IMG/VR virus record: IMGVR_UViG_3300029911_000002 | Span: 62,001-126,000 of that record | Length of the DNA: 64,000 nt | From: a virus | Direction: 5' to 3' (one strand) | Part shown: piece after piece, positions 1 through 64,000 of the stretch | Layout of the letters: each line of letters starts with the position of its first letter | Position numbering within the stretch: the stretch's first letter is position 1 | Translations under genes and position numbers: made by a program | Notes under the pieces: generated by a model | Told to the model about the DNA's origin: nothing | Databases searched by the model: none | What the model saw: the letters and a program-made list of their open reading frames with translations, nothing else

Positions 1-138
1 TATATTTTAATTAATAGCACTAAATTTATTTTAGATGATGATGACACTAGAATAGATCCAAAATTATATGAATATTTTAGTAATATTCAAGAACTACGAA
101 AACTTAAATTAAAAAAATTAGATGAAATATCTATGTAA
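1..138 (+). CDS. C-terminal part of an MKYLCKK-type small protein (cut by window edge)
   Basis: The frame is open from base 1 and ends in LRKLKLKKLDEISM and a stop. It is nearly identical to the C-terminal 46 codons of the next gene, so the two are tandem duplicates. Its last 17 nt also encode the start of the next gene in another frame. Function unknown. Confidence 0.7.
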   Translation, partial: YILINSTKFILDDDDTRIDPKLYEYFSNIQELRKLKLKKLDEISM

Positions 139-376
139 AAAAGCATATAATGAAAATTTTATTGTAGGAAAGTATTATTATTCTGATAATAATATTCATT
201 CTGATAATATGTCATATAGAAATATTAACTATAATTATAAATATATTTTAATTAATAGCACTAAATTTATTTTAGATAATAACACTATAATAGATCCAAA
301 ATTATATGAATATTTTAGTAATATTCAAGAACTACGAAAACTTAAATTAAAAAAGTTATATGAAATATCTATGTAA
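122..376 (+). CDS. MKYLCKK-type small protein
   Basis: 84 aa, starting MKYLCKKAY, followed by a compact F(I)VGKYYYS segment and a basic R-KL-KL tail. The start lies inside the end of the preceding copy (17-nt overlap), and the end overlaps the next copy by the same 17 nt, so the EISM stop of one gene and the MKYLC start of the next are the same DNA in two frames. Translation is probably coupled. The family is not one I recognise. Confidence 0.75.
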   Translation: MKYLCKKAYNENFIVGKYYYSDNNIHSDNMSYRNINYNYKYILINSTKFILDNNTIIDPKLYEYFSNIQELRKLKLKKLYEISM

Positions 377-569
377 AAAATCATATCCAGATTTTATTGT
401 AGGAAAATATTATTATAGTGAGAACTATGATTATGAAGGTTTTATAATAATAAATCAACATATGTTTTTTGACTTTCCTGAAATTAAAACAGGAAATATT
501 CATGACTATTTTGAAACAATGCCAGAAATTAGAAGAAAAAAGCTAGCAAAATTACAAGAATTCAAATAA
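360..569 (+). CDS. MKYLCKK-type small protein
   Basis: 69 aa. Third tandem member: MKYLCKKSY, then FIVGKYYYSE, an acidic middle and an IRRKKLAKLQEF tail. Diverged in the middle from the two preceding copies while the ends are conserved. Last gene of this short plus-strand run. Confidence 0.75.
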   Translation: MKYLCKKSYPDFIVGKYYYSENYDYEGFIIINQHMFFDFPEIKTGNIHDYFETMPEIRRKKLAKLQEFK

Positions 570-623
570 TTTAAACATTCGTTTATTTTTTGTATATAAT
601 ACAAATTTAAATCGGTTTTTTAT

Positions 624-2069
624 TTAATAATTTATCAATGATGTTGTAGTTAATGTCAACCATATTTTTTCTTTATCAGTATCAAATAATACTTTATTAT
701 TTTTTTCTAAATAATTATGAAAATCTTCACTTTCTATAATTTCAATAAATGAGTCAACATTTTTTTTATCCATAACAACAGATAATCCAGATAATATTAA
801 CGTAGGAGATTTCATTATTTTATAATGAATTTTGCCCTTTATAAATGTAATAGGTAATATTATCTGAATCTCATTTTCATTCAGTTCTTTTAATAAGCCT
901 TGTTTTCTACCGTATCCGTACCATGCATCATATTTAGATAATTTAGTAATATTACCATTATCTCTTTTATTTAATTCATATTTATTATCTAATAGATATT
1001 TATATGCTAACGGAAAATCTTCAATTAAAATATCTTTAGTTATAATTTTATTATTAATATAAGGATATATGAACCAATAATCTTTTTTAGTAGTTGATTT
1101 ATATGCCTTTTTACAAATATTTTTTTCTATTTTAATATTAGAATCATTTTTATAAACATAATTATCATCAGAATAATCAAATTTGTAAATTTTATCTCTA
1201 AGTGTTGCTATTCCGCCATTTGCATATTTAATTATATTTTTTAAATTATTTGATGTCTCTTGTTTAAACCAATTACAATTTTTCTTACTTAATATCTGTG
1301 AAACTGATTCTGTTTCATATTCAAAAGTATCATTAATTATATCATTACAAATTATTATACATGTATAAGCTGAAATATTATCCCAAATTTTATTATTTTT
1401 ATTATCATATATTTTTAATAATCTATTATTTATAATTTCTCTTAATATTTCTCCTGTTTTATTTATTAAAAATGAATTAGGTATAATAAATCCTACTTTC
1501 TTACTAATTTTTAATGATTTTTCAATAAATGCATAATATAAATCTATATTTCCTTTTTTAATAGTTTCAAAATTTAATTCTTTTAATTTATTAACATAAT
1601 CATTTTCTAAATTTTGAATTCTTACATATGGAGGATTTCCAAATATGATATCAAATTTCATGTCAACAAATAAAAAATCACTATTTTGTATATTTACTAA
1701 TAATAATTGATTATTATATCCTAATACATTAAAATATCTATTTAATAATTCTTTTAAAATATTTATAAAATTAATATCGATATCATAACAATATAATCTA
1801 TTTTCAACAAAAAATATCATATCATTTAATTCGACATTTTGTTTTCTAAAATATTCTAAAAGACTAAACACAAAAGAACCTTTACCAACACTTGGTTCAC
1901 AAATAATATCTGTTATTTTTGGCTCTAAATATTCAATTATTTGTTCACATACTATACTTTTTGTAAATACAACTCCTTGTTTTTTTATTAATTCAATATC
2001 ATTTGAATCAAAATTATTACTTTCATTTATTATTTCACTTATTATTTCACTTATTTCATTTTCATTCAT
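624..2069 (-). CDS. N6-adenine DNA methyltransferase, Eco57I/TaqI-like
   Basis: 481 aa. A motif I-like CEPSVGKGSF at about residue 58 should bind AdoMet, and the catalytic NPPYVRI (motif IV) lies at about residue 145. That motif order is typical of N6-adenine methyltransferases of the Eco57I/TaqI type. The C-terminal half would be the target-recognition region. No endonuclease domain or partner is seen nearby, so it probably works as a solitary methylase protecting phage DNA from host restriction. Convergent with the small genes on its left. Confidence 0.85.
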   Translation of the reverse strand: MNENEISEIISEIINESNNFDSNDIELIKKQGVVFTKSIVCEQIIEYLEPKITDIICEPSVGKGSFVFSLLEYFRKQNVELNDMIFFVENRLYCYDIDINFINILKELLNRYFNVLGYNNQLLLVNIQNSDFLFVDMKFDIIFGNPPYVRIQNLENDYVNKLKELNFETIKKGNIDLYYAFIEKSLKISKKVGFIIPNSFLINKTGEILREIINNRLLKIYDNKNNKIWDNISAYTCIIICNDIINDTFEYETESVSQILSKKNCNWFKQETSNNLKNIIKYANGGIATLRDKIYKFDYSDDNYVYKNDSNIKIEKNICKKAYKSTTKKDYWFIYPYINNKIITKDILIEDFPLAYKYLLDNKYELNKRDNGNITKLSKYDAWYGYGRKQGLLKELNENEIQIILPITFIKGKIHYKIMKSPTLILSGLSVVMDKKNVDSFIEIIESEDFHNYLEKNNKVLFDTDKEKIWLTLTTTSLINY

Positions 2070-2210
2070 TCATGTTAATTATTTTTATCTATTTAGTATA
2101 TTTTCAACATTTTGTTTATATATTTAATATGAATTTGTTAATATATTTTACATCGTAATAATATTTATAATAATAATTTATAAAAAAGTCATATTTTTAA
2201 AAATTTATTG

Positions 2211-2218
2211 TATCTTTG
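2211..2218 (+). promoter_or_regulatory. Bacteroidota-type promoter (-7 element)
   Basis: TATCTTTG fits the TAnnTTTG -7 consensus of Bacteroidota promoters and lies 15 nt before the start of the MKYLCKK gene at 2233. No clear TTTG -33 box. Confidence 0.6.
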
Positions 2219-2232
2219 TAAAAAAGATTAAT

Positions 2233-2445
2233 ATGAAATATCTATGTAAAAAGACATATTTATCATATTTTATATTTGGTGAATATTATGAAAGTGAATT
2301 AGGTAGAGATAATACTATAAACATGATCATTGATAGTAACTCATGGATACATTTTAAGTTAGATAAAAATTCAAAGTTATATGAGTATTTTTATGATGAA
2401 AATCAAATTAGAAAAATGAAATTAAAAAAATTAAAAATATTTTAA
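2233..2445 (+). CDS. MKYLCKK-type small protein
   Basis: 70 aa. MKYLCKKTY start, FIFGEYYESE segment and RKMKLKKLKIF tail match the genes at 122 and 360, but this copy stands alone behind its own host-type promoter. Followed after 1 nt by the zinc-binding protein gene at 2447. Function unknown. Confidence 0.75.
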   Translation: MKYLCKKTYLSYFIFGEYYESELGRDNTINMIIDSNSWIHFKLDKNSKLYEYFYDENQIRKMKLKKLKIF

Positions 2446-2446
2446 T

Positions 2447-3136
2447 ATGAAAGTAAGAATGTCAAGCAAAAATGATTATGATTCTAAATATGATTGGAAT
2501 TGTTTTTGTCAAGGTGGAGAATCTGGAATCGTTTTACCATCAGGTAGTTTTGATAAATTATTTTCTGGAAATCCAATAGAAGGATTATCAGAAGGAATAT
2601 CAAGTAAAGAAACTTATACTACCGCATTTTTTGAAGCATTTCCTAAAACTCCAGATTGCTTTATTCGTGGAGAAGGTAAAACAATTGAAGAAGCTGAAGA
2701 AAGTGCTTGGAAAAAATTTCAAAAGATTATAACTTGTAATCATGAAATGGAACGTAGAGATAGAACAGATGGTTATGCATATTGTAAACATTGCTCATAT
2801 TCAGCGACTGTATTTGAACCTTTAACTAAATGTTGTAAATGTGGTAAACCAACCGCATATAGTACTGATTATAAAGGTAATTATTATTGTAAAAAACATC
2901 ACTTTACAAAGCCAAAAAATCCAAATCATTCAATGTGGGAGATTGAGCATAAAAGACTTTCAAGAAAGCATAAGAAATTATTAAAAATATGTGCTAAAAA
3001 AATGTTTGAATCAGAAGGTCATTATGGTAAAATTAAATTTAAATACTTTGCAGGAAAAATTCTTACTTGTGATGGGTATAGATTAGATATTTTATTTAGA
3101 AGTCAAGAAATAAAGTTTATACAAAAATGGAAATAA
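2447..3136 (+). CDS. Protein with two cysteine/histidine clusters, likely zinc-binding
   Basis: 229 aa. The N-terminal part is soluble and glycine/serine rich; around residue 80 is GEGKTIEEAEESAWKKF, a segment I associate with phage hypothetical proteins. A CNHE...YCKHC cluster (residues ~102-121) is followed by CCKCGKP...YYCKKHH (~133-155), a treble-clef-like arrangement. The tail is lysine rich. Probably binds zinc and possibly nucleic acid; no enzymatic motif seen. Confidence 0.6.
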   Translation: MKVRMSSKNDYDSKYDWNCFCQGGESGIVLPSGSFDKLFSGNPIEGLSEGISSKETYTTAFFEAFPKTPDCFIRGEGKTIEEAEESAWKKFQKIITCNHEMERRDRTDGYAYCKHCSYSATVFEPLTKCCKCGKPTAYSTDYKGNYYCKKHHFTKPKNPNHSMWEIEHKRLSRKHKKLLKICAKKMFESEGHYGKIKFKYFAGKILTCDGYRLDILFRSQEIKFIQKWK

Positions 3137-3145
3137 TTAAAAAAA

Positions 3146-3170
3146 GCATCAATTAAATTGATTCTTTTTT
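3146..3170. terminator. Bidirectional terminator
   Basis: ATCAATT/AATTGAT hairpin flanked by an A-run and a T-run, between convergent genes. Confidence 0.75.
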
Positions 3171-3675
3171 ATAAGTTAAAGTTTGAAGATGCTAAATGAA
3201 GAGGTAAATTTTCAGTTATAACATCATATAAAATTTTGAATTCATCAATTATATCACCCATTGTTTTAGATTTTTTAATAATATTTTCTATTATAGGTGA
3301 ATATATTTCAGTTAATTCAGTGTATACGTTATCTGGCATTTTCCTAATCTCAATTTTTGATGGACCTCCTATAAATCCATTAATTGGTGATGTATGATAT
3401 TTAATTCTATTAACTGAATATTTTGGATTCATTGATTGCATAGCTGATTCCCTCTCTTTTTCTGTTATTATAATTTTTCTTAATTCAGGATCATTTAAGC
3501 ATTCAGATTTTTCTATTATTTGTTCAATAATACCATAAATTGGAGAGCATGACCGATAATTAGTACCATAAGTCATATTTCCGTTACTGTTATTTATAGT
3601 AATATTAAAATCTTTATTCTTATATAAAGTAATTTCTCTCTCTTTCTGTTTTTCAAACGTTTTTAAATATTTCAT
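3169..3675 (-). CDS. KFN-family protein
   Basis: 168 aa, MKYLKTFEKQ at the N-terminus and SSNFNL at the C-terminus. The middle has no recognisable domain. Last gene of the minus-strand run. Confidence 0.65.
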   Translation of the reverse strand: MKYLKTFEKQKEREITLYKNKDFNITINNSNGNMTYGTNYRSCSPIYGIIEQIIEKSECLNDPELRKIIITEKERESAMQSMNPKYSVNRIKYHTSPINGFIGGPSKIEIRKMPDNVYTELTEIYSPIIENIIKKSKTMGDIIDEFKILYDVITENLPLHLASSNFNL

Positions 3676-3684
3676 ATAAATAGT

Positions 3685-3894
3685 TTATGATAATTTTTTA
3701 TATTGATTATCTGTTATTATTAATATATAATCACCTTCAGTGGTTGATATATTATATACACTCTGATTATTATTTATAGCAGATAAGATATCAAGATATT
3801 CATCTATCATATCCAAATCTAAATTTTTTTCAGATAATTTAGATGTCACGATTTCTTTAGTTATTTGTGATAACTCTAATATTCTAACTTTCAT
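3685..3894 (-). CDS. Small hypothetical protein
   Basis: 69 aa, MKVRILELSQ start, mostly helical and charged. It lacks the shared N- and C-terminal motifs of its neighbours. Function unknown. Confidence 0.5.
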   Translation of the reverse strand: MKVRILELSQITKEIVTSKLSEKNLDLDMIDEYLDILSAINNNQSVYNISTTEGDYILIITDNQYKKLS

Positions 3895-3957
3895 TAGTGT
3901 ATATTAATATTAATTTTTAATTGTAATACTTTGTTAATGATTATTATATATTAATTT

Positions 3958-4296
3958 TTATAAGTTGAATTTATCTGATGTCAGTTCAAAATCTTGAAGT
4001 TTAACCTTTCCCATAAATAATGCATGATCTCTATTATCTGGTTCTAATTTTAAAATCCATTCAAAATATTCATCATAATCATCTGTTAAGCTATTATATT
4101 GTTTAACTTTTTCTTTATAAATATATACAAGAACATTTTCATTAGTATACCAAAGGCACCAATCTTCAATTAAATCATCTGGTACTCCTATCTTTTTTAA
4201 AGACAATCTAAAATATGGTTGCAATAATGTTACTTGCCAATATTTATCCTCATATTTCCAATCACCATATTTTTCAAATGTATTTATATATTTCAT
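3958..4296 (-). CDS. KFN-family protein
   Basis: 112 aa, MKYINTFEKYGDW to TSDKFNL. The interior is rich in Trp and Tyr with a charged DDYDEYFEW segment. ATGA overlap with the upstream gene at 4293 suggests coupled translation. Confidence 0.7.
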   Translation of the reverse strand: MKYINTFEKYGDWKYEDKYWQVTLLQPYFRLSLKKIGVPDDLIEDWCLWYTNENVLVYIYKEKVKQYNSLTDDYDEYFEWILKLEPDNRDHALFMGKVKLQDFELTSDKFNL

Positions 4297-4628
4297 AGAT
4301 TAAAATTTTTTGCTTTTATTTTATATTCTAAATCTTCTTTATTTTCAGAATAATCAATAATACTACTATATAAAAATTCTCTAAATCCAATATTATGATT
4401 AAGATTATAATTCTCATATCCAAATAAACTTGCAATCTCCATAGGTATATCTTCGTATTCAACACTTACTGTATTGAAATGATATTTTATTTCAATTTTT
4501 ATAATTTTACCAATAGTATTATCAATAAAATCAGTCATTTCTTTATTCTGCATGGAAGATTTCATTAATACATAATCTCCTACTTTTGGTTCATCTTTAA
4601 TATTTTCAAATTTCTTTATATATTTCAT
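4293..4628 (-). CDS. KFN-family protein with SH3-like VGDYVL core
   Basis: 111 aa. MKYIKKFE, then VGDYVLMK...NNTIGKIIKIE...VEYEDIP, a pattern of short beta strands that resembles an SH3/KOW-like barrel, ending AKNFNL. Paralogues with the same VGDYVL...IGK...Y-IP pattern are at 4625, 20348, 21083, 21861, 22193, 35937 and 41494. Confidence 0.75.
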   Translation of the reverse strand: MKYIKKFENIKDEPKVGDYVLMKSSMQNKEMTDFIDNTIGKIIKIEIKYHFNTVSVEYEDIPMEIASLFGYENYNLNHNIGFREFLYSSIIDYSENKEDLEYKIKAKNFNL

Positions 4629-4936
4629 AAGTTAAATTTATTTGCTTGTAATTTCAATTTTAATTCTTCAATTGTTTTTCCATATTCCACTAATAATTCG
4701 ATATCAAAAATTCTTGTACCATCATGAAAAAATAAATCTATATTATCTGGTATATTTTCATATCTAACTCTACATTTATATTTTTTTAAATTTGGATCGA
4801 ATTCTACAGCTGTTAATCTACCAAAATTTTTAGTTACAAAATTTATAACGCTATTAGTACTATAACTATTCATTAAAACATAATCACCAACTTCTGGTAA
4901 ATCAATATTATTTTCAAATTTCTTTATATATTTCAT
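4625..4936 (-). CDS. KFN-family protein with SH3-like VGDYVL core
   Basis: 103 aa. MKYIKKFENN, VGDYVLMNSY, NFGRLTAVEF and RYENIPD follow the barrel pattern; ends ANKFNL. ATGA overlaps with both neighbours. Confidence 0.75.
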   Translation of the reverse strand: MKYIKKFENNIDLPEVGDYVLMNSYSTNSVINFVTKNFGRLTAVEFDPNLKKYKCRVRYENIPDNIDLFFHDGTRIFDIELLVEYGKTIEELKLKLQANKFNL

Positions 4937-5184
4937 AAATTAAATTTATTGGTATTTAATAATAATTCAAAATTTTCAATTTCTAATGAAGTTAAAAATC
5001 TTAAAATTTGTTCTTTAATAATTCCAATTTTACATATTTCATTTTGAACTAAATAAAATGACTCGTCTTTTTTAATTATTTTAGCATCAAATGTATAGTT
5101 ATTTTGTCTATATTTTATATAATCACCAACTTTACAATCGTTAGGATTAAATAATTTCTTTTCAAATCTTTTTATATATTTCAT
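4933..5184 (-). CDS. KFN-family protein, short SH3-like
   Basis: 83 aa. MKYIKRFEKK, VGDYIKYRQ, then a strand-rich segment and TNKFNL. Smaller than the other barrel-type members. Confidence 0.7.
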   Translation of the reverse strand: MKYIKRFEKKLFNPNDCKVGDYIKYRQNNYTFDAKIIKKDESFYLVQNEICKIGIIKEQILRFLTSLEIENFELLLNTNKFNL

Positions 5185-5678
5185 AAGTTAAATTTATCTA
5201 TATTATTATATAATCCAGGAATACTATAAATATTTCTAAAATATTTCGGAGTCATAAATTTTTCCTTCTTACAATCATAAACAAAAACTACTTCAATTTT
5301 TCTATAATCTTTTAAAAATACATGAATATCTCCAAATTCTGCTGATTCACCATCGTAATTGACTCCTAATACAAAATCTGGTCCTTCACTTACATAATCA
5401 AATTCATATTGATTGATAGCATTTACTCCATCTTTTATTGATTTTGGAGTACCATCAAACCAATCGCAAACATCTATAGCAGCAGAGATATAATCATTAT
5501 CTGTTACATCATCAGCCATTCCAAATGCATATTCTAAAATTTGATGATTTAATGGTATAGGATCATCAGAAGGTAACGGCTTACCATTACAAAAACTAAG
5601 TGCAATTTCTGGTGTAACTTCTAAATAAAATTCAGCATCATTTTGATCTAAACTTTCAAACCTTTTTATATATTTCAT
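5181..5678 (-). CDS. KFN-family protein
   Basis: 165 aa, acidic. MKYIKRFESL to NIDKFNL. The interior has a DVCDWFDGTPKSIKDGV stretch and several strands. No known fold recognised. Overlaps both neighbours by ATGA. Confidence 0.7.
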   Translation of the reverse strand: MKYIKRFESLDQNDAEFYLEVTPEIALSFCNGKPLPSDDPIPLNHQILEYAFGMADDVTDNDYISAAIDVCDWFDGTPKSIKDGVNAINQYEFDYVSEGPDFVLGVNYDGESAEFGDIHVFLKDYRKIEVVFVYDCKKEKFMTPKYFRNIYSIPGLYNNIDKFNL

Positions 5679-5920
5679 AAGTTAAATTTAATTGTTTGAT
5701 TAACTTGTTCAGGATCTTTTAATATTCTATATAATTCTAACCATCTTGTTATTTCTTCATATTCATCATCATCATATCTCCATTCATTTGGTAAAGTTGG
5801 ATCATGAACTATTTCGTCATCATCATAAAGAATTTCAAATTTTTCTCCTATTAATACATTGAGTTCTTCCTTCGTAACTCTTATTATTTTTTTGCTACTC
5901 AAAGCATATAACGCTATCAT
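5675..5920 (-). CDS. KFN-family protein lacking the N-terminal motif
   Basis: 81 aa. The core (VTKEELNVLIGEKFEILYDD...EWRYDDDEYEEITRW) is a close paralogue of the gene upstream (5895), and it ends IKFNL. It starts MIALYALSSKK instead of MKYIKxFE. The start lies 26 nt inside the upstream gene, which lacks the C-terminal motif, so the pair looks like a split duplication. Confidence 0.65.
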   Translation of the reverse strand: MIALYALSSKKIIRVTKEELNVLIGEKFEILYDDDEIVHDPTLPNEWRYDDDEYEEITRWLELYRILKDPEQVNQTIKFNL

Positions 5921-6164
5921 GCCTTCTAAATGATTTTAAAAACTTTTTTATATCATCTTCTTCATCTGAATCATATCTCCATTCATCTAGATGATTTGAA
6001 TCATATCTAATTCTTTCATTATCATAAAGAACTGTAAAATCATTGTCTATTAATGCATCAAGTTCTTCTTGAGTTACTTTTATAATTTTAGAATCATTAT
6101 CTAAATTTATTAAATTAATCATATTTTCTTTTTTCCTTGATTCAAATGTTTTTATGTATTTCAT
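5895..6164 (-). CDS. KFN-family protein lacking the C-terminal motif
   Basis: 89 aa. MKYIKTFESRKK followed by a core (VTQEELDALIDNDFTVLYDN...EWRYDSDEEDD) paralogous to that of 5675, but the end is HDSVICFE rather than KFNL. Read with the gene at 5675 it gives one complete N motif and one complete C motif around two copies of the core. Confidence 0.65.
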   Translation of the reverse strand: MKYIKTFESRKKENMINLINLDNDSKIIKVTQEELDALIDNDFTVLYDNERIRYDSNHLDEWRYDSDEEDDIKKFLKSFRRHDSVICFE

Positions 6165-6475
6165 AAGTTAAATTTATTTGCACTATCATTAAGTTCAATT
6201 CGGTTATATAATTCTTCTGTTGTTATTTCTTTACCAAATTCATCAACTAATTTATATGAAAAATTTAATAATCCTTCTTCAAGAATAATATGCTCAATTG
6301 TATATTGTATTAACGATTTTTTATCATTTTTATAATCCTTTTCATATTGTATATAATAACTATCTTTAATCAAATCATCAAAAGGAATATGACGTTTATC
6401 AACTGGTATAGTAACAATAGCGAATATTCCTGTAATGCTATCAGTTGAATTTTCATTAAATTTTTTTATTTTCAT
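6161..6475 (-). CDS. KFN-family protein
   Basis: 104 aa. MKIKKFNEN (a variant start) to SANKFNL. Beta-rich N-terminal half (GIFAIVTIPVDKRHIPF), then a helical tail. First gene of this minus-strand array, divergent from the ankyrin genes at 6535. Confidence 0.65.
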   Translation of the reverse strand: MKIKKFNENSTDSITGIFAIVTIPVDKRHIPFDDLIKDSYYIQYEKDYKNDKKSLIQYTIEHIILEEGLLNFSYKLVDEFGKEITTEELYNRIELNDSANKFNL

Positions 6476-6516
6476 ATTAATAATTGATTTTATCTATATA
6501 TAAAATTTATAAGTTA

Positions 6517-6531
6517 TTTTTTATATATAAA
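6517..6531 (+). promoter_or_regulatory. TTTTTTATATATAA motif (candidate phage late promoter)
   Basis: One of many TTTTTTATATATA tracts just before a start codon. Others precede 17808, 27999, 34809, 42784, 46478 and 47747 on the plus strand, and 14995, 32738, 41823 and 54047 on the minus strand. By position and sequence it could be the counterpart of the T4 late box TATAAATA; that is inference. Confidence 0.4.
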
Positions 6532-6534
6532 GAT

Positions 6535-7050
6535 ATGAAACATTTGAAATTATATGAGGAATTAAAATTCAATGAGAAACAATACCATACTTATGAACTA
6601 TTGAATCTTGTTCAGATGCATGATTTAGGTTCAAAAGGAGAAGCTGAAATGATTGATATGATAAATTCTGGACAAATAGATTTAAATTTACAAGATCAAC
6701 TAAGTTATAGAACAGCTTTAATATATTCTATGATTAATAGATATGAAAAAGTATTTGATGAATTGATAAAATCAGATGTGAATTTAGATTTACAAGATGA
6801 TAATGGAAATACAGCATTAATAATCTCAGCAATAGGTAGCACTGGAAGTAGTAGTGATTATTATAAATCTATAATGGAAAAATTAATTGATGCAGGAGCA
6901 GATTGGAATAAAACACAAAATTATGGACGTGAAAAAGATTTTCTTGAACATATACAAGATAACGAATTTAAAAGACATATATTAAAGAAATATCATAAAC
7001 AATATGAAATATATTTAATGATAAAAACTTCTGAAAAATTTAATATATGA
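6535..7050 (+). CDS. Ankyrin-repeat KFN-family protein
   Basis: 171 aa from the ATG at 6535; an in-frame ATG at 6484 lies upstream of the promoter-like tract and the MKHLKLYEE motif, so I prefer 6535. About three ankyrin-like units are visible: DLNLQDQLSYRTALIYSM, NLDLQDDNGNTALIISA and a unit ending DAGADWNK. Ends SEKFNI. Ankyrin repeats bind proteins, so a host or phage protein is the likely partner. Confidence 0.8.
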   Translation: MKHLKLYEELKFNEKQYHTYELLNLVQMHDLGSKGEAEMIDMINSGQIDLNLQDQLSYRTALIYSMINRYEKVFDELIKSDVNLDLQDDNGNTALIISAIGSTGSSSDYYKSIMEKLIDAGADWNKTQNYGREKDFLEHIQDNEFKRHILKKYHKQYEIYLMIKTSEKFNI

Positions 7051-7520
7051 AATATATAAAAACATTTGAACAAAATTTAGATTTAAATAATGAATTAATA
7101 GACTCTTGTATAAATAATAATATAAAAAAAGTTGAAAGTTTAATAAAACAAGGAGCTGATGTTAATTATATCAATAAAGATGGTTTCAACTCATTAATAT
7201 ATTCTGTTAATAATATTGATATTTTAAAAATATTAATTAAAAACGGAGCGGATGTAAATATCCAAGATACTACAAATCAAGGTTATACACCATTATTACT
7301 AGCATCCTCTAATAGATTTATGTTTCCTTATATCGAAAATTATGATACTATAAAATTATTAATAGATTCAGGAGCTGATTGGAATGTTAAAGGTAGAATT
7401 GTTAAAATTACTTTTTTTGATTATTTACCTACTGAAATTAAAGAAAAAATTAAAAAAGATTATCCAGATAAATATGAAGATTATTTATTACAACAAGAAG
7501 CTGAAAAATTCAACATATAA
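7047..7520 (+). CDS. Ankyrin-repeat KFN-family protein
   Basis: 157 aa. MKYIKTFEQN, then ankyrin units with the typical KQGADVNYINKDG, KNGADVNIQD and DSGADWNVKG turns; ends AEKFNI. Overlaps the previous ankyrin gene by ATGA. The C-terminal motif is present although no gene follows, so it is not only a device for starting a downstream gene. Confidence 0.85.
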   Translation: MKYIKTFEQNLDLNNELIDSCINNNIKKVESLIKQGADVNYINKDGFNSLIYSVNNIDILKILIKNGADVNIQDTTNQGYTPLLLASSNRFMFPYIENYDTIKLLIDSGADWNVKGRIVKITFFDYLPTEIKEKIKKDYPDKYEDYLLQQEAEKFNI

Positions 7521-7550
7521 AAAAAGACTCAATTAAATTGAGTCTTTTTT
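7521..7550. terminator. Bidirectional terminator
   Basis: GACTCAATT/AATTGAGTC hairpin with A- and T-runs between convergent genes. Confidence 0.8.
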
Positions 7551-7573
7551 AAATTTTAGAAATATATTAATTT

Positions 7574-7774
7574 TTAATTTATTACTTCTACATTAGAACA
7601 ATTCAGTCCTTTTTTACCTTCAACTAGATCAAAACTGACTTCGTCATTTTCATATATTTTGTCTATCAAATTTGTGATGTGAACAAAATATTCCTTACCT
7701 GTTTCTTTTTCGGCTACGAACCCATATCCTTTTTCCGAATTGAAAAATTTTACGGTGCCATTTAATTTACTCAT
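7574..7774 (-). CDS. Cold-shock-domain protein (CspA-like)
   Basis: 66 aa, the full length of a single cold-shock domain. RNP1 is KGYGFV and RNP2 is YFVHIT; the start GTVKFFNSEKGYGFV is the canonical beta1-beta2 of the family. Binds single-stranded RNA or DNA in the cytoplasm and may melt RNA structure for translation. Its leader carries a small GTGGA/TCCAC hairpin around 7800. Confidence 0.92.
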   Translation of the reverse strand: MSKLNGTVKFFNSEKGYGFVAEKETGKEYFVHITNLIDKIYENDEVSFDLVEGKKGLNCSNVEVIN

Positions 7775-7841
7775 TATTTATTATTATTTTTATTATTGTG
7801 GATAAATTCCACATTCTATATAGTAATAAAAAATAATAAGT

Positions 7842-8717
7842 TTATAAATATTTGAAATAATTATTTTTATAAGATTTTTTGTTACCTGATAATACTTCCC
7901 ATATTCTATTAGTTTTAGTATTAAAATACGACGCACAATTTTTTACACTATTAAATTCTTTAATTATTTCTCCACTTTCTGATATTTGAGCAACTTTTTT
8001 AGATCTTAATAATTTATATTCTTCAGTCATAGGTCTTTTTTTTACACCAATCATAGCTTTACTCATTTTCAATTTAACTTCATCTGTTCTTTTTTGACCA
8101 GTATTCTTTTTTACCCTTTTTTCAATAGTTTCTTTACTTTGCTGTTTACCTTTTTTTGAAATGCTTATTTTTAATTTAGCTTCATCACTCATTTTTTTAC
8201 CTTTATTTAATATACTTAATTTTAATTTAGTTTCATCACTTGTTATTCTACCTTTTTGTGATTTACTCATTTTTAATTTAGTTTCATCTGAAATATTTAT
8301 TCCTTTTAATTTTTCTGATATTATTTTTTTTGTTTCTTCACTTTGTTTTATACCAAAGTGACTTTTGTTTCCAATACTTTTTTGCCTTAATATATCTTTT
8401 GTTTTGTCACTATGTTTCATTCCTAAATTATGTCCAGCATTAGGTAAAATATTATATCCATTTTTACAGCAATCAAAAAAATCAATATAATATTGTTCTC
8501 TAATTAAAATTTCATTAATACTACATTCTTCTAAAATTGTATATGTAAAATTTTCAATACCATATTTATCATAAGCTCTTTGTAATTTAATAGAATGATG
8601 TTTATTCTTTTTTAATTGATTCTTATGTTGAGTAAATCTTCCTTTAACATTTATTGATGATCCAACATAACATTTATTATTTATTAAATTTGTTATTTTA
8701 TATACACCAATAATCAT
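7842..8717 (-). CDS. GIY-YIG homing endonuclease with NUMOD3 repeats (Seg-like)
   Basis: 291 aa. N-terminal GIY-YIG domain: GVYKITN, CYVGSS, then R26 and H29, and an E at the end of KYGIENFTYTILEE. Residues ~100-215 hold repeated SDETKLKMSKSQKG-type units (NUMOD3, DNA-binding), and the C-terminus SVKNCASYFNTKTNRIWEVLSG resembles a NUMOD1/IENR1 HTH. Free-standing enzymes of this type spread by cutting related phage genomes. It overlaps the small gene upstream by ATGA. Confidence 0.9.
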   Translation of the reverse strand: MIIGVYKITNLINNKCYVGSSINVKGRFTQHKNQLKKNKHHSIKLQRAYDKYGIENFTYTILEECSINEILIREQYYIDFFDCCKNGYNILPNAGHNLGMKHSDKTKDILRQKSIGNKSHFGIKQSEETKKIISEKLKGINISDETKLKMSKSQKGRITSDETKLKLSILNKGKKMSDEAKLKISISKKGKQQSKETIEKRVKKNTGQKRTDEVKLKMSKAMIGVKKRPMTEEYKLLRSKKVAQISESGEIIKEFNSVKNCASYFNTKTNRIWEVLSGNKKSYKNNYFKYL

Positions 8718-8857
8718 TTTTGATTTATTATTTTTTCAATAAAATCTTTCATAGCATTTTCTATGAATAATGATTTATTAATTGATTTCTCTTTTGAAAT
8801 CTTATCAAATTCTTTTGATATTTCTTTTTCTATTGTAAATGTTTTTTGAACTTTCAT
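8714..8857 (-). CDS. Small ribbon-helix-helix-like protein
   Basis: 47 aa from the ATG at 8857; a longer reading from 8896 adds a promoter-like region and is unlikely. QKTFTIEKEISKEFDKISKEKSINKSLFIENAMKDFI looks like one strand plus two helices, as in Arc/MetJ repressors. The overlap with the endonuclease start suggests it could regulate that gene; this is inference. Confidence 0.6.
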   Translation of the reverse strand: MKVQKTFTIEKEISKEFDKISKEKSINKSLFIENAMKDFIEKIINQK

Positions 8858-8904
8858 ATATTGTTTTATCTGTATATATAAATATAATAAAGTCAAAAAC
8901 AGGC

Positions 8905-8940
8905 AAAAAAAAAGACTACAGATATTTCTGTAGTCTTTTT
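8905..8940 (-). terminator. Terminator
   Basis: GACTACAGA/TCTGTAGTC hairpin followed on the minus strand by a T-run, downstream of the gene at 8959. Confidence 0.8.
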
Positions 8941-8958
8941 AAATAAATAATAAGTTTA

Positions 8959-9315
8959 TTATATTTTAGATATTTTATTTAATTCGTTTAATTTGAATTT
9001 TCTTTCTAATTGTTTAGGAATTTCATATTTGAATTCGTAACCTTGACTTCTCAAATAATCTATTGCTATTAAAGGAGATATACTTTCAGTTATCATTCCG
9101 CCCCAATTGCCATTGTTTCTATGTAAGTTAATAATACCATTATAATATATTGTGATATAAGAATCATTCACATTATTATATGCAGTTGATGTTGTATTAA
9201 TTTGAACTGCTAATCCATAATTCCATTCACCTGCAAGATAATCAATAAATGGCTCACCGTACATTTCGCATATTATTTCAACTTCTTCTTTGGTTATATT
9301 TTTTAAATCTTTCAT
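8959..9315 (-). CDS. Hypothetical protein
   Basis: 118 aa. KNITKEEVEIICEMYGEPF, a strand-rich middle with GNWGGMI, and the tail IPKQLERKFKLNELNKISKI. The middle resembles small phage proteins of unknown function. First of the pair by ATGA overlap with the membrane protein at 9312. Confidence 0.6.
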   Translation of the reverse strand: MKDLKNITKEEVEIICEMYGEPFIDYLAGEWNYGLAVQINTTSTAYNNVNDSYITIYYNGIINLHRNNGNWGGMITESISPLIAIDYLRSQGYEFKYEIPKQLERKFKLNELNKISKI

Positions 9316-9503
9316 TTTTTAGGTTTTTTATTTTTTATTATTAATTCAACTATATAAAAAAAACTTACAATTATTATAATATCAAATGTTAAGCAGAATC
9401 TCCACCATTCAAAAGAATATGCTTTTATATTTATAAAAATAGCAATTTTACTTATAATCATGCCTATAATAATGCTAAAAATATACATTGTTTTATTTTT
9501 CAT
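9312..9503 (-). CDS. Small membrane protein
   Basis: 63 aa with two hydrophobic segments (about residues 6-25 and 33-55) and a lysine-rich C-terminus (KNKKPKK), giving a short inner-membrane hairpin. Function unknown. Confidence 0.6.
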   Translation of the reverse strand: MKNKTMYIFSIIIGMIISKIAIFINIKAYSFEWWRFCLTFDIIIIVSFFYIVELIIKNKKPKK

Positions 9504-9762
9504 AACTATTTTTTAATTTTAAATAAATTTGATAATATTCTTCTTCTGAAATTTTATCAATTTCATTATTTATCAATTTAGAATCTTTAGGTTCAGATAT
9601 TACGTTATCACGTTCAATTTGTTTTTCCTCATATTTCTTCAATTTTACTTGAATTGCATCATGTTCATTTTTTTGTTTAAGACGTCTTTTTTCATGATAA
9701 TCTATTGAATTAATCAAATGATTATATAATTTAGTTTCTTTATATCTTAAAAATCTATTCAT
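9493..9762 (-). CDS. Basic coiled-coil-like small protein
   Basis: 89 aa from the ATG at 9762; upstream codons in frame are hydrophobic and run through a promoter, so they are excluded. Charged helices (EKRRLKQKNEHDAIQVKLKKYEEKQ) suggest a coiled coil. Overlaps the membrane protein gene by 11 nt. Confidence 0.6.
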   Translation of the reverse strand: MNRFLRYKETKLYNHLINSIDYHEKRRLKQKNEHDAIQVKLKKYEEKQIERDNVISEPKDSKLINNEIDKISEEEYYQIYLKLKNSYEK

Positions 9763-9787
9763 ATTATTAGTATTTAAAGTTAATGTG

Positions 9788-9795
9788 CAAAGATA
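9788..9795 (-). promoter_or_regulatory. Bacteroidota-type promoter (-7 element)
   Basis: TATCTTTG on the minus strand 26 nt before the ATG at 9762. Confidence 0.6.
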
Positions 9796-9995
9796 CAAAT
9801 AAAAATTGAATATAATATAAAAATTAATAATATTTAATATAATAGGACAGCAATAAAAATATATATAATAATGTCGCACTTAAAGTGACGAGGTTCATTT
9901 TTTGGGTTATGTTAGTTTAGAGTCATTATGACTTTGGAATTGTTGAAAAGCAATGAATGAATTAGCAAACTAAAAATAAAAAAAATAAAAAAATT

Positions 9996-10883
9996 ATGAC
10001 AAACAACAAACTGTTGGACAGGAACCCTTCTGTTCAAATTTCTAGCAAAAGAAACGAATTGAAAATTTATCAAGGTAACATTATTTACTTAAATAATGGT
10101 GATAACTTTGAACTTAATTTTTTCAATCCAACAAATGAAAAAATTGGAGTTAGTATCGAATTTAACGGAATCAAAAAAGGAGATTCTTATTTAATTTTAA
10201 ATCCTGGTCAAAATGTATTTTTAGATCGGTTTTTAGATGAACAACGTAAAATGTTATTTGAAACTTATAACATTGATGGTAATAATAAAGAAGCGTTAGA
10301 AGCGATTGAAAAAAATGGATTAATTACCTTTAATTTCTATAAAGAATATTGGAGAAGTAATAATACTAATGAAGTAAATGTAAATTATGAATTTCCACCT
10401 AAGCCTTATAATTATAATAATCTTAATAACACTGGAACATATTATGGAAATTATTTTGGAAATTCTTCAATAACATCATTAACTGGAAATTCTATAAGTT
10501 TTTCTGGATTTTTTGATACTAATAATTCTAATTCTAAATATAATTCAGATACTAGTTGTGTTTATACTCAAAGTTGCAATTCATTAAATAATAATATATT
10601 TAATTCATCAAGTAATATTGGAGGATCAACATTTACATCTAGTTTAAATATTAATTCTATTGAAACTGGTAGAGTTGAAAAAGGAGAATTATCAGATCAA
10701 AAATTAAAAAATGTAAACGTCGAATTTTCAAATACATCATTCTATTCAATATCTTATAAACTTATGCCTTATTCTTCTAAATCTCAGAGTATCAATGAGA
10801 TACGTGAATATTGTAATGAGTGCGGATATCGTTTAAGAAAAAGTTCTTGGAAATTCTGTCCGAAATGCGGAACTAAAATTTAA
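9996..10883 (+). CDS. Protein with beta-sandwich-like N-terminus and C-terminal zinc ribbon
   Basis: 295 aa. Residues ~1-130 (FELNFFNPTNEKIGVSIEFNG, LNPGQNVFLDRFLDE, LITFNFYKEYW) match a pattern I know from phage hypothetical proteins. A low-complexity Asn/Ser region follows, and the C-terminus CNECGYRLRK...FCPKCGTKI is a CxxC-CxxC zinc ribbon. Paired with the von Willebrand A gene 8 nt downstream. Role unknown; perhaps an adaptor in a complex with that protein. Confidence 0.65.
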   Translation: MTNNKLLDRNPSVQISSKRNELKIYQGNIIYLNNGDNFELNFFNPTNEKIGVSIEFNGIKKGDSYLILNPGQNVFLDRFLDEQRKMLFETYNIDGNNKEALEAIEKNGLITFNFYKEYWRSNNTNEVNVNYEFPPKPYNYNNLNNTGTYYGNYFGNSSITSLTGNSISFSGFFDTNNSNSKYNSDTSCVYTQSCNSLNNNIFNSSSNIGGSTFTSSLNINSIETGRVEKGELSDQKLKNVNVEFSNTSFYSISYKLMPYSSKSQSINEIREYCNECGYRLRKSSWKFCPKCGTKI

Positions 10884-10891
10884 TTTATAAT

Positions 10892-11500
10892 ATGAATAAG
10901 GTAGATATAGTTTGCATATTGGATATGTCTGGCTCAATGGGGTCGATAATAGTAAAAGCGAGAGAAGGATTTAACAAATTCTTAACGGAACAAAAGGAAA
11001 ATGGAAATAAAATAAATTTTTCATTGATGTTTTTTGATACAAGTTTTTATATGCCATATAAAAACGTTGACATTAAAGAAGTAAATGAACTTAATGAAAA
11101 CACTTATTATGCTAATGGTGGTACTAGTTTATATGATGCGTTAGGATTTGCTTCAGATAATTATATAAAGCAACTAGGATCAACTAAAAAAAGTAAAAGA
11201 AGTGATAAAACATTATTTGTTATATTAACAGACGGAGAAGAAAATTCTTCTACTATATATAGTCGTGATATGATTAAATTAATGGTGACAGATATGAGAG
11301 AAAATTTAAATATTGAATTTATTTATTTAGGTGCAAATCAAGATTCATGTTTTGTCGCAGAATCAATGGGAATGAGTAGAAGCAATTCATTTAATTATGA
11401 TGCTACGAATGACGGAATAATAGTAGCATATTCAAATATTTCTGCTGCAACGACTTATTATACCGAAAATAATGTAAAGGATAATCTTTTCCAAAAATAA
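10892..11500 (+). CDS. von Willebrand factor A domain protein
   Basis: 202 aa, a single vWA domain. The metal-ion-dependent adhesion site is intact: DMSGSMG at residues 11-17, the Thr in NGGTSLYDALG, and the Asp in LTDGEEN. Intracellular vWA proteins of this TerY-like kind usually scaffold protein complexes. The neighbour with a zinc ribbon is a natural partner. Terminator follows at 11541. Confidence 0.88.
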   Translation: MNKVDIVCILDMSGSMGSIIVKAREGFNKFLTEQKENGNKINFSLMFFDTSFYMPYKNVDIKEVNELNENTYYANGGTSLYDALGFASDNYIKQLGSTKKSKRSDKTLFVILTDGEENSSTIYSRDMIKLMVTDMRENLNIEFIYLGANQDSCFVAESMGMSRSNSFNYDATNDGIIVAYSNISAATTYYTENNVKDNLFQK

Positions 11501-11540
11501 AGATAAAATAGTGAGATTTAATGAACCTTAAATAACAAAA

Positions 11541-11567
11541 AAGAGAATCAATTGATTCTCTTTTTTT
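11541..11567. terminator. Bidirectional terminator
   Basis: GAGAATCA/TGATTCTC hairpin with flanking A- and T-runs between convergent genes. Confidence 0.8.
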
Positions 11568-11976
11568 ATAAATTAAATTTTAATGCATTTAGATAAATTT
11601 CGTAATTTTCTTTTGATATATCATTTATAATATTATCTATTTCTGTGATTTTTATTCTACCTAATTCTGAATATTTATCCATTATATATTTTATAAATTT
11701 TGATATTTTTTCTATTTCTGAATCTATCCATCCTGGATTATCTAGTATAGTATTAATATCAAACAAAAAATAATCATTATTTGTGGATAATCTTAAATTT
11801 AAAAAATAATTTCTTTGTATATCATTTTTATTATAACTAAACGCATAATCACAATTATATTCATATGAATAAATAATTTCATTTTGATTTTTATTTATAA
11901 AATTATGTATATAATAAGCGAGTTCTTGAATTTTCTCTTTACTATTTGATTTTTCAAACTTTTTAATATATTTCAA
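11566..11976 (-). CDS. KFN-family protein with TTG start
   Basis: 136 aa, KYIKKFEKS at the N-terminus and NALKFNL at the end. The first codon is TTG where all relatives have ATG; the upstream junction is also eroded (the preceding gene ends KIKFK). Core similar to the proteins at 20674 and 21427 (strand-rich, FLFDINTIL, then a helix before the tail). Confidence 0.65.
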   Translation of the reverse strand: MKYIKKFEKSNSKEKIQELAYYIHNFINKNQNEIIYSYEYNCDYAFSYNKNDIQRNYFLNLRLSTNNDYFLFDINTILDNPGWIDSEIEKISKFIKYIMDKYSELGRIKITEIDNIINDISKENYEIYLNALKFNL

Positions 11977-11977
11977 T

Positions 11978-12223
11978 TTATTTAAATTTTATTTTTCCTT
12001 TTGCATTGGTTTTTTTATCTATTTCTTCTTCATCGATCCATATTTTAACTATTTCTTGAGTTTTAATATTAAATGCTTCAATATAATAATCTGGTGATTT
12101 TAACTCATCATTTACATCTAAAATATGTACTAAATTTTCAACTTTCAAATTATTCTCAATCAACTTAACGAAATCTCCTTTCTTATATTTAGGATTTTTT
12201 TCTATGTATTTAGCATTTTTCAT
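11978..12223 (-). CDS. KFN-related small protein with eroded termini
   Basis: 81 aa. MKNAKYIEKN start; core KGDFVKLIENN...HILDVNDE...KTQEIVKIWIDEEEID parallels the genes at 12777 and 18347. It ends KGKIKFK, which looks like a KFNL terminus altered by a small indel. Confidence 0.6.
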   Translation of the reverse strand: MKNAKYIEKNPKYKKGDFVKLIENNLKVENLVHILDVNDELKSPDYYIEAFNIKTQEIVKIWIDEEEIDKKTNAKGKIKFK

Positions 12224-12247
12224 AAGATATTATTTTTTTAAAATATG

Positions 12248-12772
12248 TTATAAATTAAATTTATTTACTGTTTTATCAAATTCTATTTTCTTTTTATATT
12301 CATCTACATTAAAAGTTTTATATTTATCATTTGAATGATGATATATATTACCATCATCTCCTATTTCAGCATCTACATTTCCTAAAACATCACATAATTT
12401 AGTAATGATTGTTAAGTTTTCACTATCATTTATTCTTTCAAAAAATCCAGATCCATGTCCATTTCTTGTCAACCATAAATCATTACCAATTTGGTCATCT
12501 GTCATATCTTCAAAAACATCTCCTGCTGAATTAATAAACCATTCAACTTCTTTTACAATCTCATCTTTAGAATTTTCATCGATATCATATATATTTTTTC
12601 CTTCCCATGGATCATAATCTGTTTCATGACCTTCTTCAGTCCAAATTAATGCTGTTATATAGCTATCAACAGCAGTATCTATATCGTAATCATTTTCAAA
12701 TTCATTAATATCATGATATTCTTCGAAATCTTCATCATCGTCAAATTCTTCAAATATTTTTAAATGTTTCAT
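12248..12772 (-). CDS. KFN-family protein with phage LTRNGHG domain
   Basis: 174 aa, very acidic. MKHLKIFEEFDDDED, then DSYITALIWTEEGHE, DLWLTRNGHGSGFFER and VDAEIGDDGNIYHH. The LTRNGHGxGFxxR and GDDG-Y pair is a pattern I recognise from a widespread phage protein family of unknown function. Ends VNKFNL, so a known phage domain has been placed between the shared termini. Confidence 0.75.
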   Translation of the reverse strand: MKHLKIFEEFDDDEDFEEYHDINEFENDYDIDTAVDSYITALIWTEEGHETDYDPWEGKNIYDIDENSKDEIVKEVEWFINSAGDVFEDMTDDQIGNDLWLTRNGHGSGFFERINDSENLTIITKLCDVLGNVDAEIGDDGNIYHHSNDKYKTFNVDEYKKKIEFDKTVNKFNL

Positions 12773-12776
12773 AGTT

Positions 12777-13139
12777 TTACATATTAAATTTGTTTGCTGT
12801 TAATAATAGTTCAAGTTCTTCAATTTCACTTGAAGTTAAATCTCTATCAATCTCACTTTCACCTATCCAAAATTCTTTTAATTCTCTTGTCTTTTTATGA
12901 ATAGATATTACTTTATATCTTGGCTCATACATATCATCATCATTTTCATCAAAATCTGTATCGTTAACTTCAATAATTTTAACAAATGGACCTACAACAT
13001 TCAATTCACTTTCAGAATCATCTAATTTTACATAATCTTCTAATTTTACATAATCTCCTACATGTTGAGATGTATAATGTCCTACTGGTGATAATTCGTC
13101 ATCATCGTCAAATTCTTCAAATATTTTTAAGTGTTTCAT
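12777..13139 (-). CDS. KFN-family protein
   Basis: 120 aa, acidic. MKHLKIFEEFDDDDE shares its first 12 residues with the preceding gene; VGDYVKLEDYVKLDD contains a short internal duplication; core related to 11978 and 18347 (VISIHKKTRELKEFWIGESEID). Ends ANKFNM. Confidence 0.7.
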   Translation of the reverse strand: MKHLKIFEEFDDDDELSPVGHYTSQHVGDYVKLEDYVKLDDSESELNVVGPFVKIIEVNDTDFDENDDDMYEPRYKVISIHKKTRELKEFWIGESEIDRDLTSSEIEELELLLTANKFNM

Positions 13140-13144
13140 AATTT

Positions 13145-14527
13145 TTACATATTAAATTTATCTACATTTACAATATAACTATATTCATTTATAATTTCAG
13201 GATTCAATATATTTGATTTCATTATTAATTTATAATTTTCATTATCATTTTCAATTAAGTATTTTTGAAATTCATAAGTTTTAAACCATTCTAATATTTT
13301 TCCATTATATAATTTAGCAATTTCTAATAAATTTATATGCTTTCTATAATATTTAAACCAAATATCATAGTCATAATCATAAAATGCATATTTTTTTTCC
13401 ATTTTTTTAAACATTTCTAAATTATCTGTTTTAATCCAAATCGGAAATATATCATCAGGACTGTCTACATATTTACTAACTACATCATCAATAGAGTTTT
13501 TTAAATTATCAAAATTAAGATGACTATAACTATCTTCATATTCAATAGTTTCATATCTTAAGTCATCAGAATCATATATATTAGATAAAAATTCTTTAAT
13601 AGTTTTAACATTTAATTTATATTTTATCATATACTTAATCATAGTTTTATACTCAAAAACCAATTCTATCTGATATTTTTTTGTGTCACTATCATGATTA
13701 GTATTATCATTAATATTAAAAGGCATTTTTTCTAATGCTTTCTTTGCTGCTATTTCTACTGCACGTTCATGAGCCATTGAAATTTCACTTTCAAATGTTT
13801 CTAAATCATCAGTTAAATCTAAATATTTAAATAAGTCTGCTATTTTACCTTGTTCTGTAGGATCTATATTATCGTCAAAATAAAATAACTTGGATAATTC
13901 TATAATTTTATCATTAGTTTCTTTTTTTGTATAATTACCCAAATAATCTAATTCTTCTTTATCAACATAGAATTCATAATTATTATTATCTCGAGTTAAT
14001 TGTAAAATAGAACTTATAGAACCATTTTCGATATCAAGTAAATTTTCAAGAACCTCAATATTAATAATTAAAGTGAATCCTTTCTCATCATATGAAAATT
14101 CTTTTTCATATGGATAATGATAATTTTTTTCTGAATTTATTATTGCTTCATCTTCATCGAATCCAATATATTTGTTGATATCTTCTGGTTTAAATTTCTT
14201 TGATGATAATACTTTTATTAAATTTGGTATATTATCTATATTATCTTCAACATCAGAACTTTCTGTTATTGGATTATTTTTTAAATATGCAACTTGTTTA
14301 GTTTGTTTAAATGTTAAGTCACTAAGTTTTTTAACTTTAATATTTATTTCATTATTTAATTCTGCTTGTGTTTTTCTATCTTTTTCGTTTTGAACTCTCT
14401 TTCTAAGTTTTTTGAGACTATCTTGCATATATGCAATCTTATCTGCAATGTTATCATCAATTTTGAAAGGTTTTTCGTTATTTATTTTGATTGGAGTAAA
14501 ATATTCATAATTTTTAATATATCTCAT
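13145..14527 (-). CDS. Large KFN-family protein
   Basis: 460 aa, the longest member. MRYIKNYEYF start, a coiled-coil-like segment at residues ~28-75 (KIAYMQDSLKKLRKRVQNEKD), acidic strand-rich middle, and VDKFNM at the end. No known domain recognised. Confidence 0.65.
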   Translation of the reverse strand: MRYIKNYEYFTPIKINNEKPFKIDDNIADKIAYMQDSLKKLRKRVQNEKDRKTQAELNNEINIKVKKLSDLTFKQTKQVAYLKNNPITESSDVEDNIDNIPNLIKVLSSKKFKPEDINKYIGFDEDEAIINSEKNYHYPYEKEFSYDEKGFTLIINIEVLENLLDIENGSISSILQLTRDNNNYEFYVDKEELDYLGNYTKKETNDKIIELSKLFYFDDNIDPTEQGKIADLFKYLDLTDDLETFESEISMAHERAVEIAAKKALEKMPFNINDNTNHDSDTKKYQIELVFEYKTMIKYMIKYKLNVKTIKEFLSNIYDSDDLRYETIEYEDSYSHLNFDNLKNSIDDVVSKYVDSPDDIFPIWIKTDNLEMFKKMEKKYAFYDYDYDIWFKYYRKHINLLEIAKLYNGKILEWFKTYEFQKYLIENDNENYKLIMKSNILNPEIINEYSYIVNVDKFNM

Positions 14528-14545
14528 AATAATATATATAATTTT

Positions 14546-14995
14546 TTATAGATTAAATTTTTTTGCACTTATTTTAATTAAAAGGTTATTAATATATTCT
14601 TTTAATTCTATCATATCGTCTGAGGTTTTAATTGTAAAATCTCTAAATATAACATCAGGATTATATTTTTGAAATTTATTTTTATACCAATTCAATTGTA
14701 ATTTACTCAATATATCATCTCTATTATAATCATCCGATAACGGAATTATATGTTCCATACTATTATAGTTATATGGTAATAAATTAATATCATCAACATG
14801 ATTTAATATTATAAAAAAATATATATCATTAGTAAATAATTCAAATTTTATTTTTTTTGAATTTAAAAAATTAATAATATATGGTATTTTTTCAAAAAAT
14901 TTATCACTAATAATTACTCCTGGTAATTTACCATATTCTCCTCCAACTTTAATATCGGACGGTTCTATTACTTTATAACTTTCTAAATATTTCAT
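14546..14995 (-). CDS. KFN-family protein
   Basis: 149 aa. MKYLESYKVI to SAKKFNL. The middle mixes strands and helices (KLPGVIISDKFFEKIPYIINFL). Preceded on the minus strand by a TTTTTTATATATAA tract. Confidence 0.65.
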   Translation of the reverse strand: MKYLESYKVIEPSDIKVGGEYGKLPGVIISDKFFEKIPYIINFLNSKKIKFELFTNDIYFFIILNHVDDINLLPYNYNSMEHIIPLSDDYNRDDILSKLQLNWYKNKFQKYNPDVIFRDFTIKTSDDMIELKEYINNLLIKISAKKFNL

Positions 14996-15044
14996 ATATA
15001 AACTTTATTTTATTATATTATTATATATAAAAAATATAAAATCA

Positions 15045-15076
15045 TTTGTGGGTATGCAAATTAATTTATATATTTG
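15045..15076 (+). promoter_or_regulatory. Bacteroidota-type promoter with both boxes
   Basis: TTTG at 15045-15048, 20 nt, then TATATTTG at 15069-15076, a good match to the TTTG/TAnnTTTG pair. The gene at 15099 starts 22 nt downstream. Confidence 0.65.
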
Positions 15077-15098
15077 CTTAAATAAAAATAAAATAAAA

Positions 15099-15374
15099 AT
15101 GGCTAAGAAAAAAGATTCATATGTCTGTTCAGAGTGTTTAAATGAATTTCCTTCAAAGGAAATTTTTGCTGCATTAGTGCCCAATAGAGAGTATTATACA
15201 AATTATTGTAAAAAATGTTTAATTGATTTAGAAATTGATAAATGTAAAGCATATACAAGTAGTACATTCAAAGGTCCTTATATTTTAGTTAAAGATATTG
15301 GCAGTGAAAAAAAAGTAACGAAAAAGAAAACAACAACGAAAAAAACTACTAAAAAGATTATTAAAGAAAAATAA
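15099..15374 (+). CDS. Small zinc-finger protein with basic tail
   Basis: 91 aa from the ATG at 15099; an earlier GTG-type reading would start inside the promoter. CSECLNEF and CKKCLID form a four-cysteine site; the last 25 residues are almost all Lys and Thr, fit for nucleic-acid binding. Confidence 0.7.
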   Translation: MAKKKDSYVCSECLNEFPSKEIFAALVPNREYYTNYCKKCLIDLEIDKCKAYTSSTFKGPYILVKDIGSEKKVTKKKTTTKKTTKKIIKEK

Positions 15375-15382
15375 TTATTTTT

Positions 15383-15808
15383 ATGAAAGATAATAAAGAG
15401 AAAATAAAAAAATTACGAAAATATTATTGGGATAATTGTAGTCATGCATCAAGAGAAGAGTGGTCAAATGAAGAAAATGATTTAAAAAATGATATATCTT
15501 CAATATTTGGCAAATTTGATGTCACGGAAGAAAATATTAGTGATGATGAAATAGATAATTTAAAAAACTTAATAGATAATTGTGCTATAGAAGTTAAAAA
15601 AAGCAAAATAAATAGTTATTTAAAATATTTAGATGAAAAAATTATATGGAGATGTGAATCACCATATAACATTATTGAAAAAGAAAAAATTCAAACAAAA
15701 TTTGATTATTTTTATAATTTAGATTATGATAAGATAGAAGAATCAGAATTGGATGATTTTTATGATTTAATTCAAAATTTTATGTGGAGTAAAAATGAAA
15801 AGAATTAA
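15383..15808 (+). CDS. Hypothetical helical acidic protein
   Basis: 141 aa, charged, with DVTEENISDDEIDNLKNLID. Its end overlaps the start of gmhA by 14 nt. No domain recognised. Confidence 0.55.
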   Translation: MKDNKEKIKKLRKYYWDNCSHASREEWSNEENDLKNDISSIFGKFDVTEENISDDEIDNLKNLIDNCAIEVKKSKINSYLKYLDEKIIWRCESPYNIIEKEKIQTKFDYFYNLDYDKIEESELDDFYDLIQNFMWSKNEKN

Positions 15809-16370
15809 AAATATAATAAGAGAATCAATAAATGTAAAAGAATTAATTTATTCTGATGATACTTTAATTAAAACAATAGAAGATATTACTAATTTGATGA
15901 TTAAGTGCTTTAAAAATGACGGTAAAGTTCTTTTATGTGGAAATGGTGGAAGTGCTGCTGATGCTCAGCACATTGCTGCAGAATTATCAGGTAGATTTTA
16001 TATAGATAGAGATCCATTATTTGCTGAAGCATTACATGTAAATACATCATATTTGACTGCTGTTGCAAACGATTATTCCTTTGATAATATATATTCAAGA
16101 TTAATAAAAGGAATGGGTAGAAAAAATGATATTCTAATTGCAATCTCAACCTCAGGTAACTCTAATAATGTTTTTAATGCTTGTTATGAAGCTAATAAAT
16201 TAGGAATGATAACTATTGCATTAACAGGTAAAGATGGTGGAAAACTCAAAGGAATAAGTAATTACACAATTAATGTTCCATCTGATAATACACCAAGAAT
16301 ACAAGAATCTCATATTATGATTGGACATATCATATGTGAAATGGTAGAAGAAATAATGTTTAAAAAATAA
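15795..16370 (+). CDS. gmhA: Phosphoheptose isomerase (SIS domain)
   Basis: 191 aa, the usual length for GmhA. GNGGSAADAQHIAAEL (residues ~51-66) is the signature of D-sedoheptulose-7-phosphate isomerase; STSGNSNNV is the second phosphosugar loop; TPRIQESHIMIGHIICE carries the conserved Gln, Glu and His. It would make D-glycero-heptose 7-phosphate, the first step to ADP-heptose. No other step of the pathway is nearby, so it probably tops up a host LPS or sugar route. Confidence 0.93.
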   Translation: MKRIKNIIRESINVKELIYSDDTLIKTIEDITNLMIKCFKNDGKVLLCGNGGSAADAQHIAAELSGRFYIDRDPLFAEALHVNTSYLTAVANDYSFDNIYSRLIKGMGRKNDILIAISTSGNSNNVFNACYEANKLGMITIALTGKDGGKLKGISNYTINVPSDNTPRIQESHIMIGHIICEMVEEIMFKK

Positions 16371-16379
16371 TAAAATCAA

Positions 16380-16778
16380 ATGAAAATACGAAATGGATTT
16401 GTAAGTAACTCATCATCAAGCAGTTTTGTAGTAATTAAAGATTCTTTAACTAATAAACAAAAAGAAATGATTTATGATTATCAAAGTTATGTTGAGTTTT
16501 TTAAAACTATTGATGAAATATGTATAGATAAATTCGAATATTGTGATACTGATCCATGGAGAATAGTTGATTATAATGATTTTATATTTGGTGAAACTTC
16601 AATGGATAATTTTAGTATGCAAGATTTTTTAGATTATATAAAAGTTGATCCAGATTCAATTAATTGGAACGAAGGATATAATGACGAGCCATATCAAAGT
16701 CAATTAGATTTTATAACTGAGTCAAAAAAAAAGTTTCGTAAAAAAAAACTTATTAAATTAAAATATAAAAAATATTAA
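16380..16778 (+). CDS. Protein with FVSNSSSSSF N-terminal motif
   Basis: 132 aa. MKIRNGFVSNSSSSSFVV is a conserved N-terminal motif known from many bacterial and phage proteins of unknown function. The remainder is acidic (DYQSYVEFF, DPWRIVDYNDFIFGET) and ends in a lysine-rich tail. The next gene is a paralogue. Confidence 0.7.
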   Translation: MKIRNGFVSNSSSSSFVVIKDSLTNKQKEMIYDYQSYVEFFKTIDEICIDKFEYCDTDPWRIVDYNDFIFGETSMDNFSMQDFLDYIKVDPDSINWNEGYNDEPYQSQLDFITESKKKFRKKKLIKLKYKKY

Positions 16779-16783
16779 AATAG

Positions 16784-17260
16784 ATGAAAATTGAACCAAG
16801 TAGTTTTGTAGTTTCAAAAAAAGCGTTAAGTAAGAGACAAAAAGATATGATTATTAATTATGTTGATTGGATAAATATATTTATAACAAATGAAGATGAT
16901 ATTGATAAATTTAAAAATTATGAACCAAAATCTTGGAATATAACAGAATATAATGATTTAATATTTGGTGAAACATCTAAATATATATTTGATATGATTG
17001 AATATTTAAAATATATAAGTGTTGATAGTAATTATATAATGTTTGATGACGGATGTACTGAACCAAGTGAAAATCAACTTGAATTTATTAGTAATATTAA
17101 ACAAGTAATTAAAAGTTCTGAAATTGAAAAAAATGAAAACATAAAAAAAGATTTTAAAACATCAGTAAATAGTTTAGATTTTAGTAAATCAAAACCTAGT
17201 ATTAATGGCATAATTTTTAATCAATCTAAGTCAAAAAGGCACGAAAAAAAGAAAAAATGA
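16784..17260 (+). CDS. Paralogue of the FVSNSSSSSF protein with a deleted motif
   Basis: 158 aa. SSFVVSKKALSKRQKDMIINYVDW...NITEYNDLIFGET aligns with the preceding protein, but RNGFVSNSSS is missing. It has an extra lysine-rich C-terminal region. Overlaps the next gene by ATGA. Confidence 0.65.
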   Translation: MKIEPSSFVVSKKALSKRQKDMIINYVDWINIFITNEDDIDKFKNYEPKSWNITEYNDLIFGETSKYIFDMIEYLKYISVDSNYIMFDDGCTEPSENQLEFISNIKQVIKSSEIEKNENIKKDFKTSVNSLDFSKSKPSINGIIFNQSKSKRHEKKKK

Positions 17261-17520
17261 GTCAAAAATTTTTAAAATATAATTTTAATGAGGTTGATAA
17301 TTCATCAAATCTACATAAGTATATTGATAAATATAATAGTTTAGTACTTTATATTTTCAAATCTAGTTGGGAAAAATATTATATTTGTGTAGAAGAATGG
17401 GGTGATGAAGAAAAATCAGAATTAAAATGCTTAACAGTAAAAGATATTAATAAAATTTATGGAATAAATAATTTTTTAAGAAAGGAAAAAATAAATGAAA
17501 TTAATGAAAGCTCATTGTAA
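17257..17520 (+). CDS. Small hypothetical protein
   Basis: 87 aa, hydrophilic with a strand pair SLVLYIFKSSWEKYYICVEEW. No family recognised. Overlaps the following gene by 17 nt. Confidence 0.55.
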   Translation: MSQKFLKYNFNEVDNSSNLHKYIDKYNSLVLYIFKSSWEKYYICVEEWGDEEKSELKCLTVKDINKIYGINNFLRKEKINEINESSL

Positions 17521-17773
17521 AAATAATTTTTATCAATTTGAAAAAAATAAATATTATATTATTAATAACATTTATTCAGTATTTGATAAAGATGATTTTA
17601 TATCAATTGAAGATAATGAACATTTGGTATTTAGATTTAGATTAAATAAATCTATGACATATGTTGATGATTTTATAGGTGATAATGAATATTATTTTTA
17701 TGACTATTTTTGTTTTTTAAATGAAGAAAGAAAGAAAAAATTAGAAAAACTATCTGAGTTAGAAAAAAGTTAG
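17504..17773 (+). CDS. MKYLCKK-related small protein
   Basis: 89 aa from the ATG at 17504. This start gives MKAHCKNNF, matching the MK-x-x-CK pattern of the genes at 122-2233, and the same 17-nt overlap with the gene before; the ATG at 17495 is less likely. YYFYDYFCFLNEERKKKLEKLSELE is the typical tail. Its TAG stop sits inside the terminator stem. Confidence 0.7.
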   Translation: MKAHCKNNFYQFEKNKYYIINNIYSVFDKDDFISIEDNEHLVFRFRLNKSMTYVDDFIGDNEYYFYDYFCFLNEERKKKLEKLSELEKS

Positions 17774-17796
17774 TAATTTTTACTAACTTTTTTTTA
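17768..17796 (+). terminator. Terminator
   Basis: AGTTAGTAA/TTACTAACT hairpin followed by a run of eight T. Confidence 0.8.
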
Positions 17797-17807
17797 TATA
17801 TATTAGT

Positions 17808-18350
17808 ATGAAATATTTGAAAAAATTTGAAAATTATGATTTAAGAGGAGAATATCCTGATATGTTTGAACCAAGAACAGAAGAGGACGAGCCTCAAATT
17901 GTACCAGGGTTTGAAGATGGTACAATAGATCCAGATGATGATGAGGTATATCATATTAGTAGTGAAGTTAGTGAGAAGGAACAATATGAAAATTTTAAAA
18001 AAATAACAAAAGAAAGAAATTTCAAAGAAACTAATAATGAAATAATTATAAACATTCACAAATTATATCATGATTTTTATATGTCTATTTATAATCCTAA
18101 TAAGCATTATTCAAAATTTCTAAGAGAAGAAATTATAGGTAAATATATATCAGATGGAGTAATTGATTTTATGACTGATATAAAATATCATGGTATAATA
18201 AAAGGATTAAACTTTCAATATATTAATGAAAGTGCTCTTGTTTCTGCTGAATTAGTCGGAATAGATGAGTTAAAATACGAAAATTCAATATGTATGAATA
18301 TTATTACTATTGATAAACTAAAGACTAATGCAAATAAATTCAATTTATGA
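17808..18350 (+). CDS. KFN-family protein
   Basis: 180 aa. MKYLKKFENY to NANKFNL; an acidic segment with proline (PRTEEDEPQIVPGFEDG) at residues 22-40, then a helix-strand region. Preceded by a TTTTTTTTATATATA tract. Confidence 0.7.
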   Translation: MKYLKKFENYDLRGEYPDMFEPRTEEDEPQIVPGFEDGTIDPDDDEVYHISSEVSEKEQYENFKKITKERNFKETNNEIIINIHKLYHDFYMSIYNPNKHYSKFLREEIIGKYISDGVIDFMTDIKYHGIIKGLNFQYINESALVSAELVGIDELKYENSICMNIITIDKLKTNANKFNL

Positions 18351-18634
18351 AACATATTAATAAATTTAAAATGAATGAGAAAAAGTCAGATAATATACAG
18401 AAATATAATATAGGAAATTATGTTAAATTAAAAGCAATAATTTTTATTGATAATATTCCAAGATATACAAAAATAATAAAAATAGATCCAACTGTTAATG
18501 GCTATTATTATTTATGTAATGATCCTAATAACAAAACAATTTGGGTATCGAATGATGAAATTGAAAGAAAATTAACAACTAATGAGATTGAAAAATATGA
18601 ATTAGATTCAAATGTAAATAAATTTAATTTATGA
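18347..18634 (+). CDS. KFN-family protein
   Basis: 95 aa. MKHINKFKMN to NVNKFNL. Core IGNYVKLKAIIFIDNIPRYTKIIKIDP and TIWVSNDEIERKLT is paralogous to 11978 and 12777. ATGA overlaps at both ends. Confidence 0.7.
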   Translation: MKHINKFKMNEKKSDNIQKYNIGNYVKLKAIIFIDNIPRYTKIIKIDPTVNGYYYLCNDPNNKTIWVSNDEIERKLTTNEIEKYELDSNVNKFNL

Positions 18635-18966
18635 ATAACCACAAATCAGATATAGTAATAGAGCATGAAATAGAATATCATTCATTAAAATTTAATTCTA
18701 TAGATAAAGATGATGTTAAATTTATTACTAAATTTATACAAAAATATAAATATGTGAAAATAATACATGAATTAAATAATAATATTGAAATATCATATTA
18801 TAAAAATAATGCATTTCATAATGATTTCGGACCATCTATATTATATAAAAAAGATAATGAAATAATTATTAATAAAAAATATTATTTGAATGGAGTTGAA
18901 TTAAGTTATGATACTTGGAAAAATGGATTTCGTAAATACAAATTATTAAAATTAAAAGAACTATAA
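18631..18966 (+). CDS. MORN-like repeat protein
   Basis: 111 aa. HNDFGPSILYKKDNEIIINKKYYLNGVELSYDTW resembles the phage HxxDGPAxxxxdG-YYxNGxxh repeat type (MORN-like). Ends in RKYKLLKLKEL, the R-x-x-KL-KL tail. The 3' end and terminator are duplicated directly downstream. Confidence 0.65.
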   Translation: MNNHKSDIVIEHEIEYHSLKFNSIDKDDVKFITKFIQKYKYVKIIHELNNNIEISYYKNNAFHNDFGPSILYKKDNEIIINKKYYLNGVELSYDTWKNGFRKYKLLKLKEL

Positions 18967-18979
18967 TTAAATTATAGAT

Positions 18980-19066
18980 TTTTATTTAGATGGAGTTGAA
19001 TTAAATTATGAAAAATGTAAAAATAAATTTCGTAATTATAAGTTATTAAAATTAAAAAATCTATAA
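18980..19066 (+). pseudogene. Duplicated 3' fragment of the MORN-like gene
   Basis: An open frame without a start codon repeats the end of the preceding gene (FYLDGVELNYEKCKNKFRNYK then LLKLKNL) and is followed by a second copy of the same CTATAATT/AATTATAG terminator hairpin. It looks like a tandem duplication of about 100 bp that has begun to diverge. Confidence 0.75.
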
Positions 19067-19081
19067 TTAAATTATAGATTT

Positions 19082-19741
19082 TTATAAATTAAATTTGTTG
19101 GTAGATTTTTTTATCTTTAAATAATCTTCAACCTCTTTTTTGCTTTTAGAATATAATTTAATATCTTTAATTCTAAATTCATGTTTTCCTAGATTTTTAA
19201 TAATAGGATTTGTATCATTATAAAACTGATTTATCTCTCCTATCATTTTTTTAGGTATATCTCTATATTCAATTACATATGTATTTTTCTCGTTTTGTCT
19301 AATAACTCTTCCAATGTTATTATTTATATATTCATCAAAAATATTGTCGTCATCACTATATCTATTACTATTTATTTCGCATAATACATAATCTCCTATC
19401 ATTGGTTCATCTGGAATCTTCCAGTCAGATTTCAATGTAAACATATATGCATTTTTCATAGTTATTATTTCATCTGTTTTAATATCTTGAACATCTACAT
19501 AAGCATTATATAATAAATTAGTTGTTACATTCCTATAACCTCTTCCACTCCAATATATTTGTATAACTTTATATTCTCTACCATATTTAATTTCTTTTTC
19601 ATTACCATATTCTAATTCACCATACTGAGTTATTCTACCTGTATAGTCACGATATGCGTCAAATTTTGTAGAACAAATTACAATATCATTTACTGAATAT
19701 ACAATATCATCGTTACTCTCATATTTTTTTATATATTTCAT
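19082..19741 (-). CDS. KFN-family protein, two SH3-like units
   Basis: 219 aa. MKYIKKYESN, then a first unit (YSVNDIVICSTKF...VDVQDIKTDEII) and a second VGDYVL-type unit (MIGDYVLCEINSN...NNNIGRVIRQ...YRDIPKKM); ends STNKFNL. Appears to fuse two barrel types found singly elsewhere in the array. Confidence 0.7.
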   Translation of the reverse strand: MKYIKKYESNDDIVYSVNDIVICSTKFDAYRDYTGRITQYGELEYGNEKEIKYGREYKVIQIYWSGRGYRNVTTNLLYNAYVDVQDIKTDEIITMKNAYMFTLKSDWKIPDEPMIGDYVLCEINSNRYSDDDNIFDEYINNNIGRVIRQNEKNTYVIEYRDIPKKMIGEINQFYNDTNPIIKNLGKHEFRIKDIKLYSKSKKEVEDYLKIKKSTNKFNL

Positions 19742-19744
19742 AAT

Positions 19745-19933
19745 TTAAAATTTTGTTTGAAATGATACCATATCTTTTGTTTTATTGGGCATTACATCAA
19801 CTGGCTCAAGTGTACCTCCACCTTTTTTCTTTTTCTTTTTCTTTTTCTCTTCATTTTTATATGATTTGTGCTGTGGTTTATATGGAACATATTCAACACC
19901 AACATATTCTTCAAATGTTTTTAAATTTTTCAT
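19745..19933 (-). CDS. Short polylysine KFN-related protein
   Basis: 62 aa. MKNLKTFEEY start, a run of nine lysines with three glycines in the middle, and end FQTKF, which is a KFNL terminus missing its last two residues. Strongly basic; could bind nucleic acid or acidic partners. Confidence 0.6.
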   Translation of the reverse strand: MKNLKTFEEYVGVEYVPYKPQHKSYKNEEKKKKKKKKGGGTLEPVDVMPNKTKDMVSFQTKF

Positions 19934-19952
19934 AAATTAAATTTTTTTTGTA

Positions 19953-20351
19953 TCATATATTATATTTTTTAGATTTAATATAAAGTAATATATTATCATC
20001 TTCAATATCTACATTGTAAAAATTTATAATAATTCCTGGAGAACCTTTTTCGTTTAATGCTCTTAAATAACCATAACTAAAACCATAATCACCTATTCTT
20101 AATCCAATTGAATCACCATCATTAATATAAAAATCATTATGTATATTTATTTCAAGCATCTCAATATTATCAGATTTTTTATAATAATGTTTATTTGTAT
20201 TAATATTAATAGTAAATCCAACTGCTTTTGAATTATCTTTTAATATTATTAATTTTTTAATAGCTTCATGCATACCAAAAAATTCACAAAAATCAAATAA
20301 TTCAATAGTTATTTTTGTTTCTAATGATTCAAATGTTTTTAAATATTTCAT
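19953..20351 (-). CDS. KFN-family protein
   Basis: 132 aa. MKYLKTFESL to KSKKYNI (a variant end). Beta-rich middle (VGFTININTNKHYY, IGLRIGDYGFSYG). ATGA overlap with 20348. Confidence 0.65.
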   Translation of the reverse strand: MKYLKTFESLETKITIELFDFCEFFGMHEAIKKLIILKDNSKAVGFTININTNKHYYKKSDNIEMLEINIHNDFYINDGDSIGLRIGDYGFSYGYLRALNEKGSPGIIINFYNVDIEDDNILLYIKSKKYNI

Positions 20352-20677
20352 ATGTTAAATTTATTTGCAATAATATTCAATTTATATTTTTTTATTTCTT
20401 TATCAGTTGCTAATTTTAACTCATTTGAATATGCTTTATATAAATTTTTATTTCTACCATTAAATGCCCATTTTATATCATCTGGAATATTTTCATATTT
20501 CACATTATATATAATATATTTTGGTATTTCAAAATGCTCAGTTATACTAACAATTTTTCCTATATTGTTATTTAAAAAATCATATAATTGTGGAGTATAT
20601 GATATGTATTTAACTATTACATATTGACCAACTTTAAATTTTTTACTTATATTTTCAAATGTTTTAATATATTTCAT
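20348..20677 (-). CDS. KFN-family protein with SH3-like core
   Basis: 109 aa. MKYIKTFENI, VGQYVIVKYISY, NNNIGKIVSITE, KYENIPDDI, ending ANKFNI. Same barrel pattern as 4293. Confidence 0.72.
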   Translation of the reverse strand: MKYIKTFENISKKFKVGQYVIVKYISYTPQLYDFLNNNIGKIVSITEHFEIPKYIIYNVKYENIPDDIKWAFNGRNKNLYKAYSNELKLATDKEIKKYKLNIIANKFNI

Positions 20678-21086
20678 AAGTTAAATTTACTTGTCATTTT
20701 ATATATTTCATATTTAGAGTCAAAATCATCATTTGTTATTTGTTCAATAATATCATTTATATTACCAATTATATCAAATTTTATTCTATTTGAATATTCA
20801 GAATAAATTTCTAATCCTTTTATAGTTTTAAAATATTCTAATATATATTTATAAAATGATTCATTATTCTCTATTCTAATAGATAAATGTTTACCAAGAA
20901 TATTATCTACTGATATATCAAATAATAATCTTCTATCTGAAATAAAATATTCTGTTTCATATGTTCTATTTTCAAAATAATTTGAATAATTAATTCCATA
21001 AAAACTAAAAAATTTATTTAAATGACTTAATATTTTTTTATATCAGTGACTTCATTAATGTCTTCATATATTTTTAAATGTTTCAT
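20674..21086 (-). pseudogene. KFN-family gene split by a -1 frameshift
   Basis: MKHLKIYEDINEVTDIKK reads to a stop at 21027. The -1 frame then continues for about 115 codons to TSKFNL and joins the next gene by the usual ATGA. The shift point is A-AAA-AAA at 21039-21033, in the exact register of a -1 slippery heptamer. It may be programmed frameshifting, a real mutation or a homopolymer error. The joined product (~135 aa) resembles the proteins at 21427 and 11566. Confidence 0.75.
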
Positions 21087-21430
21087 ATATTAAATTTTTT
21101 TGCCGCTATTATTGCTTCTAACTCTTCTTTATTTTTAGAATTATAATTTATTTCATTTCTAGACATTACTCTACAATATTTATCTATATCGCCTTCTTTC
21201 ATAAAAAATTTATCTTTAAATTTTTGAGGTAAATCATCATAATAAATAGCATATTTGAATTTTCCATTATCAGGAATATATTTTACATATTTACCTATAT
21301 TATTTTTTTCAAATTCAATAATATCTTTATAATTTTCTTTATCAAACATATCAGGAATTTCCTTGCATATAACATAGTCTCCTAAATTGAGTCTTTTATT
21401 ACTAGTTTCAAATGTTTTTATATATTTCAT
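21083..21430 (-). CDS. KFN-family protein with SH3-like core
   Basis: 115 aa. MKYIKTFETS, LGDYVICKEIPD, KNNIGKYVKYIPD, YYDDLPQKF, ending AAKKFNI. Confidence 0.72.
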   Translation of the reverse strand: MKYIKTFETSNKRLNLGDYVICKEIPDMFDKENYKDIIEFEKNNIGKYVKYIPDNGKFKYAIYYDDLPQKFKDKFFMKEGDIDKYCRVMSRNEINYNSKNKEELEAIIAAKKFNI

Positions 21431-21864
21431 ATGTTAAATTTATTTGTAATTGCGAACAATTTTATTTTTTCATTATCTATTTGATTAATAATATCATTAA
21501 CATTTCCTTCAATATAAAATTCATATTCATCACTTACTTTTTTATTAAATCTTATTCCTTTTATTGTTTTCATATATTCAGGTATAGATGAAATAATAAT
21601 ATCGTTACTATTATTAAATGAATCTAAAACAAAGTATTCATCATTTCCCGTCATTATAGAAAATAACACTTTTTCAGTATTCTTTAAATAAAATGAGAAT
21701 TGAATATCTTCGTCTTCACTAAAATTAACGCACTCATAACCAAAATTCATGATAATTTTCCTAATATATTTTGCAAATTTAGGTAAATTATCTTTCATAC
21801 GTTTAATATCATCGTCTGTATAATATTCTCCTTCAAATATGGTATATTCTTTAATATGTTTCAT
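21427..21864 (-). CDS. KFN-family protein
   Basis: 145 aa. MKHIKEYTIFEGE to TNKFNI. Core with a helix, a strand series (QFSFYLKNTEKVLFSIMTG) and a helical end; paralogue of the split gene at 20674. Confidence 0.7.
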   Translation of the reverse strand: MKHIKEYTIFEGEYYTDDDIKRMKDNLPKFAKYIRKIIMNFGYECVNFSEDEDIQFSFYLKNTEKVLFSIMTGNDEYFVLDSFNNSNDIIISSIPEYMKTIKGIRFNKKVSDEYEFYIEGNVNDIINQIDNEKIKLFAITNKFNI

Positions 21865-22196
21865 ATGTTAAATTTATTTGATTGTAATATAAGTTTTAAT
21901 TCTTTTTTATTTTTAGACCAATATTTTATATCTTCTTTATTTAATGCTAATATATTATCTCCATATTCAGCAAATTTAAAAAAACTTAATTCATCTGGTA
22001 TATGATAATATTCTATCAAATAAGAATCATCAATATCATCATATTTACTCTCTAATATTTCAATTAGTTTACCAATATTATTTTTAGTAAAATCGTTAAC
22101 TTCAGTAAAAAATTCAAGATTACTATATCCTATTACATAATCACCAACTTCTGGTTCATTTACATTCAATTTTTCGTATTCTTTTATATATTTCAT
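21861..22196 (-). CDS. KFN-family protein with SH3-like core
   Basis: 111 aa. MKYIKEYEKL, VGDYVIGYSN, KNNIGKLIEILES, EYYHIPDEL, ending SNKFNI. Confidence 0.72.
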   Translation of the reverse strand: MKYIKEYEKLNVNEPEVGDYVIGYSNLEFFTEVNDFTKNNIGKLIEILESKYDDIDDSYLIEYYHIPDELSFFKFAEYGDNILALNKEDIKYWSKNKKELKLILQSNKFNI

Positions 22197-22525
22197 ATGT
22201 TAAATTTATTTGTTTGTAATATCATTTCTAAATATTCTTTATTTTTTGAATATTTTATTAAATCTTCTTTTTTAAATCTAAACGAAGTATCATTATTCAT
22301 AGATTTATATATATCTATTTCTTTTGGTATATTATTATATTTTACTAAATATGTAACAATATTATACATATCTTTTTCTATTTTAATTAATTGCCCTATA
22401 TTATTTGTTACAAAAATATTCGCAGGATGATCATCATCAGCGTTTTTCCATTTTGCTAATATATAATCACCAACTTCTGGCTCATTTGAATCTTCATACT
22501 CCTCATATAATTTCAAATGCTTCAT
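22193..22525 (-). CDS. KFN-family protein with SH3-like core
   Basis: 110 aa. MKHLKLYEEY, VGDYILAKWKN, TNNIGQLIKIEKD, KYNNIPKEI, ending TNKFNI. First of the array on this strand; its start overlaps the stop of the Nudix gene (TAATG). Confidence 0.72.
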   Translation of the reverse strand: MKHLKLYEEYEDSNEPEVGDYILAKWKNADDDHPANIFVTNNIGQLIKIEKDMYNIVTYLVKYNNIPKEIDIYKSMNNDTSFRFKKEDLIKYSKNKEYLEMILQTNKFNI

Positions 22526-23106
22526 TATGATTCAATTCTTTTTAGTAATTTTGTTATTAAACATTTAGTAATTAAGTCATTATTTACTATTTGATTAACA
22601 TCAGCAATAGAAACTCGTATACATTTAGATAATTTTTCATTTTTTGATCCATCAGTAGGTGGTTTCATTTGACGATAAGTATTTACTGGTAGCTCTAAAA
22701 AACAAAGATATACTTGATTAGTACTATATTTATCTGTAAAAAAAGGTCCTTCAATATCAAATGGATATAAATTATTTAAAACTATACCACCTTCTTCATA
22801 TAATTCTCTTCTTATTGTTTGTTCTGGAGTTTCATTTTTTTCTATACTTCCTGTAATTACGGTTAAATAATTAGTTACATTTCTAAGATTTGGTATTTCT
22901 CTATTTTTATGTTGATATGCTGTAAGATATTCTAATCTCATAAGAAATGTTGCCTCATCTCTGAAATATGGTAATATAGCAACACAATCATGACCTTTTA
23001 GTATTTCATTTTCTTTATATTGAATCATATCTAAATATTTACCATTAAATAATACTTCTTCATCTGGTATAACTGGTATGTCTTTTATTTGTGTAAATTT
23101 TTCCAT
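22525..23106 (-). CDS. Nudix hydrolase
   Basis: 193 aa. The Nudix box is complete: G at the start of GSIEKNETPEQTIRRELYEE followed by GG(I). Strands before and after fit the fold (CVAILPYF, YLTVITG). Substrate not predictable; phage Nudix enzymes commonly act on ADP-ribose, NAD-like or capped-RNA pyrophosphates. It heads the KFN array, so co-expression is likely. Confidence 0.88.
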   Translation of the reverse strand: MEKFTQIKDIPVIPDEEVLFNGKYLDMIQYKENEILKGHDCVAILPYFRDEATFLMRLEYLTAYQHKNREIPNLRNVTNYLTVITGSIEKNETPEQTIRRELYEEGGIVLNNLYPFDIEGPFFTDKYSTNQVYLCFLELPVNTYRQMKPPTDGSKNEKLSKCIRVSIADVNQIVNNDLITKCLITKLLKRIES

Positions 23107-23183
23107 TAATATTCTTTTTTCTTTATATATTAAAAAACTAAAAGCTTTTTTTTATCTATAAAAATAAAAAATAATTTATAAAA

Positions 23184-23447
23184 ATGAAAGATAATAATGT
23201 AGTTCAAAAATTAGAAAAATATGCTGAATATTTTAGTGATGCAATAGAATCTAAATTTATAAATTTTTCAGAATCTAAATATAATGAAGCATTAAAATAT
23301 ATTAATAATATAATTTCTAATAAAAATAATTATGATTCTACAGTATTTTTATATGCCGAATATTTATTATCTATATTAACACATAATAAAATATTTAGAA
23401 AATATAAATTAAAAATATTAAACCAATACTATGAATCCAATAATTAA
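23184..23447 (+). CDS. Small helical hypothetical protein
   Basis: 87 aa, predicted all-helical (VVQKLEKYAEYFSDAIESK). Overlaps the next gene by 17 nt. No family recognised. Confidence 0.55.
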   Translation: MKDNNVVQKLEKYAEYFSDAIESKFINFSESKYNEALKYINNIISNKNNYDSTVFLYAEYLLSILTHNKIFRKYKLKILNQYYESNN

Positions 23448-24285
23448 TATATCAGAACTAGATAATGATTTATTCTCTATATCTCCTGTAAATAATTTAA
23501 AATGCGAGATTAATTATATAGATATGCAAAATTATGTAAATCCTATGACTACTCCAGCTAGTTTAACTAGGATGTCATATCCAAATCTAAGTGTAAATCT
23601 TTGTAGTAAAACTATAAATCTTATAAAATTAACATTTGATATAAATAAAAAATATAATGAAGAACAAATAACTAAATATTTAAAATCTGGTATAATTAAT
23701 GAACTAAAAAATAAATTTATACCTATAATTTTAGAATTAGGTAATAAAAATAGAGAAAATTTAAAATTAGATTCAAAAAATGATGATTACTTTGATATTA
23801 TTATAGATAAAATAGAAAAAAAATATAATCAAGAATTACCTAATGATAAACAAAAAAAAATAAAAAATAATATTTGTTCTAGAATTATAAGTGCTAGTAA
23901 TTATATAACAACAAAAGGTAGATATGGTCATCCTAATTTTTATATTTCAAATTATAAAACTCATAATTGTATAAACAAATATATTTATGATATAAATAAT
24001 ATTAAATATGAAATAGTTAATTCAATTAAAGAAAATTATATTATTCTAGGTAGAAAAAATTCAATAGATAATAATGGAGTTCATTGCTTTATATATTCAG
24101 ATAATAATAAAAATATAATATTTAACAAAATTGAAACTCCATATAATATAACATATGAAATGTATTATTCAATTGAAACTATTGGTGGTTCTGCAGAAAA
24201 TCAATTTTTAGTAATAGATACAAAAGACATATCATATTATCGACGTGAAAAAATTAAAAAAATAAATGATAGCATAAATGATTAA
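23431..24285 (+). CDS. Hypothetical protein with R-KIKKI tail
   Basis: 284 aa. Contains ASNYITTKGRYGHPNFYISN, a segment faintly like capsid-type sequences, but I cannot assign it. Ends YRREKIKKINDSIND, the basic tail shared with the following genes. Confidence 0.5.
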   Translation: MNPIINISELDNDLFSISPVNNLKCEINYIDMQNYVNPMTTPASLTRMSYPNLSVNLCSKTINLIKLTFDINKKYNEEQITKYLKSGIINELKNKFIPIILELGNKNRENLKLDSKNDDYFDIIIDKIEKKYNQELPNDKQKKIKNNICSRIISASNYITTKGRYGHPNFYISNYKTHNCINKYIYDINNIKYEIVNSIKENYIILGRKNSIDNNGVHCFIYSDNNKNIIFNKIETPYNITYEMYYSIETIGGSAENQFLVIDTKDISYYRREKIKKINDSIND

Positions 24286-24742
24286 AGATTTTAAACTTGA
24301 AATTGTAGAAAATAAATATTCAATCAAAATAGAAAATATAGAATATTTTATTTATGAATCTTATATTAAAAATGGTACTGGCTATACCTTTAGAATATAT
24401 ACAAATTCTAAATGTAGAACTAAACGTGAAAATTATTTTATTACAGAAAATTATGATAATATTGTTGTGGTTGGTAAAAAATATAATTATTTATTAATTA
24501 AGAAAAAAGATAGTTTTGAATATGATATCACATTATATAATAAGGATATATTAAAACTCGAACTTGATTATACTCACGTTAATGCACTATTTATGTATAT
24601 TTATATCAATGATAAAAATATTGCTTCATACTATGGAGATATAAATAATCCAGATAAAATATTTTTGAATGAAATTGAATTATGTAAAAAAATTATCAGA
24701 AAGAAAAAAATAATTAAATTAAATGACAATATGGTTTTATAA
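24278..24742 (+). CDS. Hypothetical protein with basic tail
   Basis: 154 aa, beta-rich. Tail IIRKKKIIKLNDNMV. Overlaps both neighbours (8 and 20 nt). No domain recognised. Confidence 0.5.
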   Translation: MIKDFKLEIVENKYSIKIENIEYFIYESYIKNGTGYTFRIYTNSKCRTKRENYFITENYDNIVVVGKKYNYLLIKKKDSFEYDITLYNKDILKLELDYTHVNALFMYIYINDKNIASYYGDINNPDKIFLNEIELCKKIIRKKKIIKLNDNMVL

Positions 24743-25010
24743 AAAAATAGGAAGTAAAAAAATATATTGTAGTAAATCTATAACTATAAATTTTCATATA
24801 AAATATTTTTTCAAATTCAAATGTTATACAAATGGTGCTAAAAAAGGAAATATAAAAGATATATGTTTTGATTTAAATATTCATTTATTTGGAATATTAT
24901 TATCGTATACTAATTGGGATTATAATTCTGAATATAAAATTGATAATATTAAAACTATACGCTTGAAAAAATTAAAAAAATTAAAAAAGATAAATGATAG
25001 AAATAAATAA
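24723..25010 (+). CDS. Hypothetical protein with basic tail
   Basis: 95 aa. Lys- and Phe-rich, ending IRLKKLKKLKKINDRN. Overlaps the methyltransferase start by 17 nt. Confidence 0.5.
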   Translation: MTIWFYKKIGSKKIYCSKSITINFHIKYFFKFKCYTNGAKKGNIKDICFDLNIHLFGILLSYTNWDYNSEYKIDNIKTIRLKKLKKLKKINDRNK

Positions 25011-25761
25011 AATATATAATGAGGATAATTTGATCACTATGAACAGAATGTCTAATCAATTTTTAAATGGAATTATATGCAGTCCGCCTTATAATTTAGG
25101 CAAAAATCCTAATCATAGACGAAAAGATCAAGATGATTTCAATTTATATGAAAATAATATTGATAATCTTACTATTAAAGAATATTTAAAAATAAGATTA
25201 AATGAATTTAAAGAATTTGATAGAATACTTAAATATGATGGAGTAATTTGTTATAATATGTCATATTCAGGAGATAACCCTATTTTACCAACTCTTCTTT
25301 TAAATAAGATTAATGAAGAAACTAATCTAACACTTACAGATATTGTAATATGGAAAAAGAACTCAGCCAGTCCATTTCAAACAAGTCCAAACAAAGTAAC
25401 AAGACTATGTGAATTGGTTTATATAATTGTACATAAAGATTATTTAAATACATTTAAAGCTAATAAAGAAGTAAGTTCGATAAATGAAAGAACTGGCCAG
25501 AAATTTTATAAAAATTATACTAATCTTATTGAAGCAAAAAATAATGACGGATTTAAATCTGAACTTAAAGCATCATACTCAAGTGAATTTGTAGAAAAAT
25601 TAATAAATATATATTTTCCTGAAAATTCTTTAATTTATGATCCTTTTATGGGCATCGGAACAACAGCAAAAGGATGTATTAATAAAAAATGTGATTTTAT
25701 TGGTAGTGAAAGAGTTGAAAAATTTTATAATGATTCTAAAATAAATGTAAAATATGATTAA
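24994..25761 (+). CDS. DNA methyltransferase, SPPY (beta-class) type
   Basis: 255 aa. The catalytic CSPPYNLG (motif IV) is at residues ~29-36 and the AdoMet motif DPFMGIGTT at ~213-221, so motif IV precedes motif I: the beta arrangement. SPPY is common in N4-cytosine and some N6-adenine enzymes, so the target base is open. No restriction partner is seen. Embedded in the run of small overlapping genes. Confidence 0.88.
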   Translation: MIEINKIYNEDNLITMNRMSNQFLNGIICSPPYNLGKNPNHRRKDQDDFNLYENNIDNLTIKEYLKIRLNEFKEFDRILKYDGVICYNMSYSGDNPILPTLLLNKINEETNLTLTDIVIWKKNSASPFQTSPNKVTRLCELVYIIVHKDYLNTFKANKEVSSINERTGQKFYKNYTNLIEAKNNDGFKSELKASYSSEFVEKLINIYFPENSLIYDPFMGIGTTAKGCINKKCDFIGSERVEKFYNDSKINVKYD

Positions 25762-26122
25762 AGAACTAGCATTACAATATAATTATATTGCAATTATATG
25801 TAAAAAATATAATAATTTTTTAGATTTTATTGACATGGCAACAAAAGAAATAGATTTTTCTAAAACCTTATCTGAACATGATAGATTTTTTGAAAATAGA
25901 GAATATATTTTAAAAAATTTCCAAAAAGGATTAAATAAAAAAGAAACAATTGCGTTAATTGATGTTGAAAGATATGATAATTATACTGAATTTAGATTTT
26001 ATTGTAGAAATTATAGTGATTATAATGATTATCCTGATTGGAATATGTATAAATTTATAGATTATAATATCTTAAAACGGAAAGAAAAATTGGAAAAATT
26101 AAAACAAATTTGTAATAATTGA
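25754..26122 (+). CDS. Hypothetical protein with basic tail
   Basis: 122 aa. MIKELALQYNYIAIICKKYNNFLDF start, tail LKRKEKLEKLKQICNN. 8-nt overlap with the methyltransferase. Confidence 0.5.
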   Translation: MIKELALQYNYIAIICKKYNNFLDFIDMATKEIDFSKTLSEHDRFFENREYILKNFQKGLNKKETIALIDVERYDNYTEFRFYCRNYSDYNDYPDWNMYKFIDYNILKRKEKLEKLKQICNN

Positions 26123-26147
26123 ATATAAATAAAAAAGAAAATATAAA

Positions 26148-26471
26148 ATGAATTTTAGATTAAAATATAAAAAAATGACTATTGTAGATATTGAAGTATA
26201 TAAAAATGATAACTATATTGAAATAGATTCTGTAGTTTGTATTGAACCGTATTCTAATTTGCTAATTGAAGTATATTTAGATGATTCAAATAGGGTTACA
26301 GAATTTATTGAAACTTTTGATAATTTACAAGAATTAAGAGGCTGGTTATGGGAAGTATATTTTATGGATAATAAAAATACGATTGATAAATATGATGATG
26401 TAGTTGATGATATTAATAAAAGATTAACAGATATAGCAGGCGAATATAATTTATTTTTTATGAAAGATTAA
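26148..26471 (+). CDS. Hypothetical protein
   Basis: 107 aa, acidic; YSNLLIEVYLDDSNRVTEF suggests a beta sheet. No family recognised. Confidence 0.5.
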   Translation: MNFRLKYKKMTIVDIEVYKNDNYIEIDSVVCIEPYSNLLIEVYLDDSNRVTEFIETFDNLQELRGWLWEVYFMDNKNTIDKYDDVVDDINKRLTDIAGEYNLFFMKD

Positions 26472-26497
26472 TATATTCAAAAAAATAAAATTCAATA

Positions 26498-26698
26498 ATG
26501 TATAATTTTTTTACTTTACCTGGAATTATCATATATTGCGATTTATATATGGAAGATAATAAAATAATGATTTCTAATGATTCTTCTTATATTATAGTCA
26601 ATCCTAAAACAGCATTATCAATAAAAAATACATTTCTGAAAAAAGAAAGAAAAAATAAATTATTAAATATTAGAAGTTTAGATAATAATATATCATGA
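26498..26698 (+). CDS. Small hypothetical protein
   Basis: 66 aa. Short strands, then a tail LKKERKNKLLNIRSL of the common basic type. Its stop lies in the tandem repeat that opens the next gene. Confidence 0.45.
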   Translation: MYNFFTLPGIIIYCDLYMEDNKIMISNDSSYIIVNPKTALSIKNTFLKKERKNKLLNIRSLDNNIS

Positions 26699-26760
26699 AA
26701 AACTAATGACAGCACATCATGAAAAACTAATAACAGCACATCATAAAAAACTAATGAATA
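26692..26760 (+). repeat. Tandem repeat, 24-bp unit, about 2.9 copies
   Basis: Unit ATCATGAAAAACTAATGACA plus GCAC. It spans the end of one gene and the start of the next, where it encodes the repeated TAHHEKLI and TAHHKKLM. Confidence 0.85.
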
Positions 26761-26969
26761 TGCATAGAATGTTTGGAGAAATAAAAGAAAATAATGTCTA
26801 TTATTGCAAAGAATGCAATAAAATTTATAATAGTTGTTATGAATTAGAAGGTGATTATATGTGCTCAAATTGCTGGTCTGAAGTTAAAGTTATTGAAGAA
26901 AAAAATATAACAGCTTTCATACGAAATAAAAGATTAAAAAGATTAAAAGAAATATCTAATAATGAGTAA
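26706..26969 (+). CDS. Small zinc-ribbon protein
   Basis: 87 aa. Repeated histidine-rich start (TAHHEKL), then CKECNKIYNSCYELEGDYMCSNCW, a CxxC-CxxC zinc ribbon, and the tail IRNKRLKRLKEISNNE. Overlaps the Dam gene by 8 nt. Confidence 0.65.
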   Translation: MTAHHEKLITAHHKKLMNMHRMFGEIKENNVYYCKECNKIYNSCYELEGDYMCSNCWSEVKVIEEKNITAFIRNKRLKRLKEISNNE

Positions 26970-27783
26970 TTATATAAACACAGCACTAAATTTCACTGGA
27001 TCTAAATATAAAATTTTAGATCCAATATTAATAGAGATGGATTATGAAAAAGATTATTTTATAGATTTGTTTGCAGGTAGCGGAGTTGTAGGATTTAATG
27101 TTGTTGATAAATATAAAAAAGTATTACTTAATGACATTATAAAAGATTTAATCGATATACATAAAGAAACAATTTATAATTCTGAAATGTTCATAAATAA
27201 AGTTAAAAATTTATGTGTAGAAAAAGATGATCAAGACGGATTTAATAAATTAAGAAAAGAATACAATGAAAATAATACACCAGAAGGTTTATATGCTTTG
27301 ATGTTATGCTCAACTAATAATATGATGAGATTTAATAAAAAATTTGAATATAATCAGACTTTTGGTCGTAGAAATTTTTCAAATAGTACACAAAAAAAAT
27401 TAGATTTATTTATTGATTATATTCAACCATATAAAGATAAAATATTATTTTCATCAAAACATTTTTCTGATGTTAAAATATTAAAACCTTGTATGGTATA
27501 TTTAGATCCACCATATTTAGAAACTGAAGCTGGATATAATAATTATTTTTCTAATAGTGATGGTAATAAATTATATGATTATTGTAAAGAGTTAGATAAA
27601 AAAGGATGTTCTTTTATGATGTCTGGAGTTGTAGGCGAGCATAAAAATGGCAAAAGATCTAAACTTATAGATGATCTAATATCTGATGGCTATAGATATA
27701 AAATTTTAGATTTCGACTATGAAAAAGTTGCTAGAAATAAAAATACAAAAAATTCAAAAGAAATAATAATAATGAATTATTAA
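26962..27783 (+). CDS. dam: Dam-like DNA adenine methyltransferase (D12 class)
   Basis: 273 aa, typical Dam length. NFTGSKYKI at residues ~10-18 and DLFAGSGVVG at ~36-45 bind AdoMet, and LDPPY at ~178-182 is catalytic. This order is that of alpha-class N6-adenine methylases such as T4 Dam. It would protect the genome from GATC-type or similar cleavage; target site not readable from sequence. Strong terminator follows. Confidence 0.9.
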   Translation: MSNYINTALNFTGSKYKILDPILIEMDYEKDYFIDLFAGSGVVGFNVVDKYKKVLLNDIIKDLIDIHKETIYNSEMFINKVKNLCVEKDDQDGFNKLRKEYNENNTPEGLYALMLCSTNNMMRFNKKFEYNQTFGRRNFSNSTQKKLDLFIDYIQPYKDKILFSSKHFSDVKILKPCMVYLDPPYLETEAGYNNYFSNSDGNKLYDYCKELDKKGCSFMMSGVVGEHKNGKRSKLIDDLISDGYRYKILDFDYEKVARNKNTKNSKEIIIMNY

Positions 27784-27784
27784 A

Positions 27785-27818
27785 AAACTCAGTAAAAATT
27801 AAATTTTACTGAGTTTTT
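27785..27818. terminator. Terminator
   Basis: AACTCAGTAAAA/TTTTACTGAGTT hairpin plus T-run. Confidence 0.85.
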
Positions 27819-27921
27819 TAAGTTTTTCTTCTCTTAACATTATAATTGATTTATCATAATATTTTTGATATTTATCACGATGTTCAAAATTATTAGTTAT
27901 CCAAATATAACTATTTATAAA
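27799..27921 (-). pseudogene. Remnant of a small gene with the R-x-x-KL-KL tail
   Basis: About 40 codons open on the minus strand, without an ATG near the left end, encode IWITNNFEHRDKYQKYYDKS and LREEKLKKLSKI before the stop. The ending matches the tail of the small-protein family, so this is probably a decayed member. Its stop lies within the terminator. Confidence 0.55.
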
Positions 27922-27998
27922 TTACCTACCAAATAAATATAGATATTATTATTTGAAATTAATATTTTTTATATATAAGAAAAATAATATTTTATATC

Positions 27999-29303
27999 GT
28001 GCCAACAATAAAAATAGCAGCAAATAGAGTAACAATAAATACATCTGGAGTATCATCATCAAATGTATCATCATCATTGAATGGTAATATGAATTTAATA
28101 AAATCCCAAGTGACTCAAAAAACTAATGATTATATTAATGTTAAAAATGCTGTTAATATATTAGAAATTTATTCTAATTGGAATGGTTATATAAAACTTT
28201 ATACCGAAGTTCAAAGTAATTTTATAGTTGGTGACACTGCATATATTACTTATACTTCAACAAATACAGAGCCAAATATATTTAATCTTGAAAATCCTTC
28301 TATACCTGATGAGGGAAGTAATAGATTTTATTTAGGATATAAAATATTATACGTTAATCAATTTAAAAATGAAATAGTAATAAATAGACATTATAATGAT
28401 ATACCGATTGGTTATTCATTAGCAAATCAACAAATCAGTAAAATATCATGTAGAGGTGGATATTTATATAACTCTGTATCTGATGGAGTTGTATTTTATA
28501 ACTGTAGTATTCTTAATGCTGGATTTGCTACAATTAGTGGTATTATTAGTATAGGAAATATACCGATATCAGGAGCATTAATTACAGTATCAGGAACAAA
28601 AATAATACATACAACAGATTCAAATGGATATTATATCATAAATGCGGCATCAGGAGATAATTTAATAAAATGTTATTCTCCTGGATTTATAATAAATACT
28701 ATTAATGTGCATATCAATTTAGATGAGAAAGTAACTCAAAATATTTCAATGATTGAAGGTAATAATAGTATAACTATATCATCTATTAATATACAACCTA
28801 ATTTTGGTACAAATATTATTTCTACATGTTCAACTAATATTATTAACTTTACATCAACAAATTTAGGATATTCACAAAATATTAATTATAAATGGTTTAT
28901 AACAAGAACTGGAATTAATATACCAGTTGGATCTAATAATAGTAATTTTTCATATAATAATTTTAATAACAATGATATGATTTATTGTACAATTATAGAT
29001 AATGATTTTATTGATGTTTTAACTGGATATACCAGTAATGTTATTTATATTAATATATTACAACCAATATTTGAAATTACCGCAGATAAATATACTATAA
29101 ATAGTAGTGATAGTGTTACATTTTACGCAAATATTCAATGTTATTCAAATCCAACATTTCAATGGTATATACATAATACACCTGTCGGTACAAATAGTAA
29201 TATATTTATTTCTGTTCCAGGTGAAATAGCTAATAATGATATAATAAGTTGTTATATGGGATCTATTTCTAGTACTAATAATATAAGAATGATTGTTATA
29301 TAA
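27999..29303 (+). CDS. Surface/virion protein with carboxypeptidase-regulatory-like and Ig-like domains
   Basis: 434 aa from a GTG start, preceded by a TTTTTTATATATAA tract. Residues ~180-250 (ISGIISIGNIPISGALITVSG...TTDSNGYYIINA) form a CarboxypepD-reg-like beta domain; residues ~255-434 hold two Ig-like units, each with a Trp in a KWFI or QWYI strand. The N-terminus would attach it to the virion. Such domains decorate phage tails or capsids and bind surface carbohydrate. Confidence 0.75.
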   Translation: MPTIKIAANRVTINTSGVSSSNVSSSLNGNMNLIKSQVTQKTNDYINVKNAVNILEIYSNWNGYIKLYTEVQSNFIVGDTAYITYTSTNTEPNIFNLENPSIPDEGSNRFYLGYKILYVNQFKNEIVINRHYNDIPIGYSLANQQISKISCRGGYLYNSVSDGVVFYNCSILNAGFATISGIISIGNIPISGALITVSGTKIIHTTDSNGYYIINAASGDNLIKCYSPGFIINTINVHINLDEKVTQNISMIEGNNSITISSINIQPNFGTNIISTCSTNIINFTSTNLGYSQNINYKWFITRTGINIPVGSNNSNFSYNNFNNNDMIYCTIIDNDFIDVLTGYTSNVIYINILQPIFEITADKYTINSSDSVTFYANIQCYSNPTFQWYIHNTPVGTNSNIFISVPGEIANNDIISCYMGSISSTNNIRMIVI

Positions 29304-29311
29304 TTCAAAAA

Positions 29312-29339
29312 AAATCTTTACAATTTGTAAAGATTTTTT
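29312..29339. terminator. Bidirectional terminator
   Basis: AATCTTTACA/TGTAAAGATT hairpin with A- and T-runs, between convergent genes. Confidence 0.8.
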
Positions 29340-29626
29340 ATATTTTCTAACTTATATTTTCTCATATATTTTAATCCTTCTGATTTATTTTTAACTAAAT
29401 TATATAATTTAGTTGATGATAATGATTCAGGTATTTTAATTATTCTTTCATATTTCGCAATACCAACTTTATTTATAAATCCAACATGTTTCATTAGTAA
29501 TATATAATTTTCTCCAGTAGTATAAAAACCATTTTTATATAAATCTTTTCTTGTGAATTTTTCATGTGAATTTACAAAATCTTTAATATCTCTCCATATA
29601 GTACTACACAAATCATTAGTTACCAT
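29318..29626 (-). CDS. Small winged-helix-like protein
   Basis: 102 aa. WRDIKDFVNSHEKFTRKDLYKNGF and YILLMKHVGFINKVGIAKYERI look like helices followed by a wing. Could be DNA-binding; no precise family. Overlaps the gene at 29620 by 7 nt. Confidence 0.5.
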   Translation of the reverse strand: MVTNDLCSTIWRDIKDFVNSHEKFTRKDLYKNGFYTTGENYILLMKHVGFINKVGIAKYERIIKIPESLSSTKLYNLVKNKSEGLKYMRKYKLENIKNLYKL

Positions 29627-30426
29627 TGAAATATACTATATTGTATACCAAATCCTATACTCCATCCAAATTGTGGATTACCTAAATTAGGTAAAGTATT
29701 CAATCCAAATCCTACATAAGGACCAAATCCCCATTTTTTTGCTTTAATTGGAGCTTGAATTTGTTTATCAATAAAATATCCTCCAGTTAAATCAGTTATT
29801 TTAATATTTGGAGATTTAGATATTGCAAATACTTGATATTTATTTTTCAAATCTTTAAATCCATAAGTTACACTAATACTAGTTAAATTAGTATCAAGAA
29901 CAGTAACATCAGGTTTTAATGTCCATTTCTTGGTATCTTCATTTGGAATAGCATAAAATTTGCTCATACCAACAATTTTTTGCTGAAATCCACTATCAAC
30001 ATAATTAGTTGAAAACTTCAATCCATAATGATTTGTTGTACTATCTAAAACAGCTAAATTGTTAGATCCTTGTATACCACCAAGATTACCTTCAACATTA
30101 GTTTGTATTGCAGATAAAACATCTCCTTTAACATTTTTTAATTCATTTGATAATGATTTATTATATTGTTCTAAATCAGATAATTTATTTAAAACTAAAT
30201 TATCTTTAGTAAATTCATAAGCATTTAATTTAGTATTAAATACTTTTGTAATACTATCAGTCATTGCTTTAACATTTTGAGTATATAATTTTTGTTGAAA
30301 TTCTGCGTTTGCTTTTTCATTTTTAAGATTTGAGCAAGTCTTAAAAAGAAATATTGATAACAAAATGATAACAACAAAAAATAACAAAGGGTAATATTTT
30401 TTTATAAAAGTTAAAAAATTTTCCAT
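29620..30426 (-). CDS. Membrane-anchored protein with outer-membrane-like C-terminus (spanin-like candidate)
   Basis: 268 aa. One transmembrane helix at residues ~12-30 (PLLFFVVIILLSIFLF), a helical stretch to about 115, then a strand-rich part ending in GFGPYVGFGLNTLPNLGN and a terminal QYSIFQW, an aromatic-ended beta signal as in outer-membrane proteins. It could link inner and outer membranes, as unimolecular spanins do; a virion role is also possible. Confidence 0.5.
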   Translation of the reverse strand: MENFLTFIKKYYPLLFFVVIILLSIFLFKTCSNLKNEKANAEFQQKLYTQNVKAMTDSITKVFNTKLNAYEFTKDNLVLNKLSDLEQYNKSLSNELKNVKGDVLSAIQTNVEGNLGGIQGSNNLAVLDSTTNHYGLKFSTNYVDSGFQQKIVGMSKFYAIPNEDTKKWTLKPDVTVLDTNLTSISVTYGFKDLKNKYQVFAISKSPNIKITDLTGGYFIDKQIQAPIKAKKWGFGPYVGFGLNTLPNLGNPQFGWSIGFGIQYSIFQW

Positions 30427-30471
30427 ATTTATTTTTTATTTTTTTATTATTAAAAAACAGATAAGTTTAAT

Positions 30472-30834
30472 TTAAATGAGTTTTTCAATAAAAGTTTTTT
30501 TATTTATATTTATTTGATTGATATCATAGCCATTTAATGTACCATAATTAAATGTTCCTCCTCCAAAAAATCCTTCAAATGTTCCACCATAAAAATTACC
30601 GCCAGTCCAAGATTCAGGATAATTAGATACATCTAATGATATTGAAAAATCTCCGATATCACTAAATATTACAGTACATCCACTATTAGTACTTATTAAA
30701 GTCGTTGTACTACCTGATACTAAATACCATTGATAAGTTGAATATGCAGTATATCCACTAACTATAAAAAATGTTACTGGTTGACCAATATCAATATTAC
30801 CTGATGGTAATCTATCTATTATTATTTCTGACAT
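30472..30834 (-). CDS. Ig-like domain plus beta-helical repeat, probable fibre component
   Basis: 120 aa. Residues 1-75 are an Ig/PKD-like sandwich (YSTYQWYLVSG); residues 80-105 contain the F-GG-F repeat type (GGNFYGGTFEGFFGGGTFNYG) of its neighbour. Probably a tail or surface protein working with it. Confidence 0.6.
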   Translation of the reverse strand: MSEIIIDRLPSGNIDIGQPVTFFIVSGYTAYSTYQWYLVSGSTTTLISTNSGCTVIFSDIGDFSISLDVSNYPESWTGGNFYGGTFEGFFGGGTFNYGTLNGYDINQININKKTFIEKLI

Positions 30835-30872
30835 TTATTTTTATTTTTATTTTTATTTTTATTATATCAACA

Positions 30873-32738
30873 TTAAACTATTCCACAATATCCATCGACT
30901 ACAATTGTTATATAATTACCTGTTGGATATGTATAAGAGCAAAGTGTTAATGTACCTAGTTTCTCTAAAAATTGACTTTGAGTTTGATGTGTATAATTTG
31001 TCCAATATACATAAGTATTATTTGGACTATTATTGGTGACAATATATTGTATCATTTGAATTACTGTGGTTGTAGTTGTTGTAGTTGGAGGAATATATGA
31101 AGAATTATCATAAAAGTATGAATTCGAATATACAGGAATCATACTACCTATACCTGTTGCTAATAATATAAATGTTAATCCTGTACTAGGAACTCCAACC
31201 AAACTAAATTGTCTTGGAGAGATAGTATTTCCAGCTAATTGCTTATCAGATGTTGAACCTGTAGAATATTCATAAATTATGATATTATTTGCTCCAGATG
31301 GACATCCATTAAAATAAATATTAAGATTATTTTCTAATGAATTATAATAAATTCCAGTTATATTAAATCCTTCTGATGTAGTAGTTGTAGTTGTTGTAAT
31401 TGGAATATAAGTTGTAGTAGTTGTAGTATAAGTTGTAGTAGTTGTGGTTGTTCCAGTTATAGGATATATTACAGATATAGATAATGAATTAGATATACCA
31501 GAATTTATTAAAGTTGATATAAATGTTCCATCATTCCAATAACCGTCATTCCAAACGCAATCAAGCATATTACCATCACTATATACACTATAATCAAAAA
31601 TACAATTATTTGAATAACAATTAGTAAAATTACCATTTTTAATATTTGCATATGTAAAATTACTATTTTTAAAAATTCCATTATGAATTTTTAATCCTAA
31701 TGAATTATTCATACTTTCCATCGTTTCAATATTATTATCTTCCATAATTAATATATTACCATCTTCACTTAGCATATTAAAACTTAAAGATTTTATATTA
31801 ACATAAAATCCATTATATATATCTCCACCATAAAAATTTACATTATTATATTTACCATTATAAAAACTACCTCCAATAATATTTAAATTTGATATATTTG
31901 CATTATATATATTTGCATTATATATAGTATAAGTATCTGAATCATTTTCAATATATCCGCCATTAATATCTACATTTCCATCAATATTACAATTAAAAAT
32001 TGTACCATTATTAATGACTACATTTGTAGTATCACCAGAAATATTTGAATTCGTCATAGCGCCACCATTAAAATATCCTCCATTAAATGAACCATCAGTA
32101 AATGTACCATCATTAAAAACTCCATCTTCAAATGTACAATCAATAAAATCAGCATAACGAACTAAACCATCACTCCATATAATACCGTTAAATGTTCCTC
32201 CATTAGCTGTTCCACCAGACCAAAAAGTATTTTGAAATGTTCCTCCATTAAATGTACCACCATACCATCCATATGGATTATCAAATACTCCACTATTCCA
32301 AATTCCACTAGTCCATGGTTGAGTCCATTTAATATCTGAATTTATATTATTCCAAAATCCATTATTAAAATAATTAGTATCATCTAAAATACAATCAATA
32401 AACTTACCATCATCTATAGTATAATTTAAAAATGTACAACCACTAAAATATCCATTTTTTATATAATTAGATTTATTAGTATTACCATTTATATTACAAT
32501 TAATAAATCTACCAGTTTCAATATTACAATTTGTTAATGTACAACTTTCAACTATATTATAATATGTAGTATCATCTGATATTATAGTAGATGTTTGAGA
32601 TGTATTTGTATTAATATTACTTAAAAATTGTGAATTATATCCTTCACTTGTAATAATAGTTTTTATTCCTGCATATTTATCTATAAATGTCATTCCATAG
32701 ATATTAGTATTTTTAAAACCCCCTTGAGTTACGTTCAT
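30873..32738 (-). CDS. Large beta-helical repeat protein with poly-Thr linkers, probable tail fibre/adhesin
   Basis: 621 aa. Residues ~75-420 are repeats built on G-T-F-N-G-G-T-F and related pentapeptide-like units (SGGTANGGTFNGIIW, NDGTFTDGSFNGGYFNGG), which should fold as a right-handed beta helix. Three poly-threonine stretches (TTTTTTYTTTTTT and others) separate C-terminal Ig-like units. Such linkers are common in tail proteins of Bacteroidota phages. Preceded by TTTTTTTATATATAA. Confidence 0.75.
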   Translation of the reverse strand: MNVTQGGFKNTNIYGMTFIDKYAGIKTIITSEGYNSQFLSNINTNTSQTSTIISDDTTYYNIVESCTLTNCNIETGRFINCNINGNTNKSNYIKNGYFSGCTFLNYTIDDGKFIDCILDDTNYFNNGFWNNINSDIKWTQPWTSGIWNSGVFDNPYGWYGGTFNGGTFQNTFWSGGTANGGTFNGIIWSDGLVRYADFIDCTFEDGVFNDGTFTDGSFNGGYFNGGAMTNSNISGDTTNVVINNGTIFNCNIDGNVDINGGYIENDSDTYTIYNANIYNANISNLNIIGGSFYNGKYNNVNFYGGDIYNGFYVNIKSLSFNMLSEDGNILIMEDNNIETMESMNNSLGLKIHNGIFKNSNFTYANIKNGNFTNCYSNNCIFDYSVYSDGNMLDCVWNDGYWNDGTFISTLINSGISNSLSISVIYPITGTTTTTTTYTTTTTTYIPITTTTTTTSEGFNITGIYYNSLENNLNIYFNGCPSGANNIIIYEYSTGSTSDKQLAGNTISPRQFSLVGVPSTGLTFILLATGIGSMIPVYSNSYFYDNSSYIPPTTTTTTTVIQMIQYIVTNNSPNNTYVYWTNYTHQTQSQFLEKLGTLTLCSYTYPTGNYITIVVDGYCGIV

Positions 32739-32812
32739 TTAATTTATTAATTTTTTCATTATTATATATAAAAAAATATAACTTATAAATAAAAATATTT
32801 ATATATACTAAT

Positions 32813-33169
32813 ATGAGAATAAATGAAAGAAAAAAAGTTATAAAAGAAGCGTTAATAAACTCATTTGTTGAAGAACATAACTCTTATAAAAATACTGTCA
32901 ATATTATTAATAAAGAATTATCTGATAATGGTATTAAATATCAATATTCATATGACGAGTTTTGTATCGAATTTTTAAATCAAACATTAAAAGAAATTGA
33001 AAATGTAGATATATTTAATTTTGATGAATATGATTCTTTTTATTCAAACTTTTGGGTATTTAATTTATACAATTTAAAAAATATGTTATCTAATAAACTA
33101 GATACACTTGGATATAAATATGAAGATATTTATAAAAAAGATGTTAATATGAATATTTTATCAGAATAA
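32813..33169 (+). CDS. Hypothetical protein
   Basis: 118 aa, helical and acidic, MRINERKKVIKEALINSF start. No domain recognised. Lies directly before the SSB leader. Confidence 0.5.
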   Translation: MRINERKKVIKEALINSFVEEHNSYKNTVNIINKELSDNGIKYQYSYDEFCIEFLNQTLKEIENVDIFNFDEYDSFYSNFWVFNLYNLKNMLSNKLDTLGYKYEDIYKKDVNMNILSE

Positions 33170-33225
33170 TTATATTTTTTGAAATTAAATAAAACTTTTT
33201 ATATATTCTCATATATAAATTATAA

Positions 33226-33294
33226 ATGTTGCAGGAATTAAAAAAATTGAAACATTTAAAGCTAAAAGGCTATAAAAAAAAATTAAAGGCATGA
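33226..33294 (+). CDS. Basic leader peptide overlapping the SSB gene
   Basis: 22 codons: MLQELKKLKHLKLKGYKKKL then KA and stop. The stop overlaps the SSB start as ATGA. It is amphipathic and lysine rich, similar to the R-x-x-KL-KL tails of other genes. It may couple or tune translation of the SSB gene; T4 gene 32 is also controlled through its leader, by another mechanism. Confidence 0.55.
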   Translation: MLQELKKLKHLKLKGYKKKLKA

Positions 33295-34265
33295 AAGAAT
33301 TTGAAAATGTCGATTTATTCGACGCAATTGACGCACAAAGCGAAACTCTAGATTTTCTAGAAAAAAAAGGTGGTAGTTTAGATGGTATTTATCGTCCTAA
33401 AATTACAGACAAAAAGAAAGGTTATGTTTCTACTATTAGATTTTTACCAAATCTTACAAAAGATGGTAAAGTATCATTATCAGCAATTGAAAAACATCAG
33501 CATTATGTTGATTTTAAAAATCATCCAGAACTTCAAGGTTACTATGATTGTATGAAAAATTTCACAGATAAATGTGATATTTGTACTATGTACTGGAAGT
33601 TGAAGAACTCAAAAAACGCATCAGATGTTGAAAAAGCAGATTTGATTAGTAGAAGTACTAAATATTATTCTTATATTTTAGTAATTGAAGATGAACAAAA
33701 TCGTGATTTAGAAGGCAAAATTTTAATTTATCCTTATGGTTACAAAATCAAAGAAAAAATTAAAGATCAAAAAGATGGTATATCATCAGATGCTTGTAAT
33801 GTTTTTGATTTGGCAAATGGTAAAGACTTCAAATTGGTTATGAAGCAATTAGGAGAATTTCCTAATTATGATTCTAGTACTTTTTTAGAAGTATCTCCTA
33901 TTAAAATTATGACTCCAAAAGGTTTGGTTAAAGTTCCAATTGAAGTTGATGAAAAAACAGGAAAAAATAAAATTACTAATCCTAAAGTTAAAGAAAAAGT
34001 AATGACGTTTTTAAAGGAACGTACAATTGATCTTGAAGATCATCAACCAAAAGAATGGACTTCTGAAGATAGATTTAAAGTAACTCAAATACTTGATATT
34101 ATTTCAGGTAATGAAACATCTTTTGCTAAAAAAGAAGCTGAAAATTCATCTAATGATAATGTATCAACAAAAGAATCAAAATCTAGTAAAATTAATGATG
34201 AAGCATTTGGAGATGACGATGATGACGCTAACAATTTTTTTGATATTGATTCATCAGAAGAATAA
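33291..34265 (+). CDS. Single-stranded DNA-binding protein, T4 gp32-like
   Basis: 324 aa. N-terminal basic part with KGGSLDGIYRPK, an OB-fold core beginning VSTIRFLPN, and a zinc site H...C...CDIC between ~73 and ~100, as in T4 gp32 (His-Cys-x-x-Cys). The last 15 residues are acidic (DDDDDANNFFDIDSSEE), the usual protein-interaction tail. Coats ssDNA in replication, recombination and repair. Places the phage near the T4 group. Confidence 0.9.
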   Translation: MKEFENVDLFDAIDAQSETLDFLEKKGGSLDGIYRPKITDKKKGYVSTIRFLPNLTKDGKVSLSAIEKHQHYVDFKNHPELQGYYDCMKNFTDKCDICTMYWKLKNSKNASDVEKADLISRSTKYYSYILVIEDEQNRDLEGKILIYPYGYKIKEKIKDQKDGISSDACNVFDLANGKDFKLVMKQLGEFPNYDSSTFLEVSPIKIMTPKGLVKVPIEVDEKTGKNKITNPKVKEKVMTFLKERTIDLEDHQPKEWTSEDRFKVTQILDIISGNETSFAKKEAENSSNDNVSTKESKSSKINDEAFGDDDDDANNFFDIDSSEE

Positions 34266-34290
34266 TTAAACTCACATATAAATTAAAAAA

Positions 34291-34322
34291 ATAAGTTACT
34301 ATAAATAGTAACTTATTTTTTT
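34291..34322. terminator. Terminator
   Basis: ATAAGTTACTAT/ATAGTAACTTAT hairpin followed by T9. Confidence 0.85.
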
Positions 34323-34341
34323 TTGCTTAATTATTAAATAA

Positions 34342-34695
34342 TTATGCTGTTGTAGTTGTTGTAGTTGTAGGAGCATGAGTTGTAGTTGTTGTAGTTGTAG
34401 GAGCATTAGTTGTAGTTGTAGTTGTAGTTGGATATGCATAAATACTAATTGTTCCTGATACAACAGTAACGCCAGATAAATAAGTATAATCAACATAAAC
34501 ATCGTTATCAACAGGAATTGTAGTACCTGTAATAAAATTATCTGTAATTGTTCTAATTCCAGTAATTGTAAATCCTGGATAAGATAAAATTGCTGAATCG
34601 TCTACGTGAAATGAATATCCTTCACCGTAAGGAGCTGTATTACCAGTTGGTTGATAGCTATAAAATGCTCCGTCTATAATTTTTGTTTGTTTCAT
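34342..34695 (-). CDS. Beta protein with poly-Thr repeat tail, probable virion adhesin
   Basis: 117 aa. A beta domain (YSFHVDDSAILSYPGFTITG) of ~90 residues, followed by three units of TTTTTTT separated by NAP and HAP. Similar linkers occur in the fibre at 30873; here nothing follows the linker, so it may anchor to, or be processed from, another protein. Confidence 0.6.
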   Translation of the reverse strand: MKQTKIIDGAFYSYQPTGNTAPYGEGYSFHVDDSAILSYPGFTITGIRTITDNFITGTTIPVDNDVYVDYTYLSGVTVVSGTISIYAYPTTTTTTTNAPTTTTTTTHAPTTTTTTTA

Positions 34696-34808
34696 ATTTT
34701 TTAATTTATTTTTTAATTTCTATTATATATTAAATAAAAAAACTGATTTTTTTATAAATATTTTTATTTTCTTTTTTTATATATATAATTATAAAAAAAT
34801 GATATTTT

Positions 34809-35078
34809 ATGATAACTAATTTCAAATTATTTGAAAATAATGAACAAATAAAAATAGGAGATGTGGTTAAATGTATAGATCATTCAGATACTGAAGAGTT
34901 ATTAGAATATGGCAAATTTTACAAAATTGAAAATATTATAACATATAGGAGTGGTGTTACACAATACAATTTTTATAATATTAATTATGATTGGAATGAT
35001 AATAGATTTAGATTAGCAACGCCAGAAGAAAAAATACAATATGAATTAGAACAATCAGCAAATAAATTTAACATATGA
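34809..35078 (+). CDS. KFN-family protein
   Basis: 89 aa. MITNFKLFEN (variant start) to SANKFNI. SH3-like core IGDVVKCIDHSD. Preceded by a TTTTTTATATATATAA tract; first gene of a plus-strand array. Confidence 0.7.
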   Translation: MITNFKLFENNEQIKIGDVVKCIDHSDTEELLEYGKFYKIENIITYRSGVTQYNFYNINYDWNDNRFRLATPEEKIQYELEQSANKFNI

Positions 35079-35935
35079 TACATATAAAAACATATAAAAT
35101 TTTTGAAAAAACATCCCTTATTAATATAGGAGTGCCATATTCTGTTATGAAAAGTATGCAGAAAAATTATGAAATATCAAGTGATGCAGAATGGAAATTA
35201 TTAAAAGTAAAAAAAGATATTATAAAATATTTAACAGAACCTACTAATAATCTAATAGTTTCAATTTGTAAAAATAATATATTTGTTTCATTCTCTTATG
35301 AATCAGAATATTATATAGAAACATTTAAGTTAATTGAAAAAGATGATTTTGGAAATGAAGATTGGGGAAAAGTAGATAGAGTAAAAACAACAATATCTGA
35401 TATTTTAAGTAAAATTAAAAGAGGATGTAAATCATATGTTATAGTATCAGGAGGTTGGTTACCTGAATATTCATCTGAACGAAAATTAAAAAAATCTGAA
35501 GTTGAATTTGATGAGGTTACAAATCAATTCAAAAGAGATTTTGCTGAAAACTTTACAAGAATTGTTAAAAATATGTACGGTAAAAAAGCTAATATAGTAT
35601 CAGATATTATTGTAAATCATTTAAAAAATGTGCAATTTAATATAAGTGATAAAGAAATTCGTGAAATTTTATTTCTAAATGTAGAAAGAGCAAAAAATGT
35701 AGATGAATTTAAACAAAAATCAAAAGATAAAGATCCATATAAACTTTATAATGAGATAATTATGAATAACAGCCTGACAATTTTTGATGAATATATTGTC
35801 ACATTTGAAGATGAAATGTCAGATAAATATAAAGAATATTTAAATATTCCTATTATGATAGAAAATTATACCAGAGATAAGGTATTTACCGCTTTTTTAT
35901 ATTATCTTTACTGTAAAAAACTGATGAAACTATAA
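35075..35935 (+). CDS. Hypothetical protein with KFN-type N-terminus only
   Basis: 286 aa. MIHIKTYKIFEKT start but ends YLYCKKLMKL, without KFNL. Mixed fold; GCKSYVIVSGGWLPEYSSERK at ~127. No domain recognised. Confidence 0.55.
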   Translation: MIHIKTYKIFEKTSLINIGVPYSVMKSMQKNYEISSDAEWKLLKVKKDIIKYLTEPTNNLIVSICKNNIFVSFSYESEYYIETFKLIEKDDFGNEDWGKVDRVKTTISDILSKIKRGCKSYVIVSGGWLPEYSSERKLKKSEVEFDEVTNQFKRDFAENFTRIVKNMYGKKANIVSDIIVNHLKNVQFNISDKEIREILFLNVERAKNVDEFKQKSKDKDPYKLYNEIIMNNSLTIFDEYIVTFEDEMSDKYKEYLNIPIMIENYTRDKVFTAFLYYLYCKKLMKL

Positions 35936-35936
35936 A

Positions 35937-36281
35937 ATGAAATATATTAAAGAATTTGAAAATATTAGTAATGATGATATAAAAGTAGGAGATTATGTTT
36001 TAATAAATATTAATTATAATTCTACAGTTGTTGGTTCAAAAGAATTTATGAAATTTATAAATAATAATATTGGTAAAGTTATAGAAATATTTAGTCCTAA
36101 TAAGTTATATAATAATATAACAATAGAATATAATAATGTTCCAGAACGTATACGTAAGATATGGTTTATAGAAGAAAATGGTAAAATAATAAAAAATGTT
36201 AGATATAATAGAATAGTTGAACATGGTAAAACAATTGAAGAATTAGAATTAAAATTACAAGCAAATAAATTTAATTTATGA
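35937..36281 (+). CDS. KFN-family protein with SH3-like core
   Basis: 114 aa. MKYIKEFENI, VGDYVLININYN, NNNIGKVIEIFS, EYNNVPERI, ending ANKFNL. The EHGKTIEELELKLQANKFNL end is almost identical to those of 4625 and 41494, on the other strand. Confidence 0.75.
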   Translation: MKYIKEFENISNDDIKVGDYVLININYNSTVVGSKEFMKFINNNIGKVIEIFSPNKLYNNITIEYNNVPERIRKIWFIEENGKIIKNVRYNRIVEHGKTIEELELKLQANKFNL

Positions 36282-36808
36282 AATACGTAAAAACCTTTGA
36301 AAATATAATAGAAGGAAAACGTCGAAACGATGTACTTGATATTATTATTGAAGATAATTCATTAAAAATGAAGAAGCTATTAGATAAAAACAAGATAAAT
36401 ATAAATGATAGAATTTATAAACTTAATGGTATAATTTTTGGAGTATCTTATGATATTAAACGTACATTAGATATAATTCCAGATATCGATAATGCAAATT
36501 GGACATTATTAATGATTGCATCTTATATTGGAAAAATTGATATAATTGAAACATTAATAGAATTTGGAGATGAAGAATATATAAATGAAAATTATAAAGG
36601 ATTAACAGCGTTAATGTTAGCTTCTATGAATAATAAAATATTAGCAGTTGAAACATTAATTAAATTAGGTTCTAATATATATTTAACTAATGATAAAGGT
36701 CAAGATTTCTTGGATATTTCAACAAAAGAATTTAGAAAAGAAATTATTGATACTATTGATGATGAAAATGTTATACGATTTATTACAGCAAAAAAATTTA
36801 ACATATAA
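36278..36808 (+). CDS. Ankyrin-repeat KFN-family protein
   Basis: 176 aa. MKYVKTFENI to TAKKFNI. Ankyrin units: NWTLLMIASYIGKIDIIETLIEFGD and KGLTALMLASMNNKILAVETLIKLGS, with a degenerate one before. Confidence 0.8.
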   Translation: MKYVKTFENIIEGKRRNDVLDIIIEDNSLKMKKLLDKNKININDRIYKLNGIIFGVSYDIKRTLDIIPDIDNANWTLLMIASYIGKIDIIETLIEFGDEEYINENYKGLTALMLASMNNKILAVETLIKLGSNIYLTNDKGQDFLDISTKEFRKEIIDTIDDENVIRFITAKKFNI

Positions 36809-36822
36809 AAATAAATAAAAAT

Positions 36823-37275
36823 ATGAAACACGTTAAAGCATTTGAGTCATTAACAGAAAAAGAACAAGAAAAAGTTGATTTATTAGCAGATTTGATGAGT
36901 AGAAATCCAAAAAGTGAAGACAATGATTTTTATATTTTTCTTGCAAAAGATACATTTAAAGAAACTAAAGGAGGATTATATAAAAAAGAATTAGAAATCG
37001 AAAATATGATTAGAATTACTCCTGATTATCATGGATTATTTTCAATTCATGGATTAGAAATGAGAGAAAAATTTCAAATTGATAGTAAAATATATCATAT
37101 ATGGTTACCAAAAGAAATGAGAACGGATATTGAAGGTAAATCTGACGGTGATATGAAGCCTTGGCTATTAAAAATGATAAATAAAAATAAAAGTTACGGA
37201 GCTGATGAATATGGTAAAAAAGTTTATAAAGATGCAATTGATATGAGAAAAAATGCTTCAAAATTTAACATATAA
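36823..37275 (+). CDS. KFN-family protein
   Basis: 150 aa. MKHVKAFESL to NASKFNI. Core with IYHIWLPKEMRTDIEGK; unknown fold. Not overlapping its neighbours. Confidence 0.65.
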   Translation: MKHVKAFESLTEKEQEKVDLLADLMSRNPKSEDNDFYIFLAKDTFKETKGGLYKKELEIENMIRITPDYHGLFSIHGLEMREKFQIDSKIYHIWLPKEMRTDIEGKSDGDMKPWLLKMINKNKSYGADEYGKKVYKDAIDMRKNASKFNI

Positions 37276-37277
37276 AT

Positions 37278-37655
37278 ATGGAAAAATATACTAAAATATT
37301 TGAAGAAGCAAGCAAAGAAAAATGGAATAATTATTGCACAATTATAAGTTATATTGATGAAGATGACAATAATCCAGATGTTTATCTTTGTGATAATGAA
37401 TATCAAGGATTTATTTATCTTAAAAATTTAATTTATGATGAATATGCTGAAAAATATAATTCAGAATATTGTAGCAAGATATTAATAGAATTTAGTACTG
37501 CTGATAATCTTAATGATTTATATGAAATTTTTTGTAGTAAAAATCATAGAATGAGAGTATATTTAATTTATTGTGAATTGAATGAAAAAGTTGAACTTAA
37601 TGACTGGATAAAAGATTGGGAATTAAAAAATACAGCAAGCAAATTTAACGTATAA
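37278..37655 (+). CDS. KFN-family protein
   Basis: 125 aa, acidic. MEKYTKIFEE (variant start) to TASKFNV. Confidence 0.65.
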   Translation: MEKYTKIFEEASKEKWNNYCTIISYIDEDDNNPDVYLCDNEYQGFIYLKNLIYDEYAEKYNSEYCSKILIEFSTADNLNDLYEIFCSKNHRMRVYLIYCELNEKVELNDWIKDWELKNTASKFNV

Positions 37656-37656
37656 T

Positions 37657-37680
37657 ATGAAATATTTAAAATATTTATGA
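37657..37680 (+). pseudogene. Truncated KFN-family start
   Basis: ATG followed by codons for KYLKYL and a stop, directly after the previous gene as at a normal array junction. It looks like the 5' end of a member whose body has been deleted. A terminator hairpin follows at 37699. Confidence 0.5.
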
Positions 37681-37698
37681 AACACTGAATAATAAAAA

Positions 37699-37719
37699 AC
37701 TATTCATTTTTTGAATAGT
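37699..37719. terminator. Terminator hairpin
   Basis: ACTATTCA/TGAATAGT hairpin between convergent genes; short flanking T-rich stretches only. Confidence 0.6.
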
Positions 37720-37721
37720 AA

Positions 37722-38906
37722 TTATAAATTTTTAATCAATTCTTTAAAATGTTTATCAAATATGATTTTAACTTTATCGTAATTAGATTTAGAACATACA
37801 ATTGAATCATGTACAGTAAATAATATTATATCTGGATAGGTATCATAAATTTCTTTTATAACAGTATTAAATATAAAATCACTCTCCATTTTCTGAAGTT
37901 CATGTGATAATTCTTTATAATTATTTCTTTTATCTTTAAATTCTAAAATGTACTCATAAACAGATGGATACAAATTTTGAAATATTCTATTTAATTTCTT
38001 ATTTGTTTTTAAATTATTACCGAACAGAACTTTATAAATAAGTTCTTTAGCTTCATATCTTTCTTTTAATTTTGAATTTTTAATAATATCTTCATATATT
38101 AATCCTTCTTTTACTAATTCAAAATATCTTTTAGTATCACCATTTATATATGACAATTCTTTTTTTAATAGAACAGCAAAAAATAATGGCTGAGAATTAT
38201 TAATATCAATTTCTGAAAGATTCTCATTATTAATACTTAAATATTGATTACGAATTTCTTTTTTAAGAATTGTAAAATTTGTATGGAATCTACCATAATC
38301 ATCAAAATTAAAATAAATACTTTTGGAATTTATATTTTCAATTGATATTAAATTTTTTTGATATTTAGGCTCACACATTTCACCACTTTTTCGTCTACAA
38401 TCAAGTAGTTTTAAAGCTCCTTCATAATCAATATCTATCTTGTTTAATGATTCTATTAACCTTGCTCTAATATCTACTTGGATAGAGCTAAAACTCATCT
38501 CTGTAATAGATGTCTCATACCTATTATTGATTTTTTTCAATAACATATTATCGTAATTTTTCCATCTTAATACATCATAAGTATAATCAATACACAATTT
38601 ATATGTCTTAGTTTTTTTACCTACACAATAATTAGATATCATAGTCATGAAACCTTGCTCACATAAATAATTTATATAATAATTATAATATTCTCCATAT
38701 CGTTTTTTTAATATTATTGATGATAATTTAAATTTAGAATCTGTATTGTTACTGAAATAATATTTGATAATAAGTTCATGTACTATATTAATAAGGTACG
38801 AACATTTCAAATTTATACCTTTATATTCTAATTTTTTTTGCTGAGTTAAATAATTTAAGTCCTTTGAAACAAATTGCCAAATATAATCACTAGATTTTGA
38901 AACCAC
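37722..38906 (-). CDS. Short family-A DNA polymerase-like protein
   Basis: 394 aa from a GTG start. Motif A-like LSEIDINNSQPLFFAVL (residues ~231-247), motif B-like RYEAKELIYKVLFG (R-x3-K-x7-FG, ~282) and motif C-like LFTVHDSIVCS (~367). Order and spacing fit the palm and fingers of family A. No 3'-5' or 5'-3' exonuclease domain fits in 394 aa; the N-terminal ~170 residues look HTH-like. It could be a specialised or priming polymerase. Confidence 0.6.
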   Translation of the reverse strand: MVSKSSDYIWQFVSKDLNYLTQQKKLEYKGINLKCSYLINIVHELIIKYYFSNNTDSKFKLSSIILKKRYGEYYNYYINYLCEQGFMTMISNYCVGKKTKTYKLCIDYTYDVLRWKNYDNMLLKKINNRYETSITEMSFSSIQVDIRARLIESLNKIDIDYEGALKLLDCRRKSGEMCEPKYQKNLISIENINSKSIYFNFDDYGRFHTNFTILKKEIRNQYLSINNENLSEIDINNSQPLFFAVLLKKELSYINGDTKRYFELVKEGLIYEDIIKNSKLKERYEAKELIYKVLFGNNLKTNKKLNRIFQNLYPSVYEYILEFKDKRNNYKELSHELQKMESDFIFNTVIKEIYDTYPDIILFTVHDSIVCSKSNYDKVKIIFDKHFKELIKNL

Positions 38907-39046
38907 TGAACGTTATTTTTTCTTTCATATATAAGATTTATGAGTGTTTGTTTTCTTATATTATTTTTATTTTTAAAATAAATATTTATAACAAAATATA
39001 AACTTTTAATTATAAATAATATACGAATTAAAAACAATTAATAATA

Positions 39047-39232
39047 ATGGATACATTTATATTTATATTAAATATTTTATATTTAGTAATAATGATGACT
39101 TTAGTTTCATTAAACATAAAATATGGTAATAAATCACCAATATATGAAATATTTGGAATAATAATAATATCAATACTTATATTAACAGTATTATCATATG
39201 CAATATTAATAACCCCAATTATAGCGATATAA
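39047..39232 (+). CDS. Small two-helix membrane protein
   Basis: 61 aa with two hydrophobic segments (~3-23 and ~33-58) around SLNIKYGNKSPIYE. Size fits a small holin-like protein, but there is no lysis gene beside it. Confidence 0.5.
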   Translation: MDTFIFILNILYLVIMMTLVSLNIKYGNKSPIYEIFGIIIISILILTVLSYAILITPIIAI

Positions 39233-39249
39233 ATAAAAAATCATTTTAT

Positions 39250-39280
39250 TTTGTATATTTGAAAAAATATATTATCTTTA
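39250..39280 (+). promoter_or_regulatory. Bacteroidota-type promoter with both boxes
   Basis: TTTG at 39250-39253, 19 nt, TATCTTTA at 39273-39280, ahead of the gene at 39304. Confidence 0.6.
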
Positions 39281-39303
39281 CACAAAATTTAAAATATATC
39301 ACA

Positions 39304-39738
39304 ATGAAAAGATTTATAACTATCAATCAAAAAGACAAAGATTTCTTTAAAATGATTAATCAATCTGAACATGGATTTGATTTAATTATTACGGCAGATT
39401 CAAAAATGAAATCATTATTAGATATTATAAATTTTAATAATCAAGAAGATGAAATTTATATATCTTGGCAACAAAAATTCAAAAATGAGAATTTTACATT
39501 ATATAAAAAATGTATATTTTCAAATCCAGAAGATAATTATTTTAAAGAACAAGGATTTTTTTCAATACAAAAAAAATGTGGTACTAAAATTCATGTTAGT
39601 TGTTCAGGAATATCTTATTTTACTTCGAATAAAATGTTTATAAATAAAAATGTAAAATATTCTACATATTCATTTAAAGATTCTAAATCATTAATTAGAA
39701 TGTTAAAAATTGGAGAATTAAACTCAATTGAATTATGA
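39304..39738 (+). CDS. Hypothetical protein
   Basis: 144 aa from the ATG at 39304; earlier in-frame codons overlap the promoter. KRFITINQKDKDFFKMINQ start, a strand-rich middle. Overlaps the next gene by ATGA. Function unknown. Confidence 0.6.
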   Translation: MKRFITINQKDKDFFKMINQSEHGFDLIITADSKMKSLLDIINFNNQEDEIYISWQQKFKNENFTLYKKCIFSNPEDNYFKEQGFFSIQKKCGTKIHVSCSGISYFTSNKMFINKNVKYSTYSFKDSKSLIRMLKIGELNSIEL

Positions 39739-40073
39739 AAATAACTATAAATCAAGTAAATCCTCCTATTAATATTATTAGAAAAATTAAACTTAATAAG
39801 ATTAATAGAAATAAAATTCAAACAGATTATATAAAATATAATTGGAAAATTACTACTGAAAATATAAACGAAGATTTGAGAGATTTTCATTTATTTTGTT
39901 TATCTATTGCAATGGAGTTAATTGATGATAATTCAAAAACAAACGAAATAGGAAAAATTGAATACATTAAAATAAAAAAGTCAAAAAAAGACATTTCAAA
40001 AATTAAAGAATTATTTGAATATATTGCTAATGATAAAAAAAAATATCCTGATAAATACAAAAAAAATAAATAA
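39735..40073 (+). CDS. Hypothetical basic protein
   Basis: 112 aa, lysine-rich at both ends (KKSKKDISKIKELFEY). No domain recognised. Confidence 0.5.
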   Translation: MKITINQVNPPINIIRKIKLNKINRNKIQTDYIKYNWKITTENINEDLRDFHLFCLSIAMELIDDNSKTNEIGKIEYIKIKKSKKDISKIKELFEYIANDKKKYPDKYKKNK

Positions 40074-40138
40074 ATATTAAAAAATATTAAATGTTCAATA
40101 AAAATATCATTTAATTTTCATATATCATTAAAAAACTA

Positions 40139-40146
40139 TATCTTTG
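40139..40146 (+). promoter_or_regulatory. Bacteroidota-type promoter (-7 element)
   Basis: TATCTTTG followed about 45 nt later by the first micro-ORF at 40193; no other gene start lies before the terminator at 40385. Confidence 0.65.
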
Positions 40147-40192
40147 TACTGTAATTAAAACTTAATATATTTACTTTAAAAAAATATTTAAT

Positions 40193-40228
40193 ATGGAAGA
40201 TAGTTGCAATTCACCGCCGATACAATAA
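40193..40228 (+). CDS. Micro-ORF MEDSCNSPPIQ
   Basis: 11 codons. The 24 nt encoding DSCNSPPI are repeated without change in the micro-ORF at 40291 and are much richer in G+C than the surroundings, so they are under selection as peptide, RNA or both. Lies on an apparent ~270-nt transcript with its own promoter and terminator. Confidence 0.5.
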   Translation: MEDSCNSPPIQ

Positions 40229-40290
40229 TAGATAAAAATATAATAGATAAAATATAAATAAATTAGATAAAATATAAATAATATAATAAT

Positions 40291-40323
40291 ATGAAAGATA
40301 GTTGCAATTCACCGCCGATATAA
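40291..40323 (+). CDS. Micro-ORF MKDSCNSPPI
   Basis: 10 codons. Same DSCNSPPI core as the micro-ORF at 40193, separated by AT-rich TAGATAAAATATAAAT repeats. The second codon and the residue after the core differ while the core is conserved to the nucleotide. Confidence 0.5.
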   Translation: MKDSCNSPPI

Positions 40324-40384
40324 CAAAATATAAGATATATAATCGAAAAATATAGATAAAAATATAAATGAAAGCCATAAAAGC

Positions 40385-40418
40385 AAAAAGTCATTCTTTT
40401 TAAAGAATGACTTTTTAT
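40385..40418. terminator. Bidirectional terminator
   Basis: AAAAAGTCATTCTTT/AAAGAATGACTTTTT hairpin. Confidence 0.85.
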
Positions 40419-40438
40419 TTTATAATACATTTTAATAT

Positions 40439-40912
40439 TTAAACTTCTTCAGCGGCTTCTTTAGCATTAGTTACTTTTTTAGCAAGATTTACACCTTCTT
40501 CACCTAATTCACCATTATTTAATTGTCCAATAACATCTTGATATTTACTAAATTCACTATTAACTTGTTCAGGAAAAGATTCGTCTTTTTGCTTAGTTTT
40601 AAATAATTCTGCTCCTTTTTTGCCCAATTCTATGACTTTTTCAGCGAATTCTTTACCACGCTCTCCTAATTTATTATTTTTTAATAATTCTAAAACTCCA
40701 CTTGTTGTAACTTTAACGATACCTGTTCCAATTGCTCCTACTGCTAATGCATCAATTGCTATTCCAGCCCAATAATACACTTGTTCAAGAGCACCTAATG
40801 ATGCTGCATTAGAAAATAATTCAGACCATATATTTTCATTTAAGTTATTTTCTTCGTTATTAGTTTTTACTTTTTCAGTTATAAATGAACCAAAATCTTT
40901 AAGTTTTTTCAT
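40439..40912 (-). CDS. Small protein with CTS-like start and hydrophobic segment
   Basis: 157 aa. N-terminus MKKLKDFGSFITE resembles the T4 capsid-targeting sequence (MKTYQEFIAE), including an I-x-E site. A hydrophobic segment YYWAGIAIDALAVGAIGTGI lies at ~44-63, followed by a charged helical C-terminus with a twofold LxNGELGEEG/LKNNKLGERG pattern. Possibly an internal head protein acting at membranes after injection; inference. Confidence 0.55.
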   Translation of the reverse strand: MKKLKDFGSFITEKVKTNNEENNLNENIWSELFSNAASLGALEQVYYWAGIAIDALAVGAIGTGIVKVTTSGVLELLKNNKLGERGKEFAEKVIELGKKGAELFKTKQKDESFPEQVNSEFSKYQDVIGQLNNGELGEEGVNLAKKVTNAKEAAEEV

Positions 40913-40984
40913 ATAATTTATTTTTTTATTTTTTATTTATTATTTATTCTATATATAATTTTTATTTATTCTTTTTTATTTACA

Positions 40985-41497
40985 TTATATATTAAATTTA
41001 TCAGTATTAAATATATATGAAAATGCATTTTTTACTTTAGATGTAAAATAATAAGAATATTCGTTGTAATATTTTTTAATTATTTCTAAATTCGGAATAT
41101 TTGATAATAATTCAATTATTTTATTGTCTAATTTATTAGTAAATTCAGGTTTATAATATTTATAAATATTATCTTCTATTTTAAATATAGATTTACGATT
41201 AATTAAACTAGAAGAATTAATGTTTTTTTCTTTAATAAATTTGTCTATATTTTTATAAAAACTATTAGTATCAGTATATGAATTATTTATTCCAATAAGA
41301 TTATTGAAAATTGTTCTATGTTGAAACCTATCTGATTCAAGTTCTGTTAATGTTAAATCATCAATTTTATCTAAAATATTTAATCTTTTTATATAATCAG
41401 TGATAAACACTGAAAGTAAAGATTCTTCTTCTTTTGTTAAATATTGATTATTATAATCAGATGATTTTCTTTCTTCAAATGTTTTTACGTATTTCAT
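40985..41497 (-). CDS. KFN-family protein
   Basis: 170 aa. MKYVKTFEER to NTDKFNI; mainly helical (SLLSVFITDYIKRLNILDKI). Confidence 0.65.
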   Translation of the reverse strand: MKYVKTFEERKSSDYNNQYLTKEEESLLSVFITDYIKRLNILDKIDDLTLTELESDRFQHRTIFNNLIGINNSYTDTNSFYKNIDKFIKEKNINSSSLINRKSIFKIEDNIYKYYKPEFTNKLDNKIIELLSNIPNLEIIKKYYNEYSYYFTSKVKNAFSYIFNTDKFNI

Positions 41498-41823
41498 AAA
41501 TTAAATTTATTTGCTTGTAATTTTAATTCTAATTGCTCTTTTGTTTTACCATGCTCAACTATTCTATTAATATCAAAAGTTCGAATATCTAATCCATTAT
41601 TAATATTAAAATAAGATTTAATAGTTTCAGGCACATTTTCATATAACACAACAACATCATTACGGTCAGTAATAATATCAATTATTTTACCAATAGTATT
41701 ATTTATAAAATTCTCTGTATCTATTTGTTTTTGAGTATAAGGAAGTATATTAATTTTAATTAATACATAATCACCAACTTCTAAATTATCTTCTATATTT
41801 TCATAATATTTTAAATATTTCAT
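41494..41823 (-). CDS. KFN-family protein with SH3-like core
   Basis: 109 aa from the ATG at 41823, which gives MKYLKYYENI; the in-frame ATG at 41844 is inside the TATATATAA tract. VGDYVLIKINIL, NNTIGKIIDII, YENVPETI, EHGKTKEQLELKLQANKFNL. Confidence 0.72.
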   Translation of the reverse strand: MKYLKYYENIEDNLEVGDYVLIKINILPYTQKQIDTENFINNTIGKIIDIITDRNDVVVLYENVPETIKSYFNINNGLDIRTFDINRIVEHGKTKEQLELKLQANKFNL

Positions 41824-41875
41824 ATTATTATATATAAAAATCATTATATCATTTTTTTATTTCAAAATAATGTAT

Positions 41876-41883
41876 TATCTTTG
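41876..41883 (+). promoter_or_regulatory. Bacteroidota-type promoter (-7 element)
   Basis: TATCTTTG 36 nt before the ATG at 41920. Confidence 0.6.
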
Positions 41884-41919
41884 TTGAAAATATTATATAA
41901 CCTATTCAATAAAAATATC

Positions 41920-42096
41920 ATGAAAAAAATATTAATTTTAATTGCATATCCTATTATTTTTGCTATATTAGGATTATTAGTATTTTCTTATGTTGGATTG
42001 ATATTTGGATTCCTATTTGGTTTAATTATTGATTTTTTTTGGTTCGAAATATCAAAATCAATTATACACGGAGAAACATTATATGATGAATATTAA
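41920..42096 (+). CDS. Small membrane protein
   Basis: 58 aa from the ATG at 41920, just after the promoter. Two hydrophobic stretches (ILILIAYPIIFAILGLLVFS and VGLIFGFLFGLIIDFFW), then a short charged end. Overlaps the next gene by 14 nt. Confidence 0.55.
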   Translation: MKKILILIAYPIIFAILGLLVFSYVGLIFGFLFGLIIDFFWFEISKSIIHGETLYDEY

Positions 42097-42412
42097 AACA
42101 TTAGTAATACGACTTAAAGAATCATGTAAAAATGCGATAATTCAATGTTCAACAAGAACATTTGAAATTAATAATTGGTCAACATTATATAATAAAGATA
42201 GAACAAATTTTAGGGAGTATAAGTTAACTGATAGAGGATGGATTAATTTAAATCTTTCTGATTTTCAATTTTCAAATATTAAACCTATTAATATTAAACT
42301 TCAAAGAAATATGAAAATAAAATCATTAGAATTAATACCAGAATATGATTATAAAATTTGGACTGATGATGAAGTTTATAAACATTCTAGATTTAAAGAA
42401 TTACCATTTTAA
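42083..42412 (+). CDS. Hypothetical protein
   Basis: 109 aa from the ATG at 42083 (or 42086); upstream in-frame ATGs lie deep in the previous gene. Polar, with FREYKLTDRGWINLNLSD. Unknown. Confidence 0.5.
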   Translation: MMNIKTLVIRLKESCKNAIIQCSTRTFEINNWSTLYNKDRTNFREYKLTDRGWINLNLSDFQFSNIKPINIKLQRNMKIKSLELIPEYDYKIWTDDEVYKHSRFKELPF

Positions 42413-42424
42413 AAATAATAAAAA

Positions 42425-42733
42425 ATGAAAACAGAAATTGAAAAAATTAAAGAAGAAATTGAACTCAAGAAAAAAGAACTTGAACAATTAGAGCTAAAAG
42501 CTGAATTAAAAAATAAAGAAGTAGCAATCAAAAATTTATCTGAATTTACAGATTTAGAAAAATGTAATTTTTTTGATAAATTATACAAATTAGCATCAGA
42601 TCAATTTGAAACATCAAAAGAAAATGGTGATCGAAATGATGATGATGAACATTATGCATGGGAAGTATGCATGGAAATATTAGCACGTGATAGTACTACA
42701 TTTTGGAATTATTATAATTCATTATTTTATTAA
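42425..42733 (+). CDS. Coiled-coil small protein
   Basis: 102 aa. Residues 1-38 are a clear charged heptad helix (KIKEEIELKKKELEQLELKA), then a globular part ending in WEVCMEILARDSTTFWNYY. Confidence 0.6.
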   Translation: MKTEIEKIKEEIELKKKELEQLELKAELKNKEVAIKNLSEFTDLEKCNFFDKLYKLASDQFETSKENGDRNDDDEHYAWEVCMEILARDSTTFWNYYNSLFY

Positions 42734-42783
42734 AAAATAAAATATCTAATATTTTATATATACAAAAAAATATTAGATACTTA

Positions 42784-43518
42784 ATGAAAAGCTATAATAA
42801 CTTCATAACAGAAAGAAAAATATCATATAAAAAATTACTTTGCCCTGATATTTGGGAAAATAAAGTAATTATACCAAGAATCGAAGAAAAATTATTAAGA
42901 ATTGCAAGAGATTTTTATAAAGAGTTAGATGTAGAAGCAGAAATAAAAGATATTATATTAACAGGATCAATTACCAATTTTAATTATACAAAATTATCAG
43001 ATTTAGACGTACATATTATAATTGATTTTTCTGAAGTAGATGATAATGTTGAATTAGTTAAAAAAGCATTTGATGGGCAAAGATTCATGTGGAACATAAG
43101 ACATAACATTATTATAAAAGAACATGATGTTGAGTTATATGTACAAGATGTAAATGAAGAAAATATATCATCAGGTAGTTATTCATTAATGAATCATATA
43201 TGGTTAAAAGAGCCATCTTATAGTCAGCCAAATGTAGACAATAAAGAAGTTAATTCTAAATATGAACTAAGAGCATCAGATATTAATGAATTTGAAAAAT
43301 TATCAAAACAAAATTTAGATCCTTATGATTCTGAGCAATATTATAACAAAGCAAAAGAATTAAAAACTAAGATAATGAAATCTAGAAAAGATGGATTATC
43401 AGAAAGTGGAGAATTTTCAATTGAAAATTTAGTATTCAAAAAATTAAGAAATGAAGGAAAATTTAAAAAATTAATTGATATAATAGGCATTTTATATGAT
43501 AAAATATATTCTCAGTAA
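42784..43518 (+). CDS. Nucleotidyltransferase-fold protein with T4-like capsid-targeting N-terminus
   Basis: 244 aa. MKSYNNFITE aligns residue for residue with T4 MKTYQEFIAE and has the I-x-E cleavage pattern of the T4 prohead protease. Residues ~58-82 hold the nucleotidyltransferase signature GSITNFNYTKLSDLDVHIII (GS...DxD). The C-terminus is helical. If packaged, it would be injected with the DNA and could transfer nucleotides to a host tRNA, protein or small molecule. Confidence 0.7.
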   Translation: MKSYNNFITERKISYKKLLCPDIWENKVIIPRIEEKLLRIARDFYKELDVEAEIKDIILTGSITNFNYTKLSDLDVHIIIDFSEVDDNVELVKKAFDGQRFMWNIRHNIIIKEHDVELYVQDVNEENISSGSYSLMNHIWLKEPSYSQPNVDNKEVNSKYELRASDINEFEKLSKQNLDPYDSEQYYNKAKELKTKIMKSRKDGLSESGEFSIENLVFKKLRNEGKFKKLIDIIGILYDKIYSQ

Positions 43519-43539
43519 TTAAATTGTTAAAAAAGAATA

Positions 43540-43568
43540 AAAGTTAATCATTTTTGATTAACTTTTTT
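43540..43568 (+). terminator. Terminator
   Basis: AAAGTTAATCA/TGATTAACTTT hairpin followed by T-run. Confidence 0.8.
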
Positions 43569-43588
43569 AGTATGCCAATATTTATTAT

Positions 43589-43596
43589 TATCTTTG
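43589..43596 (+). promoter_or_regulatory. Bacteroidota-type promoter, probably leaderless
   Basis: TATCTTTG ends 4 nt before the ATG at 43601, so transcription would begin at or next to the start codon. Confidence 0.55.
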
Positions 43597-43600
43597 TACT

Positions 43601-43870
43601 ATGAAAACAGAAGATAAAATACAACAAGTAATTGATTTATCAGAACAGAAAACAAGTCTTTTAAAAGAATTGAAAGAATCTGTTATATATGAACAAAAAT
43701 CATATGACTTAATTAAATTCAATATTGGATTTGAAAATACATATCTTCTGATCCGTATTTCTGATAAAATAGAAGTTTCATCAGGAGGAATTAATATAAT
43801 TAAATCTTTCATAAAAATAAGAAATATTGATATTGATACTATATATAACAATAAATGTTTAATCAACTAA
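43601..43870 (+). CDS. Small hypothetical protein
   Basis: 89 aa. Helical N-terminus (KIQQVIDLSEQKTSLLKELK), then strands. May be translated from a leaderless mRNA given the promoter position. Unknown function. Confidence 0.55.
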   Translation: MKTEDKIQQVIDLSEQKTSLLKELKESVIYEQKSYDLIKFNIGFENTYLLIRISDKIEVSSGGINIIKSFIKIRNIDIDTIYNNKCLIN

Positions 43871-43882
43871 ATTATTAAAATC

Positions 43883-44245
43883 ATGAAAGTAAGTTTTGAA
43901 AAAGTTAGTGCTATTGCACTTGATGAAGTATCAAAAAGCAAATACATTTATTTTAATCAAATGACAGGTGTTATAGCCACAGTATTAGACAGATCAGGCG
44001 TAGAAAAAATTAATCCTATTCCTGAAGATTATTTTATTGCAATTAAAAATGCTCTCGCAGATGAATTTCATGGTGGAATGGAGCCAGAATTTAAAACTGA
44101 AGAAGAATTTAATAATTGGAATAATTTAGATTCTAACCATTTTTTCTATATCACAATAGAAGAAGCAAAAATTGATCCAAGATTCAGATTTACTCATTCT
44201 CCTTATCAAGATAAAAAACTTCCTTTTTTAGTTTACTCTAAATAA
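43883..44245 (+). CDS. Hypothetical protein
   Basis: 120 aa. MKVSFEKVSAIALDEVSKSKYIYFNQ; a FHGGMEPEFKTEEEFNNW segment. No family recognised. Confidence 0.5.
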   Translation: MKVSFEKVSAIALDEVSKSKYIYFNQMTGVIATVLDRSGVEKINPIPEDYFIAIKNALADEFHGGMEPEFKTEEEFNNWNNLDSNHFFYITIEEAKIDPRFRFTHSPYQDKKLPFLVYSK

Positions 44246-44248
44246 TAT

Positions 44249-44851
44249 ATGGCAACTATAAAATTAACAAATAAACAGCTTACTTTAATTCAAAGGGCTT
44301 TAGATTTATATTCAAGAATTGGAATTTTACAACTAAATGAAATTGTATCACATCCAACTATTGATAAATGTATAACTGATCAATTTACAGTTAAAAAAAC
44401 TCTTGAAGTTGGTGATGATACTATGAGAGGAAAAATAGTTGAAATAGGTGAAGATTTTATAAAAACAGAAGGTAGTTGGGGTAATGGAAATGAAATAAGA
44501 ACTTGGAATGACATTAAAAATATAAAAATGTCGCCAGATTGGTCAAAATTGCAATTTACTCGTGATGAAATTGATAAAAAATTAAAAGAAATTAAATATT
44601 TAATTACGGGAGATATCACTTTTTATAATGGAGATTTTGGAATTTATAATCCACAAACTGATGAAACATGTAGAGAAGCTTATGATATTTTACAAGTTAT
44701 AAGATACGAATTCTGGAAAAATCAAAAAGATAAAAGTAATTATACAGTAGACTCATCTATTACTAAATCTACAATGGATTATTCTGTTGAAGTTAAATTA
44801 GATACATTACAAGAATTAAGAAAAAGAAAAATTAACAAATTAAATCAATAA
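44249..44851 (+). CDS. Conserved phage protein with ALDLYSRIGILQ motif
   Basis: 200 aa. LTLIQRALDLYSRIGILQLNEIVSHPTIDK is a segment I have seen in many phage hypothetical proteins. Residues ~55-95 (VGDDTMRGKIVEIGEDFIKTEGSW) look like an inserted SH3-like unit. Tail LQELRKRKINKLNQ. Confidence 0.6.
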   Translation: MATIKLTNKQLTLIQRALDLYSRIGILQLNEIVSHPTIDKCITDQFTVKKTLEVGDDTMRGKIVEIGEDFIKTEGSWGNGNEIRTWNDIKNIKMSPDWSKLQFTRDEIDKKLKEIKYLITGDITFYNGDFGIYNPQTDETCREAYDILQVIRYEFWKNQKDKSNYTVDSSITKSTMDYSVEVKLDTLQELRKRKINKLNQ

Positions 44852-44852
44852 T

Positions 44853-45023
44853 ATGAATTACTACTTTTTTTTATACGGAGAAACCTTAATTTGGTGTGCA
44901 TCAGAGAAAGATTTTAATATTATGCTTCATGATAATAAATATAAATACATGGGAACAATATTAGAACGTGGAATTAGTACTGGACCAAATATTGAACCAT
45001 TTAACGGAAAAAACTTATGCTAA
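44853..45023 (+). CDS. Small hypothetical protein
   Basis: 56 aa, starting MNYYFFLYGETLIWCASEKD and ending NGKNLC. It fills the gap between two genes with usual spacing; its end overlaps the next start as ATGCTAA. Unknown. Confidence 0.6.
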   Translation: MNYYFFLYGETLIWCASEKDFNIMLHDNKYKYMGTILERGISTGPNIEPFNGKNLC

Positions 45024-45448
45024 ATTTAATTTTTATTTTATTTATTGGAATATTTCTTTCATTTGAAATTCATAAACTGTTCAGAGCTAATCTATTTTAT
45101 AGAATTACCACAATTTCAGTTTATTATGGTAAAAATATACAAAAAAAATTGAATTCTAATATGTTATCGTTATTTTCTAAAATAGCACTTGCTGATATTA
45201 TTTATTCAATTATAACACTGATAGGAATATTTACAATAAATTTTGAATTGTTCTTTATTTTAATATTAATGTCATTTATAAAAACATTTTCTTTTAAATA
45301 TTTAAAAAATATAAATATAAGAAAATTAATTTTAATAATTGACTCAGTTTTATCAATATTAATATTAACTATAATACTAATAAATTTATTATTCTATAAA
45401 ATACCTGATATAGTATTACTTACAAATTTATATAAACAAATATTTTAA
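45017..45448 (+). CDS. Multi-pass membrane protein
   Basis: 143 aa, with about four hydrophobic helices (~2-16, ~58-74, ~76-90, ~105-126) and positively charged loops. No family recognised. Confidence 0.55.
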   Translation: MLNLIFILFIGIFLSFEIHKLFRANLFYRITTISVYYGKNIQKKLNSNMLSLFSKIALADIIYSIITLIGIFTINFELFFILILMSFIKTFSFKYLKNINIRKLILIIDSVLSILILTIILINLLFYKIPDIVLLTNLYKQIF

Positions 45449-45454
45449 TAAATT

Positions 45455-45661
45455 ATGAATATAGAATCTGAAGCAATTTATCGTGAAATAAAGAAAGTAA
45501 TACCAACTCTAAATATAATAATTACTTATAACACTGGAATTGTAATGATTGAAAATAATATTAAATATTCTACTCAAGTACCAATGACAGAAGATATGAT
45601 ACAATGCTATTTAGCAGGATTATATGAAGGTACAGTAGGTGGACTTAAATATTTAAAATAA
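45455..45661 (+). CDS. Small hypothetical protein
   Basis: 68 aa. ILNIIITYNTGIVMIENNIKYSTQVP strand pair and a helix. Stop and next start overlap (TAATG). Confidence 0.5.
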   Translation: MNIESEAIYREIKKVIPTLNIIITYNTGIVMIENNIKYSTQVPMTEDMIQCYLAGLYEGTVGGLKYLK

Positions 45662-46371
45662 TGAATGATCAAATAAAATTAATAAATTCTCCAATTAAAG
45701 TAATTTGTATTGATACAAAAGATGCAATAAATTTAATAAAAGGTGGAATATATTATGCTATTAATTTATATCAATATGATAATGAAACAAATAAGCGTGT
45801 TGTTATAAAAGGATTGAGTACTTATTCTGCAGAAAAATTCAAATTAGAAAATGATGAATTATTAATTAATCATGAATTGTTTCGTATTACTGATAAATAT
45901 TTAGATAGTTATAATATTAATTATGTTGGACAATATATTAGAAGTAGATATAGCTCAAAATTAATTAAAGAAAATGAAATATACTACGTAGAAAAACAAT
46001 ATTCTAATGATTATATAAAAGTTAAAGGAATAAAAAATAAATTATCAACATATAATTTTTGTGAAGTTAGTATAAGAGAGCAAAGAGAATTAAAATTAAA
46101 TCAAATAAACGGAAATATTATAAAAATATCTCGTACTCCAAATGATTTTGAAAGTTATTCAGAAATAGAAAAACTTAATATTTTTTTAAAATCGTTAACA
46201 ATGTCATTATCAGATATTAATAAAATAGAAAATTCTGACACTTTAAAAATAGATATTAAGCAAATGATATTAAATAGATTAAAAAAATATAGTAATATTG
46301 AAGAATTTTCTGAAAAATTTTTTAACCTTAATATAAAAAGCATAATTGATAAATATAGCAAAACCACATAA
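45661..46371 (+). CDS. Hypothetical protein with duplicated SH3-like units
   Basis: 236 aa. Two units of the type LIKGGIYYAINLYQYD and LIKENEIYYVEKQYSND, then REQRELKLNQINGN (the basic tail type, here internal) and a helical C-terminal domain. Looks like a small-protein gene fused to an extra helical domain. Confidence 0.5.
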   Translation: MNDQIKLINSPIKVICIDTKDAINLIKGGIYYAINLYQYDNETNKRVVIKGLSTYSAEKFKLENDELLINHELFRITDKYLDSYNINYVGQYIRSRYSSKLIKENEIYYVEKQYSNDYIKVKGIKNKLSTYNFCEVSIREQRELKLNQINGNIIKISRTPNDFESYSEIEKLNIFLKSLTMSLSDINKIENSDTLKIDIKQMILNRLKKYSNIEEFSEKFFNLNIKSIIDKYSKTT

Positions 46372-46398
46372 TTTCTATATCATAATAATGTTTGTTGA

Positions 46399-46452
46399 AT
46401 AAGTACTAAGTTAGTATATCTGTGAAGATAAAAAACTTAGTACTTATTTTTT
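46399..46452 (+). terminator. Large terminator hairpin with nested UGUGAA loop
   Basis: A perfect 14-bp outer stem (ATAAGTACTAAGTT with AACTTAGTACTTAT) encloses TATC-TGTGAA-GATA, a second small hairpin. T-run follows. The same TGTGAA loop caps the leader hairpins at 47438 and 47644. Confidence 0.75.
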
Positions 46453-46477
46453 ATATATAACATAAAAAAAATAAAGC

Positions 46478-46756
46478 ATGAAATTTATTAAAACTTATGA
46501 ATTTTTCGAATATAACATTCCTGAAAAAATTAAAAAATTAGCAATTGAATTAGAGTTTAAATTTAGAACTACAAGTAAAGAAGATATGAAAAATAAAACT
46601 ATCTTCCAAATTATAAAAGAACTTGGATTTGATTCAGGTGAATTATCTGGAGCTGAATTAGGACAAATTCTAATGTACCAAATGAAATTTAATAAACAAA
46701 CAGATGAAGAATATCTTAAATTCTATAATGATTATAAAAAAAATCCTGAAATTTAA
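46478..46756 (+). CDS. Small protein with KFN-type N-terminus only
   Basis: 92 aa. MKFIKTYEFFEYN start and no KFNL end. Helical, with IIKELGFDSGELSGAELGQIL. Preceded by TTTTTTATATATAA; the terminator begins in its last codons. Confidence 0.55.
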   Translation: MKFIKTYEFFEYNIPEKIKKLAIELEFKFRTTSKEDMKNKTIFQIIKELGFDSGELSGAELGQILMYQMKFNKQTDEEYLKFYNDYKKNPEI

Positions 46757-46772
46757 ATTTCAGGATTTTTTT
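46742..46772. terminator. Bidirectional terminator
   Basis: AATCCTGAAATTT/AAATTTCAGGATT hairpin flanked by A and T runs. It ends both the gene at 46478 and, on the minus strand, the tRNA operon. Confidence 0.85.
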
Positions 46773-46773
46773 G

Positions 46774-46844
46774 TTCTTTCTCTAAGATTTGAACTTAGTC
46801 ATTCATTGTCAGAAAATGATATGCTATCATTACATCAAGAAAGA
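46774..46844 (-). tRNA. tRNA-Gln (anticodon CUG)
   Basis: 71 nt, full cloverleaf. Acceptor TCTTTCT/AGAAAGA (7 bp, weak U1-A72 as in Gln tRNAs), D stem ATG/CAT, anticodon stem TCATT/AATGA with loop TTCTGAC, T stem CTAAG/CTTAG with loop TTCAAAT. CCA not encoded. Reads CAG. It follows the UUG tRNA by 6 nt. Confidence 0.85.
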
Positions 46845-46850
46845 ATATTG

Positions 46851-46936
46851 TCGCCTTGGTGGGGTTCGAACCCACAAGCTCACAATGAGCATCAGTTTCA
46901 AAGACTGAAATGTTTAGCCAATTCCATCACAAGGCA
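46851..46936 (-). tRNA. Long-variable-arm tRNA with anticodon UUG
   Basis: 86 nt. Acceptor TGCCTTG/CAAGGCG (U1-G72 wobble), D stem ATG/CAT, anticodon stem TCAGT/ACTGA, loop CTTTGAA giving anticodon TTG, T stem GTGGG/CCCAC, and a variable arm GCTCA-TTG-TGAGC. The body looks like tRNA-Leu (class II), but UUG reads the Gln codon CAA. A73; no encoded CCA. Charging identity is uncertain. Confidence 0.85.
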
Positions 46937-46946
46937 GTATATTAAC

Positions 46947-46972
46947 AAAAAACCCAACATAAAATGTTGGGC
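46947..46972 (-). terminator. Second attenuator terminator before the tRNAs (segments 4:5)
   Basis: CCCAACAT (46971-46964) pairs with ATGTTGGG (46960-46953), 8 bp with a 3-nt loop, then T6. It lies between the first terminator and the tRNA, so the tRNAs are made only by readthrough or anti-termination. Confidence 0.8.
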
Positions 46973-46974
46973 AC

Positions 46975-47004
46975 AAAAAAACCCAAACCATTTCAGGATT
47001 GGGT
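46975..47004 (-). terminator. First attenuator terminator (segments 2:3)
   Basis: ACCCAATCC (47004-46996) pairs with GGTTTGGGT (46989-46981) with one T-T mismatch and a 6-nt loop, followed by T6. Segment 2 can instead pair with segment 1 at 47032-47025. Confidence 0.85.
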
Positions 47005-47032
47005 AAAAAACAGACATGACTCTAACCCAATC
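46997..47032 (-). promoter_or_regulatory. Antiterminator pairing (segments 1:2)
   Basis: GATTGGGT at 47032-47025, which starts inside the stop codon of the leader peptide, is an exact 8-bp complement of ACCCAATC at 47004-46997. A ribosome at the stop codon would cover segment 1 and allow the terminator; a ribosome held at the Gln codons 14-26 nt upstream would leave it free. Confidence 0.8.
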
Positions 47033-47084
47033 AAACGTAAGTTTGTTGTTGTTGCTGAATCATGTTTGAAATATTATTATTCAT
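47031..47084 (-). CDS. Gln-rich leader peptide of the tRNA attenuator
   Basis: 17 codons: MNNNISNMIQQQQQTYV. The five Gln codons are CAG CAA CAA CAA CAA, the codons read by the two tRNAs encoded just downstream. Sensor of Gln-tRNA supply by ribosome stalling, as in amino-acid operon leaders. It follows the gene at 47131 on the same strand, so it can be on the same transcript. Confidence 0.8.
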   Translation of the reverse strand: MNNNISNMIQQQQQTYV

Positions 47085-47130
47085 AAGAATTTTAATTTTT
47101 GTTTGTAATGTATATAGTAATATAATTTTA

Positions 47131-47334
47131 TTAAGTTTTTTCTATTTTTAAATTTTCTAAATCTTTTTTTGTTGCAATTTCGAATAATTGAATATATTCA
47201 TGTAATTCCAAATCACATAATCTTTTTTTATCAAATAATCTTAGCATAGTTTCCCATCTATCGGCTTCATTCCAATCTAATAAATAATAATATCCTCTAT
47301 CTGGAACCTGAGTATCATCTATTAATTCTTTCAT
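47131..47334 (-). CDS. Small hypothetical protein of the tRNA operon
   Basis: 67 aa, acidic. MKELIDDTQVPDRGYYYLLDWNEADRWETMLRLF. No domain recognised. It lies behind the two-hairpin leader and promoter at 47359-47487 and ahead of the Gln leader peptide, so it probably shares their transcript. Confidence 0.6.
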   Translation of the reverse strand: MKELIDDTQVPDRGYYYLLDWNEADRWETMLRLFDKKRLCDLELHEYIQLFEIATKKDLENLKIEKT

Positions 47335-47358
47335 ATTTTTAATTTTTTAATTTATTAA

Positions 47359-47487
47359 ACTTCCTTACTGAATATATCAGTAAGGAAGTCTTTCTAAAAA
47401 CTAAGTAATACAACTAACAAAATTTAACAAAAAGAAACATCTTTTGCTTCACAGCAAATTGTAGATGTAAAAAGAAATCCAAAGATA
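47359..47487 (-). ncRNA. Structured 5' leader, copy A (UGUGAA two-hairpin element)
   Basis: Host-type promoter TATCTTTG at 47487-47480. Hairpin 1 (47467-47438): outer CATCT/AGATG, inner TTTGC/GCAAA, loop TGTGAA. Hairpin 2 (47389-47359): 12-bp ACTTCCTTACTG/CAGTAAGGAAGT. The coding sequence at 47334 follows. Pairing is retained in copy B through base changes. Confidence 0.7.
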
Positions 47488-47576
47488 AGTAAAATATTTT
47501 ATTCCTACAATAGGAAAATGATTTTATTTATAAAAATATTATATATTGATGTCTTTTAATATTTTAATTTTATTAA

Positions 47577-47693
47577 ACTCTCTTACTGATAAACAGCAAG
47601 AGAGTTTTTTATAAAACAATATAACTAATAAAATTAAAAATTAAATATCTCTTGCTTCACAACAAATAGATATTAAAATCAAATACAAAGATA
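47577..47693 (-). ncRNA. Structured element, copy B (UGUGAA two-hairpin element)
   Basis: Promoter TATCTTTG at 47693-47686. Hairpin 1 (47674-47644): outer AATATCT/AGATATT, inner TTTGT/GCAAG with two G-U pairs, loop TGTGAA. Hairpin 2 (47605-47577): ACTCTCTTGCTG/CAGTAAGAGAGT with one G-U pair. Sequences differ from copy A but pairing is kept only when read on the minus strand. No gene follows, so this is a free RNA or a decayed leader. Confidence 0.7.
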
Positions 47694-47746
47694 ATATAAA
47701 TATTTTTATTGTGCAAGTTTTTTATATATAAATAAAAAATATTTTT

Positions 47747-48187
47747 ATGAAACATTTAAAAACATTTAAAATATACGAAACAGGAGAATGGAGTAGAGAT
47801 GTAAATTGGAACTATGTTAAAGATAATCCTGATGATGATAGTGAAGAAGCAAGTTTAATTAGGTATTTAGAAGAAAGATTAGATTATATAATTTCAAATT
47901 TAGATAATGATACTATATTAAAAATAAAAGATATTAGAGGACACGATTTATATCAAGGTGCTTATGCTATAGTTAGTATATTTGGGAAAACATATAAAAT
48001 TTGGAGTATGGAAAGTTCTGGATTAGAAGATGAATTATATATTGAAGGATTTCCAATTAACAATTTAGATGAAAATTCTAATCCTGGATATGTTGGTGAC
48101 ACAGAAAATATAGCAGAATTATTAAATAGTATTAATGAAGTTGGAGGAATTGAAATATATAAAACAACAAATAAATTTAACATATAA
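47747..48187 (+). CDS. KFN-family protein
   Basis: 146 aa. MKHLKTFKIYETG to TTNKFNI. Beta-rich middle (IVSIFGKTYKIWSMES). TTTTTATATATAA tract upstream. Confidence 0.7.
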   Translation: MKHLKTFKIYETGEWSRDVNWNYVKDNPDDDSEEASLIRYLEERLDYIISNLDNDTILKIKDIRGHDLYQGAYAIVSIFGKTYKIWSMESSGLEDELYIEGFPINNLDENSNPGYVGDTENIAELLNSINEVGGIEIYKTTNKFNI

Positions 48188-48188
48188 T

Positions 48189-48680
48189 ATGATAACAAAA
48201 TTTAATATATTTACTCTAAATGAGACTATGATATCTCATGATACACGTGAGTTACGCAGTGGTAATTATTTAACATTAGAAAGATTAGAAAATGGGAATC
48301 TTAAAATATCATTAACTGAAGAAGGAAAAGAAAAAGTTGAAGAAGATATTGATATAAAGGAAGCAGATTTTTTTGATTATTTTGAAAATATATCTTCAAA
48401 CTCTGAATTATTATATATTTATAATATTTCTGATATTGGTATTATGATGGAAGCTCCTTGTATTACAATAGGATATTATATTGATGATTCTGGTGAATTA
48501 ACTGACGAAGGTAATGAAGATTACTCAGAAATTTTTTATTATGCTGATTATGCTATTAAAAATTTCACAGAAGAATTAAAAAATAACGGATTTGTAATAT
48601 TCCAAACATCTGGTGTATTAACTCCAGAAGAATTTGAAGAATTTAAATTAAATAAATCAGCAAACAAATTTAACATATGA
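48189..48680 (+). CDS. KFN-family protein
   Basis: 163 aa from the ATG at 48189, which gives MITKFNIFTLNE and normal spacing after the preceding stop; a longer frame from 48135 runs inside that gene. Acidic; ends SANKFNI. Confidence 0.68.
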   Translation: MITKFNIFTLNETMISHDTRELRSGNYLTLERLENGNLKISLTEEGKEKVEEDIDIKEADFFDYFENISSNSELLYIYNISDIGIMMEAPCITIGYYIDDSGELTDEGNEDYSEIFYYADYAIKNFTEELKNNGFVIFQTSGVLTPEEFEEFKLNKSANKFNI

Positions 48681-49009
48681 TAACAAATTTTAAAATATTT
48701 GAAGAAAATGACGATATATATTTTTCAGTAGGTGATGAAGTAATATGCATTCACGGTGAAAAAAGGAAAAATTATAATAGTACTGAACCAAAAGAAGGTA
48801 AAAAATATTTAGTATTAAAAATATATGAGGAAAATTTTGATGATGAAGGAAATCCATTTATAATTGATCATCAATATGTAACAGAAAAATATAAAGGGGA
48901 TTGGTGGATTGACGTTAAAGACATAAAACATAATATAATTTTAAATCAATGCTTAGCTAATGATTTTAAATCAGAAATTATATTAGCATCAAACAAATTT
49001 AATTTATAA
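48677..49009 (+). CDS. KFN-family protein
   Basis: 110 aa. MITNFKIFEENDD, SH3-like VGDEVICIHGEKR, WWIDVKDIKHNII, ending SNKFNL. Last of its run, with TAA instead of an overlapping TGA, then a terminator. Confidence 0.7.
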   Translation: MITNFKIFEENDDIYFSVGDEVICIHGEKRKNYNSTEPKEGKKYLVLKIYEENFDDEGNPFIIDHQYVTEKYKGDWWIDVKDIKHNIILNQCLANDFKSEIILASNKFNL

Positions 49010-49010
49010 A

Positions 49011-49040
49011 AAAAGCTACTAAATTTTTAGTAGCTTTTTA
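49011..49040. terminator. Bidirectional terminator
   Basis: AAAAGCTACTAAA/TTTAGTAGCTTTT hairpin. Confidence 0.8.
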
Positions 49041-49083
49041 ATTAATCTAATTTTTTACTTAGTAATAGTTGTATATATTACAA

Positions 49084-49635
49084 TTATACAGCTTTCACAG
49101 GTACTGTTGTAGTATCTGTTACAGTTTCTACTACTTTAACAGGTACTGTTGTAGCATCTGTTATTAAAGCGTCTACTACTTTAACAGGCTCTTCTGTTGT
49201 AGTTTTTTCTGCATCTGATTTAACATCAGATATAATTTTTTCAATATTAGCAACAAAAGTTTTAACGTCATCAACGGTAGTAACAATTGAATTTTTTGAT
49301 TTTTCTTTAAAATCTAAAATAATTTTCTCAATTTTAGAAACAATATCTTCAACATTAGCAACTTCTGTGACAAATGTCTTTTTAACATTATCAACATCTG
49401 TTACAATTGAATCTTTAATTTCATCAACTTTAGTAACAATTGAATCTTTTACATCAATAACATCTTTAACGATATCATCGACTTTAGTAACAACTGAATC
49501 TTTTACATTATCAACGTCTTTTACGACATTATCTGCATTAGTAATAATTGTTTTAGAATTATTTTTATACCAACCAATTCCAAAAATAAGTGCTAACACA
49601 CCAAAAACAATAGTCAAAATTTGAAATATTCCCAT
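49084..49635 (-). CDS. Membrane-anchored coiled-coil protein with internal repeats
   Basis: 183 aa. One N-terminal transmembrane helix (ILTIVFGVLALIFGIGWY), then five or six units like VDNVKDSVVTKVDDI, and a C-terminal repeat VPVKVVETVTDTTTVPVKAV. A rod-like protein anchored in the inner membrane. Function unknown. Confidence 0.6.
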   Translation of the reverse strand: MGIFQILTIVFGVLALIFGIGWYKNNSKTIITNADNVVKDVDNVKDSVVTKVDDIVKDVIDVKDSIVTKVDEIKDSIVTDVDNVKKTFVTEVANVEDIVSKIEKIILDFKEKSKNSIVTTVDDVKTFVANIEKIISDVKSDAEKTTTEEPVKVVDALITDATTVPVKVVETVTDTTTVPVKAV

Positions 49636-49701
49636 AATCTTTTTTCTTTTTTATATTATAATAATTTGAATAAGTTTAAAATTTAATCAAAATAATTATA
49701 T

Positions 49702-50298
49702 TTATTTCCAAATATATAATCCTTTATTATCTATAAATCCTTTACAATAGTCAATTTTTATATTATAATTAGGAAAAACATAAATCATAAATTTTTTATA
49801 TAATAATATCTTTTTTTCTAAAAAAGTATTACCTATTATAAATATTTTATCAACTGTAAAATTATTTAATATATCACTAATTCTAAGCAGAACTTCTTTT
49901 TCTTCATTTAATCCAGTTAATTCTTCATAATTTATATCATCAATATCATATTTACTTAATGTAAAAGATATATACCAAACAAAATCTGATGATATATCTT
50001 TATTGTAATTTTTTATAGGAATTAAATCTATTCTATATTCAGTGTTAGAATTTGTTAAAAAATATATTTTATATCCATTAGAAGGTATATAATTTGTATA
50101 TTGTTTATCAAATTTAAACTTTTCAACTCTATATTTAGTATTTGTATATAATTTATCAAATGATTCAATTATAATATTTTCATTAAATTTTTCAAATGTA
50201 TAAATTTTCAAAAACCTATCTATTCTATCAGTATTATATTTACTGATATATTTTTTATATGTTTCATTAGTTACTATTATGCTCTTAGTTTTTATCAT
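49702..50298 (-). CDS. Hypothetical protein
   Basis: 198 aa. Strand-rich, with YKIYFLTNSNTEYRIDLIPI and VDKIFIIGNTF. Directly follows the ligase-like gene with no spacer, so likely cotranscribed with it. Confidence 0.5.
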   Translation of the reverse strand: MIKTKSIIVTNETYKKYISKYNTDRIDRFLKIYTFEKFNENIIIESFDKLYTNTKYRVEKFKFDKQYTNYIPSNGYKIYFLTNSNTEYRIDLIPIKNYNKDISSDFVWYISFTLSKYDIDDINYEELTGLNEEKEVLLRISDILNNFTVDKIFIIGNTFLEKKILLYKKFMIYVFPNYNIKIDYCKGFIDNKGLYIWK

Positions 50299-51633
50299 TT
50301 AAAATTTACCTTTTTTTATATCAAAAGGTTTACCTCCTTTTAATTCTTCTTTAGGATTTTCTTTCTTTTTTTCTCCACCTGAAGGTATTTCTGCTCCTAA
50401 TTTTTTTACGTCAGGATAAATATTTTTTTCTGAATCAGTATTAAAATTAACATTAAAATAATCTTTAAAATTCAATAAATCATTATTTCTCAATAAATAT
50501 TCACGATTCACTTTCAGCATATTATCCAAATAAATAGAAATTTTATCTACTTCTCTATTAAACATTTCTAAAGTTTTTTCGTTAAAAATGCCAATAGGCT
50601 TCTTTAATTTTTTATTAAATGAACTCAATATAAGTTTAAAAATATACTCAATTTTATCATCAGATTTTATATAATCAATTGTTTTATCATTCTTCAATAA
50701 AAATGTATTGATTTTAAATTTATCCTCTGAAAAAAATGTAGGTATTGATAAATTCCAATCTTTTATTTCTTTAGTAATATTCTCAACATAATCATTAAAT
50801 ATTGCTGAAATTAATTCAATATATAATTCTTCTTTTGTAATCTCTTTTAGTTTTATTTTATCAAAACTAATAAGTTGTAAAAATTCTAAGAAATTTAATA
50901 ATATTAACGAATAATTCTCTAAATAATCTGTTCTACTATCAAGATTCATTTTTTCATACGACGGATTTAATATCTCAAATGAAAATTCATCATCTCCGTT
51001 TATTCTAACTATTATCTTTTCTAAATTATCATTGAAACTATCCATTAAAAATGAATTGTTTAATTGAGGATTTAATATCTTATAAAAAAAATATGCAAAA
51101 TTAGATTCTCCATATACATAATCTAAATCTTCTTTTGATGTATGTAAGAACAAGTTAATTACCTCTAACTGCTTATCATTCAATTTACCTTTAAATATCA
51201 CTGGTAATGCATCTACGTTGAATAATTTAGCATATTCTAATATCTCATTGTAATTATATTTATATTTTGTACCTTTAACTATACACGTTAATATTAAATT
51301 ATTCTTCGGAATTTTCTTATATTCAATATTACCTGGCTGATTATCTGGAAAATATTCAAAACAAAACCACCAAGTTTTTGATAATAAATTAGTTACAAAA
51401 TCCGGTAATGTGTAAAAATATTGAAATACGAAATTATAATATTTTTGTATAGCTAAATCTACAAAATTTAGATCTGTATTATTAATTGATTTTGGTCTTA
51501 TTGAGAATTTATTTCCGTCCCATTGTACAAATACTTGAGATCCTTGAATATCTTCATATATTAATAATTCTTTATCTTTTAATTGACTTATTAAGTCATC
51601 AGGTTGGTTGTTTAATTTGATTATTTGTGTCAT
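50299..51633 (-). CDS. RNA/DNA ligase-like protein with degenerate motif I
   Basis: 444 aa. LLIYEDIQGSQVFVQWDGNK resembles motif I of RNA ligases (EKIDGSN) but Asp stands where the nucleotide-accepting Lys should be. SIRPKS fits motif Ia and WWFCFEYFPDNQPGNIEY fits motif III/IIIa. The C-terminal ~200 residues are helical, ending in a lysine-rich tail. Possibly a non-catalytic relative of phage RNA ligases. Confidence 0.45.
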   Translation of the reverse strand: MTQIIKLNNQPDDLISQLKDKELLIYEDIQGSQVFVQWDGNKFSIRPKSINNTDLNFVDLAIQKYYNFVFQYFYTLPDFVTNLLSKTWWFCFEYFPDNQPGNIEYKKIPKNNLILTCIVKGTKYKYNYNEILEYAKLFNVDALPVIFKGKLNDKQLEVINLFLHTSKEDLDYVYGESNFAYFFYKILNPQLNNSFLMDSFNDNLEKIIVRINGDDEFSFEILNPSYEKMNLDSRTDYLENYSLILLNFLEFLQLISFDKIKLKEITKEELYIELISAIFNDYVENITKEIKDWNLSIPTFFSEDKFKINTFLLKNDKTIDYIKSDDKIEYIFKLILSSFNKKLKKPIGIFNEKTLEMFNREVDKISIYLDNMLKVNREYLLRNNDLLNFKDYFNVNFNTDSEKNIYPDVKKLGAEIPSGGEKKKENPKEELKGGKPFDIKKGKF

Positions 51634-51689
51634 AATAATTCTTTTGTTTTTTGAATTTTTATTTATATAGTTATTTATAAAGGTTCATT

Positions 51690-52439
51690 TTAAAATAAAT
51701 CAGGAGTCCAGTTGAACAATTCAGGTTTAAATATAAGTTTTTTTGTACCTAATTCATTTTCAAAGAAATCTATTTCAATTAAATTTCCATTAACAGATAT
51801 CACATCTCCTCTACCAAATTTTTTATGATTAAGAATATCACCAACTTGAACAAATGATTGTTCATCTGATTTTATATCATTAAGTTTTGATATTGGTCTA
51901 CCATATGAATCAGTTGAATCATCTACTGGTATATTTTTTATTTCTATATCACTAGAACTTGGTCTTCCTATTCTTCTACCTGGATTCATTTCTTTTGCCT
52001 TTCTTTTAGATTCTCTTCTTTTAAGAACTTCTTTTCTTTGATTTTCTGCTTGTGATACATTCTTAAATATTTGAGATTCAGTTGTATTATCTATAATATT
52101 CTCTACAACTTCTCTTAATTCTGGTTCAGAAAAACTATCGTATTCATTTATAACTTTCACATGTAATTTTGAAAATCTAGATAATCCTTCTGGTTCTTCA
52201 TTATATTTTAATCCTAATGCATATCTTATGTTCAATGCTTCCATTTTTAATGATGATTCATTTGAACCAATATATTCATTTACAAATTTTTCAATTTTAT
52301 CATCTTTAATACCAAGTTTACTAAATCCAAATTTTTCATAATATAATGCTATAATTACATCATTTTCTGTCCATCTGGTTTTTATTTTTTCACCTGTGGC
52401 ATATTCAAACATTTTTTGAAAACTTATCAAGTTTCTCAT
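51690..52439 (-). CDS. Two-domain DNA-associated protein with UvrD-type Tudor C-terminus
   Basis: 249 aa. N-terminal domain KTRWTENDVIIALYYEKFGF...IGSNESSLKMEALNIRYALG resembles the domain in front of some HNH endonucleases. C-terminal VGDILNHKKFGRGDVISVNG...IDFFENELGTKKL matches the Tudor-like end of UvrD/PcrA. Paralogue at 54936. Could be a nucleic-acid or RNA-polymerase adaptor. Confidence 0.6.
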   Translation of the reverse strand: MRNLISFQKMFEYATGEKIKTRWTENDVIIALYYEKFGFSKLGIKDDKIEKFVNEYIGSNESSLKMEALNIRYALGLKYNEEPEGLSRFSKLHVKVINEYDSFSEPELREVVENIIDNTTESQIFKNVSQAENQRKEVLKRRESKRKAKEMNPGRRIGRPSSSDIEIKNIPVDDSTDSYGRPISKLNDIKSDEQSFVQVGDILNHKKFGRGDVISVNGNLIEIDFFENELGTKKLIFKPELFNWTPDLF

Positions 52440-52509
52440 ATTTAACTATTATTTTTTAGTATATATATTTTTTTGAAAACATAATAAATATTTTATACTA
52501 ATATAAAAA

Positions 52510-52797
52510 ATGGAATACGACGAAAAAGAAACTGAGCTTGCTAAATATCTTAAAAATAGCACAGCATTAAGAAATTTATATAGACAATGTATATCTTACG
52601 GACTTAATAATTCAGGTGAAGAATGGACAGATTGGATAAATGCAGGTGATGAATTTGCAAAAATTTCATTTGATATTTATCACCACGGATTTAAATTTAA
52701 ACAAGAAACTTTAACTAAATTATATAATATGAAATTACCAAATAATATAATAGTCGTAAATAGAGTACTAAAATTAATAAAACTTGATAATGAGTAA
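52510..52797 (+). CDS. Small hypothetical protein
   Basis: 95 aa, helical. ELAKYLKNSTALRNLYRQCISYG. Overlaps the next gene by 8 nt. Confidence 0.5.
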   Translation: MEYDEKETELAKYLKNSTALRNLYRQCISYGLNNSGEEWTDWINAGDEFAKISFDIYHHGFKFKQETLTKLYNMKLPNNIIVVNRVLKLIKLDNE

Positions 52798-53551
52798 AAA
52801 AGAAATTAAAAATAAATATTTTGAATTTACTCCAGAGTGGAGTGGATTTAGTATACAATATCATTTAGCAGGATATTATGATACAAAGCCAATACTTCAA
52901 ATATATTTTATTTGGGGTAAATTATTTTTATATTTACCTTGGAAGCATTATAAAAAAGTTGAAGTTGAAAAAAATATTAAAGAAAAAAGAAAAGATAAAA
53001 TTTCTATTTTATCTAATAAAAATATAAAAATAAAGAAAAAATTTGATAAGGTTCTTTACGATCAATGTACTGCGCCAACATATGGAGTATATATTCTTGA
53101 AAGAAAAATATGGTTTAGTTGTGGAATGAAACACAAAGTTTTTTATTTACCTTGGAATTGGGAATGGATAAGAACAAGTTGCCTTGCTAAAAATGATACT
53201 TGGATTAATGAAACAAAGAAAAATAGAAATATGGAGTTTTGGAATAAAAACAAATGGAAAGATATTATTTTTTCAGAAACATATCCGTATACATATAACA
53301 CAAAATATGATGATGAACAAAATTGTTTAGCAACAATTAGAGTACAAGAACGTGAATGGAGATGGAAATGGTTCACTTGGTTGAAGTTTCCTAGATTAAT
53401 AAGTAAAGACATTGAAATAGAATTTAGTGATGATATAGGTGAAAGGAAAGGTACCTGGAAAGGTGGTACAACTGGCTGTAATTATAAAATGAAAAAAGGT
53501 GAAACTCCATATGATACTTTAAAAAGAATGGAACGTGAAAGAAAATTTTAA
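52790..53551 (+). CDS. Conserved phage protein, Trp-rich
   Basis: 253 aa from the ATG at 52790 (an in-frame TTG at 52784 is less likely). Rich in Trp: FIWGKLFLYLPWKHY, FYLPWNWEWIRTS. Ends GTWKGGTTGCNYKMKKGETP and TLKRMERERKF, a C-terminal pattern I recognise from phage hypothetical proteins. Function unknown. Confidence 0.65.
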   Translation: MSKKEIKNKYFEFTPEWSGFSIQYHLAGYYDTKPILQIYFIWGKLFLYLPWKHYKKVEVEKNIKEKRKDKISILSNKNIKIKKKFDKVLYDQCTAPTYGVYILERKIWFSCGMKHKVFYLPWNWEWIRTSCLAKNDTWINETKKNRNMEFWNKNKWKDIIFSETYPYTYNTKYDDEQNCLATIRVQEREWRWKWFTWLKFPRLISKDIEIEFSDDIGERKGTWKGGTTGCNYKMKKGETPYDTLKRMERERKF

Positions 53552-53553
53552 AT

Positions 53554-53808
53554 ATGAATGATAATTGTTTAAATTGCATGTATTCAAAATACTCAGAAAC
53601 ATCAATATTTCTTGATGATATATTAAAAGAATGTAATCAACAAGATAATCAGCATACAACATGTGATAATATAAATAGTCCATATTTTAATGAAATTGTT
53701 GACTATAATAATTCTTGTAGATTATTTGTAGATGAATATAATTATTTCTTATTAAAAGATAGAAAAGACAAAATAGATAAATTAAATTCAAATGATTTAG
53801 ATTATTAA
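53554..53808 (+). CDS. Cysteine-rich small protein
   Basis: 84 aa. CLNCMYSKYS and later single cysteines (ECNQ, TTCDN, SCRLF), suggesting a metal site. Tail KDRKDKIDKLNSND. Confidence 0.5.
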   Translation: MNDNCLNCMYSKYSETSIFLDDILKECNQQDNQHTTCDNINSPYFNEIVDYNNSCRLFVDEYNYFLLKDRKDKIDKLNSNDLDY

Positions 53809-54047
53809 ATTTTATTTATAACATCTTTAATCAATTTCATTCTTTCTTCTTCAGTCATATCAATCCATTTAGTTTGATTAATAAGATGATATTTAGTACA
53901 ATATTTAGATTCTGAATTTTTACACAATTTAATTTCATCTGAATCTTTTCCATATTTACCTAAATATGCTAAATATGTCGGACAATATTCATATTGATCA
54001 CATTCAATGTGAATAGGTTTTTTCTTAAACCAATTAAATAATTTCAT
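53805..54047 (-). CDS. Cysteine-rich small protein
   Basis: 80 aa. ECDQYEYCPTY, LCKNSESKYCTKY: four Cys that could bind metal. Preceded by TTTTTTTATATATAC on the minus strand. Confidence 0.55.
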   Translation of the reverse strand: MKLFNWFKKKPIHIECDQYEYCPTYLAYLGKYGKDSDEIKLCKNSESKYCTKYHLINQTKWIDMTEEERMKLIKDVINKI

Positions 54048-54091
54048 ATATTTGATTTTTTACAGTATATATAAAAAAACTATAATAATGA

Positions 54092-54460
54092 TTATTCTAC
54101 TTTTTCAATTTCAATTAATTTTTTCTTACGTGATATTATTGTTATATATTCATCAATGCACCCATTGTACCAATTTAATATATAAATTAACATCATATCA
54201 AAATTTGAAAATTTACTACCATAATTATCATATTCAGACACAAATTTAATATCATAATATATACGTTTATTATTTATACACGAACGTCCACAACAAGTTT
54301 CAATTACTACAGAATTTATGATATCACGATAAATTCTCCAATCAATCAATTCTGTTTTATTTTTATTTCTAGTTGTGAATGCTGATATTCTACCATATTT
54401 TAATCGTTTAACAAGATCATATATTTCTTTCTCATCTTTATTTAAATTTTTTTTCAACAC
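54092..54460 (-). CDS. Hypothetical protein
   Basis: 122 aa. Lysine-rich start, KEIYDLVKRLKYGRISAFTTRNKNK, and VVIETCCGRSCINNKRI with three cysteines. Unknown. Confidence 0.5.
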   Translation of the reverse strand: MLKKNLNKDEKEIYDLVKRLKYGRISAFTTRNKNKTELIDWRIYRDIINSVVIETCCGRSCINNKRIYYDIKFVSEYDNYGSKFSNFDMMLIYILNWYNGCIDEYITIISRKKKLIEIEKVE

Positions 54461-54475
54461 TTTTTTAATATCATA

Positions 54476-54829
54476 TTAATATATTTCAGTATTTATAAAT
54501 CTATTAGTTTCATTATCTGTATTTTTTTCGACATCAGTTACATCTTCACCAGTTTTCATATTAAAATATCCTTCAGTATGAGTTTCATCTTTAAATCCAT
54601 ATATATCAACACTATTATAATTTAAAATATAATATCTTATGCTATCATTTACTTTTGAATGTTTCACATTTTCATAATTTATTATATTCAAATTACCATT
54701 ATTATACTCATTAATTTGAGATTTTAGAGAAACTATAATAGATTTTTCTATTTTATTTTTATCATTCTTACATAAGCATAGCATAAATATTACACACACA
54801 GAAATAAAAATCATATACATTTTTTTCAT
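54476..54829 (-). CDS. Probable secreted or lipid-anchored small protein
   Basis: 117 aa. MKKMYMIFISVCVIFMLCLC is a signal-peptide-like segment with cysteines at positions 18 and 20, which could be lipidated though the lipobox is imperfect. The rest is polar and acidic. Confidence 0.5.
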   Translation of the reverse strand: MKKMYMIFISVCVIFMLCLCKNDKNKIEKSIIVSLKSQINEYNNGNLNIINYENVKHSKVNDSIRYYILNYNSVDIYGFKDETHTEGYFNMKTGEDVTDVEKNTDNETNRFINTEIY

Positions 54830-54880
54830 ATTATTTATTTATTATCTTATAAAGATAATCAAAAAAATTTGTATAACAAA

Positions 54881-54908
54881 AAAGAGAAGAATAAATCTTC
54901 TCTTTTTA
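54881..54908. terminator. Bidirectional terminator
   Basis: AAAGAGAAGA/TCTTCTCTTT hairpin. Confidence 0.8.
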
Positions 54909-54935
54909 TATTAATATAACGATTATAAATAATAA

Positions 54936-55694
54936 TTATTCTGAAAAAATAAAAAACTTTTCATCAAATAACATAACCTTACTGCCTATTTTACTATCAC
55001 GAAAATTTATAGTAAGTCTATTACCATCTATTTCTTTTACTGCGCCTTTACCATATGCTTTATGATCAAGAACATCTCCGATACTAGCAAATACATTATT
55101 AACAACAGTTTGAACATATGCTACTTTTGAAGGATTCATTTGTTTAAATGTCATTGGTTTACAATCTCCTGATAATTTAGCATATTTTTCTTTCTGAGCT
55201 TTCTTAACAAGAGCTTTTCTTTTTTTCTCTTCTTTTTTTGCAAGAACTTCTAACCTATGTTTTTCTTTTTCTGCATTAAGTTCTGCATTTATACCTTCTG
55301 CAATTGATAAATTAATCTTTTTTTCTTCTTCGGTCATATTATCTAATATTAAGTTTACAATTTCTGCTAATTCATTTTCATCACATTTATCATATTCATT
55401 TACAACTTCTTCTTGTATTTTTGAATAATGTGCTAATCCTTCTACTTTTTCGTTATGTTTTATGCACAATGCATATTTTATATTTAATGCTTCCATTTTT
55501 ATTGAATTCGCAATTGAACCAATATATTCATTAACAAAACTTTCAAGTTGAGTATCATCATCAGTTACTCCAACCTTTCTTAATGTAAATTTAGTATATA
55601 AAAAAGCTATAATGACATCATTTTTTGTCCATCTAGTTTTAATCTTTGAACCTGCTACGTGTTCAACTCTTTGTTCAATTTGTGTTTTTTCCAT
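54936..55694 (-). CDS. Paralogue of the Tudor-tailed protein at 51690
   Basis: 252 aa. Same N-terminal domain (KTRWTKNDVIIAFLYTKFTL...SIANSIKMEALNIKYALC) and C-terminal Tudor-like domain (IGDVLDHKAYGKGAVKEIDG), joined by a long charged helix (EKHRLEVLAKKEEKKRKAL). Own host-type promoter upstream. Confidence 0.6.
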   Translation of the reverse strand: MEKTQIEQRVEHVAGSKIKTRWTKNDVIIAFLYTKFTLRKVGVTDDDTQLESFVNEYIGSIANSIKMEALNIKYALCIKHNEKVEGLAHYSKIQEEVVNEYDKCDENELAEIVNLILDNMTEEEKKINLSIAEGINAELNAEKEKHRLEVLAKKEEKKRKALVKKAQKEKYAKLSGDCKPMTFKQMNPSKVAYVQTVVNNVFASIGDVLDHKAYGKGAVKEIDGNRLTINFRDSKIGSKVMLFDEKFFIFSE

Positions 55695-55725
55695 GTTTAA
55701 ATGTTTTTATTAATATTTTTATATG

Positions 55726-55733
55726 CAAAGATA
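55726..55733 (-). promoter_or_regulatory. Bacteroidota-type promoter (-7 element)
   Basis: TATCTTTG on the minus strand 32 nt before the ATG at 55694. Confidence 0.6.
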
Positions 55734-55794
55734 TAAAAAAACATTTAATTGGACAAATAAAAAATAGATTTTTTTGGTTAATTGTAGTTAATAA

Positions 55795-56046
55795 TTAATT
55801 AGAACTCAAGCATTCAATATCATCACTTAGCATGTCATATAAATCATTTTCTATATCCATATCTAAGTATTTCAAATCTCCACTATTTAATGATTCTATT
55901 AACTTCTTTACTTTATTTTGAATTGAAATTGATTCCGTATCATTTTCATTTTCATCATAAAAAAAACACCATTTTTTATCATCATTAAAATAATAAACAT
56001 TTTCACAATATTTTCTTAATTTTTCTTTTGATTCTAATATATTCAT
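55795..56046 (-). CDS. Small acidic hypothetical protein
   Basis: 83 aa. KRYCENVYYFNDDKKW-like start region and acidic end (DMDIENDLYDMLSDDIE). Unknown. Confidence 0.5.
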   Translation of the reverse strand: MNILESKEKLRKYCENVYYFNDDKKWCFFYDENENDTESISIQNKVKKLIESLNSGDLKYLDMDIENDLYDMLSDDIECLSSN

Positions 56047-56048
56047 AA

Positions 56049-56504
56049 TTATATAGTTGATTTTAATTCTATTGTTTTTATAACATTATTGGTATTAATT
56101 CCTGGTAAAATAGTAATTATTTTTATTGTATTATCATTTTTGATTACAACAACGGAAAAATTATATTCAGAAAACCATAATGAATATTTACCATTCATCA
56201 TAGCTCCTATTAAATGTGTAGTATATAATTCTTCTATTCCATCTCCAATTAATTTATTTAATTCTTTAATACTTTTTAAATTAGTTCTTTTTTCTATTCT
56301 ACCTTTCAAATCATGTAATAAAGAATCATTCCATAAAATAGATATTCTAATTTTTTTATTATTTATTCTTGCTGAAATTGTTTTATATTTTATAAATTCA
56401 TCAGAATAATCACTTGAATTATTATAGGAAATTTCAGAATCTATATTTTTATATACATCTGAAAATCTTGCTTCTTTAAATAATTCATAATTATATATGT
56501 ACAT
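56049..56504 (-). CDS. Hypothetical protein
   Basis: 151 aa. MYIYNYELFKEARFSDVYKNI; strand-rich C-terminal half. A -7-like TACCTTTG lies upstream at 56582-56575 on the same strand. Confidence 0.5.
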   Translation of the reverse strand: MYIYNYELFKEARFSDVYKNIDSEISYNNSSDYSDEFIKYKTISARINNKKIRISILWNDSLLHDLKGRIEKRTNLKSIKELNKLIGDGIEELYTTHLIGAMMNGKYSLWFSEYNFSVVVIKNDNTIKIITILPGINTNNVIKTIELKSTI

Positions 56505-56603
56505 ATCTAAAATTTATTTATTCATATATATTAATATTTTACTTGATTAAAATATTAATTATATATTTAAAGTACAAAGGTACTATAAATTATTTAATTA
56601 CGC

Positions 56604-56635
56604 AAAAAAAGAAGATATAATCTTCTTTTTTTATA
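56604..56635. terminator. Terminator
   Basis: AAAAGAAGATATAATCTTCTTTT hairpin with T-run. Confidence 0.75.
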
Positions 56636-56640
56636 ATTTA

Positions 56641-58593
56641 TTAAAATTCAAATTCTAATAAATCAATAAATTTTTTACCATTTTTAGTTTTAATATCATT
56701 TATTGTTATTTTTGATGATATAAGTTGACAGTAATATGTTAATGCATTTTTTACATCAATTAAATTTGCACAAGGAGTTTTAATATCAGAAATAACAACA
56801 TAATCTTCAATATATGATGCAAGAAAATTTGTTTCTACTTTTGATTTTTTAGATAATACTAAATTTTTATCTTTATCTAAATATATTGTTATGATATTAT
56901 TATTTAATTCTATATAACCTTCATTCGGTGTATTATGTACAATTTTTAATGAAAAATCATTTGTATGTGATGAATCATTTTGATCACTATATGATGAAGC
57001 TTGTTCTTTTATACCATTTTTAAAATTAAATTTATTTTTCTTAATTACATGTTTACATGGAGGAACATTATATTTATTTTTTAAATATGAAAGATGAAGT
57101 TTGATGTGTTTTATTTCTGTATAAATTATAAAATTATAATTATGATATCCACATGATCTACCTGCAAAACTTTGAACAATAAAACTTGTTCTATATGTAG
57201 AATCATTAACTGTAGTTCTATCAAATAACATTACAATATTTTCTTTCTCTAATTGATATGATTGCTTCATTTTCTCCTTAATAAATATTATGGTAGGAGC
57301 ATCTGGTGCATTTTTTAATACATCATTAATAACTTCTTTATCTTTCTCATAATATGTCAAAGTTTTAAATCCATCAGGTATTAGATTATTTGTATTTGTA
57401 TTTTTATTTATTCTAACAATATAATATCCTATTTTATTATTAAAGCTTTCTGCTTCATTTATAAAATGTTTTTCACCTTCTGTTGTTGATAAATCAAATG
57501 ATTCTCTTAAAAAATTATTTTTTAAAAAATATTCTAAGCCTTTGTAATTAGGTCCGTGAGATAATTCAATAGTGTTCTTTCTTTTATATAAAATATTACC
57601 AACATGTTCTTCATACGGAGTTGCTGATATAGAAAATAAGAAAATATTTTTTTTTGATAAATCAGTTGAACCATTTAAATTTATACCATTTTTTTGAAGA
57701 TAACTATTCATAGCACTATCAACATTTGATGCTAAATGAGCTTCATCAATAAATATAATACAATTATTTAAATCACCTACTTTATTTTTTCTTGACCAAC
57801 GAATTAAATCTGGATTATGCATAATACCATTCCTCTTTAATATTTTTTGATCATCTTGCCGACACTCTCCATGAGATATGTCAGTTTTTAATTGTTCTTT
57901 ATTTGAATTATCACACATTGGAGTTATTAATACACTACTTCTAAATTTCAAATTTAGATATTCTCTTAATTCTTGATAAGTTTCTAATAAATATATTATA
58001 TTACGTACAACACCAGTTTTACCTGCTTGAGTTTCTGCAGTTAACATATTATACCTACTATGTTTTGAATTAAGTTTTGATGATAACATATTATATATGC
58101 AACTTAATGATGCAAAAATCTGATCATCAAATACGTGTGATTTATCATTAATATTATCAGTTCTATTTAATTTTTCTAATTTGATGCCAGTTAGACGATA
58201 TATTTCAGAAATCAATTTATTAATACGAAATTTTATACTATGAGCTAAATTAGTATTTGCTGGAATAGTTGTGGTGGTGGTAGTTGTTTTACTATTACTA
58301 TTAGCAGATTTTATTAATTGGTGTTTTTTATTATATACAATATCTTTTAGATTTTCAATATCATATTTAGTACATTTATCATTTTTAATTCTAATATCTA
58401 TTAATTTATTAATTGCAATAAGTGCTTTTTTTCGATTAGTATTCCATTTCTTACTATATAAAGCATCAACTAATTGATCATTGCTATAACGACTAAAATC
58501 AAATTTTCTTACGTATGGTTTATTATTTTTAGTAAGTTGACCATTAATTAAATTTCTTTTAGCTTTAACACTAATAATGTTATTATTTACCAT
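56641..58593 (-). CDS. SF2-type DEAH helicase/translocase
   Basis: 650 aa. Walker A TAETQAGKTGVVRN (~residue 190), Walker B FIDEAHLAS (~277), motif III SISATPYEE (~311), motif VI-like VQSFAGRSCGY (~475). N-terminal ~190 residues contain a TTTTTTT linker. Distinct from the cas3 downstream and separated from it by a terminator-like hairpin. Could act in phage replication or in interference; its place beside cas3 is only suggestive. Confidence 0.7.
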   Translation of the reverse strand: MVNNNIISVKAKRNLINGQLTKNNKPYVRKFDFSRYSNDQLVDALYSKKWNTNRKKALIAINKLIDIRIKNDKCTKYDIENLKDIVYNKKHQLIKSANSNSKTTTTTTTIPANTNLAHSIKFRINKLISEIYRLTGIKLEKLNRTDNINDKSHVFDDQIFASLSCIYNMLSSKLNSKHSRYNMLTAETQAGKTGVVRNIIYLLETYQELREYLNLKFRSSVLITPMCDNSNKEQLKTDISHGECRQDDQKILKRNGIMHNPDLIRWSRKNKVGDLNNCIIFIDEAHLASNVDSAMNSYLQKNGINLNGSTDLSKKNIFLFSISATPYEEHVGNILYKRKNTIELSHGPNYKGLEYFLKNNFLRESFDLSTTEGEKHFINEAESFNNKIGYYIVRINKNTNTNNLIPDGFKTLTYYEKDKEVINDVLKNAPDAPTIIFIKEKMKQSYQLEKENIVMLFDRTTVNDSTYRTSFIVQSFAGRSCGYHNYNFIIYTEIKHIKLHLSYLKNKYNVPPCKHVIKKNKFNFKNGIKEQASSYSDQNDSSHTNDFSLKIVHNTPNEGYIELNNNIITIYLDKDKNLVLSKKSKVETNFLASYIEDYVVISDIKTPCANLIDVKNALTYYCQLISSKITINDIKTKNGKKFIDLLEFEF

Positions 58594-58615
58594 GGTTATA
58601 TATTTTAATTACAGA

Positions 58616-58623
58616 CAAATATA
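58616..58623 (-). promoter_or_regulatory. Bacteroidota-type promoter (-7 element)
   Basis: TATATTTG on the minus strand 23 nt before the helicase start. Confidence 0.5.
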
Positions 58624-58642
58624 AGGATAATATTTGAAACAA

Positions 58643-58677
58643 ACAAAAAAAGAAAGTATTTTTAACCTTCTTTTTTA
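58643..58677 (-). terminator. Weak terminator after cas3
   Basis: AAAGAA/TTCTTT stem with a 13-nt loop and T-run on the minus strand. Confidence 0.5.
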
Positions 58678-58685
58678 AAATTTAA

Positions 58686-60983
58686 TTATATTAAATTATC
58701 GTAAATATCATTTTTTACTAATCCTAATTTTTCACAATAAACTTTATCAAATGCAATATATGGGGTTTCTTTTTTCCTGGCATAATCTTTAAGTATAGGT
58801 AAAGTATATTGATTATTTTTAAATAACGAATATTTATTATAAAAAAATCTATCATCCTTAATTTTTATAATATTCTTTATTATTCTCTTAATTTTACTAT
58901 CTAAACCTGTTATTGGTTCAGATTTTTTAATATCTCGATTAAAATCTACACTAAATGAGTCCGTCATTTGTCTTTTTTTTGCATATTTATATATACAATA
59001 TATATCTCCTCCACTTCTTAATTTAGTATTATTATTTTTAATTGTATTGTTTTTAGATTTCTCCATCATCTTATACGGTTCAATTTTACATAAATTTAAT
59101 AAACTTGTTTTTAGTTTAGATGTGATAAACTTTTTTAAATTTTCATTATTTTCATTATTAAACATATTATAATATTCATATAATTCATTTATTGAATATA
59201 AATTTCCGTTAATAATATGTTTTTTAATAAATGAAATCCATAATTTATTTAATTCTAAATCATATTGATTTGATATACTAGTGTTTTCTGAGTTTCTAAA
59301 TTCACTTTTATTTTCATTAAAAAATAAATTTATTTTTGGAGTTTTATTTTTTTTATAATAAAAATGTCCCCACCTATCACATCGACCTATTCTTTGTAAA
59401 GTAGTTTCTGGAGACATCACACTATCTGTTAAATTTAAAAATGATATATCCATAGATGCTTGTAAAATAGGTGCTGATATAATACTATCTTTATTCAAAA
59501 TATTTTTATTTTCTTTGCCATATAAATGAATAATTTTATTCATTATTTTTTCTTTATCAGAATCTATATATCTACTATGTATTAAAATATCGCCTTTTTT
59601 ATAACAATATAATCTTTGAGAATTTGAAATAGAATTCATAATAACAACTGAATCTTTTTCATTAGTTATTGTATCAATATCATCAATATAATTAATCAAA
59701 TATTTACCATTATGTGCAGATGTATAATGAGAATTTTTATTTGGTAAAATTTTAGTTTTTTTATCTATATTTGTTCCATCCCATAAATATTCCATTATAG
59801 TTTGTGTAGCACTTAATAATAATGTGTGACTATTTGTTAACATATGTCTAGATTTCATGATATTAATAAAACATGCAAATAGTGCATCATCTTTAATTAA
59901 TTCATGATATTCATCAAAAATCACATCACAATAATTAATAACAAATAATCTATTTCTAATAGAATTATTCACATTAGGAGATAAATAATTATCTATATTA
60001 GTTATTATAATATCAGATGTAAATTCTTTAGTGTTTTCATTATTTGTTTTCTGTCTATTACCTGTTAAATATAACTCAACTGATAATTCAACTGATATAT
60101 TTTTTAATTCTTGTAAAACAGAATTATATACATTTTCAGCAATAATATTTCTAGGGCATACCCATATTAATTTTTTATTAGATTTTAATGACCATAATAA
60201 CCCCAATAATGTTTTACCAAAACCGGCTGGGGCTTTCATTATTGTAGTTCGATTATTTAATGATTGATTTGCGTAATCAACTTGAGAATCAAAACGAATA
60301 GAATCATAATTAATAGGTTTGCTATATACTTTAGTATCTTTATATGATAAATTGTTTATTAATTCTTCACAATAATCATCATCATACAATATTTTTTCTT
60401 GATCTGATGCTGATACAAGTCTATCAGCAGTTATAACACAAGATCTTACTAATGAATTTTTAGAATTTGTTAAACTATTTGGTTCATTTAAATAATATAA
60501 TGGAGTATTGATAGATTTTTCAAAATTTATATCTTCAAATAATATATTTTCATTCATTAAAAAATTATACATTGATAAAATATTTTTTTTATCATCATCA
60601 CACATATCACTTAAAATTAATGATATATTATCATTACTTATATAATTTATTTTTGGTTTAGAATGATGCCAATATATTGAATCTAAAGAATATCTATATT
60701 CATCATTATTTAAAATACATGACACAAATGCCCAACTTATTTCATGATGAAATATTGGAGAATTAATAAAAGAAATTGTTTTACTTTTTGATTTTATATA
60801 ATTTTGAAAATCTAAATTACATTTACCTAAATCATGCAATAAACAAGCTATTGAAATTTGTTTTTCAAGGTCTTCATTTAATGATAACTTTTTTGATAAC
60901 ATCATTCCTATTTTTTTAACTGCTTTTGAATGAGTTATTAATGATATTCCACTACTATTTGATACAATTTCTTCTAATTTCAT
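58686..60983 (-). CDS. cas3: Cas3 nuclease-helicase of a type I CRISPR system
   Basis: 765 aa, intact. HD nuclease: H17, LLHDLGK (~48), HH in FHHEISWAF (~83) and WHHSK (~105). Helicase: PAGFGKT (~254), DEYHE (~349), LLSATQT (~381), LQRIGRCDRWG (~526). It degrades DNA opened by Cascade. Located downstream of the CRISPR array on the same strand; Cascade subunits are not in view. HD and helicase in one chain, as in most type I systems. Confidence 0.92.
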   Translation of the reverse strand: MKLEEIVSNSSGISLITHSKAVKKIGMMLSKKLSLNEDLEKQISIACLLHDLGKCNLDFQNYIKSKSKTISFINSPIFHHEISWAFVSCILNNDEYRYSLDSIYWHHSKPKINYISNDNISLILSDMCDDDKKNILSMYNFLMNENILFEDINFEKSINTPLYYLNEPNSLTNSKNSLVRSCVITADRLVSASDQEKILYDDDYCEELINNLSYKDTKVYSKPINYDSIRFDSQVDYANQSLNNRTTIMKAPAGFGKTLLGLLWSLKSNKKLIWVCPRNIIAENVYNSVLQELKNISVELSVELYLTGNRQKTNNENTKEFTSDIIITNIDNYLSPNVNNSIRNRLFVINYCDVIFDEYHELIKDDALFACFINIMKSRHMLTNSHTLLLSATQTIMEYLWDGTNIDKKTKILPNKNSHYTSAHNGKYLINYIDDIDTITNEKDSVVIMNSISNSQRLYCYKKGDILIHSRYIDSDKEKIMNKIIHLYGKENKNILNKDSIISAPILQASMDISFLNLTDSVMSPETTLQRIGRCDRWGHFYYKKNKTPKINLFFNENKSEFRNSENTSISNQYDLELNKLWISFIKKHIINGNLYSINELYEYYNMFNNENNENLKKFITSKLKTSLLNLCKIEPYKMMEKSKNNTIKNNNTKLRSGGDIYCIYKYAKKRQMTDSFSVDFNRDIKKSEPITGLDSKIKRIIKNIIKIKDDRFFYNKYSLFKNNQYTLPILKDYARKKETPYIAFDKVYCEKLGLVKNDIYDNLI

Positions 60984-61049
60984 ATTTTTTATTTTAATTG
61001 TGAATAAAAATAATTTTTTAATTATTTATAATATAAATCATAAATTTAA

Positions 61050-61073
61050 TTACTGATTTATATAAATATAATA
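61050..61073 (-). repeat. Degenerate CRISPR repeat half at the array end
   Basis: TTACTGATTTATATAAATAT plus AATA matches the last 24 bases of the repeat (plus-strand reading) with a few changes and is 29 nt from the first full repeat, one spacer length. Confidence 0.7.
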
Positions 61074-61102
61074 AACACATATTTAAATAGTGTCACTATT
61101 TT

Positions 61103-63510
61103 GTTGAGATTCCCTTACGGATTTATATAAATAATATCGAATTCGACTTCTGTGCGACCTTGTTCGTCGTTGAGACTCCCTTACGGATTTATATAAATAA
61201 TATCTTCACTTAATGTAATAAATTCTAAATCATGTTGAGACTCCCTTACGGATTTATATAAATAATATCTTATCATTTTTTTCAAAAATAGAAAGAGAAG
61301 TTGAGATTCCCTTACGGATTTATATAAATAATATCTTATCATTCAGAATTATTTTTTCTTCTTTAGTTGAGACTCCCTTACGGATTTATATAAATAATAT
61401 CAACTATAGAAACAATAGAAAGAGATTTATTGTTGAGACTCCCTTACAGATTTATATAAATAATATCAATATTTGTCATTTGTTTTTCTTCTATATATGT
61501 TGAGACTCCATTACGGATTTATATAAATAATATCTAAACTGTCATCTAAATGATCATTTGATTTGTTGAGACTCCCTTACGGATTTATATAAATAATATC
61601 ATTATCTGAATATGCTGCAAATCATAAACTGTTAAGACTCCTTTACGGATTTATATAAATAATATCTGCATACAGAATTCACCGTTGTAATTCATTGTTG
61701 AGACTCCATTACGGATTTATATAAATAATATCTTTAACAAGTGTCTTCCCTCCTTTTCTATAGTTGAGATTCCCTTACGGATTTATATAAATAATATCTA
61801 AATACTCTGAATATTCAACTGGTAAGAAGTTGAGATTCCCTTACGGATTTATATAAATAATATCAAAATCATCTGTGAAAATTGGAGTTACACCGTTGAG
61901 ACTCCCTTACGGATTTATATAAATAATATCAAATTATTTTATAACTGAATATCAATCAATGTTGAGACTCCCTTACGGATTTATATAAATAATATCTGTT
62001 GTACCTAAAACTAAAACTGTTTCTCTGTTGAGACTCCCTTACGGATTTATATAAATAATATCTAATTCTAATTCTAAATCTGTATAATCACCGTTGAGAC
62101 TCCCTTACGGATTTATATAAATAATATCTTATTTGAAAATCTTTACAAGAAAATCAGGGTTGAGACTCCCTTACGGATTTATATAAATAATATCTTACCA
62201 ATTAAGAAAAAGAATTGATACCTTGTTAAGACTCCCTTACGGATTTATATAAATAATATCTTATTAATAGATGTGCTGGCACCACCTTCGTTGAGACTCC
62301 CTTACGGATTTATATAAATAATATCTTTTGTATTTGAAATAATATCACTTCCTTTGTTGAGACTCCCTTACGGATTTATATAAATAATATCTTATATTAC
62401 TATATTTATTAAATATGATAAGTTGAGACTCCCTTACGGATTTATATAAATAATATCTGAATCACTTTTTGTTTTACGTAGTAATTCGTTGAGACTCCCT
62501 TACGGATTTATATAAATAATATCATCAAGAACTTCGGTTGCCTTTAATTCATTGTTGAGACTCCCTTACGGATTTATATAAATAATATCCTATAACCTCC
62601 CTATTTTTTTCATCAACTGTTGAGACTCCCTTACGGATTTATATAAATAATATCATATAATCACTTCTTTTCCTGCTCTGCTTTGTTGAGACTCCCTTAC
62701 GGATTTATATAAATAATATCATTGCACTAAAAATGTCATTAATAGGGTTCGTTGAGACTCCCTTACGGATTTATATAAATAATATCGCACTTTTCCCATT
62801 TTTTCTGGCTACACTTGTTGAGACTCCCTTACGGATTTATATAAATAATATCATTTCTTCTTTGAATGATTTGTAGAAATATGTTGAGACTCCCTTACGG
62901 ATTTATATAAATAATATCTAGCGTATTTGATTCTAATAAGCAATATGTGTTGAGACTCCCTTACGGATTTATATAAATAATATCACCGATTAACTCTTTT
63001 CTTAATTGACTATAGTTGAGACTCCCTTACGGATTTATATAAATAATATCTAGCGTATTTAATGTAAATAAGCAATATGTGTTGAGACTCCCTTACGGAT
63101 TTATATAAATAATATCAAAAGCGAATTCAACATTGACTGACGCTCGTTGAGACTCCCTTACGGATTTATATAAATAATATCGACAAATTAAATACATATA
63201 TATAACATATGTTGAGACTCCCTTACGGATTTATATAAATAATATCTGATATAATTGAAAGTCAATCATTTTATTTGTTGAGACTCCCTTACGGATTTAT
63301 ATAAATAATATCCTGTTATGTTAGAATAAGTAATTGCACTATGTTGAGACTCCCTTACGGATTTATATAAATAATATCAAATCTATTTAAAGAGATTGAA
63401 CAGCTAGAGTTGAGACTCCCTTACGGATTTATATAAATAATATCTAGCAGAACAGGATAGACATCAATTCATTGGTTGAGACTCCCTTACGGATTTATAT
63501 AAATAATATC
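61103..63510 (-). CRISPR. CRISPR array, 37 repeats of 36 bp, 36 spacers of 29-31 bp
   Basis: In plus-strand reading the repeat begins GTTGAGACTCCCTTACGG and ends ATTTATATAAATAATATC. Repeats between 61103 and 61864 include variants (R1, R4, R6, R7, R9-R12); from 61895 to 63510 all but R18 are identical. The degenerate end is therefore the trailer, next to cas3, and the leader is on the cas6 side, so transcription is on the minus strand. The mature 3' handle would then be the GTCTCAAC end. Spacers 28 and 30 are near-duplicates. Confidence 0.95.
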
Positions 63511-63611
63511 AGGATATTTATAATTAATTGATATTGAGTTATTTATAGTATATATTAATAAATAAAAATGAGTTATTAATATACGTATATCATTATATTT
63601 ATTCATTTTTA
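63511..63611 (-). promoter_or_regulatory. Putative CRISPR leader
   Basis: 101 nt of AT-rich DNA between the newest repeat and the cas6 stop. No TAnnTTTG box is seen on the minus strand, so the array may be read from cas6 or from a different promoter type. Confidence 0.5.
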
Positions 63612-64000
63612 TCATACTAATTTATATTTATCTTTATTTTCTGTTTTATAAATTGTACCAAATCCAGAACCAGTTGATTGTCCTATACCTAAATTATAAA
63701 TTTTTTCTGCCACATCAGATGAACAAAATATACTAATGTGACATTGATTAGCTTCATTTTTGACATTTTTAACCATTATTTTCTTTACTTTATGTGAAGG
63801 ATGATTTATTATTTTAACATCAAAATCTTTTAAATTAATACCGTTATAAATTTTACTCAATTTTTTTATAATATGGTTTTTTACAATATATACGAAATCA
63901 GAATCATTTAAAGTTGAATAAGTATATTTCTTTTTATTAATATGCTTTCTAATAATAAATGGAGATAATGTTGCGAAATGATTCCATCCATTTATAAATT
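63612..64000 (-). CDS. cas6: Cas6 crRNA endonuclease, C-terminal part (cut by window edge)
   Basis: The frame is open to the window edge, so the TTG at 63860 is not its start. About 129 residues are visible. TLSPFIIRK is the usual TxSP segment of Cas6, and LGIGQSTGSGFGTIY is the glycine-rich G-x-G-x-GFG loop at the C-terminus. It cuts the pre-crRNA within repeats. Catalytic residues of the N-terminal half are outside the window. Confidence 0.85.
   Translation of the reverse strand, partial: FINGWNHFATLSPFIIRKHINKKKYTYSTLNDSDFVYIVKNHIIKKLSKIYNGINLKDFDVKIINHPSHKVKKIMVKNVKNEANQCHISIFCSSDVAEKIYNLGIGQSTGSGFGTIYKTENKDKYKLV

Follow-up and report, generated by a model that had tools for sequence, protein, structure and literature searches.

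The window, 64 kb that run from position 62001 to position 126000 of a virus record 214,510 bases long, carries on its minus strand a short open reading frame (ORF), a series of complementary segments and two tRNA-Gln genes. From 5' to 3' on that strand, the features are as follows.

47084 to 47031, minus strand: leader ORF of 17 codons, ATG at 47084 to TGA at 47031, encoding MNNNISNMIQQQQQTYV and then the stop, read directly from the DNA
47057..47064, minus strand: 5' arm of an enclosing helix, CATGATTC, paired with 47022-47015 in the minimum free energy (MFE) structure
47043..47057, minus strand: candidate sensor codons CAG CAA CAA CAA CAA (Gln)
47025..47032, minus strand: segment 1, GATTGGGT, the putative antiterminator arm, overlapping the leader stop codon
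47015..47022, minus strand: 3' arm of the enclosing helix, GAGTCATG, paired with 47064-47057 in the MFE structure
46997..47004, minus strand: segment 2, ACCCAATC, common to the antiterminator 1:2 and the terminator 2:3
46975..46989, minus strand: segment 3, GGTTTGGGT at 46989-46981 with a T run to 46975, forming the first intrinsic terminator with segment 2
46964..46971, minus strand: segment 4, CCCAACAT, partner of segment 5 or of segment 3
46947..46960, minus strand: segment 5, ATGTTGGG at 46960-46953 with T6 at 46952-46947, second intrinsic terminator
46850..46936, minus strand: tRNA-Gln, anticodon UUG, reading CAA
46773..46844, minus strand: tRNA-Gln, anticodon CUG, reading CAG
46737..46772, no strand: bidirectional terminator-like palindrome at the end of the tRNA operon, scored on the plus strand

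The initial annotation had described the leader and its Gln codons correctly to the base, and its five-segment scheme, with the T6 runs and the overlap of segment 1 with the stop codon, was found at the same positions. The two tRNA-Gln genes it had named were recovered by both ARAGORN and Rfam; only the end of tRNA-Gln(CUG) had to be moved, to 46773. Segment 2 is a perfect complement of segment 1; its pairing with segment 3 contains one mismatch and is followed by the T run. The helix 47064-47057/47022-47015, an addition to the initial annotation, surrounds the Gln codons and segment 1. The fold of the leader RNA was better than that of 200 of 200 shuffled sequences (z=-3.7), three terminator-like sites were observed against 0.5 expected in 6 kb, and (CAR)4 without mismatch has no second occurrence in the 64-kb window. 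The palindrome at 46737..46772 contains both T and A runs, so its minus-strand reading is identical. A DNA similarity search with the locus against an annotated phage collection gave no match.

Several other features of this genome were recorded. A 67-aa gene (47131-47334) lies 5' of the leader, has no Pfam match and is related to genes of phages that do not carry this tRNA array (L020-L022); ahead of it stands a near-perfect hairpin, GACTTCCTTACTGA/TCAGTAAGGAAGTT (window 47356-47391), whose Rfam match was sub-threshold only. Many otherwise unrelated proteins of the window begin with MK[YH][LIV]K[TL][FY]E or a similar motif, finish with [NS]KFN[LI], or show both (for example those encoded at 3169-3675, 5181-5678, 7047-7520, 17808-18350 and 48135-48680), and such common termini could serve as a signal for processing or targeting. 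An amber suppressor tRNA, with anticodon CUA (G000:C1:4949-5020, L023), is located directly after an ORF that continues through an in-frame TAG. Because this suppressor tRNA is present in the same genome, the reading of TAG as Gln was considered and rejected: treating TAG as sense did not lengthen the ORFs, and overall the genome follows the standard code. Weak tRNA-like elements that ARAGORN did not call include a short array of odd sequences (G000:C1:23136-23413, L024) and a near-identical pair 1.9 kb apart (210635/212548, L031).

Conservation of the element in related phages

With the 67-aa upstream gene as the lead, 14 loci were collected, and the element is present in 11 of them, in three haplotypes. 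The Gln run is kept in all relatives. Across the haplotypes, leader codon changes are silent (AAT/AAC, ATT/ATC) save one (TCA/TTA), and the nine codons before the leader stop are unchanged. Segment 1 is invariant in these window-type relatives and occurs as well in L050, a much diverged phage found by pattern scan. The L050 locus has the leader MKNLSNMVQQQQM ending in a stop codon and the same 1:2:3 segments, and it lacks the second terminator; downstream come a small gene and three Gln tRNAs, and the remaining tRNAs of this phage are located elsewhere. The arrays of the relatives vary in make-up (UUG and CUG in the window; UUG, UUG, CUG, UUG in L017), yet all tRNAs called in them are Gln.

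In the enclosing helix, one-sided changes leave the pairing intact in L014, and L017 has one mismatch. In terminator 2, an A-U pair has become U-A in L016/L017, a compensatory exchange; this terminator is accessory, because it is absent in L050 and has one pair weakened in L014/L015. The initial annotation had named conservation of the Gln codons and of the alternative pairings in related phages as a check, and the three haplotypes and L050 all retain the Gln run, 1:2, 2:3 and Gln-only arrays. No relative was found in which the tRNAs had been kept and the Gln codons or the alternative pairing lost.

Folding of the window RNA with and without a ribosome

A ribosome was modelled by masking the RNA as far as 12 nt beyond the point where the A-site codon begins and folding the free remainder; the read-outs were terminator probability and the proportion of segment 2 held upstream before segment 3 exists. 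With the ribosome at the stop codon, or with no ribosome, the terminator 2:3 had P=0.95. Whichever of the five Gln codons the ribosome occupied, segment 1 held segment 2 (0.95-0.99), and segment 4 was held by segment 3 at 0.77-0.89, against 0.02-0.03 otherwise, therefore the second terminator is predicted to be pre-empted too. The untranslated RNA also takes the terminator form, because the enclosing helix hides the Gln codons and segment 1. The switch proposed in the initial annotation, 1:2 plus 3:4 opposing 2:3 plus 4:5, was thereby reproduced by masked and unmasked folding.

The same layout in other phage tRNA operons

Relatives were gathered through a tail-like protein, not through terminase, and the regions upstream of tRNA clusters in related records were scanned. 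A layout recurred in which the end of a short ORF repeats part of the 3' arm of a terminator, and the ORF encodes the amino acids of the tRNAs that follow. The leader QHPQPQHPQ precedes His and Gln tRNAs, LSLCLSLSLSL precedes Leu, Ser and Cys tRNAs, GCDWQQE precedes Gly/Trp/Cys/Gln/Glu/Asp tRNAs, and IIRMRIIR precedes Arg, Ile and Met tRNAs; likewise KKQQYKQYQPQYK stands before Tyr, Gln and Lys tRNAs and MTTSFQQQQQQQ before four Gln tRNAs. The layout is found in huge phages with genomes of 462-735 kb (LR756500-LR756504, LR745206) and in Lak phages, where the leader GMHPVCGMVHMFPCGGGRPM precedes His, Pro, Arg, Gly, Cys and Met tRNAs. Among cultured phages, Cellulophaga phi38:1 has the leader LLHQEPLEQLRLP before Pro, Glu, Gln, His, Leu and Arg tRNAs, and Agrobacterium Atu_ph07, Salicola SCTP-2 and Vibrio KVP40 also carry the layout. 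Three candidate attenuators were counted in phi38:1, whose host is Cellulophaga baltica, and four in SCTP-2, a phage of Salicola sp. PV4. Since SCTP-2 (L237) and the IMG/VR case L145 have a sigma-70-like promoter and Shine-Dalgarno-like sequences, the class extends beyond phages of Bacteroidota. In L133 the arrangement is nested: the first leader contains Asp and precedes tRNA-Asp, and the second leader, 3' of tRNA-Asp, has no Asp and retains Lys, Gln and Tyr. The reading given in the initial annotation to one operon thus extends to dozens of phage tRNA operons with leaders matching their own tRNAs.

Candidate attenuators ahead of a tmRNA with tRNAs, or of a tmRNA-containing operon, were noted in L067, L103 and L196/L204. 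The L067 leader has 17 different amino acids and is without A, E and V, for which no tRNA was called in its array. The L271/L286 leader, 42 aa long and with every one of the 20 amino acids in it, is ahead of an array of more than 20 tRNAs.

Leader composition and tRNA content

For the statistics, leaders were chosen by an ORF rule blind to composition, namely the longest ORF that begins with ATG, has 10-60 codons and stops 0-60 nt short of a terminator, itself no more than 700 nt from a tRNA. Leaders with more than 60% likeness to another were removed, chance-like calls (e.g., L126, L193, L227 16477 and L234 12632) stayed in, and leaders shuffled among operons served as the null model. In 44 cases, the proportion of leader residues in the tRNA set was 0.392, compared with 0.180 after permutation (z=13.8), and the +1 and +2 frames of the same DNA gave z=1.0 and -2.7, so that the match is confined to the leader frame. 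Loci gathered by DNA pattern alone gave z=6.6 (24 cases, 0 of 20,000 permutations), and all 77 non-redundant cases together gave 0.440 vs. 0.258 (z=16.9, 0 of 100,000 permutations). The rule yielded no case in T4, XacN1, crAss001, PAU or pT24, and some phage tRNA arrays therefore seem to lack an attenuator.

In the D/E/V/L/A/W leader family, 91% of amino-acid changes stayed within the operon's set vs. 45% expected, as pairwise counts that are non-independent. N/S was about 0.5 and 0.4 in two leader families. Codon-box matching inside a single amino acid was weak, with P=0.03 for Leu, P=0.01 for Arg and no match for Ser.

Tandem terminators often occur between genes and AT-rich phage DNA has many short ORFs, so one might take the hairpins for ordinary terminators of the upstream gene and the codon-matched ORFs for coincidence. 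We consider this very improbable, as the correspondence greatly exceeds permutation and is specific to the frame, segment 1 repeatedly overlaps the leader stop or comes shortly after it, and a median of 27 nt separates the stop from the terminator arm downstream of it. Moreover, the gap between the second terminator and the first tRNA in the window is only about 10 nt, which leaves little room for a separate promoter.

The frame dependence also bears on direct binding of uncharged tRNA by the leader RNA in the manner of a T-box, an idea suggested by an output that is tRNA of the same kind. The signal lies in an ORF and depends on its frame, neither of which a T-box specifier needs; Rfam gave only tRNA and chance matches at the locus, and no T-box match even at E up to 1. 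We give this explanation almost no weight.

Position within the leader was informative as well. Between 10 and 25 codons ahead of the stop the enrichment ratio of the match was 2.0-2.5, and over the final six codons it was only about 1.15. Such fading near the stop is what attenuation predicts, because a ribosome stalled there would cover segment 1. Leaders could be regulatory in another way, acting through translation on RNA stability or processing (hairpins could also be processing sites), or by stalling of opposite polarity that lowers tRNA output. This is improbable in our judgment, since T runs accompany the hairpins, it is precisely a ribosome at the stop that covers segment 1, and the match declines over those codons at which a stalled ribosome would hide this segment, a combination that fits termination and antitermination of the trp type.

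Specificity of the three-segment RNA and folding across the class

The three-segment DNA pattern TCGGGT/ACCCGA/TCGGGTTTTTT had 33 matches in viral contigs, 29 of them directly before tRNA arrays. In cellular genomes (84,980 species, one genome each), the same pattern gave 28 matches and none near a tRNA; one of these (L249) is a pyrB-type attenuator and serves as a natural positive. Other stems had lower specificity. The TTGGGT stem recovered the window family, two new tRNA/tmRNA cases and one noise match, and tRNA-linked matches with other stems were 2 of 9 for CTGGGT, 7 of 35 for AGGCTT and 6 of 23 for TGGGGT. The TGGGGT pattern mostly represents another conserved element, and its tRNA-linked set consists of three leader families (P=0.33). 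Pattern matches without tRNAs were discarded: most of the additional matches of one scan were inside protein genes, and another scan showed convergent terminators at gene ends. The association between the three-segment RNA and tRNA arrays is strong, and we do not claim every such RNA as a tRNA control. A different conserved phage RNA element, TTACCTTTTCGTTTTTT ... GTGGGGTTGAACCC ... ACCCCAACAACTCGTTGGGGTTTTTT, was seen in L274, L279, L289 and similar loci, ahead of a small lipoprotein-like gene and with no tRNA near.

Across 75 cases, with the ribosome at the stop codon, segment 2 was held upstream at 0.11 on average and the terminator stood at 0.95; with the ribosome stalled on cognate codons, the values were 0.67 and 0.76, respectively. 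As stalling exposes more RNA, shuffled upstream RNA was used as the control and gave 0.47 compared with 0.77 observed, the observed value being higher in 72 of 74. In these other operons the terminator often still wins at equilibrium when the ribosome is stalled; the switch there would therefore be kinetic, with 1:2 forming first during transcription.

Discussion

Ribosome-mediated attenuation has long been established for the trp, his, leu, thr and phe leaders of enteric bacteria. Like those attenuators, the phage elements have a leader ORF rich in cognate codons, mutually exclusive hairpins and a U-run terminator before the genes, and the stop codon is placed so that a terminating ribosome would mask the antiterminator arm and one stalled on the sensor codons would not. 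In contrast to the amino-acid operons, the genes regulated here would be phage tRNA genes and not biosynthetic enzymes, the leaders are often multi-amino-acid (up to all 20), and nested operons with successive leaders occur. We therefore regard the phage elements as a variant of the classical amino-acid operons and not as members, because the downstream genes are tRNAs and not genes for amino-acid synthesis or tRNA charging. T-box riboswitches likewise respond to tRNA charging, often by antitermination, but read the uncharged tRNA directly without translation. In pyrBI-type attenuators, coupled translation of a leader likewise opposes a terminator, but UTP is sensed through polymerase pausing, not codon supply, and the logic is opposite.

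Considering the results above, we conclude that the window element is very probably a ribosome-mediated transcription attenuator of a phage tRNA-Gln operon, and part of a widespread class that stands before phage tRNA arrays. The attenuator reading of the initial annotation is well supported by the folding, conservation and composition of these sequences. In the model that we propose, RNA polymerase would make the leader RNA while a ribosome translates it. When Gln-tRNA is plentiful, the ribosome would reach the stop codon and cover segment 1, 2:3 (together with 4:5) would form, and transcription would stop before the tRNAs. When charged Gln-tRNA is short, the ribosome would stall on the Gln codons, 1:2 and then 3:4 would form, both terminators would be pre-empted and the tRNAs would be made. 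Untranslated window RNA would adopt the terminator form. In leaders of multi-tRNA operons, the codons of several tRNAs stand together, so shortage of any one should open the operon. Translation of the leader, termination and readthrough in cells, the opening of the operon by stalling and the shortage of charged tRNA as the signal are steps we infer from sequence and predicted structure.

Such a loop makes most sense if tRNA itself is limiting, because extra tRNA would not cure a lack of amino acid. Phage tRNA arrays have been interpreted as a counter to host tRNA depletion, and tRNA-cleaving defences offer a natural cause of tRNA limitation (van den Berg et al., 2023, PMC10264068); evasion of a retron by phage tRNAs has also been described (PMC11555353). 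Our results concern the same genes and a compatible purpose, and transcription control that would sense supply is the new element. The benefit to the phage may be the replacement of host tRNAs lost in infection. It is likely that phages of several bacterial phyla use codon-sampling leaders, some with nearly all amino acids, to feed back tRNA supply on any shortage, such as that arising when host defences cut host tRNAs.

The text of PMC10264068 contains neither "attenuat" nor "leader", and a full-text literature search, limited largely to open-access papers and part of the preprints, returned no leader or attenuator control of phage tRNA genes. The mechanism class itself is known; as far as we could find, this would be the first description of attenuation of tRNA operons, and such a use, with multi-amino-acid leaders, appears to be new.

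The reason for the presence of tRNA genes in phages has long been disputed, over decades, with codon compensation on one side and replacement of host tRNAs lost or cut in infection on the other. If our model is true, the expression of phage tRNAs would be tied, separately for each amino acid, to an actual shortage of the charged tRNA at the ribosome, which amounts to a declaration of their purpose, and the question would become open to direct test in cultured phages. From a 30-codon leader one could predict which tRNAs an operon contains, and the leaders would provide natural modular sensors for each amino acid. Together they would constitute a class of translation-supply sensors not described before.
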